A stretch of DNA of 43,750 bases from an uncultured Bacillota bacterium (GTDB lineage: Bacteria > Bacillota > Clostridia > Oscillospirales > Oscillospiraceae). Location of the stretch: contig CANSSJ010000011.1 of NCBI GenBank assembly GCA_947649625.1, positions 1-43,750 of the forward strand, given 5' to 3'. Of this stretch, positions 1-43,750 are shown one piece after another. The notes beneath the pieces were generated by a model. The model saw only the letters and a program-made list of their open reading frames with translations, was not told the DNA's origin and searched no databases. Made by a program: the position numbers and the translations under genes. Each line of letters opens with the position of its first letter. Positions within the stretch are counted from its first letter, which is position 1.

Positions 1-45
1 GGCGGCCCCTACGGTTTGTGTAGGGGCCGGCCCCTGGCCGGCCCG
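1..45. repeat. TGTAGGGGC-family repeat arms
   Basis: Bases 1-12 look like the end of a right-hand arm (ending GGCCCCTAC). Bases 19-45 form a complete left-hand arm: TGTAGGGG, then a short stem CGGCC-CCT-GGCCG, then GCCCG. Each arm folds on itself. The same arm design recurs at 13799-13868, 24835-24858 and 25402-25471. The partner of the left arm is not seen downstream, because greA begins at 79. Confidence 0.7.
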
Positions 46-78
46 TCGGTATCATATTTTGAAAGGTGTGCGAATTTC

Positions 79-552
79 ATGGCGAAGGAATATAAGCTGA
101 GTCCCCAGCGGCTCAAGGAACTGCAGGACGAGATGACATACCTCAAGACGGTCCGGGAAAAAGAGGTGGCCGACCTGATCAAAGAGGCCCGCTCCTTTGG
201 CGACCTCAGCGAGAACAGCGAGTACGACGAGGCGAAAAATGAGCAGGGCAAGCTCTATGCCCGCATGAGCGAACTGGAGGAGATCCTGTCCAACTATGTG
301 GTCATTGAGGAGGACGAGACCGACGGCGATTATGTCCGTCTGGGCTCTACCGTTACCGTGCTGGACAAAGAGTTTAATGAGGAGTTGGTCTACAAGATCG
401 TGGGCTCCCAGGAGGCCGACCCCGTGAACGGGGCGATCTCGGAGGATTCCCCTTTCGGCAGAGCCCTGCTGGGCAGGAACGCGGGGGACGAGGTCACGGT
501 GGATGCCCCCGCCGGCCCGGTGGAGTATAAGCTGCTGAAGGTAGAGAGATAA
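79..552 (+). CDS. greA: Transcription elongation factor GreA
   Basis: 157 aa, the usual GreA length. GreA binds backtracked RNA polymerase through the secondary channel and stimulates cleavage of the transcript 3' end. The N-terminal half is the antiparallel coiled coil (LSPQRLKELQDEM at the start, then the conserved stretch GDLSENSEYDEAK near residues 38-50 that includes the acidic tip). The C-terminal half is the FKBP-like domain, with an SPFGRALLG stretch. The start at MAKEYKL was chosen over an in-frame ATG at 16 because it matches the family N terminus and has AAAGGTG upstream. lysS follows after 12 bases, a common greA-lysS pairing in Firmicutes, so the two are probably co-transcribed. 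The promoter is not evident, since the upstream sequence is occupied by repeat arms. Confidence 0.96.
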   Translation: MAKEYKLSPQRLKELQDEMTYLKTVREKEVADLIKEARSFGDLSENSEYDEAKNEQGKLYARMSELEEILSNYVVIEEDETDGDYVRLGSTVTVLDKEFNEELVYKIVGSQEADPVNGAISEDSPFGRALLGRNAGDEVTVDAPAGPVEYKLLKVER

Positions 553-564
553 GGAGTAATCAAC

Positions 565-2070
565 ATGTCCGATAAAAATAATCAGACCGCCCCGGCCGAG
601 CAGGAGAATATGTCCCAGCTGCTTCAGATTCGCAGGGACAAGCTGAAGGAGCTTCAGGACAGCGGGAACGACCCGTTTACTATCACCCGGTATGAGGTTG
701 ACAATGACTCCGCCAACATCAAGGACAACTTTGACGCCCTGGAGGGACAGGAGGTGTCTGTCGCCGGGCGGCTCATGTCCAAGCGGGGGATGGGCAAGGT
801 GTCCTTCTGTGACCTTCAGGACAAGAGCGGCCGCATCCAGCTCTACGCCCGGAAGGATGAGATGGACGAGGCGGAGTACAACCGCTTCAAAAAGTATGAC
901 ATCGGCGACATTGTGGGGGTGAAAGGGGTGGTTTTCCGCACCCAGCGGGGGGAGACGTCGGTCCGGGTGGTGAACGTCACCCTGCTGAGCAAGTCCCTGC
1001 TGCCCCTGCCCGAGAAGTTCCACGGCCTGACCAGCACCGAGCTGCGCTACCGCCAGCGGTATGTGGACCTGATTGTAAACCCGGAAGTGAAACGTAACTT
1101 TGTCATCCGCTCCCGGTTTATCAAGTTCATGCGCAGCTATCTGGACAACATGGGCTACATCGAAGTGGAGACCCCCGTCCTCAACACTATCGCCGGCGGC
1201 GCCGCCGCCCGGCCCTTTATCACCCACCACAACACCCTGGATATCGACATGTATATGCGCATCGCCACCGAGCTGCCCCTGAAGCGGCTCATCGTGGGCG
1301 GCATGGACCGGGTGTATGAGATCGGGCGCATCTTCCGCAACGAGGGCATGGACCCCAAGCACAACCCGGAGTTCACCACCGTGGAGCTGTATCAGGCCTA
1401 CGCCGACTTCCACGACATGATGGACATTGCCGAGGGCGTCCTGTCCGGGGCGGCCCAGGAGATTCTGGGCACCTATCAGGTGGAGTGGCAGGGAGAGCAG
1501 ATCGACTTGACCCCCGGCTGGCGCCGGCTGACCATGGTGGACGCGGTGAAGGAGTACGCCGGGGTGGACTTTGGGGCCATCACCGACGACGCCCAGGCGG
1601 TAGCCGCCGCCAAAGCCATCGGCGTGGAGCTGGCCGACGCCGCCGAGAAGACCTGGGGCAATGCCCTGTACGCCTGCTTCGACCAGAAGGTGGAGGAGAA
1701 GCTGATCCAGCCCACCTTCATCACCATGTATCCAGTGGAGGTATCCCCCCTGTCCAAGCGGTCCCCGGCCGACCCCCGGCTCACCGAGCGGTTCGAGCTG
1801 TTCGTCTGCCACAGCGAGCTGGCTAACGCCTTCTCCGAGCTCAACGACCCCATCGACCAGCGCCAGCGCTTCCAGAAGCAGGTGGAGCAGCGGGAGCGGG
1901 GGGACGAGGAGACCGAGATGATGGACGAGGACTTCCTCACCGCTCTGGAGTATGGCCTGCCCCCCACGGGCGGCATGGGTATGGGCATCGACCGGATCGT
2001 GATGATGCTCACTGGCTCCGACTCCATCCGGGAAGTGATCCTGTTCCCCACCATGAAGCCTCTGGACTGA
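565..2070 (+). CDS. lysS: Lysine--tRNA ligase, class II
   Basis: 501 aa, full length. Charges tRNA-Lys with lysine in the cytoplasm. An N-terminal OB-fold anticodon-binding domain (about residues 60-165, including VSVAGRLMSKRGMGKVSF) precedes the class II catalytic core. Motif 2 is seen as FRNEGMDPKHNPEFTTVE and motif 3 as GGMGMGIDRIVMMLTGSDSIREV near the C terminus. The ATG has AAGGAG nine bases upstream. It is the second gene of a greA-lysS operon and is followed by a clear hairpin terminator at 2124. Nothing in the sequence suggests damage. A short acidic, Gln-rich N-terminal tail before the OB fold is normal for bacterial LysS. Confidence 0.97.
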   Translation: MSDKNNQTAPAEQENMSQLLQIRRDKLKELQDSGNDPFTITRYEVDNDSANIKDNFDALEGQEVSVAGRLMSKRGMGKVSFCDLQDKSGRIQLYARKDEMDEAEYNRFKKYDIGDIVGVKGVVFRTQRGETSVRVVNVTLLSKSLLPLPEKFHGLTSTELRYRQRYVDLIVNPEVKRNFVIRSRFIKFMRSYLDNMGYIEVETPVLNTIAGGAAARPFITHHNTLDIDMYMRIATELPLKRLIVGGMDRVYEIGRIFRNEGMDPKHNPEFTTVELYQAYADFHDMMDIAEGVLSGAAQEILGTYQVEWQGEQIDLTPGWRRLTMVDAVKEYAGVDFGAITDDAQAVAAAKAIGVELADAAEKTWGNALYACFDQKVEEKLIQPTFITMYPVEVSPLSKRSPADPRLTERFELFVCHSELANAFSELNDPIDQRQRFQKQVEQRERGDEETEMMDEDFLTALEYGLPPTGGMGMGIDRIVMMLTGSDSIREVILFPTMKPLD

Positions 2071-2123
2071 AATAGCAGTAAACGCGCGCCGGCCGCTTAG
2101 AGAGCATCCCGTAAGGAAGTTAG

Positions 2124-2164
2124 TACCCGCTGAAAAGAATTGCTTTTCGGCGGGTATTGCTTTA
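2124..2164 (+). terminator. Rho-independent terminator after lysS
   Basis: Stem 2124-2137 / 2143-2156 (14 pairs, one G-T) with a 5-base loop, then a T-rich run. It ends the greA-lysS unit. The promoter of the next gene overlaps its right half. Confidence 0.8.
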
Positions 2165-2168
2165 TAAT
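2140..2168 (+). promoter_or_regulatory. Sigma-A-type promoter for the flavoprotein pair
   Basis: TTGCTT at 2140-2145, 17-base spacer, TATAAT at 2163-2168. It overlaps the lysS terminator hairpin and lies 55 bases before the first flavoprotein ATG. Confidence 0.55.
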
Positions 2169-2222
2169 GAGCGTGCCGATCAATTGAGATTAAATTTGCA
2201 GAGGATGCGGAGGGAAATATAA

Positions 2223-2735
2223 ATGGTTTTGGTGGTTGATACAACAACGAAGCATATAGGAAAAGTAATAGCGGAGGAATTGCTTCGCAGAGGTAAAGAC
2301 ACGGCCGGGTTTGAGTTGATCGACACCACCGGGATGCACATTTCCCACTGCGTCGGATGTAATTACTGCTGGCTGAAAACGCCGGGAGTTTGTGCCATTC
2401 AGGACGATTACGAGCCAATTTTGAGAAAAATGAGCGGAGCTGACCAGGTTTGGCTGGTTTCAGATACCCGTTTTGGATTTGTCTCCTGGCAGACCAAAAA
2501 CATTGTAGACAGGATCATGCCGCTTGTCACAATGTATCTGAAATTCAAAGATGGGCAGATGCGTCACGTCATGCGATATGACCGCCAGCCGGATATTGGG
2601 ATCATCTATACCGGGGACGGCGACCAGGTGTACCTTGAGCGGTGGTGTCAGCGTACTGCGCTGAATATTGGGAGCCGTTCGCTGGGCGTCTTTTCTGAAA
2701 GCAGCGGAAAGGAGGCGGTCTCATGCATGTCGTGA
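2223..2735 (+). CDS. Flavodoxin-fold (iron-sulfur flavoprotein-like) protein
   Basis: 170 aa. It resembles the NADPH-dependent FMN reductase / iron-sulfur flavoprotein group, which uses FMN in small redox proteins. The recognisable piece is the cysteine motif CVGCNYCWLKTPGVC followed by IQDDYEPILRKMSGADQVWLVS, typical of this group. The usual N-terminal phosphate loop (NGSPR...NT) is absent; the protein opens VLVVDTTTKHIG instead, so FMN binding may differ. It overlaps the next gene by 13 bases, implying translational coupling. Base composition is clearly lower in GC than greA-lysS or rsmI, which fits acquisition with its partner. The substrate cannot be told. Confidence 0.7.
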   Translation: MVLVVDTTTKHIGKVIAEELLRRGKDTAGFELIDTTGMHISHCVGCNYCWLKTPGVCAIQDDYEPILRKMSGADQVWLVSDTRFGFVSWQTKNIVDRIMPLVTMYLKFKDGQMRHVMRYDRQPDIGIIYTGDGDQVYLERWCQRTALNIGSRSLGVFSESSGKEAVSCMS

Positions 2736-3394
2736 TTATCAATGGCAGCCCACGGGTACAGAAATACAGCAATACGGAGAAAATCATTGCCGCCTTTGCA
2801 AAGGGACTGTCGGAAAAAGGAAGCACCTTTGAAACATATGCAATTTCCAACCGAAAAACATGGGGCGTCATTCGTGACGCTTATGTCAAAAACGATGAGA
2901 TTCTCATCGCGCTGCCGTTATATGTAGAATGTGTGCCCGGGCTTCTTCTGGAATTTTTGGAAACGCTCCCCAAAAAAGATGCGCGTACAAGGCTCTCATT
3001 CCTTTTGCAGAGCGGCTTCTCGGAGGGGTGTCAGCTTCGCTGCGGCGAGGCATTTCTGGAAAAATTGCCGGAATATCTGGGCGTTCGCTATGGCGGCTGC
3101 CTGGTGAAGGGAGATAATTTCGCGATTCGGTTTTTAGAGGAAGAAAAGCAAGCTCAGATCACAAAACCCTACCAGGCGATGGGCGAACTGTTTACGGAGG
3201 GGGATGGCTTTTTTCGCGAGGAAGCAAAAAAGTTCACCGGCCCGGAATATTTTTCGCTCCCTATGCGCCTGATGATTGGATTGATACACAAAACGATTGC
3301 AAAAAAGATGCTTCAGAAGGTGGCGGCATCGCTGGGATGCAGAGTGCCGCTTGATGAAAAGGTATGGGAAACAGGCCGGATCGGGGGGAGGTAG
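2723..3394 (+). CDS. NAD(P)H-dependent oxidoreductase-like flavodoxin-fold protein
   Basis: 223 aa. It starts MHVVIINGSPR, the FMN phosphate-binding loop of the flavodoxin / NADPH-dependent FMN reductase fold, followed by YSNTEKIIAAF. The strand-plus-loop ALPLYVECVPGLLLEFLE matches the second flavin-contact region of the family. No CxxC cluster motif like that of its partner is present, so the two proteins may have split roles. AAGGAGG lies ten bases before the ATG inside the upstream gene, and the 13-base overlap supports co-translation. The C-terminal third (after about residue 160) is helical and not diagnostic. Low GC relative to the surroundings, as for its partner. Confidence 0.7.
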   Translation: MHVVIINGSPRVQKYSNTEKIIAAFAKGLSEKGSTFETYAISNRKTWGVIRDAYVKNDEILIALPLYVECVPGLLLEFLETLPKKDARTRLSFLLQSGFSEGCQLRCGEAFLEKLPEYLGVRYGGCLVKGDNFAIRFLEEEKQAQITKPYQAMGELFTEGDGFFREEAKKFTGPEYFSLPMRLMIGLIHKTIAKKMLQKVAASLGCRVPLDEKVWETGRIGGR

Positions 3395-3435
3395 GGTCGA
3401 AGGAAAAAATTCCAGGTATATCACTCTCGCCCACA

Positions 3436-3456
3436 GACACTTTCCTTGAAAGTGTC
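3436..3456. other. Short hairpin downstream of the flavoprotein pair
   Basis: Perfect 8-base stem GACACTTT / AAAGTGTC with a 5-base loop. It sits between the flavoprotein stop and the terminator at 3481 and has no T-tract of its own. Confidence 0.4.
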
Positions 3457-3480
3457 ATAGCGGGTTGCACAGTATGAAGA

Positions 3481-3524
3481 GGACAAGGCGAACCATTGTG
3501 GCTCACCTTGTCCTTAATTTCTTT
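3481..3524 (+). terminator. Terminator between convergent genes
   Basis: Stem GGACAAGG (3481-3488) with CCTTGTCC (3506-3513), followed by TTAATTTCTTT. It lies between the flavoprotein pair (plus) and the methyltransferase (minus), so it may serve the plus-strand unit. Confidence 0.6.
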
Positions 3525-3558
3525 ATGAAGCCTTACCCTTCCGGCCGACGCGCTTTTG

Positions 3559-4197
3559 TCATGTTACCGGGCCCTGACTGATTTCCACCCGCAGGCCCGG
3601 CCTGCCCTGCTTCACCGCCTCCAGCAGCAGGAGGGAGGGGGGATGCTTGGGACTGTGAGAGACCAGCTTCATCCGTTTGGGCTCCAGGCTGTGGGCTCGG
3701 AGGGCGCACAGGACGTCTGCCAGCCGCTCCGGGCGGTGGCACAGGGCAAAACGACCCCCGTTTTTCACCAGCCGTCCGGCGGCGGCGCACAGCTCCTCCA
3801 GAGAACAGGACTCCTCGCTCCGGGCCGGGCCGCCGCTCTTCCCGCTGTCCACGGGATAGTAGGGCGGGTTGGAGATAATCAGGTCAAAGCCTCCAGGAGG
3901 GAGGGGAGCGGTACGCAGGTCGCCGGTGAGGATCTCTCCAGGCAGACCGTTGGCCTCCAGATTCTCCCGGGCAGTTTGGGCGGAGAGCGGGTCGATGTCC
4001 ACGCCAGTGAGGGCGAGTCTGTCCGCCCGCCGGGCCAGCAGCAGGAGCAGCGCTCCGCTGCCCGTGCCCAGGTCGCACACCCGCCAGCCGGGCTTTATTG
4101 CTGCGAAAGCTCCCAGCGCCAGGGCGTCGCCCCCCAAGGGAAAGACGCCCGGCCGCCAGGAAAGAGTATACGGGCCGAGCTGCTCTGTTTTTACCAT
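3559..4197 (-). CDS. TrmN6/YfiC-like adenine-N6 methyltransferase
   Basis: 212 aa. Class I SAM-dependent methyltransferase: motif I is CDLGTGSGALLLLLARR and the catalytic NPPYY motif of adenine-N6 (or amino-group) methyltransferases is present in DLIISNPPYYPVDSGK. The best match I recognise is the tRNA1(Val) A37-N6 methyltransferase family (YfiC/TrmN6, B. subtilis YabB), but specificity is not proven. The ATG at 4197 is preferred over one at 4248 because AGGGGG lies seven bases upstream. In many Firmicutes this gene precedes rsmI in the same operon; here it is divergent from rsmI, so the pair is kept but inverted. Strongly GC-rich like its neighbours. Confidence 0.82.
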   Translation of the reverse strand: MVKTEQLGPYTLSWRPGVFPLGGDALALGAFAAIKPGWRVCDLGTGSGALLLLLARRADRLALTGVDIDPLSAQTARENLEANGLPGEILTGDLRTAPLPPGGFDLIISNPPYYPVDSGKSGGPARSEESCSLEELCAAAGRLVKNGGRFALCHRPERLADVLCALRAHSLEPKRMKLVSHSPKHPPSLLLLEAVKQGRPGLRVEISQGPVT

Positions 4198-4252
4198 GAC
4201 GGAGCCCCCTGAAAATAAGTGTAAGAAAAAGATACCATAGTTTCTCAATCTG

Positions 4253-4261
4253 TGCTATAAT
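4253..4261 (+). promoter_or_regulatory. Extended -10 promoter for rsmI
   Basis: TGCTATAAT (extended -10) lies 27 bases before the rsmI GTG. No good -35 is visible at 17 bases, as expected for extended -10 promoters. Confidence 0.5.
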
Positions 4262-4287
4262 ATTCTGGAAAATTTTGAGGAAAGGCG

Positions 4288-5127
4288 GTGAGCGGAGTGC
4301 CCGGTACGCTGTATCTGGTCCCCACCCCCATCGGCAACCTGGGGGATATCTCCCGGCGGATGGCGGAGACCCTGGAACAGGCGGATTTTATCGCCGCCGA
4401 AGACACCCGGGTAACGGTGAAGCTGCTCAACCACCTGGGACTGAAAAAGCCCATGCTTACCTACCACCGCCACAATACCGACTGGGGAGGCCAGGCGGTG
4501 CTGGACCGCCTGCTGGCGGGAGAAGGCGGTGCCCTGGTCACCGACGCGGGGACGCCGGCCATCTCCGACCCAGGGGAGGAGCTGGTGGTCCGGTGTGCCG
4601 CCTTGGGGATCCCGGTGTGTGCCATCCCCGGGCCCTGCGCTTTGGTAACGGCCCTGGCCGTCTCCGGCCAGCCTACGGGGCGGTTCACCTTCGAGGGTTT
4701 TCTGGCTATGAACAAGAAGAACCGTCGGGCCCACCTGGACGCCCTCCGGGGAGAGGAGCGAACCATGATCTTCTACGAGGCCCCCCACAAGCTGGCGGCC
4801 ACCCTCCGGGATCTTGCGGAGGTCTTCGGGCCTGACCGGCCCCTGACCTTGTGCCGGGAGCTGACCAAGCTCCATGAGGAGGTGCGGCGGACCACCCTGG
4901 GAGAGGCGGCCGCTTACTATCAGGAGAACGACCCCAAGGGGGAGTTTGCGCTGGTGGTCCGGGGGGCGGAGCCCGCGCAGGAGCAGGAAGCCACCCTGGA
5001 GGATGGCCTGGCTCTGGTGGACAAGCTCCGGGGGGAGGGCCTGTCCCTCCGGGACGCGGTAAAGCGGATATCAAAGGAGCTGGAGCTGTCCCGGAATCAG
5101 CTCTACGATCTGGCGGTGGGAAAATAA
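4288..5127 (+). CDS. rsmI: 16S rRNA (cytidine-1402-2'-O)-methyltransferase
   Basis: 279 aa. RsmI methylates the 2'-O of C1402 in the 16S rRNA decoding centre using SAM; it has the tetrapyrrole-methylase fold. Diagnostic stretches are LYLVPTPIGNLGDISRRM at the N terminus, FIAAEDTRVTVKLLNHL, LVTDAGTPAISDPG (SAM-binding region), IPGPCALVTALAVSG, and FYEAPHKLAATL. The C terminus carries the short helical tail (LSLRDAVKRISKELELSRNQLYDLAV). The GTG start has GAGGAAAGG just upstream. It faces away from the YfiC-like methyltransferase across a 90-base intergenic region. Confidence 0.95.
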   Translation: MSGVPGTLYLVPTPIGNLGDISRRMAETLEQADFIAAEDTRVTVKLLNHLGLKKPMLTYHRHNTDWGGQAVLDRLLAGEGGALVTDAGTPAISDPGEELVVRCAALGIPVCAIPGPCALVTALAVSGQPTGRFTFEGFLAMNKKNRRAHLDALRGEERTMIFYEAPHKLAATLRDLAEVFGPDRPLTLCRELTKLHEEVRRTTLGEAAAYYQENDPKGEFALVVRGAEPAQEQEATLEDGLALVDKLRGEGLSLRDAVKRISKELELSRNQLYDLAVGK

Positions 5128-5197
5128 GATAATCTGCACCCATTTTCTAAAAAATGGATAAAATAGAGAGAGAAACCATGTAAAGAGGTGCTGACCA

Positions 5198-6565
5198 GTG
5201 AATCGAAACATCGAGGACTATATCAGGCCAGGAGCCCGCGCCCATCTGGTGGGCGTCGGCGGGGTGTCCATGGCCCCGCTGGCCGAGGTGCTGAAAGGGA
5301 AAGGGGTGGACATTACCGGCTCTGACATGCGGGAGAGCGGGACGGTGGACCATCTCCGGTCTCTGGGTATCCCGGTAACCATCGGCCACCTGCCCCGGAG
5401 TGTGGAGGGGGCGGGCTGTGTCATCCGCACCGCCGCTGTCCACGACGACAACCCGGAGATCGCCGCCGCTCTGGCCGCGGGCATCCCCGTCTTTGAGCGG
5501 GCCCAGGCCTGGGGGGCCATCATGCGCCACTACAAAAACGCCCTGTGCGTGGCGGGCACCCACGGCAAGACCACCACCACCTCCATGTGCACCCACATCT
5601 TCCTGGCCGCGGGGCGGGACCCCTCGGTGATGATCGGGGGCACCCTGCCCATCCTGGGGGCGGGCCATCGGGTGGGACATGGGGATACCATCATCGCCGA
5701 GTCCTGCGAGTACTGCAACTCCTTCCTGTCCTTCGCCCCCACGGTGGCGGTCATCCTCAATGTGGAGGCCGACCACCTGGACTTCTTCAAGGACCTGGAC
5801 GACATCAAGGCCTCCTTCCGCCGCTTTGCTGAGTTGGTGCCCTCCAACGGCAGCGTCATCGTCAACAATGACAACGCCGGGGCCCGGAGCGTGGCCTGCG
5901 GCCTGGACCCCTTTACCTTTGGCCTGGAGGAGGGGGCGGAGTGTACTGCCGCAAATCTCACCTGGGACCGGGGCCTGCCCGCCTTTGATATTGTGGTCCA
6001 CGGGGAGAAATACGCCCGCGTCACCCTGCGGGTGGGGGGCGTCCACAACGTGTCCAACGCCCTGGCCGCCGCCTCCGCCGCCTACGTGCTGGGGGTGCCG
6101 GGGAGTGCGGTGGAAGAGGGGCTGGACGCCTTCACCGGCGCGGGCCGGCGCTTTGAGAGGAAGGGGACCTTCCACGGCGCCGACGTCTATGACGACTACG
6201 CCCACCACCCCGACGAGCTGCGGGCCCTGCTCGCTATGGCGAAAACGCTGGGCTACAAAAAAGTGATCTGTGCCTTCCAGCCCCACACCTACACCCGCAC
6301 CGCCGCCCTCTTTGACCAGTTTGTGGAGGTGCTGAAGCTGGCCGACACGGCCGTCCTGGCCCCCATCTACGCCGCCCGGGAGACCGACGCCCTGGGGATG
6401 TCCTCGGAGAAGCTGGCCCGGGAGATTCCGGGGGCGGTCAGCTGCGGGAGCTTGGAGGAGGTCACGGCCCGGCTGGCGGATCTGGCCCGGCCCGGCGACC
6501 TGATCCTCACTGTGGGTGCGGGGGACATTTACCTGGCCGGTGAGGCGCTGGTCGAAAAAAGATAG
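5198..6565 (+). CDS. murC: UDP-N-acetylmuramate--L-alanine ligase
   Basis: 455 aa. MurC adds the first amino acid (L-alanine) of the peptidoglycan stem peptide in the cytoplasm, using ATP. The Rossmann-like N-terminal domain opens ARAHLVGVGGVSMAPLAEVLKGKG. The ATP-binding P-loop of Mur ligases is GTHGKTTTTSMCTH (near residue 118), and the central and C-terminal domains show ILNVEADHLDFF, HNVSNALAAASAA and the MurC-typical VYDDYAHHPDELRALL. The GTG start has AAGAGGTG upstream. It stands alone, without other mur genes nearby in the window. It is followed by a promoter at 6592 for the next gene, so co-transcription is not required. Confidence 0.96.
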   Translation: MNRNIEDYIRPGARAHLVGVGGVSMAPLAEVLKGKGVDITGSDMRESGTVDHLRSLGIPVTIGHLPRSVEGAGCVIRTAAVHDDNPEIAAALAAGIPVFERAQAWGAIMRHYKNALCVAGTHGKTTTTSMCTHIFLAAGRDPSVMIGGTLPILGAGHRVGHGDTIIAESCEYCNSFLSFAPTVAVILNVEADHLDFFKDLDDIKASFRRFAELVPSNGSVIVNNDNAGARSVACGLDPFTFGLEEGAECTAANLTWDRGLPAFDIVVHGEKYARVTLRVGGVHNVSNALAAASAAYVLGVPGSAVEEGLDAFTGAGRRFERKGTFHGADVYDDYAHHPDELRALLAMAKTLGYKKVICAFQPHTYTRTAALFDQFVEVLKLADTAVLAPIYAARETDALGMSSEKLAREIPGAVSCGSLEEVTARLADLARPGDLILTVGAGDIYLAGEALVEKR

Positions 6566-6591
6566 ATTTGAAAAAAGTTTTTTCAGATATC

Positions 6592-6620
6592 TTTACAAAA
6601 GGTATCTGGAGTGCTAAAAT
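6592..6620 (+). promoter_or_regulatory. Sigma-A-type promoter for the diguanylate cyclase
   Basis: TTTACA at 6592-6597, 17-base spacer, TAAAAT at 6615-6620. The -35 lies inside a small hairpin (AGATATCTTT pairing with AAAGGTATCT), so promoter and hairpin overlap. Confidence 0.6.
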
Positions 6621-6658
6621 CAAAATAGAATATCTGACAGGCGGGGAGGGAGCGGAAC

Positions 6659-8458
6659 TTGAGCAAAAGGAAACATCAGAACTCGAATCGGATGGCCGTG
6701 ATCCTCACCGCGTGCGGCGGAGTCCTGCTTTTGATCCTGATGGTCATGCTGATCGTGCGCTATCGGGCGGTGGAGGCGGAGCTGGACCGGATGCTGGTGG
6801 AGAGCCTGACCGCCCACACGGAGGAGGCGGGAGAGGGGGCCGGCTATCTGCTCCACTACGCCGAGACGGTGCTGAAAAATACCAACCTTTTTATCACAGG
6901 GGAGGCCAAAGCCCCGGAGAAAAGCTGGGTGGAGCCCATGGTCAACACCTTCAATCTGGTGGACGACCGTATGGACCTGCGCTACCTGGACGAAACAGAC
7001 CTGGCCTCCGCCCCCTGGGGGCAGGCGGACCCGGAACTGATGGGCCGGGTGCTCAGGGGAGAGGCTGTGGTCAGCGGCGTTCTGACTGACGCGGAGCAGA
7101 ACGGCTATGTGGTGGCGGTCCGCCCGGTGGGCTGGGACGGCCGGACAGTGGGTGCCCTGGTGGCCCAGGTAAACGCCGATACGCTGCTCCGGCAAGGGAA
7201 GCACTCCACATTTTTCCACAATGTACACAGCGTGATCGCCGGAGAGGACGGCCGGGTCGTCTACGGGAGCAGCCCGAGCACACAGGGGGTGAGCCTGACC
7301 GACCTGGGTGCGGAGGACGGCCTGACCCAGCAGAAGGGGGAGACGTTCAACGCCGCCTATCGGGAACATGTCTCCGGTTCTTTCAGCTACGCCATGGGAA
7401 ACGGCCGGAACTACACCGCCTGGGCACCGGTCTCCTACAACGGCTGGAGGATCGTGCAGTTTTCCCAGTCTCCCAATGTGAATATCGAGCGCACGGCCAT
7501 GATGCAGACGGTGATCATGCTGGTGAGCCTGGCGGTATGCGCCGTGTTGGCGGCGCTGATGTGGCGGCAGCGGGCCAGGATGGCGAGGGACCGGCTGCGC
7601 TACGCCGTGCTGGCCGAGTTCAAAGATACCCTGCTGTTTGAGTACAACTGTGAGGACGACAGCCTGGAGTTTACCTCCAACGCCCTGGATACGCTGGAGA
7701 TCACAGACGGCCGGATGGAGGGCGTTATCGAAGGGGGCGGGAGCTTGCCCGTTTTCCACCCGGAGGATGTGGACAATGTGCGGCAGGCGCTGAAAAACGC
7801 GGTGAATATGTCTCCGGATCAGATCGAACACGACCGCATCCGCCTGAAGGGGCGGGATGGGAGCTACAGATGGTACCGCAGCCAGTACAAGGCGGTCTTT
7901 GATTCGGAGGGCCGGGCCAGCCGTGTGATCGGCACCCTGACGGATATCAGCGTGCAGATCGACCGGGAGCAGGAACTGCGGGAGCAGGCCCGGCAGGACC
8001 CTCTCACCGGCCTGTACAACCGGGCGGGCGTGAAGATGATTAACGCCCGGCTGGAGCAGATTTCCCGGGGCGTGCTGTTTATGATGGACCTGGACGACTT
8101 CAAGTCCATCAACGACAATTACGGCCATGCCGCCGGCGACAAGCTGCTTACTGCAATAGGCAGGATTCTGATGGAGACCTTCCGTACCGACGACATTGTG
8201 GCCCGGATAGGGGGAGACGAATTTGTTGCCTTCCTCTCCGGTTCGGACAGCAGGATTACCGCTGAGCAGAAGGGACAGGAACTGCTGGAACGGGTGCGGA
8301 CACTGCGGATCGAGGGGATCGACACGGCGGCCAGCGTCAGCATCGGCGCGGCCAGCGCCCCCAGCTGCGGAAGGACCTATGAGGCGCTCAGCGTCGTGGC
8401 GGACGAAGCGCTGTATCAGGTGAAAAACGGCGGAAAAGGCGGTTTTATCCTGAAGTGA
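6659..8458 (+). CDS. Membrane diguanylate cyclase (Cache-like, PAS, GGDEF)
   Basis: 599 aa. Makes cyclic di-GMP from two GTP. A transmembrane helix at about residues 13-33 and another at about 280-303 bracket an extracytoplasmic region of about 245 residues that looks like a Cache-type sensor. A PAS domain follows (about 320-435, ending YRWYRSQYKAVFDSEGRASRVIGTLTDIS), then GGDEF (about 440-599). The catalytic motif is intact (GGDEF at 518-522), and an RxxD inhibitory site (RTDD, 509-512) lies exactly five residues before it, so product feedback is expected. TTG start with GGGGAGGG upstream. It is monocistronic, with its own promoter and terminator. The signal sensed is unknown, and no phosphodiesterase or PilZ protein is in the window. 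Confidence 0.93.
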   Translation: MSKRKHQNSNRMAVILTACGGVLLLILMVMLIVRYRAVEAELDRMLVESLTAHTEEAGEGAGYLLHYAETVLKNTNLFITGEAKAPEKSWVEPMVNTFNLVDDRMDLRYLDETDLASAPWGQADPELMGRVLRGEAVVSGVLTDAEQNGYVVAVRPVGWDGRTVGALVAQVNADTLLRQGKHSTFFHNVHSVIAGEDGRVVYGSSPSTQGVSLTDLGAEDGLTQQKGETFNAAYREHVSGSFSYAMGNGRNYTAWAPVSYNGWRIVQFSQSPNVNIERTAMMQTVIMLVSLAVCAVLAALMWRQRARMARDRLRYAVLAEFKDTLLFEYNCEDDSLEFTSNALDTLEITDGRMEGVIEGGGSLPVFHPEDVDNVRQALKNAVNMSPDQIEHDRIRLKGRDGSYRWYRSQYKAVFDSEGRASRVIGTLTDISVQIDREQELREQARQDPLTGLYNRAGVKMINARLEQISRGVLFMMDLDDFKSINDNYGHAAGDKLLTAIGRILMETFRTDDIVARIGGDEFVAFLSGSDSRITAEQKGQELLERVRTLRIEGIDTAASVSIGAASAPSCGRTYEALSVVADEALYQVKNGGKGGFILK

Positions 8459-8505
8459 ACGCTGGAAAGATCTGGATATTTTCAGCGGCGGGATGATTTT
8501 TGAGA

Positions 8506-8540
8506 GCGGCATGGCCTGTGGGCTGTGCCGCTTTTGTTTT
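8506..8540 (+). terminator. Rho-independent terminator after the diguanylate cyclase
   Basis: 11-bp stem 8506-8516 / 8521-8531 (two wobbles), 4-base loop, then TTTTGTTTT. Confidence 0.88.
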
Positions 8541-8601
8541 GCAAAAATTAAGGAGTCATATAAATTATTTTTAAAAATAAAAGATTTTGCGATAGACTCT
8601 A

Positions 8602-8630
8602 TTGACTTTTTGCTTGCGCAGGTGTATGCT
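8602..8630 (+). promoter_or_regulatory. Sigma-A-type promoter for the DUF262 gene
   Basis: TTGACT at 8602-8607, 17-base spacer, TATGCT at 8625-8630. An AT-rich stretch of about 60 bases lies immediately upstream, as in UP elements. Confidence 0.6.
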
Positions 8631-8664
8631 GTTGGCCAACAAGAAAAATAAGGAGGATTTTACG

Positions 8665-9846
8665 ATGGCACTCATAATGGCTTTTTCCTACGACTCGCGC
8701 CCGATCCAAACGCTCATCAACCAGATCAGCAACTGCAATAAGCGCGATGGCATCGATCTGCGCCCTAACTATCAGCGGGGGTATATCTGGTCGTCCGATT
8801 TTAAGGATAAGCTCCTGTACAGTATCATCAAGGGGTATCCCATCGGCAATATAAGCCTGCGCGTCCGCACGAATAAGAACAGCAAAGGAGCCATGCAGGA
8901 GGTGGTGGACGGACAGCAGAGGCTGACGACCATTTTCAACTTTGTCAACGGGGAGTACGCTGTTCAGGGAGATATTTCCCGGAAGATCATCGAGTACATT
9001 ATCGAATATTTGGGTGATGAAGACGACGTCAAACTGGAGAGACTGAAGAAACGGCTGGGCAACAGGGGGAAGATATCCCTGAAATACAGTCAGCTGCCGG
9101 AATCCATCCAGAACAACATACTGGCATATAATATTTCCATAACAAATATCACCAACGCGTCTGACGAGGAGATCACGGAGTATTTCCGTTATCTGCAGAA
9201 TCAGGAGCGCCTGCGCGCTGGAGAGATCATCAACTCCGTGCCGGAGACGAACCTGGAAAAGTACCTGGACGCGATCAATGACAAAGAAAAGCTGCTGGCC
9301 AAGCTGGCCTTTTCCAATACCAGGAAGCAGTTCGACAGGGTGTTCTACAGCATACTGGGGCTGGAGGACGGCCAGATCGGGTTTGGCGTTACGGACAAGG
9401 ATATCATGTCCTTTGTGGCCGGGTGCAAAGAGCTGAACGAGGACACGATCAAGAATGTAAACCGTCTGATTGACCAGCTGAATCTGATTTGCGGGGATGA
9501 TTCGATTCCGGTCAACTACGTCTCGTGCAACGCGCGAGCCATGAAGTTCCTTCTTCTGCTGATCTCAATGGGACTGGTGGACTTCTCGAAGGATACAAAG
9601 AAAAAGCTGAAAGCACTGGATTCTATCAACCAGAAGCTGTCGGCGTTCAGCTCCGCCAAGGCGGACAGCGTTGATCAGATGTTCCATGGATATTCTCCGG
9701 CGGTAATTGAGGAGTACCGTTTGTTGGCCCTGATCTCCAAGGGCGGACACACTTTAAAGAGGGTGCGGAACCGCATGGAAATTTTGGCATACTATGTGAA
9801 TGACTTCTCAAACAAGACAGAGCCCTCCGGCATTCAGCCGATTTAA
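8665..9846 (+). CDS. DUF262-domain protein (GmrS/DndB-type nuclease-related fold)
   Basis: 393 aa. The N-terminal DUF262 (GmrSD N-terminal) domain belongs to the ParB/sulfiredoxin-like group found in type IV restriction enzymes and other phage-defence proteins. The diagnostic motif is VVDGQQRLTTIFNF (about residue 80), preceded by LRPNYQRGYIWSSDFKDKLLYSII and followed by EITEYFRYLQNQERLRAGEIINS. The C-terminal 150 residues are helical; I do not recognise the HNH-type nuclease domain (DUF1524) of full GmrSD, so this is a short, stand-alone form. The start at MALIMAF is set by AGGAGG eight bases upstream; an earlier in-frame ATG at 8602 lies inside the promoter. GC is lower than the neighbours. 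A defence role is inferred from family, not shown. Confidence 0.82.
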   Translation: MALIMAFSYDSRPIQTLINQISNCNKRDGIDLRPNYQRGYIWSSDFKDKLLYSIIKGYPIGNISLRVRTNKNSKGAMQEVVDGQQRLTTIFNFVNGEYAVQGDISRKIIEYIIEYLGDEDDVKLERLKKRLGNRGKISLKYSQLPESIQNNILAYNISITNITNASDEEITEYFRYLQNQERLRAGEIINSVPETNLEKYLDAINDKEKLLAKLAFSNTRKQFDRVFYSILGLEDGQIGFGVTDKDIMSFVAGCKELNEDTIKNVNRLIDQLNLICGDDSIPVNYVSCNARAMKFLLLLISMGLVDFSKDTKKKLKALDSINQKLSAFSSAKADSVDQMFHGYSPAVIEEYRLLALISKGGHTLKRVRNRMEILAYYVNDFSNKTEPSGIQPI

Positions 9847-9872
9847 GGCAGAAAACAGAATTTTGACTTGGA

Positions 9873-9916
9873 CAAAAGCTCTGGACCCGGCCCAAAAGCC
9901 AGATCCAGAGCTTTTG
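9873..9916. terminator. Bidirectional terminator between convergent genes
   Basis: 13-bp perfect stem (CAAAAGCTCTGGA at 9873-9885 with its complement at 9904-9916) and an 18-base loop. It separates the DUF262 gene (plus) from the helical protein gene (minus). Confidence 0.75.
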
Positions 9917-9942
9917 CTTGTTCCGGCAGCTCCGGTGCCTGA

Positions 9943-10617
9943 TCATGCTCTGTCGGCGCCGTTGTTCAGCCGGACATATAGCTCTGCTGCGTTTCTTCTG
10001 AGATATTTATGAGCTGATTGCGAGGCCAACGCCAAGTAGTGGGGCAGCCTGGTGGAACGAATCTGATGCAAAACATGTAATACCATAATTTTTTGATACT
10101 CGTCATCTTCATATTTTTCCCGCTCCCAAAACTTGACCGCGTATCGCTCCGCCTGTTCCGGGCAGATTTCCACCAATGACCTGAGTGCCATTCGCTCTGT
10201 GTATTCGTCTCCGGAGTCAAGAAAATCATATATGATCTTTTTAAGATCATCCCCGCCTTTATAGTTGGGCAGATGCTTTGCGAACTGCCATATTGCGTTG
10301 GCATAGCCCGTATTCAGACATCGCCTGCACAGCAGAGAAAACCAATCGTTGTGTTCCTCCAATTTATCCATAACGATTTCACATTCATTGTCCCGGGCGA
10401 TTACATACAGCAGGTCATCTATCATCTGTTCGGTGGCTCCGCTGGCGGCGGTATTACTGATGATGTCTATGGAACAGGCTTCCATATTATAAAACTCATT
10501 ACAAAAGCACCACTCTCCGTTGTCGTTTTCCTCTGTGATCGTGGGATGGTTCGCTTTTGCCCATGCTTTAAAGCTGTTTACCCTTGTGTGCAAGTTTTCC
10601 TCATAATTTTCTGCCAT
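9943..10617 (-). CDS. Unrecognised helical protein, possibly HEAT/ARM-like
   Basis: 224 aa, not recognised. It is acidic and almost entirely helical by composition. Several units such as YTERMALRSLVEICPEQAERYAVKFWE and YQKIMVLHVLHQIRSTRLPHYLALAS, and AHKYLRRNAAELYVRL near the end, read like HEAT or ARM repeats, which usually form protein- or nucleic-acid-binding solenoids. No signal peptide or membrane segment. ATG start with GGTGA upstream. It is convergent with the DUF262 gene and shares its lower GC and the intervening terminator, so the two form a small island between the diguanylate cyclase and the Clp ATPase. Whether it works with the DUF262 protein is unknown. Confidence 0.65.
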   Translation of the reverse strand: MAENYEENLHTRVNSFKAWAKANHPTITEENDNGEWCFCNEFYNMEACSIDIISNTAASGATEQMIDDLLYVIARDNECEIVMDKLEEHNDWFSLLCRRCLNTGYANAIWQFAKHLPNYKGGDDLKKIIYDFLDSGDEYTERMALRSLVEICPEQAERYAVKFWEREKYEDDEYQKIMVLHVLHQIRSTRLPHYLALASQSAHKYLRRNAAELYVRLNNGADRA

Positions 10618-10644
10618 ACTTGATCACCAGACAGGAAAGACTCA

Positions 10645-10674
10645 GCGGCGCATGAGTGTTGTCCCATGCGCCGC
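10645..10674 (-). terminator. Terminator after the Clp ATPase gene
   Basis: 10-bp perfect stem GCGGCGCATG (10645-10654) with CATGCGCCGC (10665-10674), 10-base loop. On the minus strand it follows the Clp stop and precedes the helical-protein gene. The T-tract is weak. Confidence 0.6.
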
Positions 10675-10688
10675 CTGTGATTTGCATT

Positions 10689-13001
10689 TTACATGGCCAG
10701 CAGTTCCAGCGACTCCCCGTTGGAAACGGCCTTGAGCTGGGATACCGGCTCCTGCCAGCCCTCGATGAGCCGGACGGCAATGGCGTCCTCCAGCTCCTTC
10801 TGGATCAGGCGGCGCAGGTTCCGGGCGCCGTAGGCGGCGGAGTAGGACTTCTTCACCAGGTAGTCCAGCAGAGTCTCGTCCCAGGTGAAGTTGATGTCCT
10901 TTTCCCTCAAGGTGCTCACCAGCTCCTTGAGCATAAGCACGGCGATGCCCTTGAAATTGTCCTCGGAGAGCTGGTTGAAATAGACGATCTCGTCCACCCG
11001 GTTGATGAACTCAGGGCGGAGGAAGTCGTTGAGGGCCTTGAGGGCCCGGTCCTTGCCCTGCTCGTTGGCGGTGCGGCCGAAGCCCACGGAGCCCACTTTA
11101 GTGCTGCTCCCGGCGTTGGTGGTCATGACGATGACCGTATTCTCAAAGTTCACCACCCGGCCGTGGGCATCGGTGATACGGCCGTCATCCAGCACCTGGA
11201 GGAGGATGTTCAGTACGTCGGGGTGAGCCTTCTCGATCTCATCGAAGAGAACGACGCTGTAGGGCTTTCTCCGAATCTTCTCGGTGAGCTGGCCGGCCTC
11301 GTCGTAGCCCACATAGCCTGGGGGAGAGCCGATGATCCGGGAGACGGCGTGCTTCTCCATAAACTCGGACATGTCCAGCCGGATGAGGGACTCGGGGGTG
11401 TCGAACAGGTCGGCGGCCAGCTGCTTCACCAGCTCGGTCTTGCCCACGCCGGTGGAGCCCACGAAGATGAAGGAGACCGGCTTGCGCTTGGGGGAGATAC
11501 CCACGCGCCCCCGGCGGATGGCGGCGGAGACGGCCTTCACCGCCTCGTCCTGGCCGATGACATGCTCCTCCAGCCGCTCCTCCAGCCTGGCCAGCCGCTG
11601 GAACTCCTGCTCCTGGATGCGGCTGGCAGGGATGTTGGTCCACAGCTCGATGACGTTGGCCAGATGCTCTTCCTTCAGGGCGGGGTGGGCCTCGCCCTCC
11701 AGGCTCTTTTTCTCCTCGTCCAGGCGCAGCTCCAGGCTCTTGATGTCGGCCAGCCGTTTGTAAGACTCCTCGGTGGCGGCGGCCATCATGACTTCCTTTT
11801 CCTTGGCCAAATCGGCCAGCTCCTTGTCCACCTCGTTCAGGCGGGCCAGGGCCTTGTTGTGGAGGTTCACGTTGGAGCAGGCCTCGTCGATCAGGTCGAT
11901 AGCCTTGTCGGGGAGGTAGCGGTCAGTGATGTAACGCTCGCTCATAGTGACGGCCAGCCGGCACATGGCGGGGGAGACCTCCACCTGATGGAAGCTCTCA
12001 TAATAGGGCACGATGCCCTCAATGACCTTTACGCTGTCTTCAATGGAGGGCTCCTCCACGATGACGGGCTGGAAGCGCCGCTCCAGGGCGGTGTCCTTCT
12101 CGATGTGTTTGCGGTACTCGTTGAGGGTGGTGGCGCCGATGACCTGAAGCTCTCCCCGGCTGAGGGCGGGCTTGAGGATGTTGGCGGCGTTCATGGAGCC
12201 TTCGGCGTCCCCGGCGCCTACGATGGTGTGGACCTCGTCGATGACCAGGATGATGTTGCCCAGCTTCTTGATCTCCTCAATCAGGCCCTTCATGCGGCTC
12301 TCGAACTGGCCCCGGAACTGGGTGCCCGCCACCAGGGCGGTGAGGTCCAGCAGGTAGACCTCCTTGTCCATCAGCTTGTAGGGGACGTCCCTGTTGGCGA
12401 TGCGCTGGGCCAGCCCCTCGGCGATGGCCGTCTTGCCCACGCCGGGTTCACCGATGAGGCAGGGGTTGTTCTTCTGCCGGCGGTTGAGGATCTGGACCAC
12501 CCGCTCCAGCTCCCGCTCCCGGCCGATGAGCTTATCCAGCTTGCCCTCCTGGGCCCGCTGGGTCAGGGAGATGCAGTAGCTGTCCAGGAATTTCCTCTTG
12601 GCGGGTTTGGCCTGCTTCTCGCCCCGGGCGGGCGGGGGAGTAGAGCCCTCCCCGGAGGCGGGCTTTTCCGGTGCGGAGGACCCGCCGCCGAAGAGCTGGT
12701 TGAGGAAGGGGAAGGTGGCGGTGCGGCCGTCGTCCTCCTCGTCGTCCTCGTCCTTGGCGGGGGACATCATGCCCTCCATACCCTCGGCGCCGCCAAAGGC
12801 GGACATCATCTCGGTGGTCAGGTTGTCCAGGTCCTCGTCGCTGATGCCCATTTTCTTCATCATGTCGTCGATGGGCTTGATGCCCATCTCCCGGGCGCAC
12901 TTGAGGCACAGCCCCTCGTTTTTGGAGGAGCCGCCCTCTAATTTTGTAATAAAGATGACCGCCACATTTTTGCCGCAGCGGCTGCACATGGTAGGCTGCA
13001 T
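10689..13001 (-). CDS. Clp protease ATP-binding subunit with N-terminal zinc finger (ClpE-like)
   Basis: 770 aa. AAA+ unfoldase of the ClpC/ClpE class, expected to unfold proteins for ClpP or act as a chaperone. The N terminus is a four-cysteine zinc finger (C6, C9, C32, C35) as in ClpE/McsA rather than the double Clp-N repeat of ClpC. A flexible Gly/Asp/Pro-rich linker (about 70-135) follows. AAA domain 1 has Walker A GEPGVGKT (about 184-191) and an [15 protein letters not shown] Walker B region. A coiled-coil middle domain (about 385-440) leads to AAA domain 2, with Walker A GSTGVGKT (about 511-518) and [22 protein letters not shown] precedes the ATG. No CtsR or CIRCE operator is visible upstream, but a 12-bp inverted repeat is (13020-13082). 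clpP is not in the window. Confidence 0.93.
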
Positions 13002-13019
13002 GGTAAATACGCTCCTTTC

Positions 13020-13082
13020 GGGAAAAGTTCACGTTTGGGGAGATGGTACACCCTAATTATGAACTGGGTATGAACTTTTCCC
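13020..13082. promoter_or_regulatory. 12-bp inverted repeat in the Clp ATPase leader
   Basis: GGGAAAAGTTCA at 13020-13031 and TGAACTTTTCCC at 13071-13082 form a perfect inverted repeat spaced by 39 bases. On the minus strand AGTTCATA also occurs twice as a direct repeat (starting near 13077 and 13064). The right-hand copy lies just upstream of the ribosome binding site, so this could be an operator pair or an RNA stem in the leader. Confidence 0.55.
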
Positions 13083-13097
13083 TGAGAAATACAGGGT

Positions 13098-13787
13098 TTA
13101 CAGGAAAAATGACAGAGGACTCACGGTGGCGAAGAATTTCAGCAGATAAGAGCCCTCTATGGCCTCGGGGGGGATGCAGCTGTCCCGAAACAGCCAGACC
13201 GCGATAAAGACGATCAGTCCGCCCTTCACAAGCCCGATCGCCCCGCCCCCCCAGGCGTTGACCGTGCTGAGGACGGGCAGCTTTGCCACCAGATCCAGGG
13301 CGTGGCTGAGGAAAAACCAGGCGATCAAAACGGCGATAAAGGCCACGGCGAAAATTACGATCCGGGCGATCTGCACCGCCGCGTAGCGGGCCAGGGCCTG
13401 GATTGCGTTTGCGGTGACTTCTGCCACGCCTTCATCCACCGCGGCCTGGAAGGCCCGAGACAAATTGTGGTATAGTTTGGAATCCTCAAGCATTTCCAGC
13501 AAGACATACAGTGGAGGCGCGGGGGCGTGATCGGCGACTTCTCCAGTAGAAGATACGCCAACTGAAGTGCAGTCGTCAACGATCTGCTGGATGTGGGCCG
13601 AGACAAGGGGCTCTACCACCTTCGCCGCCGGTTCGGCCAGGGCGTTGGACAGAATCGAGGCCCCAATGAGGGCCACAAAGACGGCCAGCAGGGAGCACAG
13701 GGTCAGCACAAGGCCCTTTCGATAGCCCAGCCAGACAAAAAAGAGCAGGACGGCGGCGATAATGACGTCATAGATAATGTAATTCAT
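13098..13787 (-). CDS. CvpA-like integral membrane protein
   Basis: 229 aa. CvpA-family proteins are small inner-membrane proteins linked to colicin V export and envelope processes; the molecular role is unclear. Four hydrophobic segments are visible: residues about 5-25 (IIAAVLLFFVWLGYRKGLVL, the family signature), about 30-48, a pair around 140-160 (IARIVIFAVAFIAVLIAWFFL), and about 185-200 (GLVKGGLIVFIAVWLF). The WGGGAIGLVKGG stretch is typical of the second half. The middle (about 60-125) is a soluble insert. It lies between the Clp ATPase and the DUF5711 gene on the same strand. A TGTAGGGGC-type repeat separates it from the DUF5711 gene. Confidence 0.75.
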   Translation of the reverse strand: MNYIIYDVIIAAVLLFFVWLGYRKGLVLTLCSLLAVFVALIGASILSNALAEPAAKVVEPLVSAHIQQIVDDCTSVGVSSTGEVADHAPAPPLYVLLEMLEDSKLYHNLSRAFQAAVDEGVAEVTANAIQALARYAAVQIARIVIFAVAFIAVLIAWFFLSHALDLVAKLPVLSTVNAWGGGAIGLVKGGLIVFIAVWLFRDSCIPPEAIEGSYLLKFFATVSPLSFFL

Positions 13788-13798
13788 GAGAGCCTCCT

Positions 13799-13868
13799 TG
13801 TAGGGGCGGCCTGTGGCCGCCCGGGACGGTAGACGGGGTGCTGCGGGCGGCCACAGGCCGCCCCTACA
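13799..13868. repeat. TGTAGGGGC-family inverted repeat, complete
   Basis: Two 25-base arms (13799-13823 and 13844-13868) are perfect reverse complements around a 20-base centre. Each arm also folds on itself through GGCC-TGT-GGCC. The element begins 11 bases before the CvpA start (minus strand) and ends three bases from the DUF5711 stop. Confidence 0.92.
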
Positions 13869-13871
13869 CGG

Positions 13872-15053
13872 TCAGGATGGGGGGATATACAGCCAGGCCT
13901 GCTGGTCGTTGGCCAGCAGGGCGGAGCCGTTGGGAGCCAAGTCCACATGCCGGGCGGCCTGGGGATTGTCCAGGGCGGCGTATGGCTCGGACTCCTGATT
14001 GTAGATGGTCAGGCGGCTGCCCGACAGCAGGGCGAAATATTCGCCCGCGGCGGTGTAATCCAGAATTTGGCCGGCCAGGGGGATGGAACGGACGGCCTGG
14101 GCCGAACTGTCCACAATAACGGCCTGGGCGGCTCCGCCGGCCCGGTAGGGACCCATCAGCAGAAGGGCGAAACCCTCGCCCTCCATGGAACAGCCCTTCA
14201 AATAGTTGGGAGTGAAGAAACAGGTGTGTGTCTCCGTGCCGTCGGTGGGGATAGTGAGCAGCCGGTCCTCTCCCAATACCCACAGCAGGCCCTCCTCATA
14301 GTCCAGGTCCAGCACGGTGAGGGCCCCCAGCTCCACCTGGAGGGAGGGTTCGGTCTGGTCCAGGGGATAGAGGAGCAGGCGGCTGAAGAAGTCGCCCTTC
14401 TCCTGGCCCATGGTAATCACAGCTACGGTTTTCCCATCGGGAGAAACGGCGGCGTCCACGGCGAAGACGGAGGACAGGCCGATGGTGATGACCTCACTGC
14501 CCCGGCTGTTGTAGACGGTGACCGCCCCCTTGAAGCCGCTCTGCTGGGCGGTGACCGCCAGCCAGCCGGTGTCGTTTACCCGGGCGGAGAGGAGGTTGTT
14601 GCCCCCCGTCAGGGTGAGCTTGAAGGTCTCCTCGCCGTTGCGGAAGACGAACAGGGACTGATTGCCCGCGTCGTAGGCCACGGCCGTTGTCCGGGAGGCG
14701 GACAGCACGGGATTCTCCATGGACAGCACCTCTTCCGCCAGGTGCCCGCCGTCCAGGCCGTAGCAGTGGGCCCCGGCGGTGGAGACGGTGACCGCGCCGC
14801 TGTCCAGATAGGCCACCGACAGCTTGTCGCCCCCGGCGTGGGTGAAGGGGGCGGACTCGCCGGTCTCGCTGGTGGGCATGTCGCGGTAGGCCAGCCACCG
14901 CTTCAGGGCGCCCACATTGAGAGTGTCCCGGTAGACCACCAGCGCCAGGGCCCCCAGCACCAGGGCCGCCGTGACGCACAGAGCCAGCAGGCGGAAGAGC
15001 ATATTCGGTTTTTTGATCCGCTTGGGGGCGGGAGCCTTCTGGTTCTCTTTCAT
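13872..15053 (-). CDS. DUF5711 family membrane-anchored beta-propeller-like protein
   Basis: 393 aa. One N-terminal transmembrane anchor (about residues 18-40, MLFRLLALCVTAALVLGALALVV) follows a basic, Pro-rich cytoplasmic tail. The rest is extracytoplasmic with repeated blade-like units (for example VAVSPDGKT-type turns: DAAVSPDGKTVAVITMG and HVDLAPNGSALLANDQQAWLYIPPS), consistent with a beta-propeller. DUF5711 proteins are common in Clostridia and have no known function. It lies 10 bases downstream of truA on the same strand. Its stop codon sits immediately beside a TGTAGGGGC-type repeat, so the C-terminal end may have been shaped by the repeat insertion. Confidence 0.78.
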   Translation of the reverse strand: MKENQKAPAPKRIKKPNMLFRLLALCVTAALVLGALALVVYRDTLNVGALKRWLAYRDMPTSETGESAPFTHAGGDKLSVAYLDSGAVTVSTAGAHCYGLDGGHLAEEVLSMENPVLSASRTTAVAYDAGNQSLFVFRNGEETFKLTLTGGNNLLSARVNDTGWLAVTAQQSGFKGAVTVYNSRGSEVITIGLSSVFAVDAAVSPDGKTVAVITMGQEKGDFFSRLLLYPLDQTEPSLQVELGALTVLDLDYEEGLLWVLGEDRLLTIPTDGTETHTCFFTPNYLKGCSMEGEGFALLLMGPYRAGGAAQAVIVDSSAQAVRSIPLAGQILDYTAAGEYFALLSGSRLTIYNQESEPYAALDNPQAARHVDLAPNGSALLANDQQAWLYIPPS

Positions 15054-15063
15054 ACTCTACTGA

Positions 15064-15813
15064 TTAAACGTCCTCTTCATACCATAATTTTGTCATGTAC
15101 AGCCCGCCCGGGGGGACGGTGGGGCCGGCCAGGGTCCGGTTGCCCGACTCCAAAATGGCTGGGATGTCCTCCGGGGAGAGCTTGCCCTCGGCGGCGTAGA
15201 CCACCGTGCCCACCATGGCCCTTACCATGTTGTACAGAAAGCCATTGGCGCACACCCGGCAGGAGATCAGGTCGCCGTCGCGCTCCACGTCGAAGTAATA
15301 GACCGTGCGGACGGTGGTTTTGGTCTCGGTGCCCACTGAACGCACCGCCCGGAAGTCGTGGGTGCCCACAAACTGGGCCGCCGCCTGGGCCATGACCCCC
15401 TCGTCCAGCCGCTTGGGGTAAAACCAGGCGCGATTGACATAAAACGGGTTGCCTAGCCGGGAGTTGTAGATTTTGTAGGTATACTCCTTTTTCAGGCAGG
15501 AGCCGATGGCGTTGAAGCTGTCGGGCACCTGGGCGGCCTTCACCACCACGATGTCGTCGGGGAGCCGGGTGTTCACCGCCAGGGGCAGCTTGTCCAGGGG
15601 GATGCGGCAGGCGGTGCGGAAGTTGGCCACATAGGTCTCCGCGTGGACCCCTGCGTCGGTGCGCCCCGCCCCGGTACATTTCACCGGATGGCCCACCGTG
15701 GCCGCCAGCGCCTTCTCCAGCGTTTCGGCCACCGAAATTGCGTTTTTCTGCACCTGCCACCCGTGGTAGGCCGTGCCGTTGTACATCAGCTTTAGAGCAA
15801 TGTTTCGTTCCAT
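15064..15813 (-). CDS. truA: tRNA pseudouridine(38-40) synthase
   Basis: 249 aa, usual TruA length. It isomerises uridines 38-40 in the anticodon arm of tRNAs. The catalytic aspartate lies in GAGRTDAGVHA (about residues 47-57); the N terminus ALKLMYNGTAYHGWQVQKN and the stretch NGFLYNMVRAMVGTVV are family hallmarks. In many Firmicutes truA directly follows ecfA1-ecfA2-ecfT. Here the ECF genes end at 16536 and truA begins at 15813, with an XRE/90-aa protein pair and a long palindromic repeat in between. The DUF5711 gene follows 10 bases downstream. Confidence 0.96.
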   Translation of the reverse strand: MERNIALKLMYNGTAYHGWQVQKNAISVAETLEKALAATVGHPVKCTGAGRTDAGVHAETYVANFRTACRIPLDKLPLAVNTRLPDDIVVVKAAQVPDSFNAIGSCLKKEYTYKIYNSRLGNPFYVNRAWFYPKRLDEGVMAQAAAQFVGTHDFRAVRSVGTETKTTVRTVYYFDVERDGDLISCRVCANGFLYNMVRAMVGTVVYAAEGKLSPEDIPAILESGNRTLAGPTVPPGGLYMTKLWYEEDV

Positions 15814-15841
15814 AAAAACCCCCGTCCCGCCCGCAGGCGAT

Positions 15842-15971
15842 AAGCCTCCCTTGCCAAAGGGAGGGGGACCGCCGGGCGGAGCCCGGTGGTGGAGGGATTC
15901 CGTTGGCCGGAAGCCGTGGGAGGAATCCCCCCGCCCCCTGCGGGGGCACCCCCCTTTAGCAAGGGGGGCTT
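15842..15971. repeat. Long imperfect palindromic repeat element (about 130 bp)
   Basis: The ends AAGCCTCCCTTGC (15842-15854) and GCAAGGGGGGCTT (15959-15971) are inverted repeats with one mismatch. Inner blocks also pair (GGGATTCC with GGAATCCC; CCTTTGG-like with CCTTTAG-like sub-hairpins). A run of T follows the right end. No ORF is carried. This resembles the miniature palindromic elements scattered in many gut Clostridia; I am recalling the type, not a named family. Confidence 0.75.
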
Positions 15972-15979
15972 TTTTTGTG

Positions 15980-16201
15980 CTATCTGTTCACTTCCCGCTT
16001 ATCCGTCAAGCCCAGCAGGTAATCGGTGCTGACGTCGAAGAATTTGGCGATCTGAATCAGGCCGGGAACTTCGGGATAGTGTCTCCCGTACTCATAGCCC
16101 TGATAACTGCGCAGTTTTACTCCACAGATTTCGGCCATTTCCCGTTGTTTCAGACCGCGTTCCTTTCGGAGCTCTCTCATTCGTTCAGAAAAAATCTGCA
16201 T
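15980..16201 (-). CDS. XRE-family helix-turn-helix regulator
   Basis: 73 aa. Cro/C1-type helix-turn-helix: SERMRELRKERGLKQREMAEICGVKLRSYQGYEYGRHYPEVPGLIQIAKFFDVSTDYLLG covers nearly the whole protein, and LGLTDKR is the usual end of this class. The ATG at 16201 has AGGAGG four bases upstream and is preferred to an in-frame start at 16228. It is divergent from the 90-aa gene at 16284, and the gap holds two copies of ACGCAACTAAAAG overlapping the promoters. It probably represses both itself and the small gene. Its stop is nine bases from the palindromic repeat. Confidence 0.9.
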   Translation of the reverse strand: MQIFSERMRELRKERGLKQREMAEICGVKLRSYQGYEYGRHYPEVPGLIQIAKFFDVSTDYLLGLTDKREVNR

Positions 16202-16217
16202 ATTTCCTCCTGAGCTA

Positions 16218-16263
16218 TTGACACGCAACTAAAAGCGGTATAAAATAAAGACGCAACTAAAAG
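16218..16263 (+). promoter_or_regulatory. Divergent promoter with two direct-repeat operators
   Basis: Plus strand: TTGACA (16218-16223), 17-base spacer, TAAAAT (16241-16246). ACGCAACTAAAAG occurs at 16223-16235 (from the -35 into the spacer) and 16251-16263 (start-site region), 28 bases apart. A weaker minus-strand promoter (TTGTAT, N16, TATTTT) runs back through the same repeats towards the XRE gene. The layout fits autoregulation by the XRE protein. Confidence 0.72.
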
Positions 16264-16283
16264 ATACAAAAGGAGATGCCACT

Positions 16284-16556
16284 ATGAACAAAACCTTAAA
16301 AATGCTTTTCGTAGACAATCCCTACATAGCGGAGCAGGTCTGCGCCTTTTGCAGCACACTTTCGGAGTTCCGGGAAGCGGAGCGGGAATTTAACGCTGTC
16401 AGCAAACAAATCGAGGAAAAGCTGAGCCGGGAGCTGTATCTCGACTTTGAAGAAGCCCAGTCCTGGTACATGGCAAAACTGGTCAACGCCTATTATCTCT
16501 TTGGATTGGGTCTGCGTCAAGAGGTTTTGTCAGCTTTACAGCCCAAAGTGTCCTAA
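16284..16556 (+). CDS. Small helical protein, DUF6809-like
   Basis: 90 aa. All-helical small protein with the pattern LFVDNPYIAEQVC, then FREAEREFNAVSKQIEEKL, then FEEAQSWYMAKLVNAYYLFGLGLRQEVL. This resembles the DUF6809 type of small proteins found near mobile elements in gut Clostridia, but I hold that loosely. AAGGAG lies about seven bases before the ATG. A near-consensus promoter overlapped by repeats drives it, and an XRE gene diverges from it. Its last 21 bases overlap the 3' end of ecfT on the opposite strand, which suggests that insertion of the cassette trimmed the space after ecfT. Confidence 0.75.
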   Translation: MNKTLKMLFVDNPYIAEQVCAFCSTLSEFREAEREFNAVSKQIEEKLSRELYLDFEEAQSWYMAKLVNAYYLFGLGLRQEVLSALQPKVS

Positions 16557-17345
16557 CACGCCCACTCCTGCGGTGATGGCCAGAAAGAGGAACAGGGCCA
16601 CGTAGTCGGCGGCCTTGTATTTCAGCTGACGCAGACGGGTGCGGCCCTCGCCGCCGTGGTAGCAGCGGCACTCCATAGCGGTGGCCAGCTCGTCGGCCCG
16701 GCGGAAGGCGGAGATGAACAGGGGCACCAGCAGGGGCAGCAGGGCCTTGGCCCGCTGGATCAGGTTGCCGCTCTCGAAGTCGGCCCCCCGGGCCCGCTGG
16801 GCGGACATGATTTTATCGGTCTCCTCAATCAGCGTGGGGATGAACCGCAGGGCGATGGACATCATCATAGCCAGCTCGTGGACAGGCACCCGCACCATTT
16901 TCAGCGGCCCCAGCAGGGACTCCAGCCCGTCGGTGAGCAGGATGGGGGAGGTGGTGTAGGTGAGCAGGAAGGTGCCGGAAATAAGCATCATAATGCGCAC
17001 AACCATGAAGAAGGCCCGCCAGACGCCCTCCAGGGTGATGGTGAAGACCCAGAACTGGGCCAGCACGGTGTCCCCCGGGGTGTAGAACAGGTTGAGGACG
17101 GCGGTAAAGACCACAATGAACAACACCGGTTTCAGCCCCCGGAAAACCGACTTCACCGGGACCTTGGACAGATAGATGGACCCGGCCAGTACCGCCAGCA
17201 TAACGGCGTAAGTGACAAACCAGGCGGCCAGAAACAGGGCCACGATATAGAGGACCACGCAGATCAGCTTGGTCCGGGGATCCAGGCGGTGGACCGGGGA
17301 GTTTCCCGGGAAGTACTGGCCCAGGGTGATATCCTTCAGTGCCAC
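16536..17345 (-). CDS. ecfT: Energy-coupling factor transporter transmembrane protein EcfT
   Basis: 269 aa. EcfT couples the EcfA1/EcfA2 ATPases to exchangeable S components for vitamin uptake. Membrane segments are seen at about 28-60, 65-80, 85-105 and 115-135 and at the C terminus (ADYVALFLFLAITAGVGVLGHF). The two coupling-helix Arg motifs appear as SAQRARGADFE and MECRCYHGGEGRT; the second has Cys in the place of the usual Ala (ECR instead of EAR). The GTG start directly abuts the TGA of ecfA2, with GGGAGGTGGG upstream. It is the last gene of the methyltransferase / MreB-like / ecfA1 / ecfA2 / ecfT run. No S component is in the window. Confidence 0.95.
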   Translation of the reverse strand: MALKDITLGQYFPGNSPVHRLDPRTKLICVVLYIVALFLAAWFVTYAVMLAVLAGSIYLSKVPVKSVFRGLKPVLFIVVFTAVLNLFYTPGDTVLAQFWVFTITLEGVWRAFFMVVRIMMLISGTFLLTYTTSPILLTDGLESLLGPLKMVRVPVHELAMMMSIALRFIPTLIEETDKIMSAQRARGADFESGNLIQRAKALLPLLVPLFISAFRRADELATAMECRCYHGGEGRTRLRQLKYKAADYVALFLFLAITAGVGVLGHFGL

Positions 17346-18209
17346 TCAGCCCACCTCCCTTCCGAGCTTGGCCAAAATCGCTTCTTTGGCCTGGTCCAGG
17401 GTATACACCGAGGGGTCGATGTCCACACCCATAGCTTTCAGGCGATGGAACACCCGGGTCAGCTGAGGCACGCCCAGCCCCATCTTCTCCAGCTCGTCCC
17501 CGTGCTGGAAGACCTCCCGGGGTGTCCCCTGGAAGGGGATTTTTCCGTCGTTGACGGCCACCAGCCGGTCCACCGACCGGGCCACCTCCTCCATGGAGTG
17601 GGACACCAGGATGATGGTGGCGTTGTGGGCCTGGTGGTACTCCCGGATGTTGCCCAGGATGGACTCCACCCCCTCCGGGTCCAGGCCGGCGGTGGGCTCG
17701 TCCAGAATGAGCACCTTGGGCTCCATGGCAATCACCCCCGCGATGGCCACCCGGCGCTTCTGGCCGCCGGAGAGCTCGAAGGGGGATTTTTCCAGCTGGT
17801 CGTCCCGCAGGCCGACAAAGTAGGCCGCCGACCGCACCCGGCGGTCGATCTCCTTCTCGTCCAGACCCATGTTTTTAGGTCCGAAAGAGATATCCTTGTA
17901 CACCGTCTCCTCAAAGAGCTGGTACTCCGGGTACTGGAACACCAGCCCCACCTGAAACCGAGTTTTTTTGGTGATCTTGGGGTCGGACCAGATATCCACG
18001 TCCTGGAAGAGCACCGTCCCCGCCGTGGGCTTGAGCAGGGCGTTCAGGTGCTGGATCAGGGTGGACTTGCCGCTGCCCGTGTGGCCGATGATGCCCAGAT
18101 ACTCCCCGGGGTAGGCGCAGAAGTCCACGCCGTCCAGGGCCGTGTGCTCAAAGGGCGTCCCGGCGGAATAGGTGTGGGTCAAATTTTTCGTCTCAATGAT
18201 GGGGTCCAT
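17346..18209 (-). CDS. ecfA2: Energy-coupling factor transporter ATPase EcfA2
   Basis: 287 aa. ABC-type ATPase of the ECF vitamin transporters. Walker A is GHTGSGKSTLIQHLNAL, the signature motif is [17 protein letters not shown], Walker B is VLILDEPTAGLDPEG and the switch His is in ILVSHSMEEVA. The Q-loop region reads VGLVFQYPEYQLFEETV, typical for EcfA. Second of the two ATPase genes, 12 bases after ecfA1. It ends exactly where ecfT begins. Confidence 0.95.
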   Translation of the reverse strand: MDPIIETKNLTHTYSAGTPFEHTALDGVDFCAYPGEYLGIIGHTGSGKSTLIQHLNALLKPTAGTVLFQDVDIWSDPKITKKTRFQVGLVFQYPEYQLFEETVYKDISFGPKNMGLDEKEIDRRVRSAAYFVGLRDDQLEKSPFELSGGQKRRVAIAGVIAMEPKVLILDEPTAGLDPEGVESILGNIREYHQAHNATIILVSHSMEEVARSVDRLVAVNDGKIPFQGTPREVFQHGDELEKMGLGVPQLTRVFHRLKAMGVDIDPSVYTLDQAKEAILAKLGREVG

Positions 18210-18221
18210 AGAGATACATCC

Positions 18222-19067
18222 TTATTGAAGCAATTTAAACAGCGCCTGGGCGCATTCCTCGTCGGAGAGGGCGTCCAGGGGGACGTCAAGGCCCTCCTGA
18301 CGCAGCTCCCAGAGCAGGGCCGTCGTCTGGGGGACGGTGAGGCCCACCTTGCGCAATTCCTCCACCTGGGAGAAGACGGCCTTGGGCGCGCCGTCGGCGA
18401 CGACCCTGCCCTTCGCCATGACCACCAGCCGGTCGGCCTGGGCGGCCTCGTCCATGTGGTGGGTGATAAGGACCACCGTCACCCCCCGGGTCCGGTTCAG
18501 CTCCTTGATGGTGCGCAGCACGTCCTTGCGGCCGATGGGGTCCAGCATGGCGGTGGGCTCGTCCAGCACGATGCACCGGGGCTGCATGGCGATTACCCCG
18601 GCGATGGCCACCCGCTGCTTCTGCCCGCCGGACAGAAGATGGGGGGCATGCTCCCGGTGGTCATACATGTTCACCGCCTTCAGGGCGTCGTCCACCCGCT
18701 GGCGTATTTCCGCCGGGGGGACCCCCAGGTTCTCCGGGGCAAAGGCCACGTCCTCCTCCACCACATTGGCCACAATCTGGTTGTCCGGGTTCTGGAACAC
18801 CATGCCCACCGCCCGGCGGATGTCCAGCAGCCGGCTGTCGTCGGCGGTGTCGATGCCGTCCACATAGACCGTTCCCCCGGAGGGCAGGAGGATGGCGTTC
18901 ATGTGCTTGGCCAGGGTGGATTTGCCGCTGCCGTTATGGCCCAGCACGGCCACAAAGCTGCCCTCCTCGATTTCCAGACTCACCCCGTCCAGCACCACGG
19001 GGGTGGTCCCCTCCTCGGGGGAGGGGTAGGAGAAGTGTAGATCTTCGGTTTTGATGATGGTTTCCAT
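18222..19067 (-). CDS. ecfA1: Energy-coupling factor transporter ATPase EcfA1
   Basis: 281 aa. Partner ATPase of EcfA2. Walker A is [17 protein letters not shown], the Q-loop region [23 protein letters not shown] is characteristic of EcfA1, the signature is [17 protein letters not shown], Walker B is [15 protein letters not shown] and the switch His is in [10 protein letters not shown]. First of the ecfA1-ecfA2-ecfT trio. The truncated MreB-like gene lies nine bases upstream on the same strand. Confidence 0.95.
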
Positions 19068-19076
19068 GGTTTCCCC

Positions 19077-19583
19077 CTAATCCTGCGGGTCGATGTGTAT
19101 GATGATGGCGCTGTTCAAATCTTTACGGTTCCGGGCGCAGTCCAGCATGGTAGGGAGGGAATCTGTATACAGAAAGACCTTCCGCGCGCCGCACTGGATG
19201 GCGGCCTCTCCCAGGGCCTGTTCTTCCACCTGAGTGGTGCGCTCCTGGATATGGATGCACATAGCGGGTTTGGGGACTGGGAGCTTTAGGCCGGTCTGCT
19301 TCAAAAGCAGTTGAATCAGCTGCTGGGCCATATGATATTGGGCGATCTGTCCGTTTTGAAAAGGGGAGAACACCGCCATATCCAGGGCATTTTTGTATTC
19401 CAGCGCCGCCCGGCCCACGGCGGCCAGCTTGTCCGGCTGGGCGCGGCTCACCGCGACGAGGGAGGGCTCCCGCACCTGTATGCCCGTTTTCAAGTTGTGT
19501 ATCGTGATATTGGAGGGCAGGAAATCCAGATACCAGTCCTCAAAGCTGGTATTCCGGCCCACATCAAAAAACTGCTTCAGCAC
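19077..19583 (-). CDS. Truncated MreB-like protein (domain I only)
   Basis: 168 aa. It aligns by eye with the first half of MreB: VREPSLVAVSRAQPDKLAAVGRAAL corresponds to VLREPSVVAMDKNTGKLLKVGTEAQ, and QVEEQALGEAAIQCGARKVFLYTDSLPTM to EVEERAVVDAGIQAGARRAYLIEEPVAAA in the intact MreB at 22921. The phosphate-1 loop DLGTAS is replaced by DFLPSN, the phosphate-2 motif DIGGGTAD is missing, and the protein stops where domain II would begin, so ATP binding and filament formation are not expected. Yet the frame is clean, the GTG start has GAGGTGATC upstream, and it sits tightly in an operon (six bases after the methyltransferase, nine before ecfA1). It may be a functional regulator or a decaying copy. 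Confidence 0.72.
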   Translation of the reverse strand: MLKQFFDVGRNTSFEDWYLDFLPSNITIHNLKTGIQVREPSLVAVSRAQPDKLAAVGRAALEYKNALDMAVFSPFQNGQIAQYHMAQQLIQLLLKQTGLKLPVPKPAMCIHIQERTTQVEEQALGEAAIQCGARKVFLYTDSLPTMLDCARNRKDLNSAIIIHIDPQD

Positions 19584-19589
19584 AAAAGA

Positions 19590-20456
19590 TCACCTCTTAC
19601 AGGTCCACCGCCCGGTAGCTCCGCAGGGGAGGGCCAGGCCGGTCTGGGTGACGGGCAGGCCCAGCTCGTCGGAGACGGTGCGGCCGCCGAATTTTTTGGA
19701 GACGATGGTCTCCAGAATGTAGGTGACGACACTGGGGGCCAGTCCGGTGGTGTAGGAGTTGAGAATGATGAACAGGGGATCGTCGGACAGCACGCCGGAC
19801 ACCAGCTCCACGAAGGGGTAGAGGTTTTCCTCCAGCTTCCACACTTCGCCGGTAGGACCCCGGCCGTAGGAGGGCGGGTCCATGATAATGGCGTCGTACT
19901 TCCGGCCCCGGCGGATCTCCCGCTCCACGAATTTGGCGCAGTCGTCCACGATCCAGCGGACGGGGGCGTCCTCCAGCCCGGAGCTTTTGGCGTTCTCCCG
20001 GGCCCACTGGACCATCCCCCTGGCGGCGTCCACATGGCACACCGAGGCCCCGGCGGCGGCGCAGGCCACGGTAGCCCCGCCGGTGTAGGCGAAGAGGTTC
20101 AGTACGCTCACCGGCCGGCCGGCGCTTCTGATCTGCTCCTGAGCGAAGTCCCAGTTGGCCGCCTGCTCGGGGAAGAGGCCGGTGTGCTTGAAGTTCATGG
20201 GCTTGATATTGAAGGTCAGCTCCCCGTAGGACACCGTCCACCGCTCGGGCATGGACTTGTTGACCCACTGGCCGCCTCCGGTGGAGGAGCGGGAATACCG
20301 TCCCGCGTTGCGCTTCCAGCCCGGGTGGGAGCGGGGGGTGTTCCAGATGGCCTGGGGGTCGGGCCGGACCAGCAGTTGGTCCCCCCAGCGCTCCAGCTTC
20401 TCCCCGCGGCCGCAGTCGATAAGCTCATAGTCGGTCCACCTGTCGGACAGCCACAT
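19590..20456 (-). CDS. Class I SAM-dependent methyltransferase, RlmI/RlmK-like
   Basis: 288 aa. The motif I region is VLNLFAYTGGATVACAAAGASVCHVDAARGMVQWARENAKSSGL and motif IV is YDAIIMDPPSYGRGPTGEVWKLEENL, the arrangement of COG1092 rRNA cytosine/guanine methyltransferases (RlmI/RlmK). The N-terminal PUA domain of RlmI is replaced by a shorter beta-rich segment (LIDCGRGEKLERWGDQLLVRPDPQAIW). Target RNA is unknown. ATG start with GGGGGTA upstream, and a near-consensus promoter at 20493. It heads the minus-strand run leading into the MreB-like gene and the ECF genes. Confidence 0.85.
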   Translation of the reverse strand: MWLSDRWTDYELIDCGRGEKLERWGDQLLVRPDPQAIWNTPRSHPGWKRNAGRYSRSSTGGGQWVNKSMPERWTVSYGELTFNIKPMNFKHTGLFPEQAANWDFAQEQIRSAGRPVSVLNLFAYTGGATVACAAAGASVCHVDAARGMVQWARENAKSSGLEDAPVRWIVDDCAKFVEREIRRGRKYDAIIMDPPSYGRGPTGEVWKLEENLYPFVELVSGVLSDDPLFIILNSYTTGLAPSVVTYILETIVSKKFGGRTVSDELGLPVTQTGLALPCGATGRWTCKR

Positions 20457-20492
20457 AACCGAAATACCCCCAATATGTTCTAAAACTAAAAC

Positions 20493-20521
20493 AGTATATC
20501 ATTTCAGGGGCGCTCCGTCAA
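20493..20521 (-). promoter_or_regulatory. Sigma-A promoter for the methyltransferase-ECF run
   Basis: On the minus strand: TTGACG, 17-base spacer, TATACT, 37 bases before the methyltransferase ATG. Confidence 0.75.
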
Positions 20522-20559
20522 CAAATACCAGGGATTTTGCGGGAATGACAGAGAAGTGA

Positions 20560-20588
20560 TTGTATTTTGCGGCCGGCTGTGATAAAAT
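20560..20588 (+). promoter_or_regulatory. Sigma-A-type promoter for the DivIVA-like gene
   Basis: TTGTAT at 20560-20565, 17-base spacer, TAAAAT at 20583-20588. Divergent from the methyltransferase promoter. Confidence 0.55.
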
Positions 20589-20643
20589 ACCTCAAAGAGC
20601 GACAGAATACCCGGCCAAACCGGCCGGTTGAGAGGTGCGAAAG

Positions 20644-21378
20644 ATGGATCATCCCTTCCGTTCCGCCGCGGTAGGCGGCTTCAACAAGCAGGATGTGCTC
20701 ACCTTTCTGGAGGAGCAGTCCAAACAGGCGGCCCAGGCCCAGCAGCAGCTCCAGGAGCAGCTGGAGGGGGCCAACCACCAGATCGAGACCCTCCGGCAGG
20801 AGGGAGAGGAGCTGAACCGCCGGCTGGAGGAAGCCCGGCGGGAGCTGGAGACCGCCCGCCAGGGCCGGGACAGCCTGAGTGTCAGGCTGGAGGAGGCTGG
20901 CCGGGAGCTGGCCGCCAGCCGGGAGGAGACGGAGCGGGTCCGGCGGGAGCTGGAGGAGGCCGTCCGGGACCGGGACGCGGTCCGCGCCGAGCGGGACAGG
21001 CTCCAGGCCAAGCTGAATGAGGTGCTGCCCGACGCCCAGGCCTATGTGCAGATCAAGGAGCGCACCGCCGGGGTGGAGCTGGACGCCCACCGCCGGGCTC
21101 AGACCATCCAGGAGAAGGCGGAGCGGGACGCTGAGCGGGTGCGCCGCCAGCTGGAGCAATGGCTGGAGCGGATGGAGAAGGAGTACAGTACCATGCGGGG
21201 CGAGGTGGAGATCACTGTGTCCCACGCGGCCAGTGAGCTGGACCGGGTGCGGGCCGGCCTGAACCGGATCACCCAGCTGGTGGACGCCCAGGAGGGGGCG
21301 CTGGAGGGGCTGGCCAGGACCTACAGCGAGACCGCCGGCCCCAAGATCGAGGCCCCTATGCCCATCCCGGAGGAATAA
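20644..21378 (+). CDS. DivIVA-like coiled-coil protein
   Basis: 244 aa. The first 30 residues (FRSAAVGGFNKQDVLTFLEEQSKQ) match the DivIVA/GpsB membrane-binding N terminus, in which a short exposed segment precedes a coiled coil. Residues about 20-125 are an almost unbroken coiled coil rich in Glu, Arg, Leu and Gln. A conserved patch (LDAHRRAQTIQEKAERDAERVRRQLEQWLERMEKEYS) follows, typical of DivIVA-like proteins of Clostridia. Expected to act at the membrane in cell-division or polar organisation. The ATG at 20644 is chosen because AGAGGTG precedes it by six bases. mreB lies 1.5 kb downstream. The coding strand is very repetitive in CTGGAG codons. Confidence 0.82.
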   Translation: MDHPFRSAAVGGFNKQDVLTFLEEQSKQAAQAQQQLQEQLEGANHQIETLRQEGEELNRRLEEARRELETARQGRDSLSVRLEEAGRELAASREETERVRRELEEAVRDRDAVRAERDRLQAKLNEVLPDAQAYVQIKERTAGVELDAHRRAQTIQEKAERDAERVRRQLEQWLERMEKEYSTMRGEVEITVSHAASELDRVRAGLNRITQLVDAQEGALEGLARTYSETAGPKIEAPMPIPEE

Positions 21379-21407
21379 TTGACAAAACAGCGCCTGCCCT
21401 CTATATT
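21379..21407 (+). promoter_or_regulatory. Near-consensus promoter for the 33-aa peptide mRNA
   Basis: TTGACA (21379-21384, 6 of 6), 17-base spacer, TATATT (21402-21407, 5 of 6). The -10 is the loop of the 16-bp palindrome at 21386-21423. The predicted start is near 21414. Confidence 0.62.
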
Positions 21408-21423
21408 GAGGGCAGGCGCTGTT
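21386..21423. terminator. 16-bp perfect hairpin, bidirectional terminator
   Basis: Arms 21386-21401 and 21408-21423 pair perfectly with a 6-base loop. It follows the DivIVA-like stop by eight bases. On the minus strand it is followed by TTTTGTCAATTATT, so it could also end an antisense RNA coming from 21640. It overlaps a plus-strand promoter. Confidence 0.75.
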
Positions 21424-21430
21424 ACAAATG

Positions 21431-21620
21431 GCGGTTAGCCACTCCCTTGTGGAAAGGGGGTGATGCGGTTGGATGACGGGCGCTGGACGAAAGTCCTGCG
21501 TTTCGTGGTGTGTGCGATCATTACAGCTCTGCTGTTGATACTTACTGCCCCAAACGCGTGTTAGTCGCCCGGATGGCCCCGGACGGCTAACAATTTCTGC
21601 TAGCTGAAAGGGCTAACCGC
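21431..21620. repeat. 10-bp inverted repeat flanking the 33-aa peptide ORF
   Basis: GCGGTTAGCC at 21431-21440 and GGCTAACCGC at 21611-21620 are perfect reverse complements bracketing the small ORF. A third related copy (GGCTAAC, near 21585-21591) could pair with the same 5' arm, giving alternative RNA folds. Confidence 0.8.
21463..21564 (+). CDS. 33-aa hydrophobic peptide, candidate type I toxin
   Basis: 33 aa. Charged start (MRLDDGRWTK), then one membrane-length hydrophobic helix (VLRFVVCAIITALLLIL), then TAPNAC. The ribosome binding site (AAGGGGG at 21454-21460) is paired in an 8-bp stem with ACTCCCTT (21441-21448), leaving the start codon just beyond the hairpin. Sense promoter at 21379, antisense consensus promoter at 21647, flanking inverted repeat. 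These are the usual traits of type I toxins, whose membrane peptide is silenced by an antisense RNA. No homologue is claimed; the family is inferred from size and layout only. Confidence 0.55.
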   Translation: MRLDDGRWTKVLRFVVCAIITALLLILTAPNAC

Positions 21621-21646
21621 TGTGCAGCAGCGCTTTCTATATATTT

Positions 21647-21674
21647 ATTATATCACGATGATGCAGTTTGTCAA
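21647..21674 (-). promoter_or_regulatory. Perfect-consensus antisense promoter
   Basis: On the minus strand: TTGACA (6 of 6), 16-base spacer, TATAAT (6 of 6), with TG one base upstream of the -10. The predicted start is near 21640, reading leftward across the 33-aa ORF towards the hairpin at 21386-21423, giving an RNA of about 250 bases. No minus-strand gene lies in that interval. Confidence 0.75.
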
Positions 21675-21689
21675 GGCGGGTGAAAAAAT

Positions 21690-21842
21690 TTGAAAGATAC
21701 AAAATTTTTAAGTGTTCGGATGGATCGGGAACTGTACGATAAGTTTCGGGACATTGCGGAATATGAGGGCCGCTCCATGAATAGTCAGATTTTGTTGTTG
21801 ATTCGGAAGTGCGTTCGGGATTATGAGGGTAAGATAAAATAA
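21690..21842 (+). CDS. Arc-like ribbon-helix-helix protein, 50 aa
   Basis: 50 aa. Ribbon-helix-helix DNA-binding fold: FLSVRMDRELYDKFRDIAEYEGRSMNSQILLLIRKCVRDYE, where the first strand (FLSVRM) would contact DNA and the two helices dimerise. TTG start with GGCGGGTG upstream. It is paralogous to the next gene (shared IAEYEGR-S/T-x-N-x-Q pattern). The antisense promoter of the toxin locus overlaps its 5' flank. AT-richer than the neighbouring housekeeping genes. Probably a small repressor; its target is unknown. Confidence 0.75.
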   Translation: MKDTKFLSVRMDRELYDKFRDIAEYEGRSMNSQILLLIRKCVRDYEGKIK

Positions 21843-21876
21843 AGTGCTGATAATTGCGAGTAAAAGATAGCAAACG

Positions 21877-21888
21877 AAACAATTGTTT
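21877..21888. promoter_or_regulatory. 12-bp palindrome, possible RHH operator
   Basis: AAACAATTGTTT is a perfect palindrome between the two RHH genes, near a weak TATTAT at 21901. Possible operator; no direct proof. Confidence 0.4.
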
Positions 21889-21952
21889 AGTAAAACCGTA
21901 TATTATGTGAACATTAAGCATAACTTGTATGCGAAATGGAGCGTAATATACC

Positions 21953-22132
21953 GTGAAAAAAGATGTCGTAGGGATTGGTTTGCGTGTCAGACCCGAGATC
22001 CACCGTAAGCTGAAATACATTGCGGAATACGAAGGCCGTACCATCAATGGACAAGCGTTATATCTGATGCAGCAGTGCATCCGGGAATTTGAGAAGGAGC
22101 ACGGCCCCATTTCGGAGGACGAACTGAAATGA
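21953..22132 (+). CDS. Arc-like ribbon-helix-helix protein, 59 aa
   Basis: 59 aa. A second ribbon-helix-helix protein: VVGIGLRVRPEIHRKLKYIAEYEGRTINGQALYLMQQCIREFEKEHG, followed by a short acidic tail (PISEDELK). GTG start with ATGGAG upstream. Its stop codon overlaps the comF ATG (ATGA), so the two are translationally coupled. It resembles the preceding 50-aa protein and probably arose from a duplication. Likely a DNA-binding regulator; an effect on the coupled comF gene is plausible but not shown. Confidence 0.8.
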   Translation: MKKDVVGIGLRVRPEIHRKLKYIAEYEGRTINGQALYLMQQCIREFEKEHGPISEDELK

Positions 22133-22833
22133 GCCTCTGGGAAAAGGTCCTGGATCTGCTCTTCCCGCCCAAATGTCCCTACTGCCAGAAAATTCTGGAC
22201 GATCCCCGGGCGCCTGTGTGCCCAAAGTGCCAGCCCAGGCTGCCCTGGCTGGAGGGAAAAGCGGGGGAGCGGAAGATCGACTTTGCCGACGGATGTTTCT
22301 CCCCCCTGGCCTACCGGGATCCGGTGCCCGGGGCGGTCCACCGGTACAAGTTCAGCCGGGTGCGGGCCCTGGGGAAGCCCTTCGCCGCTGTGATGGCCCA
22401 GTGTCTGGCAGACCGGCTGCCCGAGGGGGCGGACCTCATTACCTGGGCTCCGTTGTCCAGAGAGCGGCTGCGGGAGCGGGGCTTCGACCAGGCGGAGCTG
22501 CTGGCCCGTGAGGTGGGGCGGCTGCTGTCCATTCCGGCGATGCCCGCCCTGGAAAAGACGAGGAATACCGGCCCCCAGTCGGAGCTGGAGGAGGAGAGCG
22601 CCCGCCGGGCCAACGCCCGGGGGGCCTATGCCCTGTTGCCCGGAGCCGTCCTGACGGGGAAGCGGGTGGTGCTGGTGGACGACGTGGTCACCTCGGGCTC
22701 CACCCTCAGCGAGTGCGCCGCGCTGCTGCGCCAGGGCGGCGCGGAACGGGTGTTCTGTCTTACCCTGGCCCGGGCCAGGGGAGACAGGGAAACCCCAGAA
22801 AAAAAGACGAAAATTGTAGGAAAAAACGGTTGA
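22129..22833 (+). CDS. comF: ComF family phosphoribosyltransferase-like protein
   Basis: 234 aa. ComF-family proteins are involved in DNA uptake during competence in some Firmicutes and have a PRTase fold. An N-terminal zinc-binding CPYCQKIL...CPKCQ is seen at about residues 16-37. The PRPP-binding motif VVLVDDVVTSGSTL is intact (about residues 180-193), and APLSRERLRERGFDQAELLAREV matches the family. It overlaps the upstream RHH gene by four bases. mreB follows after a strong promoter, so comF is probably the last gene of its transcript. No comEA/comEC genes are in the window. Confidence 0.9.
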   Translation: MSLWEKVLDLLFPPKCPYCQKILDDPRAPVCPKCQPRLPWLEGKAGERKIDFADGCFSPLAYRDPVPGAVHRYKFSRVRALGKPFAAVMAQCLADRLPEGADLITWAPLSRERLRERGFDQAELLAREVGRLLSIPAMPALEKTRNTGPQSELEEESARRANARGAYALLPGAVLTGKRVVLVDDVVTSGSTLSECAALLRQGGAERVFCLTLARARGDRETPEKKTKIVGKNG

Positions 22834-22858
22834 AAAGCGGCTGACATCAGGTTATAAT
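22830..22858 (+). promoter_or_regulatory. Strong sigma-A promoter for mreB
   Basis: TTGAAA at 22830-22835, 17-base spacer, TATAAT at 22853-22858. The -35 overlaps the comF stop codon. Confidence 0.8.
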
Positions 22859-22920
22859 ACACATTGGAATTTAAGGTCCGTCCCGTTGACGGATGAAAAA
22901 TAAACAAATCATAGAATAGG

Positions 22921-23964
22921 ATGGAACAGAGTATGGGTTTCTTCAGTAAAGATATCGGCATCGACCTGGGCACCGCTTCAGTTTTGGTATATATCCGCAA
23001 CAAGGGTGTGGTCCTCCGTGAGCCCTCGGTGGTGGCCATGGACAAGAACACCGGCAAGCTGCTGAAAGTGGGCACCGAGGCCCAGGCCATGCTGGGCCGC
23101 ACTCCTGGCAACATCGTGGCCATGCGCCCCCTGCGGGAGGGCGTCATCTCCGACTACGACATGACCGAGCGGATGCTCAAGGAGTTTATGAAGAAGGTCA
23201 CCTCCTTCTCCCTGTTCAAGCCCCGTCTGCTCATCTGCGTCCCCTCGGGCATCACCGAGGTGGAGGAGCGCGCCGTGGTGGACGCCGGTATCCAGGCGGG
23301 GGCCCGCCGGGCCTACCTGATCGAGGAGCCGGTGGCCGCCGCCATCGGCGCGGGCATCGACATCACCAAGCCCGACGGCCACATGGTGGTGGACATCGGC
23401 GGCGGCACCGCCGACATCGCCGTTATCTCCCTGGGCGGGGTGGTGGAGTCGGCCTCCATCAAGGTGGCCGGCGACAAGTTCGACGAGGCTGTGGTGAAGT
23501 ATATCCGCCGCAAGCACAACGTCCTCATCGGCGACCGCACCGCCGAGGAGCTGAAGATCAGCATCGGCTGCGTCTTCCCCCGGCCGGAGGAGGTCTCCAT
23601 GGAGATCAAGGGCCGGTGCCTGATGACCGGCCTACCCCGGGTGTTCAACGTCACCTCCAGCGAGATGATCGAGGCCTTTGAGGAGACCTCCAACTCCATC
23701 CTGGAGGCCATCCACGGCGTGCTGGAGCGCACCCCCCCCGAGCTGGTGGCCGATATCTCCACCAACGGCATTGTCATGACGGGCGGCGGTTCCCTGCTGT
23801 GGGGCTTCGATAAGCTGGTCCAGTCCCACACCGGCATCGAGACCCACGTGGCCGACGACGCCATCTCCTGCGTGGCCTACGGCACCGGCAAGAGCCTGGA
23901 CAGCCTGGACCAGATGCAGGATGGCACCATGAACCTGTCCAGGAGAAAGCAGATGAATTATTAA
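22921..23964 (+). CDS. mreB: Rod shape-determining protein MreB
   Basis: 347 aa (343 if translation starts at the second ATG, 22933, which has AGGATGG nine bases upstream and matches family N termini better). Bacterial actin that forms membrane-bound filaments guiding cell-wall synthesis. Phosphate-1 GIDLGTASVLVYI, phosphate-2 VVDIGGGTADIAVIS and adenosine motif GIVMTGGGSLLWGFDKLV are all intact. CVPSGITEVEERAVVDAG and YLIEEPVAAAIGAGIDI are typical. It is not followed by mreC/mreD, suggesting an Mbl/MreBH-type or relocated copy. A truncated paralogue lies 3.3 kb away at 19077. Confidence 0.96.
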   Translation: MEQSMGFFSKDIGIDLGTASVLVYIRNKGVVLREPSVVAMDKNTGKLLKVGTEAQAMLGRTPGNIVAMRPLREGVISDYDMTERMLKEFMKKVTSFSLFKPRLLICVPSGITEVEERAVVDAGIQAGARRAYLIEEPVAAAIGAGIDITKPDGHMVVDIGGGTADIAVISLGGVVESASIKVAGDKFDEAVVKYIRRKHNVLIGDRTAEELKISIGCVFPRPEEVSMEIKGRCLMTGLPRVFNVTSSEMIEAFEETSNSILEAIHGVLERTPPELVADISTNGIVMTGGGSLLWGFDKLVQSHTGIETHVADDAISCVAYGTGKSLDSLDQMQDGTMNLSRRKQMNY

Positions 23965-23968
23965 TGTC

Positions 23969-23999
23969 AAACAGCCGGCCACAGGCCGGCTGTTTCTCT
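23969..23999 (+). terminator. Terminator after mreB
   Basis: 12-bp perfect stem (23969-23980 / 23984-23995) with ACA loop, followed by CTCT. It sits five bases after the mreB stop; the mscS ribosome binding site follows directly. Confidence 0.75.
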
Positions 24000-24013
24000 G
24001 AGAGGAGGATATG

Positions 24014-24838
24014 ATGGATACTGTACAGGAAATTATAAAGACAGTGGGCGGCGCTCTGGGGGCGCAGAATCTGACCCTGGGGGTCGTGGTCAAAGTAGTG
24101 CTCATGGTGCTGGTGGGCTGTCTGGTCATCCGGGCACTGATGAAGATGGCGGACAGGATGCTGGACCGGGCTCAGAAGGTGGCCTCCATCAGAGTGTACA
24201 TCCGGTCCGCGCTGCGGATCTTTCTCTGGTTCCTGCTGGCCCTGATGCTGGCGGGGACGCTGGGCATCGAGGTGACCTCCATCATCGCCATGCTCAGCGT
24301 GGTGGGTCTGGCGGTGTCCCTGGCCCTGCAGAATACCCTGTCCAATCTGGCCGGGGGGCTGACCCTGCTGGTGACCAAGCCCTTCGTGGTGGGGGACTAT
24401 GTGGAGGCCGACGGGGTCAGCGGTACCATTGCCGCGGTAGACCTGGCCTATACCACCTTTGTCACCCCGGACAACAAGGAAATTTTTGTCCCCAACAGCC
24501 AGCTTTCCGCCGCCAGGATCATTAACTACAACGCGCTGGGCCGGCGGCGGATGGACCTGAAATTCACCGCCTCCTACGACGCCCCCACCGCCCGGGTGCG
24601 CGCCGCCATTGAGGAGGTGCTGGAGGCGGTCCCCGGCATCCTGAACGACCCCGCCCCGGTGGTCTACCTGTCGGAGTATCAGTCCAGCAGCATTGAGTAT
24701 CTCGCCCGCCTGTGGACTTCCACCGGCGACTACTGGGATGTGTACTATGCCCTTTTGGAGGGGGTGCGGGAGTCCTTCGCCCGGAACGGGGTGGAGATGA
24801 CCTACGACCACCTCAACGTGCATATTGTAGAGAAGTAG
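24014..24838 (+). CDS. mscS: Small-conductance mechanosensitive channel (MscS family)
   Basis: 274 aa. Protects cells from osmotic downshock by opening under membrane tension. Transmembrane helices are seen at about residues 23-45 and 62-85. The pore-lining helix and beta domain are read from SVVGLAVSLALQNTLSNLAGGLTLLVTKPFVVGDYVEADGVSGTIAAVDL, the core signature of MscS. The C-terminal alpha/beta domain (YDAPTARVRAAIEEVLEAVPG) is complete. Two adjacent ATGs exist; the second is preferred because AGGAGG is five bases away instead of two. A TGTAGGGGC-type arm begins at the stop codon. Confidence 0.93.
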   Translation: MDTVQEIIKTVGGALGAQNLTLGVVVKVVLMVLVGCLVIRALMKMADRMLDRAQKVASIRVYIRSALRIFLWFLLALMLAGTLGIEVTSIIAMLSVVGLAVSLALQNTLSNLAGGLTLLVTKPFVVGDYVEADGVSGTIAAVDLAYTTFVTPDNKEIFVPNSQLSAARIINYNALGRRRMDLKFTASYDAPTARVRAAIEEVLEAVPGILNDPAPVVYLSEYQSSSIEYLARLWTSTGDYWDVYYALLEGVRESFARNGVEMTYDHLNVHIVEK

Positions 24839-24858
24839 GGGCTGCCTTCGGCGGCCCG
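24835..24858. repeat. Solo arm of the TGTAGGGGC repeat family
   Basis: GTAGGGGC then TGCC-TTC-GGCG then GCCCG: one arm that folds on itself (one wobble). It starts at the TAG stop of mscS and may act as the terminator between mscS and the convergent DUF4830 gene. Confidence 0.7.
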
Positions 24859-24862
24859 CTTT

Positions 24863-25336
24863 CTAAGGCATCGCCAGTCCGTGAAGGAAGCCGTCCAGCC
24901 GCGGGGAGAGCACCTCGCCGCCCACCACGGTGTTTTTACAGATGAGCAGGTTGGCCTGCACCCCCGTCTCGCCGGTGGGATAGTTGAGCACCTCGTAGGT
25001 GTACCGCTTCACCCGCTTGCCGGAGTACTTCTGCAAGTCGAAGCCCTGGCTGTTCTGGAGGGCCAGATACTCGGTATAACTGTCGTCCATCTCCTCGGGG
25101 ATGAGCAGCTCCTGAGTGGCGGTGGGCTCGTCGCTGACCTGCCAGCCGTAGGCGGACAGGTAGTCGATCCGGTCCTGGTTGGATCTTACCCCTTTGGGAC
25201 TGGGCAGGGCGGAACCGGATACCTCCAGCATATTCTGGCCAAAATTCAGGGCGATGGCGCAGCAGCACAGCAGGGCGGCGGCGGCCACGCCCAGCGACAG
25301 CTTCCGCCTGGGCAGCTTCGCGGTCATGATCAACAC
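24863..25336 (-). CDS. DUF4830 secreted or membrane-anchored protein
   Basis: 157 aa. N-terminal signal anchor (about residues 12-32, KLSLGVAAAALLCCCAIAL). The rest matches DUF4830: RIDYLSAYGWQVSDEPTATQELLIPEEMDDSYTEYLALQNSQGFDL-type sequence, then YSGKRVKRYTYEVLNYPTGETGVQANLLICKNTVVGGEVLSPRLDGFLHGL. Family function is unknown; it is common in Clostridia. The GTG start has AAGGAGAG about seven bases upstream. Convergent with mscS. A TGTAGGGGC-type repeat lies between its start and the RsuA-type gene. Confidence 0.83.
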   Translation of the reverse strand: MLIMTAKLPRRKLSLGVAAAALLCCCAIALNFGQNMLEVSGSALPSPKGVRSNQDRIDYLSAYGWQVSDEPTATQELLIPEEMDDSYTEYLALQNSQGFDLQKYSGKRVKRYTYEVLNYPTGETGVQANLLICKNTVVGGEVLSPRLDGFLHGLAMP

Positions 25337-25401
25337 AGCACATCTCTCCTTCCGCAGATCGTTCTCCCTTTAAGGTATGTGGCAGGGGAGGGGGATATGC
25401 T

Positions 25402-25471
25402 TGTAGGGGCGCACATTGTGCGCCCGCCTAATTTGAGTGACTCCCACGGGCGCGCACTGCGCGCCCCTACA
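25402..25471. repeat. TGTAGGGGC-family inverted repeat with diverged arms
   Basis: Arms 25402-25426 and 25447-25471 (25 bases each, 22 of 25 complementary) flank a 20-base centre, the same dimensions as the copy at 13799-13868. Inner stems are GCAC-ATT-GTGC (left) and GCGC-AGT-GCGC (right, read on the opposite strand): the stem differences compensate within each arm. Confidence 0.9.
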
Positions 25472-25498
25472 ATGTAGAAACAAGGAGGTGGCGCAGCC

Positions 25499-26218
25499 AT
25501 AGACCGCGTTGACAAAATATTATCCTCCACCGGCAGGTGGAGCCGGAAAGAGGTCAAAGAGCTGATCCGGCAGGGCCGGGTGCGGGTAGACGGGAAACCG
25601 GCCGCCGGCCCGGAGGACAAGTGTGACCCGACGGCCGCGGCCGTGACAGTGGACGGCCAGCCGGTGAACTGTGCCCCCTTTGTCTATGTGATGCTCCACA
25701 AGCCGGCGGGGGTGCTGTCCGCCACAGAGGACAAAGACCAGTCCACCGTGCTGGACCTGCTTCCTCCGGAGCTGCGCCGCCGGGGGCTGTTTCCGGTGGG
25801 GCGGCTGGACAAGGACACCACCGGCCTGCTCCTCCTCACCGACGATGGAGAGCTGGCCCATCATTTACTCTCCCCCAAAAAACACGTGGACAAGGTCTAT
25901 CTGGCCCAGGTGGAGGGCAGGGTGGACGGTGATGACGTCCGCGCCCTGGCCGCCGGCATGGTGCTGGCCGACGGGACCCGCTGCCTGCCGGCCGGGCTGG
26001 AGCCCCTGGGGGACGGGGCCGCGTGCCTGGTCACACTGCGGGAAGGGAAGTACCACCAGGTGAAGCGGATGCTGGCCGCCCGGGGCAAGCCGGTGCTGGC
26101 TCTCCACCGGCTGAGGATGGGTCCTTTGACCCTGGATGAGGCGCTGGAGGCGGGAAAATGGCGGTTTTTGACACATCAGGAGGAGCTCAGGCTGAAAGGA
26201 ACCGGGGGCGTCCAATAA
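25499..26218 (+). CDS. RsuA-type pseudouridine synthase, apparent ATA start
   Basis: 239 aa. Pseudouridine synthase of the RsuA/RluB/E/F family, which acts on rRNA. The N-terminal S4 RNA-binding domain (DRVDKILSSTGRWSRKEVKELIRQGRVRVDG) is complete only if translation begins at ATA 25499; the next in-frame GTG (25577) or ATG would cut it. AAGGAGG lies ten bases before the ATA, and an in-frame stop (25475) excludes anything further upstream. The catalytic motif is GRLDKDTTGLLLLTDDGELAH. The C-terminal half (GKYHQVKRMLAARGKPVLALHRLRMGPLTLD) is typical. A four-codon GTG-GCG-CAG-CCA-TAG frame overlaps the start. Most likely 16S U516 by family, but not certain. Confidence 0.88.
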   Translation: MDRVDKILSSTGRWSRKEVKELIRQGRVRVDGKPAAGPEDKCDPTAAAVTVDGQPVNCAPFVYVMLHKPAGVLSATEDKDQSTVLDLLPPELRRRGLFPVGRLDKDTTGLLLLTDDGELAHHLLSPKKHVDKVYLAQVEGRVDGDDVRALAAGMVLADGTRCLPAGLEPLGDGAACLVTLREGKYHQVKRMLAARGKPVLALHRLRMGPLTLDEALEAGKWRFLTHQEELRLKGTGGVQ

Positions 26219-26255
26219 AAATTGGGCAAACTGAACAAAAAATCAAAAAAAAGCC

Positions 26256-26284
26256 TTGCCAAACTGGAGGACAGCCGGTATAAT
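26256..26284 (+). promoter_or_regulatory. Sigma-A promoter for the CdaR-type regulator
   Basis: TTGCCA at 26256-26261, 17-base spacer, TATAAT at 26279-26284; the GTG start is 44 bases downstream. Confidence 0.78.
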
Positions 26285-26327
26285 GGGAACACGGAAAGAA
26301 AAATGCGAAAATGTAGGAGGGATCGCT

Positions 26328-27419
26328 GTGTCAAGCAGGATGTTCCAGGGTGTCGTACTCCAGATGAAAGACAGTATCAGCCGCACGGTGGGAGTGATAG
26401 ACACAGAGGGGATCGTGGTCGCATGCAGCGAACTGACCTGCATCGGCGAGCACTGGTCCGGCGCGGCCGCCGCCATCAACGGCGCGGAAAACAATCTGGC
26501 CCGGTTTGAGGGCCGCACCTTCAAGCCCCTGACGGGCTGGGGGGCTCAGTTCGACTACGCCGCCTTTGTCAAGGGAGAGGACGAGATGGCCGCCTCCCTG
26601 TGCGCCATGGCGGTGGTGGCCTTCAACGGGGCCAAGACCTACTATGAGGAGAAGCACGACAAGGCCACCTTTGTCAAAAACATCATCTCAGACAACATCC
26701 TTTTAGGCGACATCTACACCCAGGCCAAGGAGCTCCACTTCGTCTCCGAGGTCCCCCGGGCCGCTTTCCTGGTCCGCCAGCTGGGGCCCGGCGATGTGTC
26801 GGCCATCGACGTGATCCAGAACCTGTTCCCCGACAAGCAGACCGACTTCGTCATCTCCATCAACGAGACCGACGTGGCCCTCATCAAGCAGCTGCCCGAG
26901 GGGGCCGATTCTAAGGACCTGGGCAAGATCGCCAAGCAGATCGTCACCGCCGTCACCCAGGAGCTGGGGGTCAAGGTGGTGGTGGGCATCGGCACCATTG
27001 TGCCCCACATCCGGGACCTGGCCCGGGCCTACAAGGAGGCCGGGGTGGCTATCGATGTGGGCAAGGTGTTCGACACCGAGAAGACCGTCATCAACTACGA
27101 GAATCTGGGCATCGGCCGGCTGATCTATCAGCTGCCTACCATCCTGTGCCAGATGTTCCTCCAGGAGGTCTTCAAGAAGAGTCCCATCGACGCCCTGGAT
27201 CAGGAGACCCTGCTCACCATCAACAAGTTCTTTGAGAACAACCTGAACGTGTCCGAGACCGCCCGGAAGCTGTTCGTCCACCGGAACACCCTGGTGTACC
27301 GGCTGGAGAAGATCAAGAAGCTCACCGGCCTGGACCTGCGGGAGTTCGACGACGCCATCACCTTCAAGGTGGCCCTGATGGTCAAGAAGTACCTCATCTC
27401 CCGGGGCATCGAGTCCTAA
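26328..27419 (+). CDS. CdaR/PucR-type transcriptional regulator
   Basis: 363 aa. The C-terminal PucR-type helix-turn-helix reads LLTINKFFENNLNVSETARKLFVHRNTLVYRLEKIKKLTGLDLREFDDAITFKVAL, the hallmark of CdaR/PucR regulators of carbon-acid or purine use. The N-terminal 130 residues contain an unrecognised sensor-like region (GVIDTEGIVVACSELTCIGEHWSG), and the middle (about 150-280) resembles the degenerate GGDEF-like module of CdaR. The GTG start has AGGAGG seven bases away and a promoter at 26256. The secreted stalk-domain gene follows after hairpins. Its target genes are not evident. Confidence 0.88.
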   Translation: MSSRMFQGVVLQMKDSISRTVGVIDTEGIVVACSELTCIGEHWSGAAAAINGAENNLARFEGRTFKPLTGWGAQFDYAAFVKGEDEMAASLCAMAVVAFNGAKTYYEEKHDKATFVKNIISDNILLGDIYTQAKELHFVSEVPRAAFLVRQLGPGDVSAIDVIQNLFPDKQTDFVISINETDVALIKQLPEGADSKDLGKIAKQIVTAVTQELGVKVVVGIGTIVPHIRDLARAYKEAGVAIDVGKVFDTEKTVINYENLGIGRLIYQLPTILCQMFLQEVFKKSPIDALDQETLLTINKFFENNLNVSETARKLFVHRNTLVYRLEKIKKLTGLDLREFDDAITFKVALMVKKYLISRGIES

Positions 27420-27433
27420 CAGAAATTTTGTCA

Positions 27434-27472
27434 GAACCCCGGGGTTCTTGTCCTTTTCAATGAAAAGGACAA
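27434..27472 (+). promoter_or_regulatory. Hairpins between the regulator and stalk-protein genes
   Basis: A perfect 14-bp palindrome (GAACCCCGGGGTTC, 27434-27447) is followed at once by an 11-bp stem-loop (27448-27472). GGGTTC at 27476-27481 could pair with GAACCC instead. No T-tract, so attenuation or mRNA processing is as likely as termination. Confidence 0.45.
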
Positions 27473-27503
27473 ACCGGGTTCAAAAAGTAAGGAGGAAATC
27501 AAT

Positions 27504-28481
27504 ATGAGAAAGAAAATTTTATCCCTTGCACTGGCCCTGGCGATGTGCCTGGGCCTGACCGTCCCCGCATTTGCGGCTTCGTCCGACAACTATTCGGCCA
27601 ATGGCTACACCGACCCAACGGCGGAGAACGTGAATTTCTCCGTAGCGCCCATCGGAGCGGCCACCATCCGGTGGGAATGGGATGATTGGGAGGGTACGAA
27701 GGTATGTGAGTATACCGCCTATGTGTTCGACCAGGACTGCATCGTCACCCGGAAGGACGGTCGCCCCCTCACGGCTTTTGTCCTTACTGATTGCGTTGAT
27801 ACCTATGGGAGTAGCATCGGCGATAAAGATTTTCCATATGCTAATGTTGACGTTGCTGGGATTTCCGCAGACTTTGAACATCACTGGCTATTCAATTTTG
27901 GCACAGACCTTTTTAACGAAGATGACTGGAGCCCCTATATGGTGTCCAAGAAAGGCCTTGACAACTTACCTATTGAGAATGAATTTGCTTCCATCACCGT
28001 GGCGGAGTACCGCCCGCTGTCCGCCCAGCCCACCACGCCGCCCCAGCCGGAACAGCCCGCCGGGACCAAAACCGCCTCTCCCACCAACGATAAGCTGGCG
28101 GTAAACGGCGCGGAGCAGACTCCCACGGTGTACAAGATCGGGGGCAGCAACTACTTCAAGATTCGTGACATCGCCGCCATGCTCAACGGCACGGAGAAGC
28201 AGTTCGCCGTGGGCTACGCCGGCGGCAAGGTGACCGTGACCTCCGGCCAGCCCTACGAGGCCACCGGCAAGGAGCTGGCGGGCGCGCCCTCGGGCGGGAA
28301 GACCGCCTCTCCCTCCAACGACACCGTTATCATCAACGGTACGGAGACCGGCGTCACCGTCTACAAGATCGGCGGCAGCAACTACTTCAAGCTCCGTGAT
28401 CTGGGCAAGGCCCTGGACTTTTACGTGGGCTGGGAGGCCGGCCGGGGCATGTACATCGAGACCGACAAACCCTACTCCTGA
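27504..28481 (+). CDS. Secreted protein with two stalk-domain-type repeats
   Basis: 325 aa. A clear signal peptide (MRKKILSLALALAMCLGLTVPAFA, cleavage after AFA). The first part (about 30-170) is not recognised. The C-terminal half has two tandem units of about 60-65 residues, each with TASP-T/S-ND ... VNG/ING ... VYKIGGSNYFK-I/L-RD, the Cu-amine-oxidase-N-like 'stalk' domain frequent in Oscillospirales. A Pro-rich linker (TTPPQPEQPAG) separates the parts. AAGGAGG precedes the ATG. A terminator follows. Confidence 0.82.
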   Translation: MRKKILSLALALAMCLGLTVPAFAASSDNYSANGYTDPTAENVNFSVAPIGAATIRWEWDDWEGTKVCEYTAYVFDQDCIVTRKDGRPLTAFVLTDCVDTYGSSIGDKDFPYANVDVAGISADFEHHWLFNFGTDLFNEDDWSPYMVSKKGLDNLPIENEFASITVAEYRPLSAQPTTPPQPEQPAGTKTASPTNDKLAVNGAEQTPTVYKIGGSNYFKIRDIAAMLNGTEKQFAVGYAGGKVTVTSGQPYEATGKELAGAPSGGKTASPSNDTVIINGTETGVTVYKIGGSNYFKLRDLGKALDFYVGWEAGRGMYIETDKPYS

Positions 28482-28490
28482 GCAGACAGA

Positions 28491-28524
28491 AACCGCCCCG
28501 CGCTCTTGGCGCGGGGCGGTTTTT
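28491..28524 (+). terminator. Strong rho-independent terminator
   Basis: 13-bp perfect stem (28491-28503 / 28509-28521), 5-base loop, then TTTT. It ends the stalk-protein gene; the ROK-like gene converges from the other side. Confidence 0.93.
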
Positions 28525-28542
28525 ACGGGAAAGCGGAAATGA

Positions 28543-30312
28543 TCAGCGCGCCAGCCCCAGACAGCCGTAATAGACGGCGCCCACCGCTTGGGCAAACTGG
28601 GCCACGGTACAGTCAGGGCGGGCGTTCAGCTGCCCCATCAGAGGGGTATTGGCCAAACTGCCGTCGGCGGCCGCCAGCTGCAGGCCGGGCTCCCGCCGGG
28701 CCGCCCCCTGGCAAATGAGCCTGAAACAGGCCGGATGCTTCACCAGCCGGCCGAAGAGGGTGCGCGCTCCGGTCTCGGGGCGGAGGATATGCTCCGTTTC
28801 CCTCCAGGTGACGGCCAGATATTCTCCCACCTGACGGAAAAGTTCCTGACAGGCGGGATGACCCGTGGAGGCCTGTTCCATAAAGTACTCCAGGCAGTCC
28901 TTACGCAGGTCCGTCGGAGAAGTGGGGACGACCAGCCTCTCCCCCTCCCACCGGAACAGCCCCCGGCCCAGAACATCCTGCCAGAGCTCGGGCGCCTGGT
29001 CGGGCAGGCGGGCGGCCGCCAGACGGAAGATGGCGGCCTGACCGCCGTATTTTTGCAGTGACCCGGGCAGGCCGGTGTTGGTGCTGCGGATGCTGCGGGC
29101 ATCCTCCGGCGGGCAGGCCCGCTGGGGGCGGCTGCCCAGGTCGATGATAAAGTTGTAGACCTCCAGGGGGATGTCCGGGATGGAGCCGTCAGGCCGGACC
29201 CAGCCGGTGCCCAGATCAGTACCTAGGGAGTGGGCGAAGAAGCCACGGGACAGGTCCGCGCCCGCTGCGGCCTGCTCCACGGCGGCGGTGAAGGCGGCCA
29301 TGGGGCCGTCATTGACGCACAGCACCGGCCCGCCGGGGACGGTATAGGCGGCCAGCGCCTGGTTCAGCGCGGTGATCCGGGCAAACTGGGCCTCGTAGTC
29401 CGGGCCGGAGCTGTTCCGGATTCCCTGCGTCTTGGGGGTCTCTCCCCCCACAATGCGGTTTTGGATCACCACGTCGGGGAAGGACAGGCCGATGGCGTCG
29501 AAGCTCCGCAGGTCCGGCCCGGCGGCCTCCTCCATGGCGGCGGCTCCCAACGCCATCTCCTCCAGGGAGGCGCGGCGGTCCAGGGCGGCCCGGTCGATCT
29601 CCCTCTCCCGTCCGGCGCGGTACAGACTGCCGGCCGCCCGCAGCAGACGGGTCAGCAGCAGGAGAGGGCCGGTGAGCTCCTCCGCCCGGACACAGGCGGA
29701 GGGCAGCCAGTCAAACTCCTTGCACAAGGCCAGCCGGCCGTCCACGCTGGCGGCCAGCTTCACATCGGTGCCGCCCACGTCCATGCCCAGCAGCATCCGG
29801 CCCGCGGTGAGGGCGGGCAGTCCGGAGAAGACCGGCCGACCGGCCGGTGTGGGGTGTGCCTCTGCATCAGGCTCCTCCGTTATGCTGTGGACGCCGAAGG
29901 AGAAAGAACTTTTCCCCTGGAACAGGGCGGTGAGGACACGCTCGTTCACATTGAGGCATCTGCCATAGCCGGTGCGGGCGGATTTGGGTAGGGAGAGCTG
30001 AAAGGTACGCCCCAGCCCCTCCGCCAGAGACCAGGCGGTCCGGTCCTCCCGGTCCATGTAGATGTCGAGCCGCACGCCGCCTAAGGCGGACAGAAGGTTG
30101 TAGACGGAGGCGTGGACGTACTCCGCCACGAAATCTTCCTCCTCCCGTCCCTGCGTTACGGGCAGGAGGAGGGGGAAGGTCCGGACGGAACCATTGTAAA
30201 GGGTCATGTGGAGATGGAAGGGGCGGGTCCCCCGGGCCTGAAAGGCCTCCCGGACGTCGGTGATGTAGACGCACCGGTTTTCCGCCCCGTGTTCCAAAAA
30301 GGTTTTCAGCAT
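28543..30312 (-). CDS. ROK/ASKHA-like sugar-kinase-fold protein with unknown N-terminal domain
   Basis: 589 aa, much longer than ordinary ROK kinases (about 300). Residues 1-165 are a separate domain I cannot name (FHLHMTLYNGSVRTFPLLLPV, then YVHASVYNLLSALGGVRLDIYMDRED). The ASKHA domain begins with phosphate-1 LLGMDVGGTDVKLAAS (about 175-190). A second Gly-rich motif HSLGTDLGTGWV lies near residue 365, and APSPDEQ-like ROK zinc residues are not evident. The C-terminal 150 residues are helical. It probably phosphorylates a sugar or related substrate, or binds one, but nothing shows which. Its own promoter is at 30344; a separate small gene diverges upstream. Confidence 0.65.
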   Translation of the reverse strand: MLKTFLEHGAENRCVYITDVREAFQARGTRPFHLHMTLYNGSVRTFPLLLPVTQGREEEDFVAEYVHASVYNLLSALGGVRLDIYMDREDRTAWSLAEGLGRTFQLSLPKSARTGYGRCLNVNERVLTALFQGKSSFSFGVHSITEEPDAEAHPTPAGRPVFSGLPALTAGRMLLGMDVGGTDVKLAASVDGRLALCKEFDWLPSACVRAEELTGPLLLLTRLLRAAGSLYRAGREREIDRAALDRRASLEEMALGAAAMEEAAGPDLRSFDAIGLSFPDVVIQNRIVGGETPKTQGIRNSSGPDYEAQFARITALNQALAAYTVPGGPVLCVNDGPMAAFTAAVEQAAAGADLSRGFFAHSLGTDLGTGWVRPDGSIPDIPLEVYNFIIDLGSRPQRACPPEDARSIRSTNTGLPGSLQKYGGQAAIFRLAAARLPDQAPELWQDVLGRGLFRWEGERLVVPTSPTDLRKDCLEYFMEQASTGHPACQELFRQVGEYLAVTWRETEHILRPETGARTLFGRLVKHPACFRLICQGAARREPGLQLAAADGSLANTPLMGQLNARPDCTVAQFAQAVGAVYYGCLGLAR

Positions 30313-30343
30313 GGCCGATCGCTCCTCGCCGTTTTTCTCTGAG

Positions 30344-30373
30344 ATTGTAGCACAGGGGAGAACATTGCGTCAA
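30344..30373 (-). promoter_or_regulatory. Promoter for the ROK-like gene
   Basis: Minus strand: TTGACG, 18-base spacer, TACAAT with TG just upstream. It lies 30 bases before the ATG. Confidence 0.6.
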
Positions 30374-30412
30374 TCCCCGGCCGGGATGGGAAGAAGAAAG
30401 CAGAACAGTCTC

Positions 30413-30441
30413 TTGCAACCCGCGCCGCCCTGTGGTACAAT
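30413..30441 (+). promoter_or_regulatory. Promoter for the 172-aa gene
   Basis: TTGCAA at 30413-30418, 17-base spacer, TACAAT at 30436-30441; the ATG follows at 30491. Confidence 0.6.
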
Positions 30442-30490
30442 GTAAATATCAGGGAAAACGGTCGAACCAAACAGGAAGGAGACGACGCAC

Positions 30491-31009
30491 ATGGAGAATG
30501 AGCAGGCTGCGCCCGGGCTTGAGGCCAGGCTGGGACCCGAGCTGATGGCAGAGGTATGCAGAGCGCTGAACTTCGACCCGGCCGAGTTCGCAAAACGTCA
30601 CGCAGAGGAGTTTACCCACCAGTATCTCCGTCTGGACGGGATGCTCAGCTATGTGGGGGAGGAGATCGTGGCCTATCTGGCCAACCGGATCAACGAGTGC
30701 CTGTCCAAGGCGGAGTATGCCCTGCTGTCTTACATCGAGTACGCCGGGCGGGGCCCCAGGATGAAGGAGTCCGACTGCTTTGGACGGGCGGTGGCCCGCT
30801 ATCTGGAGACACGGCGGCAGGTGGGGAACGGCTGGATCTATCTGTTTGAGCGGGAGGAGGCCAAGGCCGCCTGTCTGGAGGTCTATCCCCAGATGTATGC
30901 TATTGCCCAGGCGATGTACGCCTTTGTCAGGGAGACCGGGGACTTCAAAGAGGTGACAAAGACCGACGGCCCGAATGCCTGGCCCAACCCGAAACGCATG
31001 AGACTGTAG
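30491..31009 (+). CDS. Unrecognised 172-aa helical protein
   Basis: 172 aa, not recognised. Soluble and helical: LGPELMAEVCRALNFDPAEFAKRHAEEF, then YLRLDGMLSYVGEEIVAYLANRINECLSKAEYALLSYIEYA, and a C-terminal EVYPQMYAIAQAMYAFVRETGDFKEV. Two cysteines in the central part, no motif I can use. Starts with ATG after GGAAGGAG. It stands alone with its own promoter and terminator, between the ROK-like gene (divergent) and the hydrogenase operon. No evidence that it belongs to hydrogenase maturation. Confidence 0.75.
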   Translation: MENEQAAPGLEARLGPELMAEVCRALNFDPAEFAKRHAEEFTHQYLRLDGMLSYVGEEIVAYLANRINECLSKAEYALLSYIEYAGRGPRMKESDCFGRAVARYLETRRQVGNGWIYLFEREEAKAACLEVYPQMYAIAQAMYAFVRETGDFKEVTKTDGPNAWPNPKRMRL

Positions 31010-31018
31010 ACAGCTTGG

Positions 31019-31048
31019 CGGCGCGGAATGTTCCGCGCCGTCGTTTTG
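31019..31048 (+). terminator. Terminator before the hydrogenase operon
   Basis: 10-bp perfect stem CGGCGCGGAA / TTCCGCGCCG with a 2-base loop, followed by TCGTTTTG. Confidence 0.72.
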
Positions 31049-31080
31049 TAAAAAAATGACGTATTTCCTGCAAAATCTTC

Positions 31081-31109
31081 TTGTAAATTGACGGACGCTG
31101 TGTTAGAAT
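31081..31109 (+). promoter_or_regulatory. Promoter for the hydrogenase operon
   Basis: TTGTAA at 31081-31086, 17-base spacer, TAGAAT at 31104-31109; the hydC ATG follows at 31163. Confidence 0.6.
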
Positions 31110-31162
31110 CACAGGGAGCGAAAATTGACCTGCGACAACGAATGAGAGAGGAGAAAACAGCC

Positions 31163-31651
31163 ATGTCCAATGGAATTTCCATGGAGCGGGTGGAGGAGAT
31201 CATCGACGGCTACGACTGTCAGGTCCACCACCTCATCGCCATTATGCAGGACATCCAGGCGGAGTACAAGTACCTCAGCCCCGCGGTGCTGGAACGCATC
31301 GCCGAGAAGCTGGACATCGGGGTGGCCAAGGTGTACAGCGTGGCCACCTTCTATGAGAACTTTTCTTTGGAGGCCAAAGGCAAGTACATCATCAAGGTGT
31401 GCGACGGCACCGCCTGCCATGTGCGCAAGTCCCAGCCCATCTACAACGCCATCCGGGAATATCTGGAGCTGGAAGGCAAGCAGAAGACTTCGGCCGACGG
31501 CCTGTTCACCCTGGAGACGGTGGCCTGCCTGGGGGCCTGTGGTCTGGCCCCGGTGGTGACAGTAAACGACCAGGTCCACTCCAAAATGAGTCCTGAGCTG
31601 GCCATCGACCTGCTGGAGAGCCTGAGGAAGGAGGACGCCGCCAATGCCTGA
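31163..31651 (+). CDS. hydC: Hydrogenase subunit HydC (NuoE-like [2Fe-2S] protein)
   Basis: 162 aa. The thioredoxin-like [2Fe-2S] protein of trimeric NAD-dependent [FeFe] hydrogenases (also called HndA/NuoE-like). Cluster ligands are VCDGTACHV (C-x4-C) and TVACLGACGL (C-x3-C). The N-terminal helical region (LSPAVLERIAEKLDIGVAKVYSVATFYENFS) is typical. The ATG at 31163 was chosen because GAGAGGAG precedes it; an in-frame ATG at 31088 lies in the promoter. It overlaps hydB by eight bases. Order hydC-hydB-hydA is that of electron-bifurcating hydrogenases. Confidence 0.92.
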   Translation: MSNGISMERVEEIIDGYDCQVHHLIAIMQDIQAEYKYLSPAVLERIAEKLDIGVAKVYSVATFYENFSLEAKGKYIIKVCDGTACHVRKSQPIYNAIREYLELEGKQKTSADGLFTLETVACLGACGLAPVVTVNDQVHSKMSPELAIDLLESLRKEDAANA

Positions 31652-33542
31652 GATGAACCTTGAACGTCTGGAGGTCCGCCGGGTGAAGGCCAAGCGGGCC
31701 CTGTCCTATCAGAAAAAACAGATCCTGCTGTGCGCCGGTACCGGCTGCATCGCCGGCGGCTCGCTGAAGCTGTACGATTACTTTAAAGAGGAGTGCGCCC
31801 GCCGGGGGCTGGACGTCTATGTGGGCCTGACCCAGGAGGGGGAGACCGAGGACGTCACCGAACCCAAGGGGGACGGCGTCTACCTGAAAAAGAGCGGCTG
31901 CCACGGCTTCTGCGAGATGGGCCCCCTGGTCCAGATCGAGCCTGAGGGCATCCTCTACACCCATGTCCAGCTGGAGGACTGCGACGAGATCATTGAGAAG
32001 ACCATTCTCAAGGGCGAGGTCGTCGAGCGCCTGCTCTATGAGCTGGAGGGGGTGCGCTACCCCAAGCACAGCGACATCCCCTTCTATCACCGCCAGCACC
32101 GGATTGTGCTGGAGAACTGCGGCACCATCGACGCAGAGGACATTGACGAGTATCTGGCCAAGGATGGCTATGTAGCCTTTGAGAAAGCCCTTTTCGAGAT
32201 GACTGATGAAGCCATCTGCAAGGAGATCCTGGACTCCGGCCTCCGGGGCCGGGGCGGCGGCGGCTTCCCCGCCGGCCGCAAGTGGGACAGTGTGCGCAAG
32301 CAGCCCAAGGGCAAGAAGTACGTGGTGTGCAACGGTGACGAGGGCGACCCCGGCGCCTTTATGGACCGGTCCATCATGGAGGGCAACCCCCATTCCATCA
32401 TTGAGGGCATGCTCATCGCCGCCCTGGGCGCCGGCAGCAACGAGGGCTATATCTACGTCCGGGCCGAGTACCCCCTGGCGGTGGCCCGGCTGAAAACCGC
32501 TATCGCCAAGGCGGAGGAGATGAATCTGCTGGGGGAGCACATCCTGGGGACAGACTTCTCCTTCCACCTGAATGTCAACCGGGGCGCCGGCGCCTTTGTC
32601 TGCGGCGAGGGCTCCGCCCTCACCGCCTCCATCGAGGGCAACCGGGGAATGCCCCGGGTAAAGCCGCCCCGAACGGTGGAGCACGGCTTGTGGGCCCAGC
32701 CCACGGTTCTGAACAACGTGGAGACCTTCTCTGCCGTCCCCCTCATCATCCGCAAGGGGTCAGCCTGGTTTAAGTCTATCGGCACCGAGAGCTCCCCGGG
32801 CACCAAGGCCTTCGCCCTGACGGGCAACGTGGTGAACACCGGCCTCATCGAGGTCCCCATGGGGGCCACCCTGCGGCAGATCATCTTCGACATCGGCGGC
32901 GGCATCAAGGACGGCAAGAAGTTCAAGGCCGTCCAGATCGGCGGACCCTCCGGCGGCTGTCTCACCGAGGAGCACCTGGACATGCCCCTGGACTTCGACT
33001 CCCTGAAAAAGCTGGGGGCCATGATCGGCTCCGGCGGCCTGGTGGTCATGGACGAGGACACCTGCATGGTGGAGGTGGCCCGGTTCTTCATGAACTTCAC
33101 CCAGAACGAGTCCTGCGGCAAGTGCGTCCCCTGCCGGGAGGGTACCCGCCGTATGCTGGAGATCCTCACCAGGATCGTCAACAACGAGGGCTCCCTGGAG
33201 GACCTGGACCTGCTGGAGGAGCTGTCCGCCACCATCAGCGAGACCGCCCTGTGCGGCCTGGGCCAGTCCGCCTGCAAGCCGGTGCAGAGCACGTTAAAGT
33301 ACTTCCGGGACGAGTATCTGGCCCACGTGGTGGACAAGCACTGCCCCCACTGCAACGGCCGCAAAAAGGTGCTGCAAATCGACCCGGAGCTGTGTAAGGG
33401 CTGCGGCAAGTGTATGCGGCAGTGCCCCATGGAGGCTATTTCCGGCCAGATCCGGATGCCCCATATCATCGACACAGAGAAATGTATCAAGTGCGGCGCG
33501 TGCTGGGGCTGCTGTCCCTTCGGCGCCATTCGGGAGGAGTGA
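31644..33542 (+). CDS. hydB: Hydrogenase subunit HydB (NuoF-like, NADH/FMN, Fe-S)
   Basis: 632 aa. Carries the FMN and NAD(H) site of the complex. An N-terminal thioredoxin-like [2Fe-2S] domain (LLCAGTGCIAGGSLKLYD, GCHGFCEMGP) precedes the NuoF core with GLRGRGGGGFPAGRKW (NADH/FMN binding, about residue 198). The [4Fe-4S] motif ESCGKCVPCREGTRRMLEIL follows, and two C-terminal ferredoxin-type [4Fe-4S] clusters (CKGCGKCMRQCPMEAI and CIKCGACWGCCPFGAI) end the protein. This architecture is that of HydB/HndC. Start overlaps hydC; hydA starts five bases after the stop. Confidence 0.95.
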   Translation: MPEMNLERLEVRRVKAKRALSYQKKQILLCAGTGCIAGGSLKLYDYFKEECARRGLDVYVGLTQEGETEDVTEPKGDGVYLKKSGCHGFCEMGPLVQIEPEGILYTHVQLEDCDEIIEKTILKGEVVERLLYELEGVRYPKHSDIPFYHRQHRIVLENCGTIDAEDIDEYLAKDGYVAFEKALFEMTDEAICKEILDSGLRGRGGGGFPAGRKWDSVRKQPKGKKYVVCNGDEGDPGAFMDRSIMEGNPHSIIEGMLIAALGAGSNEGYIYVRAEYPLAVARLKTAIAKAEEMNLLGEHILGTDFSFHLNVNRGAGAFVCGEGSALTASIEGNRGMPRVKPPRTVEHGLWAQPTVLNNVETFSAVPLIIRKGSAWFKSIGTESSPGTKAFALTGNVVNTGLIEVPMGATLRQIIFDIGGGIKDGKKFKAVQIGGPSGGCLTEEHLDMPLDFDSLKKLGAMIGSGGLVVMDEDTCMVEVARFFMNFTQNESCGKCVPCREGTRRMLEILTRIVNNEGSLEDLDLLEELSATISETALCGLGQSACKPVQSTLKYFRDEYLAHVVDKHCPHCNGRKKVLQIDPELCKGCGKCMRQCPMEAISGQIRMPHIIDTEKCIKCGACWGCCPFGAIREE

Positions 33543-33547
33543 GCGGT

Positions 33548-35245
33548 ATGGCAAAGGGAATTATGTACATCGACGGCCAGCGGGTGCCCTTCGACGGGGA
33601 GCCCAACGTGCTGTCCGTGATCCGGAAAGCGGGCATCGAGATGCCCACCTTCTGCTACTACTCCGACCTGTCGGTCTACGGCGCCTGCCGCATGTGCGTG
33701 GTGGAGGACGAGCGGGGGAAGATTGAGACCTCCTGCTCCATGCAGCCCCGGGACGGGCTGAAAATTCGCACCAACACCGCCCGGCTGCTGAAGCACCGGC
33801 GGATGATTCTGGAGCTGATGCTGGCCTCCCACAACTGCTCCTGCACCACCTGCGAGAAGAGCGGCGACTGCCACCTCCAGGAGCTGGCCATGCGCTTCGG
33901 CGTGCGGAAGGTCCGCTTCGGTGACAGCCGGGAGGAGACCACACTGGACGACTCCAGCCCCGCCATCGTCCGGGACCCCAGCAAGTGCATCCTGTGCGGC
34001 GACTGCGTGCGGGTGTGCGGCGAGGGTATCGGCATGGGCATCATCGACTTTGTCAACCGGGGCTACAACATGCGGGTGGCCCCCGCCTTTGAGCGCAAAC
34101 TCAGCGAGACCCACTGCATCAGCTGCGGCCAGTGCTCCGCCGTCTGTCCCACCGGCGCCATCACCGTCTACAACGAGATCGGCCGGGCCTGGCGGGCCAT
34201 CCACAACCCCAGTAAGCGGGTGGTGGTGCAGATCGCCCCCGCCGTCCGGGTGGCCATCGGCGAGGCCTTCGGTCTGCCCGCCGGCCAGAACGCTTTGGAC
34301 CAGCTGGTCACCGCTTTGAAGCTGATGGGGGTGGACGAGGTCTATGACACCACCTTCGGCGCCGACTTCACCACCATCGAAGAGGGCACCGAGTTCCTCC
34401 AGCGGCTGGAGCGGGGCGGCCCCTTCCCCATGTTCACCTCCTGCTGTCCCGCTTGGGTGAAGTACCTGGAGAACGAGAATCCCAAGTACCTCAAGCACAT
34501 CTCCACCTGCAAGTCCCCTATGGAGATGTTCGCCTCCATCCTCCGGGACCGCTACGCCGAGAAGGACAGGGAGGACGGCCGCACCACCTTCCACATCGCC
34601 ATCATGCCCTGCACCGCCAAGAAGATGGAGGCCGCCCGGCCCGAGTTCACCCACGACGGCAGGCGGGACGTGGACTTGGTGCTGACCACCCAGGAGGTGG
34701 TCAACATGATCAAGGAGTCAGGTATCCAGCTGCCCCAGATCGAGCTGGAGTCCCCCGACCTGCCCTTTGGTCTGGGCTCGGGCGCCGGCGTGATCTACGG
34801 CACCACCGGCGGCGTGGCTGAGGCCGTAGTCCGGTTCTGTCTGCCCGACAAGTCCAAAAACGTCCTCCGGGAGTTGAAATACTCCCCCCTCCGGGGCAAC
34901 AAGGCCATCCGCGTGGCTGTTATCAGGGTGGGGGACCGGGACGTCCACCTGGCCATCGTCCACGGTCTGGCCAACGCCCAGAAGCTCCTCAAGGAGATCG
35001 AGGCGGGCAACGCCTATTTCGACCTGGTGGAGGTTATGACCTGTCAGGGCGGCTGCGTGGGCGGCGCAGGCCAGCCCCACGGCGTGAAACAGGACAAGAA
35101 GGAGCGGGGAGAGGGCCTGTATGCCCTGGACCGCATGGCTCCCTTCAAGCGGGCCGAGCGCAACCCGGTGGTGGGCGCTTTCCTGGAGAAGCTCTCCGAG
35201 GAAAAACGCCACGAGCTGCTCCATGTGAACTATGTGAAAGAGTAA
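33548..35245 (+). CDS. hydA: [FeFe] hydrogenase catalytic subunit HydA
   Basis: 565 aa. Makes or oxidises H2 at the H-cluster. Domain order: N-terminal [2Fe-2S] ferredoxin (MPTFCYYSDLSVYGACRMCVVEDE), a His/Cys-ligated cluster (HNCSCTTCEKSGDC), two [4Fe-4S] (CILCGDCVRVCGEG, CISCGQCSAVCPTG), then the H-cluster domain with TSCCPAW (297-303), MPCTAKK (353-359) and MTCQGGCVGGAGQP (497-510), all intact. The C terminus holds the small-subunit-like part fused. ATG 33548 has GAGTGAGCGG upstream and gives the family N terminus. Maturases HydE/F/G are not in the window. A 15-bp hairpin follows the stop. Confidence 0.96.
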   Translation: MAKGIMYIDGQRVPFDGEPNVLSVIRKAGIEMPTFCYYSDLSVYGACRMCVVEDERGKIETSCSMQPRDGLKIRTNTARLLKHRRMILELMLASHNCSCTTCEKSGDCHLQELAMRFGVRKVRFGDSREETTLDDSSPAIVRDPSKCILCGDCVRVCGEGIGMGIIDFVNRGYNMRVAPAFERKLSETHCISCGQCSAVCPTGAITVYNEIGRAWRAIHNPSKRVVVQIAPAVRVAIGEAFGLPAGQNALDQLVTALKLMGVDEVYDTTFGADFTTIEEGTEFLQRLERGGPFPMFTSCCPAWVKYLENENPKYLKHISTCKSPMEMFASILRDRYAEKDREDGRTTFHIAIMPCTAKKMEAARPEFTHDGRRDVDLVLTTQEVVNMIKESGIQLPQIELESPDLPFGLGSGAGVIYGTTGGVAEAVVRFCLPDKSKNVLRELKYSPLRGNKAIRVAVIRVGDRDVHLAIVHGLANAQKLLKEIEAGNAYFDLVEVMTCQGGCVGGAGQPHGVKQDKKERGEGLYALDRMAPFKRAERNPVVGAFLEKLSEEKRHELLHVNYVKE

Positions 35246-35252
35246 TGAACAT

Positions 35253-35286
35253 CAAGGGGCACAGAAAAAGATTTCTGTGCCCCTTG
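35253..35286 (+). terminator. Hairpin terminator after hydA
   Basis: 15-bp perfect stem (35253-35267 / 35272-35286) with a 4-base loop. The T-rich tail is weak. Confidence 0.72.
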
Positions 35287-35338
35287 GCTGTCTTGCCTAC
35301 GATTCTGTTCCTATGTCCTGCTTTGAGGTGGAGTGAAG

Positions 35339-35899
35339 ATGGTTTTGGAAAACGAAAACTGCCGCGTTAAAATAGAGGCGGATGAAACCTATACGATCAA
35401 CTCAGCAGACAACCGCCGCTATGATCTGGTATTGAATCCCGGTGGATATGGCAGAGGAGATTTCTCGAGAACATTCTCCATCGAAATTGATTTATTCACC
35501 AGGGAATTTTCGATCGCGCTGATTGGAGCTCCAGTTGGATTTGATTCTGATTGCGCTGTCCTTGAGGAGAATGTCCTCACTGTTTTACAGGATGATGCGG
35601 TAACACAGCTTAATATCTTTGACGGATCTGTCATTCGTTATAAAAAATTGGACTGCTTCGGCGGCTGTAACTTTGCGATATACAAAGTTTCGGGCGGCTA
35701 CATCATATATGGCGAGCTTGAGATCACAATGCTTGATCTTGATCTCTGTGTAAAATGGTCCTTTTCCGGAAAAGATATTTTTGCCAGTGTCACAGGAAAA
35801 ACCCCGTTTGAAATGTTCGAGGACTACATTTGCCTGTATGACTTTGAGGACAACTGCTACAAAATAGACTATAATGGCAAACTTCTCGAAAAAAATTGA
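35339..35899 (+). CDS. Unrecognised low-GC protein, 186 aa
   Basis: 186 aa, not recognised. Beta-rich by composition (YTINSADNRRYDLVLNPGGYGRGDFSRTFSIEIDL, then IDYNGKLLEKN at the end), with no signal peptide or membrane segment. ATG 35339 is preferred to a GTG at 35333 because GAGGTG lies eight bases upstream. Its GC is far below that of hydA and the aminotransferase gene, a sign of recent transfer. Such short orphan beta-rich proteins are often immunity or toxin-related, but nothing here proves it. It ends in a hairpin shared with the convergent aminotransferase. Confidence 0.7.
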   Translation: MVLENENCRVKIEADETYTINSADNRRYDLVLNPGGYGRGDFSRTFSIEIDLFTREFSIALIGAPVGFDSDCAVLEENVLTVLQDDAVTQLNIFDGSVIRYKKLDCFGGCNFAIYKVSGGYIIYGELEITMLDLDLCVKWSFSGKDIFASVTGKTPFEMFEDYICLYDFEDNCYKIDYNGKLLEKN

Positions 35900-35912
35900 A
35901 ATTATTGGAAAT

Positions 35913-35947
35913 CAGAAGCGGCAAGGTGTTTCGCCTTGCCGCTTCTG
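35913..35947. terminator. Bidirectional terminator
   Basis: 14-bp perfect stem (35913-35926 / 35934-35947), 7-base loop, with T-rich sequence on the plus side. Shared by the low-GC orphan gene and the aminotransferase. Confidence 0.82.
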
Positions 35948-35960
35948 GTTGCTTTTCTAT

Positions 35961-37142
35961 TTACTTGTAGGAATCCGCCAGCGCCTGGAACTTGGGCAAA
36001 GCCCGGCGGATGGTCTCGGTCTGGACGCAGTAGGAGACGCGGACGTGGCCCGGCGCGCCGAAGCCGGAGCCGGGGACGATGAGCAGGTCCAGCTTTTTGG
36101 CCCGCTCGCTGAACGCCACGTCGTCGGGTTCCAGGGAGCGGGGGAAGAGGTAGAAGGCCCCGCCGGGCTCCACCACGTGGTAGCCCATCTCCCGCAGGGC
36201 GGAGACAAAGAGCTTGGCGTTCTCCTCGTAGATGTTCAGGTCGGCGGTCATGTCGCAGCACAGAGAGGCGGTCTGCTGGAACAGGGCGGGGGCGCACACG
36301 TAACCCAGGGAGCGGCCCGCTCCCGCCACGGCGGCGTAGACGTCGGCTCCCTCTGTGACCTCCTTGGGGACGAACACATAGCCGATGCGCTCGCCGGGGA
36401 GGGACAGGGACTTGGAGAAGGAGTAGCACACGATGGTATCCCGGTAGATATGGGGCACCCAGGGGACCTCGAAGTCGGCGTAGACGATCTCCCGGTAGGG
36501 CTCGTCGGAGATGAGGTAAATGGGGTGACCGAACGCCTCGCTCTTCTCGGTGAGGATGGCGGCCAGCCGCTCCAGGGTGGCCTTGGAGTAAACTACGCCG
36601 GAGGGGTTGTTGGGGCTGTTGACCAGCACCCCCTTGGTGTGGGGGGTGAGCGCCTTCTCAAAGGCGTCGAAGTCGATCTGGAAGCCCTCGATCTCCGGGG
36701 GGATGAGCACCATTTTAGCCCCGGCTCCCTCGATGAACACCTTGTACTCGGGGAAGTAGGGGGCGAAGACCACGAACTCATCTCCAGGGCAGGTCAGGCC
36801 GTTGAACACGCAGCACAGGGAGGCGGCGGCCCCCACGGTGAGGTAGAGCCGGTTGGGGGTGCAGCCGGCGTTGAAGCGGCGGTTGAGAGAGTTGGCAAAG
36901 CGCTCCCGGGCGTCTAGCGCGCCCTGGGCGCTGGTGTAGGCGTGGATCTGGTCGGGCTGCTCGGTGAGCAGGCGGATGGCCGTCTCATTGACAGCGTCGG
37001 GTGAGGGGACGCTGGGGTTGCCGATGGAGAAGTCAAAGACGTTTTCCGCGCCGATCTGGCTGGCCCGGACCTTGCCGTACTCGAACAGCTCTCGAATCAC
37101 GGACCGGGCGGTGCCCAGGCCCTTCATACGTTCAGAGACCAT
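35961..37142 (-). CDS. Class I/II PLP-dependent aminotransferase
   Basis: 393 aa. Fold-type I aminotransferase of the aspartate/aromatic group. SPNNPSGVVYSK contacts the cofactor ring, SDEPYREIVY is the usual Asp/Tyr pair, and CYSFSKSLSLPGERIGYV carries the PLP lysine. A C-terminal small domain (VPGSGFGAPGHVRVSYC) holds the Arg for the substrate carboxylate. Substrate not determinable. Starts with ATG, AGGAGG upstream, from a good minus-strand promoter at 37172. Confidence 0.9.
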   Translation of the reverse strand: MVSERMKGLGTARSVIRELFEYGKVRASQIGAENVFDFSIGNPSVPSPDAVNETAIRLLTEQPDQIHAYTSAQGALDARERFANSLNRRFNAGCTPNRLYLTVGAAASLCCVFNGLTCPGDEFVVFAPYFPEYKVFIEGAGAKMVLIPPEIEGFQIDFDAFEKALTPHTKGVLVNSPNNPSGVVYSKATLERLAAILTEKSEAFGHPIYLISDEPYREIVYADFEVPWVPHIYRDTIVCYSFSKSLSLPGERIGYVFVPKEVTEGADVYAAVAGAGRSLGYVCAPALFQQTASLCCDMTADLNIYEENAKLFVSALREMGYHVVEPGGAFYLFPRSLEPDDVAFSERAKKLDLLIVPGSGFGAPGHVRVSYCVQTETIRRALPKFQALADSYK

Positions 37143-37171
37143 GAAAATACCTCCTGAGTCAGATTTGCCTT

Positions 37172-37200
37172 ATTATAGCACAGGAATTTACCGGAGTAAA
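37172..37200 (-). promoter_or_regulatory. Promoter for the aminotransferase
   Basis: Minus strand: TTTACT, 17-base spacer, TATAAT with TG just upstream. Confidence 0.75.
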
Positions 37201-37319
37201 GCGGAAAATTGGACGGGGCTTGGGGAGAAAACAGACGAAAAATTGCTAATAATTGCCAATGGTTGGGAAGTTGACGAAGAAATCTTTTGCAAAGATGACA
37301 GATTTGGAAATTTCTGACC

Positions 37320-37348
37320 TTTACAAGGGGAACGCTTGGCGCTATAAT
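37320..37348 (+). promoter_or_regulatory. Promoter for the enzyme I-like gene
   Basis: TTTACA at 37320-37325, 17-base spacer, TATAAT at 37343-37348. Confidence 0.78.
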
Positions 37349-37391
37349 TTGTCTAATTAAAGACAGTATTTCTGGGAAAGGGGGCGGTATT

Positions 37392-38150
37392 GTGCAGATC
37401 CTGGCAGGAAAGGCGATCATGGAACAGATCGTAGCCGGACGGCTGTGTTTTTACCGCCGCCCCACATCTCAATTTCAGATGTACACCCGGGGAGACTGGC
37501 GGCAGGAGCTGAACCGTTTCCACCAGGCCCAGCAGCTGGCCATTCAGGAGCTGAATACCCTGTATTACCGGGCGCTGAACCAGGTGGGAGAGGGGGTAGC
37601 CTCCATTTTTCTCATCCACGGTATGCTGCTGGAGGACCACGACTATGTGGAGACCGTCCGCGGTCTGATCAACGGACAGGGCGTGACGGCGGAATATGCC
37701 GTCCAGATGGCGGAGATCAGCTTTGCCGCCGCCTTTACCGCTATGGACAGCCCCTATATGCGGGCCCGAGCGGCTGACATCCGGGATATTTCCCAGCGGG
37801 TGCTCCGGGCGTTGATGGGGGGGAGGCAGACCCTTTTGATGGACGAGCCGGCTATTCTGGTGTCGGATGATTTTCTGCCCAGCGAGGTGATGGACTTCGA
37901 CCAGCGCCGGCTGCTGGGCCTCATCACCCGGAAGGGCAGCCTGGACAGCCATACCGCCATGCTGGTGCGGGCCTACCATATCCCCGCCATTGTGGAGGTC
38001 AGCGTGACGCCCAAGTGTGAGGGGCGGCTGGCCCTGATGGACGGTTATGCCGGCAATGTGTACATCGACCCGGAGCCGGAGCAGCTGGAGCTGCTGCGGG
38101 AGCTCTACCAGGCCAACGGGAGGCCGAAGAGCCTCTCCGTCGTTCACTGA
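37392..38150 (+). CDS. Free-standing enzyme I N-terminal domain (EIN-like)
   Basis: 252 aa, equal to the N-terminal half of PTS enzyme I (575 aa in E. coli). The phosphohistidine motif GLITRKGSLDSHTAMLVRAYHIPAIV places the His at residue 187, close to His189 of E. coli enzyme I. The HPr-binding helical region (about 35-145, HGMLLEDHDYVETVRGLI) is present. The PEP-binding and dimerisation C-terminal half is missing, and there is no continuation after the stop in any frame. It could relay phosphate between HPr and something else, or act as a decoy. GTG start with GGAAAGGGGGCGG upstream. ldh converges from the other side. Confidence 0.82.
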   Translation: MQILAGKAIMEQIVAGRLCFYRRPTSQFQMYTRGDWRQELNRFHQAQQLAIQELNTLYYRALNQVGEGVASIFLIHGMLLEDHDYVETVRGLINGQGVTAEYAVQMAEISFAAAFTAMDSPYMRARAADIRDISQRVLRALMGGRQTLLMDEPAILVSDDFLPSEVMDFDQRRLLGLITRKGSLDSHTAMLVRAYHIPAIVEVSVTPKCEGRLALMDGYAGNVYIDPEPEQLELLRELYQANGRPKSLSVVH

Positions 38151-38159
38151 GATATGTTC

Positions 38160-38195
38160 CGGGCGCTCCTCCGGCAAGAGAGGGGCGCCCGTTTC
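38160..38195. terminator. Terminator between convergent genes
   Basis: 11-bp stem 38160-38170 / 38181-38191 (one wobble), followed by TTTCC, between the EIN-like gene and ldh. Confidence 0.65.
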
Positions 38196-38198
38196 CAT

Positions 38199-39149
38199 TT
38201 ATGGCTGGTCCAGTTTGGCGGCCGCCTGCTTCAGCTGGGCGGCCGAGTGCTCCAGCGCCTGGCGCTCCTCCGGTCCCAGGGGGATTTCCAGGATTTTTTC
38301 CAGGCCGTTTTTCCCGATGATGGAGGGGATGCTCAGCGCCACATCTTCCAGGCCGTACTCCCCCTTCAGCACGGCGGAGACCGGGAGCACCGCGTGCTCG
38401 TCCTTGACGATGCACTCTGCGATGCGGCCCACCGCCATGGCGATCCCGTAGTAGGTTGCCCCCTTGCGTCGGATGATCTCCTGGGCGCTGTCCCGGATCT
38501 CCCGGTAGATCCAATCCCGCCGGGCAGCGTGGAGTTCCTTTCCCCGGAGGCGGCCGAAATCGTCCAAAGGGAAGCCGGACACATTGGCGCCGCTCCACAC
38601 AGCCAGCTCACTGTCACCGTGTTCGCCTACGATGAAGGCGTGGACGTTGCGGCTGTCCACCCGCAGTTCCTCCCCCAGCAGCTGCTTCAGCCGGCCGGTG
38701 TCCAGCACGGTCCCCGAACCGATGACCCGCTCCCTGGGGTAGCCGGACAGTTTCCAGACCGTCTGGGTCAGCACATCCACCGGATTGGACACAATGAGCA
38801 GGATGCCCTCAAAGGGGCGGGAAGTAATCTCTCCCAGGATACTTTTGAGGATCGCGGTATTCTTTTCAATGAGGTCCAGCCGGGATTCCCCTGGTTTCTG
38901 GTTCGCGCCGGCGGTGATGACCACCAGAGCGCAGTCGGACAGGTCGTCGTATCCCCCCGCAGTGATCTGCATGGTGGCCCCATAGGGCAGGCCGTCGCTG
39001 AGATCCATGGCCTCACCCTCCGCCTTCGCCCGATTGGCGTCCAGCAGGACCAGCTGGGAGAACAGCCCCTGCTGTAAAAAGCGGAACGCGATGGAAGCGC
39101 CCACAAAGCCGCAGCCGATAATGGCCGCTTTTCGGAAATTGACCGCCAA
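38199..39149 (-). CDS. ldh: L-lactate dehydrogenase
   Basis: 316 aa. Reduces pyruvate to L-lactate with NADH, regenerating NAD. NAD-binding AAIIGCGFVGASIAF, specificity loop ANQKPGESRLDL (Gln rather than the Arg of malate dehydrogenases), SNPVDVLT, VIGSGTVLDTGRLKQLLG and catalytic His in VGEHGDSE are all present. TTG start with AAGGAG nine bases upstream. Monocistronic; ruvX diverges upstream. Confidence 0.94.
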   Translation of the reverse strand: MAVNFRKAAIIGCGFVGASIAFRFLQQGLFSQLVLLDANRAKAEGEAMDLSDGLPYGATMQITAGGYDDLSDCALVVITAGANQKPGESRLDLIEKNTAILKSILGEITSRPFEGILLIVSNPVDVLTQTVWKLSGYPRERVIGSGTVLDTGRLKQLLGEELRVDSRNVHAFIVGEHGDSELAVWSGANVSGFPLDDFGRLRGKELHAARRDWIYREIRDSAQEIIRRKGATYYGIAMAVGRIAECIVKDEHAVLPVSAVLKGEYGLEDVALSIPSIIGKNGLEKILEIPLGPEERQALEHSAAQLKQAAAKLDQP

Positions 39150-39262
39150 ATTGATCCACTCCTTGTTTAAATTCAGCTCTCCCGGCGGAGAGCCGGTATC
39201 ACCCTATAGTTGTTCCAGATTTGCTGCCGGTTATGCGAAAGAGAAGACGGGCAGATCACAGC

Positions 39263-39291
39263 TTGCGCTTTTTGAAGCATTCCTGTATAAT
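39263..39291 (+). promoter_or_regulatory. Promoter for ruvX and the barnase-like gene
   Basis: TTGCGC at 39263-39268, 17-base spacer, TATAAT at 39286-39291. The same GCTTGCGC -35 context occurs at 40421. Confidence 0.65.
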
Positions 39292-39319
39292 GGATTCAGG
39301 GAAGAAAGGGTGGAACAGG

Positions 39320-39742
39320 ATGCGTACTATGGCAATTGACTACGGGGACGCCCATACCGGGGTGGCACTGTCTGATCCCACCGGTTTTCTGGTGGGCACC
39401 ACCGTCACCATCGACAGCTGGCGGCAGGAGGTGGTGGTGGACCGGCTGGCCAGGCTGATTGAGGAGTACCGCCCGGAAGAGGTGGTGCTGGGCTTTCCCA
39501 AAAATATGGATGGAACCGACGGCCGGAAGGCGGACCGCTACCGGGAATTGGCCGCACGTCTGGAGGAGATTACCGGCATGAAGGTGATCCTCTGGGACGA
39601 GCGGCGTACTACCATCGACGCCCACCAGATTCTGTTCAACCAGGGGAAGGACGGCCGGAAGCGGAAGAAGATCGTGGATGCCGTGGCCGCCTCCCTGATT
39701 CTGGAGAACTATCTGGACTTTAAACGAATAAAGAGAGAGTGA
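39320..39742 (+). CDS. ruvX: Putative Holliday junction resolvase / pre-16S rRNA nuclease
   Basis: 140 aa. RNase H-like YqgF/RuvX family, an essential nuclease linked to 16S rRNA maturation and Holliday junction resolution. Catalytic acids lie in MAIDYGDAHTGVALSD, the VVLGFPKNMDGTDGRKA loop is typical, and LWDERRTTIDAHQIL with KKIVDAVAASLILENYLD completes the active site. The ATG at 39320 is preferred over one at 39221 because the family N terminus starts here. The barnase-like gene follows five bases after the stop. Confidence 0.92.
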   Translation: MRTMAIDYGDAHTGVALSDPTGFLVGTTVTIDSWRQEVVVDRLARLIEEYRPEEVVLGFPKNMDGTDGRKADRYRELAARLEEITGMKVILWDERRTTIDAHQILFNQGKDGRKRKKIVDAVAASLILENYLDFKRIKRE

Positions 39743-39747
39743 ATTCT

Positions 39748-40398
39748 ATGAAAAAGAGAAGCGTTTCCAGCTTTGCCCTGTCCCTGCTGCTTCTGCTCAG
39801 CCTCGCCGCCTGCGGCGGAATGTACGACGCGGTTTCCAGCACGGGGCATTACTCCGACTCTGAAGCCTCCGGCAGCCTGATCGACCTGCCTGTCCAGGAC
39901 CCGGAGGACGGCAGCCGCCCGGATGAGGACCAGAATCTTCCGGACAGCGGGCAGGGCAGCCTCCCGGATGCCAGCCAGGCCTCCTCCAACGGCGGAGAGG
40001 GGAATGTCAACCAATCCGGAGAAAAGGGCGACGACGGAAACAAGTCGGTTGACGAGGACGGCTGGTATACCTCCAAGGAGGAGGTGGCCCTGTACATCCA
40101 CCTGTACGGCGATCTGCCCGGCAACTATGTCACCAAGAAGGAGGCGGAGGAGGCCGGCTGGAGCGGCGGCAATGTGGAGCGCTACACCGGCGAGGGGACC
40201 GCCATTGGAGGGTCACGTTTCGGTAACCGGGAGGGCCTGCTGCCCAAGGAGCAGGGGCGGACCTATACCGAGTGCGACATCGACACCCCGGGGGAGAATT
40301 CCCGGGGAGCGAAACGAATTGTATTCTCAAACGACGGACTGGTTTACTATACGGATGACCACTATGAGAGCTTTGAACTGCTGTACGGGGAGCCATAG
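39748..40398 (+). CDS. Barnase-like ribonuclease lipoprotein
   Basis: 216 aa. Signal peptide with lipobox LAAC (Cys22), so it is exported and lipid-anchored. A low-complexity acidic linker (about 30-105) precedes a barnase/RNase N1-type domain (about 105-216). Residues corresponding to barnase Lys27, Glu73, Arg83, Arg87 and His102 are Lys130, Glu175, Arg186, Arg190 and His205, with only one-residue shifts in spacing: LPGNYVTKKEAEEAGW, YTECDID, KRIVFSN, DDHYESF. It should cut RNA outside the cell, by family. No barstar-like gene is seen in the window. ATG 39748 has AGAGAG upstream, five bases after ruvX, and may be co-transcribed with it. Confidence 0.88.
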   Translation: MKKRSVSSFALSLLLLLSLAACGGMYDAVSSTGHYSDSEASGSLIDLPVQDPEDGSRPDEDQNLPDSGQGSLPDASQASSNGGEGNVNQSGEKGDDGNKSVDEDGWYTSKEEVALYIHLYGDLPGNYVTKKEAEEAGWSGGNVERYTGEGTAIGGSRFGNREGLLPKEQGRTYTECDIDTPGENSRGAKRIVFSNDGLVYYTDDHYESFELLYGEP

Positions 40399-40422
40399 GA
40401 GGAAGGTTTTTTCAAAAAGAGC

Positions 40423-40451
40423 TTGCGCCGAGGCAGAGAATTTAGTATAAT
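40423..40451 (+). promoter_or_regulatory. Promoter for the SprA-like gene
   Basis: TTGCGC at 40423-40428, 17-base spacer, TATAAT at 40446-40451. Confidence 0.65.
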
Positions 40452-40486
40452 TACTCTGTAAATTTATCAGGAAAGGGGTGTCCGCG

Positions 40487-41284
40487 ATGTCAGCCATCGG
40501 AGCGTATGGAAGCTATGGCAGCATGAGCGGCTACTATTCCCTCTACCAGAACAGGCAGAATACCAATCCCACCAGTACCCAGCCGGTGAATCCGGTGTCC
40601 CGGGCGCAGGCCGCCCCGGTGGCTCCGGTAAGCGCTGTTCCCGCTGTCCGCCGCGGAACGGCCCAGGCCGTCCCGGAGGAGCAGGAGGGCAAGCTCCAGT
40701 TCCCCACTATGCGGGAGGGGGCCGACCCTGCCGAGATGGCGGTGCGGGCCCGCATCCGCTATCTGAACGGCGAGGCGGATGACCTGGAGAAGGAACTGCT
40801 GGGCTGGGACCAGTCCAAGGGCATGGAAAAGCTCCTGAAAGGGGAGGCGGCCGAGGACGACAAGGTGAAGCTCCCCTGGGAGAAGGGGGATACCGACCTT
40901 CTGAAGGTCGGGGAGGAGGCTAAGTCCCCCCAGGAGGTCATGGAGGAGTCCGAGTGCCAGACCTGCAAGAACCGCAAGTATCAGGACGGCTCTGACGACC
41001 CGGGCGTCTCTTTCAAGACGGCGACCAACGTCGCCCCGGAGCAGGCGGCTTCCGCCGTTCGAGGCCACGAGCAGGAGCACGTGGTCCGGGAGCAGGCCAA
41101 GGCCCAGCGGGAGGACCGGAAGGTAGTCAGCCAGTCGGTAACCATCCATACCGCCATCTGTCCTGAGTGCGGCGACGTGTACGTCTCAGGCGGCACCACC
41201 CGCACCACCACCAAGGCCAACCCTGTGGAGGAGGTTCAGCCGGAGGAGGACAAGCAAGAGTCCGGCTTTGAGGCGGTGGCTTAA
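40487..41284 (+). CDS. SprA-like protein with HExxH-type motif
   Basis: 265 aa. The C-terminal part has AAVRGHEQEHVVREQAKAQREDRKV, close to the HE-Q-xH stretch of SprA-family putative metalloproteases (conserved in various bacteria, function unknown), followed by CPECGDVYVSGGTTRTTT. A four-cysteine feature is seen in the middle: CQTCKNRKYQDGSDDPG, then ICPECGD. The first 90 residues are low-complexity, Gly/Ser/Tyr then Pro/Ala-rich, without a clear signal peptide. ATG start with AGGAAAGGGG upstream. Zinc binding is plausible from HEQEH plus cysteines. Confidence 0.65.
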   Translation: MSAIGAYGSYGSMSGYYSLYQNRQNTNPTSTQPVNPVSRAQAAPVAPVSAVPAVRRGTAQAVPEEQEGKLQFPTMREGADPAEMAVRARIRYLNGEADDLEKELLGWDQSKGMEKLLKGEAAEDDKVKLPWEKGDTDLLKVGEEAKSPQEVMEESECQTCKNRKYQDGSDDPGVSFKTATNVAPEQAASAVRGHEQEHVVREQAKAQREDRKVVSQSVTIHTAICPECGDVYVSGGTTRTTTKANPVEEVQPEEDKQESGFEAVA

Positions 41285-41305
41285 AAAATATGTACAGCCG
41301 GTCAC

Positions 41306-41359
41306 ATAATATGATCCCCCCGAAGTAGACCAAGGTCAACTTCGGGGGGATCATATTAT
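41306..41359. repeat. 54-base near-perfect palindrome
   Basis: Outer arms 41306-41325 and 41340-41359 pair perfectly over 20 bases. The inner bases continue the pairing (AAGTAGACC with GGTCAACTT, one mismatch) around an AA centre, so almost the whole 54 bases can fold. It may terminate transcription of the SprA-like gene, though no T-tract follows. Confidence 0.88.
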
Positions 41360-41458
41360 GGGTAGAGAAAAGTTCAGCTGCGTTTTGCCCGGGAGAAAAG
41401 TGATTTGCAGATGTTGACATAAAGTAGAGGCTTCGGGGGCCTGGCCCCGTCTGCACGC

Positions 41459-42304
41459 TCAGCGGGAATTGAGGTCCCCGCTGAGGAGCACCTGGTCGCC
41501 GGACTGATACTCCTTGGCGTATTTTCCGGGCGTGAGCCCTGTGAGATGGCCAAAGGTGCGGATAAAATGGGAATTGTCAGAGAAACCGGATAATTCCCCG
41601 GCCTGCTGAACGCTGATTCCCTGCTGGAGCAGCTGCCGGGCCCGGAGCACCCGGCTGTAAATGATATATTCCATTACGGAGAAGCCGGTGGCTGCCTTGA
41701 AAATGCGGCAGAGGTAGTGCTTGCTGATGTAGAACTGTCCGGCGATCTGGTCCAGTGTGAGGGGCTGCTCCAGATTGTCCCGGATATAGTCCAGGATAGG
41801 GGAGACCCGTAGGAAATCCTTGTTCTGGATGGATTCTCCCGCGGTGGCCACGTTGAGGGTGGGGGCGACCCGGATCAGCAGGTTGAGCAGGGCCACCAGC
41901 TGCCGCATGTCGCTGCCGAAGGAGCCGTCGTTTTTATTCCGCTCCAGGGCCTGAAACAGCTCGATGATCTCGGTCATTTCCCCGCCGTTCAGCTCAGCCC
42001 GGCGGAAGGAGGTCCCGCAGAATTGTGTCAGATCGGTTTGGGGAGTGGACAGCTGGACCAGGGCTTTTTTGCTGATATGGAGCACATATCGGGCGTGAAA
42101 ACCCTCCGCCATGGTGCGGTGGAGGGTGTTTTCCCCAATGAGGTACAGCGTACCGCGGCGCAGGGGATACACCTGGTCGCTGACAAAAATATTCCCCGGG
42201 CTGACCAGGGGGAGGAGCAGCTCACAGTGGTCATGGAAGTGCAGCCGGCTCATGTTCCAGGTCTCGTTGTGGTTCAATTGCAGGTGAAACTCCACATTTG
42301 TCAT
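41459..42304 (-). CDS. AraC-family transcriptional regulator
   Basis: 281 aa. The C-terminal AraC DNA-binding domain (two helix-turn-helix units) is read from ILDYIRDNLEQPLTLDQIAGQFYISKHYLCRIFKAATGFSVMEYIIYSRVLRARQLL to ISVQQAGELSGFSDNSHFIRTFGHLTGLTPGKYAKEY. The N-terminal 130 residues form a cupin-like sensor domain (NMSRLHFHDHCELLLPLVSPGNIFVSDQVYPLRRGTLYLI). Divergent from gctA across 199 bases, so it is a candidate regulator of the glutaconate CoA-transferase operon. Confidence 0.92.
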   Translation of the reverse strand: MTNVEFHLQLNHNETWNMSRLHFHDHCELLLPLVSPGNIFVSDQVYPLRRGTLYLIGENTLHRTMAEGFHARYVLHISKKALVQLSTPQTDLTQFCGTSFRRAELNGGEMTEIIELFQALERNKNDGSFGSDMRQLVALLNLLIRVAPTLNVATAGESIQNKDFLRVSPILDYIRDNLEQPLTLDQIAGQFYISKHYLCRIFKAATGFSVMEYIIYSRVLRARQLLQQGISVQQAGELSGFSDNSHFIRTFGHLTGLTPGKYAKEYQSGDQVLLSGDLNSR

Positions 42305-42339
42305 GGCGGATACCTCCTGTCCTTTGCGGAGATGGCGCT

Positions 42340-42368
42340 ATTATACCACGCCAGTACAAGATATGCAA
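42340..42368 (-). promoter_or_regulatory. Promoter for the AraC-type regulator
   Basis: Minus strand: TTGCAT, 17-base spacer, TATAAT. On the plus strand towards gctA only a TAAAAT (42413-42418) without a good -35 is seen, which would fit dependence on an activator. Confidence 0.7.
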
Positions 42369-42502
42369 ACTTTATGCTAAATTACAGGCTAGACCAATTG
42401 TGAGATTTGTGATAAAATAACCACCGTAGAAAAGCGCGTTGCGGCACCTTGACAATCAGAGAAAAAAGAGAGAACCAAAAAATTTGTAATGGGGGTATTA
42501 CT

Positions 42503-43600
42503 ATGAACAAGGTATATTCCATGCACGACGCCGTGGCGAAGTTCGTTGAGGACGGCGACGTCCTCGCGATCGGCGGCTTCACCACCAACCGCAAGCCCTA
42601 CGCCACCGTGTCGGAGATCCTGCGCCAGGGCAAGAAGGACTTCATTGTCTACGCCGGTCCCGGCGGCGGCGAGGTGGATATGCTCATCGGTGAGGGCCGC
42701 GTGGCCGCCTACATCAACTGCTACACCGCCAACTCCGGCTATACCAACGTGTCCCGCCGCTTCCGCGCCGCCATCGAGAAGGGCCAGCTGACCTATGAGG
42801 ACTACTCTCAGGACGTGCTGATGCTCATGCTCCACGCCGCCTCCTTAGGGCTCCCCTTCCTGCCCGTGCGGCTGATGCAGGGCTCCGGCCTGATGAAGTT
42901 CTGGGGCATCAGCGAGGAGAAGCGCAAGACCATGCCCAAGCTGGAGGACCTGAAGTGCGCCGAGATCGAGAACCCCATGGTCCCCGGCCAGAAGGTGGTA
43001 GCCGTCCCCGTGCCCAAGTTTGATACCGCCATCATCCACGTCCAGCAGGCCAGCCCCGACGGCACCTGCATCATCTGCGGCGACGAGTTCCACGACATCG
43101 ACATCGCCGTGGCCGCCCGCAAGACCATTGTGACCTGTGAGGAGCTGGTCTCCGACGAGTACATCCGCCGGGATCCCACCAAGACCCGCATCTTTGGCGA
43201 GTGCGTGCAGGCTGTGGTCTGGGCCCCCTACGGCGCCTGGCCCTCCCAGTGCTACGACTATTATGACGACGACGACGCCGGCCTGAAGGAGTACGACAAG
43301 GCCTCCAAGTATCAGGACGCCGAGGACGCCAAGGTCCAGCTGGCCAAGGCCGCCGCCAAGGCCCAGAAGGCCGCCGAGGCCAAGCCCGGGGACGAGAAAG
43401 CCGCCGCTGCCGCCGCCAGGGCCCAGAAGGCCGCCGACGACGCCGCTGCCGGTACCGCCATCCCCGAAACCTTCCAGGATTATCTGGAGAAGTGGGTCTA
43501 CAGCGTGAAGGACCACAGCGAGCTGCTGGACAAGATCGGCGGCTACCGCCTGATGCGGCTGAAGAACGAGCCCCACCTGGGCTATTCCACCCGGCACTAA
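42503..43600 (+). CDS. gctA: Glutaconate CoA-transferase subunit A with Ala-rich insert
   Basis: 365 aa. With GctB it moves CoA from acetyl-CoA to 2-hydroxyglutarate/glutaconate in glutamate fermentation. The N-terminal half (VYSMHDAVAKFVEDGDVLAIGGFTTNRKPYATVSEIL, then YAGPGGGEVDMLIGEGRVAAYINCYTANSGYTNVS) is classical GctA. About residues 272-320 are an inserted Ala/Lys/Asp-rich, probably helical segment (AKAAAKAQKAAEAKPGDEKAAAAAARAQKAADDAAAG), absent from the 320-aa GctA of Acidaminococcus as I recall it. The frame is continuous and the C terminus (YLEKWVYSVKDHSELLDKIGGYRLMRL) resumes the family. ATG with GGGGG upstream. gctB follows. Confidence 0.93.
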   Translation: MNKVYSMHDAVAKFVEDGDVLAIGGFTTNRKPYATVSEILRQGKKDFIVYAGPGGGEVDMLIGEGRVAAYINCYTANSGYTNVSRRFRAAIEKGQLTYEDYSQDVLMLMLHAASLGLPFLPVRLMQGSGLMKFWGISEEKRKTMPKLEDLKCAEIENPMVPGQKVVAVPVPKFDTAIIHVQQASPDGTCIICGDEFHDIDIAVAARKTIVTCEELVSDEYIRRDPTKTRIFGECVQAVVWAPYGAWPSQCYDYYDDDDAGLKEYDKASKYQDAEDAKVQLAKAAAKAQKAAEAKPGDEKAAAAAARAQKAADDAAAGTAIPETFQDYLEKWVYSVKDHSELLDKIGGYRLMRLKNEPHLGYSTRH

Positions 43601-43620
43601 GAAAAGGGAGGTATAAAGAA

Positions 43621-43750
43621 ATGGCTGAGTATAAGATCACCAAGCAGGAGCGTCAGGCTTACGCCATCGCCAAGAACATCAAGGAAAATCAGATCGTCAT
43701 CGTGGGCACCGGCCTTCCCCTCATCGGCGCCTCCCTGGCCAAGCGGGTGG
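43621..43750 (+). CDS. gctB: Glutaconate CoA-transferase subunit B (partial, window end)
   Basis: The first 43 codons are visible: MAEYKITKQERQAYAIAKNIKENQIVIVGTGLPLIGASLAKRV. The GTGLPLIGASLAKR stretch is characteristic of GctB; the catalytic glutamate lies further on, outside the window. GGGAGGTATAAAGAA precedes the ATG. It is 20 bases after gctA, clearly one operon; downstream genes of the 2-hydroxyglutarate pathway are expected. Confidence 0.92.
   Translation, partial: MAEYKITKQERQAYAIAKNIKENQIVIVGTGLPLIGASLAKRV

What the first reader, a model, noticed from the sequence alone, without database searches (positions are those of the whole stretch)
21379..21674. Candidate type I toxin-antitoxin locus with facing consensus promoters
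A 33-aa hydrophobic peptide (21463-21564) is read from a promoter TTGACA-N17-TATATT (21379-21407), while a perfect TTGACA-N16-TATAAT promoter (21647-21674, minus) reads back across it. The ribosome binding site is trapped in an 8-bp stem (21441-21461). GCGGTTAGCC / GGCTAACCGC flanks the ORF. A 16-bp hairpin at 21386-21423 could end the antisense RNA. Nothing else on the minus strand explains that promoter. Together this is the layout of a type I toxin with antisense RNA; whether the family is known cannot be told from here.
Basis: partly seen in the sequence, partly recalled or inferred. Interest (0 to 1): 0.78.

Follow-up and report, generated by a model that had tools for sequence, protein, structure and literature searches.

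The report
Toxin-antisense RNA cassette with exchangeable peptide
This is one copy of a widespread gut-bacterial cassette in which a tiny membrane peptide, probably self-toxic, is kept silent by a folded messenger and a facing antisense RNA; the same RNA frame carries quite different peptides elsewhere, as if the toxin could be swapped.

Summary
In detail: both facing promoters, the trapped ribosome-binding site and the flanking palindrome are there, and it is far more than chance. A pattern at the ORF's end found 83 copies in named genomes and viral contigs (78 distinct); 77 encode an intact 27-33 aa hydrophobic peptide. The antisense promoter, outside that pattern, is at least 11 of 12 consensus in 76 of 77 copies, opposite strand 0 of 77. 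Closing-stem G-U pairs favour the toxin strand 191 to 55. The ribosome site is occluded in 55-57 of 66 copies. Terminators end each RNA on the right strand in many, not all, copies. The peptide matches no Pfam, NCBIfam or PADLOC family. A search with one arm alone found the same chassis around other small peptides, one a Pfam Hol_Tox member; in one tandem array near-identical flanks enclose unrelated ORFs. Best reading: a new type I toxin-antitoxin family with nested antisense RNA and probably exchangeable toxin. Transcripts, toxicity and neutralisation are untested.

The parts
21379..21407 (+). toxin mRNA promoter TTGACA-17-TATATT, start expected near 21414
   Evidence: at least 10 of 12 in 57 of 76 copies, opposite strand 3 of 76
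21386..21423 (-). hairpin with T-run on the minus strand, probable terminator of the antisense RNA, overlapping the toxin promoter
   Evidence: minus-strand terminator at this end in 43 of 67 copies, plus strand 3, shuffles 0.9
21415..21440 (+). left (5') arm of the closing stem of the toxin mRNA
21440..21462 (+). hairpin occluding the ribosome-binding site GGGGGT (21456-21461)
   Evidence: mean unpaired probability 0.11 in 66 copies, against 0.47 with shuffled leaders
21469..21564 (+). toxin-like ORF, 31 aa, TTG start (alternative ATG at 21463 gives 33 aa), stop at 21562-21564
21560..21591 (+). 3' hairpin that contains the stop codon
   Evidence: helix 4, 100% of cells paired, two pairs with double changes
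21610..21633 (+). right (3') arm of the closing stem, followed by TTTCTAT
21647..21674 (-). antisense (antitoxin) RNA promoter, TTGACA-16-TATAAT, start expected near 21640
   Evidence: 12 of 12 in 66 of 77 copies, at least 11 in 76

Best explanation
The locus is a type I toxin-antitoxin cassette. A weaker promoter makes a mRNA of about 230 nt whose two ends pair into a long closing stem and whose ribosome-binding site sits in a local hairpin, so the primary transcript should be poorly translated. A near-perfect facing promoter makes an antisense RNA across the whole toxin mRNA, ending at a hairpin beside the toxin promoter. Pairing of the two RNAs would block translation and expose the mRNA to double-strand RNase; when antisense supply falls, some mRNA would be opened and the 31-aa membrane peptide made, harming the cell. 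The RNA frame (chassis) seems to outlast its cargo: because the antitoxin is antisense to everything between two conserved arms, any ORF placed inside would get a matching antitoxin. Shown by comparison: conserved peptide, promoters, terminators in many copies, fold, several cargos in one chassis. Inferred: transcription, RNA pairing, processing, toxicity, function.
For: Peptide intact in 77 of 83 pattern-found copies (the pattern itself fixes the last residues), found by profile in 20 of 64 genus genomes, up to 8 copies in one. Antisense promoter at least 11 of 12 in 76 of 77, and at least 10 in 40 of 43 hits found by peptide profile, against 7 of 43 on the opposite strand; 39 of the 43 lack the earlier DNA pattern, and 36 of these 39 have it. 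Terminators at opposite ends on opposite strands. Sense-strand stem stronger in 58 of 68 copies, antisense stronger in 6; 10 pairs with double changes against 4.1 shuffled, reached by 0 of 500 shuffles. Ribosome site occluded. A Hol_Tox member sits in the same chassis. Presence in viral contigs, some beside tail, head or endolysin genes.
Against: No transcript, toxicity or neutralisation data. Toxin promoter scores below 10 in 19 of 76 copies. No terminator found for the antisense RNA in 24 of 67 and for the mRNA in 37 of 67 copies. Ribosome site not clearly occluded in 9-11 of 66 and in 10 of 16 xxAC copies. In one search the number of further pair types (28) does not exceed shuffles (27.3; 211 of 500 reach it), and the structure was derived from the same alignment. 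pN/pS is only 0.51-0.68, and one other frame is open in 92% of 51 copies, though without purifying selection (1.17). Six of 83 copies have no intact frame.
Confidence: 0.85

Rival explanations
1. An antisense-controlled small membrane protein that is not toxic (regulator or stress peptide), with the same RNA control.
For: The evidence on RNA layout and peptide conservation fits it equally; toxicity was not tested.
Against: Multicopy, tandem, sporadic distribution, presence in viral contigs, four copies with a damaged 5' half that keep the antisense promoter (L097, L099, L110, L127), and a Hol_Tox cargo in the same chassis.
Confidence: 0.11
2. A non-coding palindromic mobile element or operator pair; the peptide is incidental.
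For: Long inverted arms, many copies, tandem arrays.
Against: Conservation runs past the arms into two outside promoters; the G-U bias points to one RNA strand; ORF intact in 77 of 83; the two APKAC copies in this genome are only 72% alike over 121 query bases. Target-site duplications were not tested.
Confidence: 0.03
3. For the shared chassis: the different peptides arose by fast divergence or convergence and not by exchange of ORFs.
For: xxAC peptides grade into APKAC peptides; cross-class flank identity averages 0.65, partly set by the search pattern on the 3' side; only one near-identical pair of flanks with different cargo was found, and there the 3' hairpin region differs along with the ORF.
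Against: In the array G337:C33 the arms, leader and antisense promoter of units 2 and 4 are 95% identical while the ORFs are at the level of unrelated ORFs, 0.55; 5' flanks, not used in the search, reach 0.82 between classes.
Confidence: 0.35

Closest known systems
Hol_Tox (Pfam PF16935), the putative holin-like toxins; TxpA/RatA and BsrG/SR4 of Bacillus subtilis as characterised type I systems
   Same: Small hydrophobic peptide, antisense antitoxin, prophage location; one Hol_Tox member over the cut-off (in L407 and L431, 30.5 bits against 23.3) sits in this chassis.
   Different: The window class has no Hol_Tox match. [quoted passage not shown] here the antisense is predicted to span the whole mRNA. 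That TxpA and BsrG belong to PF16935 is recalled.
AapA/IsoA (Helicobacter pylori)
   Same: 5'-3' pairing and ribosome-site hairpins in the mRNA, cis antisense, several loci per chromosome (PMC6733600, abstract and passages). Similar peptide size is recalled.
   Different: Other phylum; no sequence relation was tested; there the antitoxin -10 box lies inside the toxin ORF (inferred from the passage on mutating it), here the promoter lies outside the closing stem.
Ibs/Sib (Escherichia coli)
   Same: Antisense covers ribosome site and the entire ORF; several copies, first noted as a 140-nt repeat (PMC4147584, passages).
   Different: Shorter unit; sequence relation was not tested beyond the family libraries.
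Clostridioides difficile type I modules (CD2517.1-RCd8 and others)
   Same: Clostridia, small membrane toxins, several in prophages, convergent antisense (PMC6563280, outline and two sections).
   Different: Toxins of 34-59 aa with charged C-termini; the window class ends in APKAC/APNAC-like letters; not compared by sequence.

Membership tests
type I toxin-antitoxin systems | small hydrophobic peptide encoded and conserved as protein | tested here: met
type I toxin-antitoxin systems | promoter for a cis antisense RNA over the toxin gene | tested here: met
   by sequence; the transcript itself was not seen
type I toxin-antitoxin systems | toxin mRNA with occluded ribosome site | tested here: met
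   by prediction; weak in a minority of copies
type I toxin-antitoxin systems | peptide toxic to its own cell | not testable with these tools
   needs expression; only supported by the chassis shared with a Hol_Tox member
type I toxin-antitoxin systems | antisense RNA neutralises toxin expression | not testable with these tools
   needs bench work
Hol_Tox (PF16935) | peptide scores over the curated cut-off | tested here: not met
   window class: 0 of 66 members match any Pfam family at E 0.01. Of 11 MVTY-type peptides of other loci, 2 are over the cut-off: one in the chassis, one (L276) in a locus that does not match the chassis pattern
[quoted passage not shown]
   promoters at both outer ends and terminator-like hairpins at the opposite ends: predicted full overlap
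known Rfam RNA families | match at or over the gathering score | tested here: not met
   window, nine loci (two matches, a tRNA and a TPP riboswitch, outside the cassettes), nine loci at a loose threshold (five matches, all below gathering)
AapA/IsoA, Ibs/Sib | sequence homology of toxin or RNA | not tested
   only layout compared, from passages read

The most novel reading that the evidence does not exclude
A modular type I toxin-antitoxin chassis of Oscillospirales, some other Clostridia and their phages: conserved facing promoters, closing arms, ribosome-site hairpin and terminators act as a universal silencing frame into which unrelated toxin ORFs (APKAC/xxAC, Hol_Tox-like MVTY, TYES, MRITL-type, short LHIF) are exchanged. 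A full-length antisense makes every new cargo automatically matched by its own antitoxin.
Probability: 0.55. Interest if true: 0.78.

Novelty: new variant of a known kind. Interest (0 to 1): 0.66.

Why it matters
If right, it adds a large toxin-antitoxin family, absent from the family libraries searched here, to common gut bacteria and their phages, and shows a simple evolutionary trick: a full-length antisense frame lets toxins be replaced without co-evolving a new antitoxin. It makes the question of how RNA antitoxins track changing toxins directly testable by comparing natural chassis with different cargos in laboratory strains. The chassis is also an annotation tool: a motif of about 40 bases leads to tiny ORFs.

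Tried and rejected
Peptide against Pfam, NCBIfam, PHROGs, PADLOC and PDB sequences: no credible match (PHROGs with four peptides only). Phage collection by tblastn: one chance-level hit; plasmids by blastn: none. Idea that the two RHH-like ORFs downstream belong to the system: rejected, since L151 and L167 keep such an ORF (read by eye) in the same neighbourhood without the cassette. Idea that the hairpin 21386-21423 only terminates the upstream gene: disfavoured, its T-run is on the minus strand and most of the cassette-free loci shown have other hairpins there (by eye); but it persists in L151 and L167 without the cassette. Idea that the GUUAGCC repeat shared by the 5' arm and the 3' hairpin is a pairing switch: not supported, the two helices change independently in several copies. 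Idea that L025, L026 and L027 are relics: wrong, they are intact with diverged ORFs. Idea that the chassis is confined to the order: wrong; of 27 class-level matches outside the order (reversed pattern: 4), 26 were re-read or held and most look like chance, but those of family f42 have a 12-of-12 antisense promoter and, in most, pairing arms and a small ORF ending FTIK[AT]V. Rfam sub-threshold matches (for example MIR398 on L268 and BsrG on L305) fall well below gathering scores and are taken as chance. Papers: ten searches showed no paper on this family in the rows listed; several lists were capped (for example 15 of 26,588), and only open-licence PMC text was searched, so it may be in print. 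Seen of papers: PMC6563280 outline and two sections, PMC6733600, PMC4147584 and PMC5521070 passages; the rest as listings.

Full report
What is in the window. Between a coiled-coil ORF (20635-21378, weak DivIVA similarity below the cut-off) and two small ribbon-helix-helix-like ORFs (the first over Pfam's Arc cut-off, the second below cut-offs) before a comF-like gene lies a cassette of about 300 bases. On the plus strand: promoter 21379-21407, left arm 21415-21440, hairpin 21440-21462 trapping GGGGGT, ORF 21469-21564, hairpin 21560-21591 containing the stop codon, right arm 21610-21633. On the minus strand: a 12-of-12 promoter 21674-21647 facing it, and a hairpin 21386-21423 whose T-run lies on the minus strand. 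The predicted fold of the sense RNA pairs the two ends and closes the ribosome site. Rfam has no match.

Relatives. blastn finds matches, some partial, in 27 of 99 genomes, the window's own included. Twenty reoriented copies align (one, L015, has an internal deletion) and show a conserved peptide, MGNGRW-K-LRFVVC...LT[AS]P[NK]AC. In the window the usual ATG is a TTG at 21469. A profile search finds the peptide in 20 of 64 genomes of the genus, 39 matches, eight of them in one genome, in tandem pairs. A DNA pattern over the end of the ORF and the start of the 3' hairpin finds 61 stretches in the named species collection, with titles such as Flavonifractor, Pseudoflavonifractor, Oscillibacter, Acutalibacter, Neglectibacter and Butyricicoccus (that these belong to Oscillospirales is recalled), and 19 in viral contigs. 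Of the 83 matches in them (78 distinct), 77 have the intact frame; the last residues are fixed by the pattern, the rest of the frame is not. The six others are truncated or deleted remnants (L095, L097, L099, L110, L127) and one frameshift in a C-run (L096). At order level the profile matches 18 of 394 genomes from 12 of 168 genera, at least one of them falsely (L219); at class level, with a stricter E-value, only the window's own of 391.

Two facing transcription units. Over 78 distinct copies the antisense promoter scores at least 11 of 12 in 76 of the 77 with enough sequence, and 12 of 12 in 66; the opposite strand of the same stretch never reaches 11 and reaches 10 in 4 of 77. The toxin promoter reaches 10 in 57 of 76, its opposite strand in 3 of 76, two of them at 11. 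The one copy without an antisense promoter is the remnant L095; the other five damaged copies keep it. As a further test, 43 mostly weaker peptide-profile hits (36 of the 39 rows, leaving out the window genome's two and one with the same score as another; plus 7 of the 39) show the antisense promoter at 10 or more in 40, against 7 on the opposite strand. Four of these hits carry the DNA pattern; of the other 39, 36 have the promoter. Of the three misses, L219 lies in a 478-aa frame, L213 scores 9 and L223 scores 7. Terminator-like hairpins follow the antisense RNA at the left end in 43 of 67 copies (same stretch, other strand 3; shuffles 0.9) and the sense RNA at the right end in 30 of 67 (other strand 6; shuffles 2.1). 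The two RNAs should thus overlap along their whole length.

The fold belongs to the toxin strand. In 19 aligned copies the closing stem, the ribosome-site hairpin and the 3' hairpin have 98.4% standard pairs (shuffled 95.3) and 10 pairs with double changes (shuffled mean 4.1, 0 of 500 reach it; slid structures 1-5); the number of further pair types does not exceed shuffles (28 against 27.3). In 68 copies the arm duplex is stronger for the sense RNA in 58 and for the antisense in 6, with 191 G-U pairs against 55: this argues for an RNA fold of the mRNA rather than a DNA operator. The ribosome motif has mean unpaired probability 0.11 in 66 copies in the full transcript and 0.107 in the leader alone, against 0.465 when the leader upstream is shuffled; in the leader it is below 0.3 in 57 copies and in 1 control.

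The peptide is coding. Codon position 2 is the least variable (entropy 0.54 against 0.99 and 0.97; 51 ORFs of 31 codons). pN/pS is 0.51 for close pairs and 0.64-0.68 for more distant ones, 0.80 and 1.17 in the other two frames. One of those frames is also open in 92% of copies. All 68 peptides examined, the frame-shifted L096 among them, have positive net charge. None of 66 aligned members matches Pfam, NCBIfam or PADLOC, and the profile has no PDB sequence match; PHROGs gave nothing credible for the four peptides tried.

The chassis carries other peptides. Hits that aligned only at the ends proved to hold different ORFs. I then searched only the right arm plus five bases of the antisense -10: 59 matches in 27 of 64 genus genomes, 1 for the reversed pattern, and 75 matches in 42 of 388 order genomes, reversed pattern 7. 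Reading the ORFs of the copies held (not every match was fetched) gave six rough classes, by patterns written afterwards: APKAC 40, xxAC 16, MVTY 22, ITL 9, TYES 4, LHIF 3; 27 further matches had no classed ORF, 11 of these with an antisense promoter of 11 or more, the others weaker or none. Of the 94, 93 have an antisense promoter of at least 11 of 12; five of the twelve letters are set by the pattern, the -35, the spacing and the last -10 base are not. In 90 of 94 the left side, not in the pattern, pairs with the right arm at least 10 kcal/mol better than shuffled sequence. Results against: the toxin promoter is weak in the MVTY class (6 of 22 score 9 or more) and the ribosome site is clearly occluded in only 6 of 16 xxAC copies. 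The window's genome holds two APKAC and two MVTY copies and a related MPTYSELF locus.

Reach. At class level the arm pattern has 27 matches outside the order against 4 for the reversed pattern. Reading them shows mostly chance, but the matches of family f42 (G469, G503, G557, G644, G684) have a 12-of-12 antisense promoter, most with pairing arms, and a short ORF (V/M)KQ[FL][LI]RII-LTILFLV-FTIK[AT]V in those with enough sequence. So the chassis is not confined to the order.

Evidence for exchange. In genome G337 four units stand in tandem, two with MVTY-type and two with MRITL-type ORFs. From left arm to start codon unit 2 (MVTY) and unit 4 (MRITL) are 97% identical, and from right arm through the antisense promoter 93%, while their ORFs are 55% alike, the mean of unrelated ORFs. 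Over wider windows, partly cut short and including the stretch of the 3' hairpin, the figures are 0.68 and 0.72: the 3' hairpin differs along with the ORF. This is the only near-identical case; elsewhere cross-class flanks reach about 0.80, mean 0.65, shuffled 0.54 (maximum 0.61). The 3' part of that number is inflated by the search pattern.

Link to known toxins. A viral-contig chassis (L407, also in L431) carries a peptide scoring 30.5 bits for Hol_Tox, over the cut-off of 23.3, with paired arms and an 11-of-12 antisense promoter. Of 11 MVTY-type peptides tested, 2 pass that cut-off; the other, L276, lies in a related layout outside the pattern. Of 20 flanking proteins tested from ten viral contigs, 6 match PHROG families, mostly tail, head or endolysin.

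The site itself. G013 (L151) and G049 (L167) have the neighbouring gene and the hairpin but no cassette; G033 (L015, L127) has lost ribosome site and start but keeps the antisense promoter. Loss that spares the antitoxin side is what one expects of toxin-antitoxin genes (inference).

How it differs from what I read. A 2014 review states that the Gram-positive type I pairs described to that date overlap at their 3' ends, while Sib covers the whole ibs ORF (PMC4147584, passages). AapA/IsoA combines 5'-3' pairing with ribosome-site hairpins (PMC6733600, abstract and passages). The window's family combines full overlap, end-to-end pairing and, apparently, exchangeable cargo. Ten paper searches showed no description of it in the rows listed. 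Toxicity, RNAs and neutralisation remain inference.

Noticed in passing
window 21690-21842 and 21953-22132: Two tandem ribbon-helix-helix-like ORFs, 71% alike in DNA over 77 bases, before a comF-like gene; such an ORF follows the same upstream gene in some genomes that lack the cassette (for example L151, L167, by eye).
   Followed up: partly
L307, L310, L323, L333, L348, L414: MRITLHIG-FTVTIIVK-RNRH and MPITLTFH peptides: alternating pattern, not an obvious membrane helix, yet in the same chassis as the membrane peptides.
   Followed up: partly
L151 (G013) and L167 (G049): Natural sites with the terminator hairpin but no cassette; in L151 the missing stretch is bracketed by a short GCGG repeat when compared by eye with the window.
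   Followed up: partly
L276-L280, L283-L285: Hol_Tox-like loci (M.TYS-type peptides) found with PF16935; the two checked (L276, L280) have a 12-of-12 antisense promoter and a related layout outside the chassis pattern: possibly a sister chassis.
   Followed up: partly
G371 (9 matches) and G337:C33 (4 in tandem): Genomes with unusually many chassis copies, useful for studying turnover.
   Followed up: partly
L461, L463, L465, L466, L467 (family f42, outside the order): A divergent chassis with a 23-codon ORF (ends FTIKTV or FTIKAV), 12-of-12 antisense promoter and a long extra leader with a second ribosome-site-like hairpin.
   Followed up: partly
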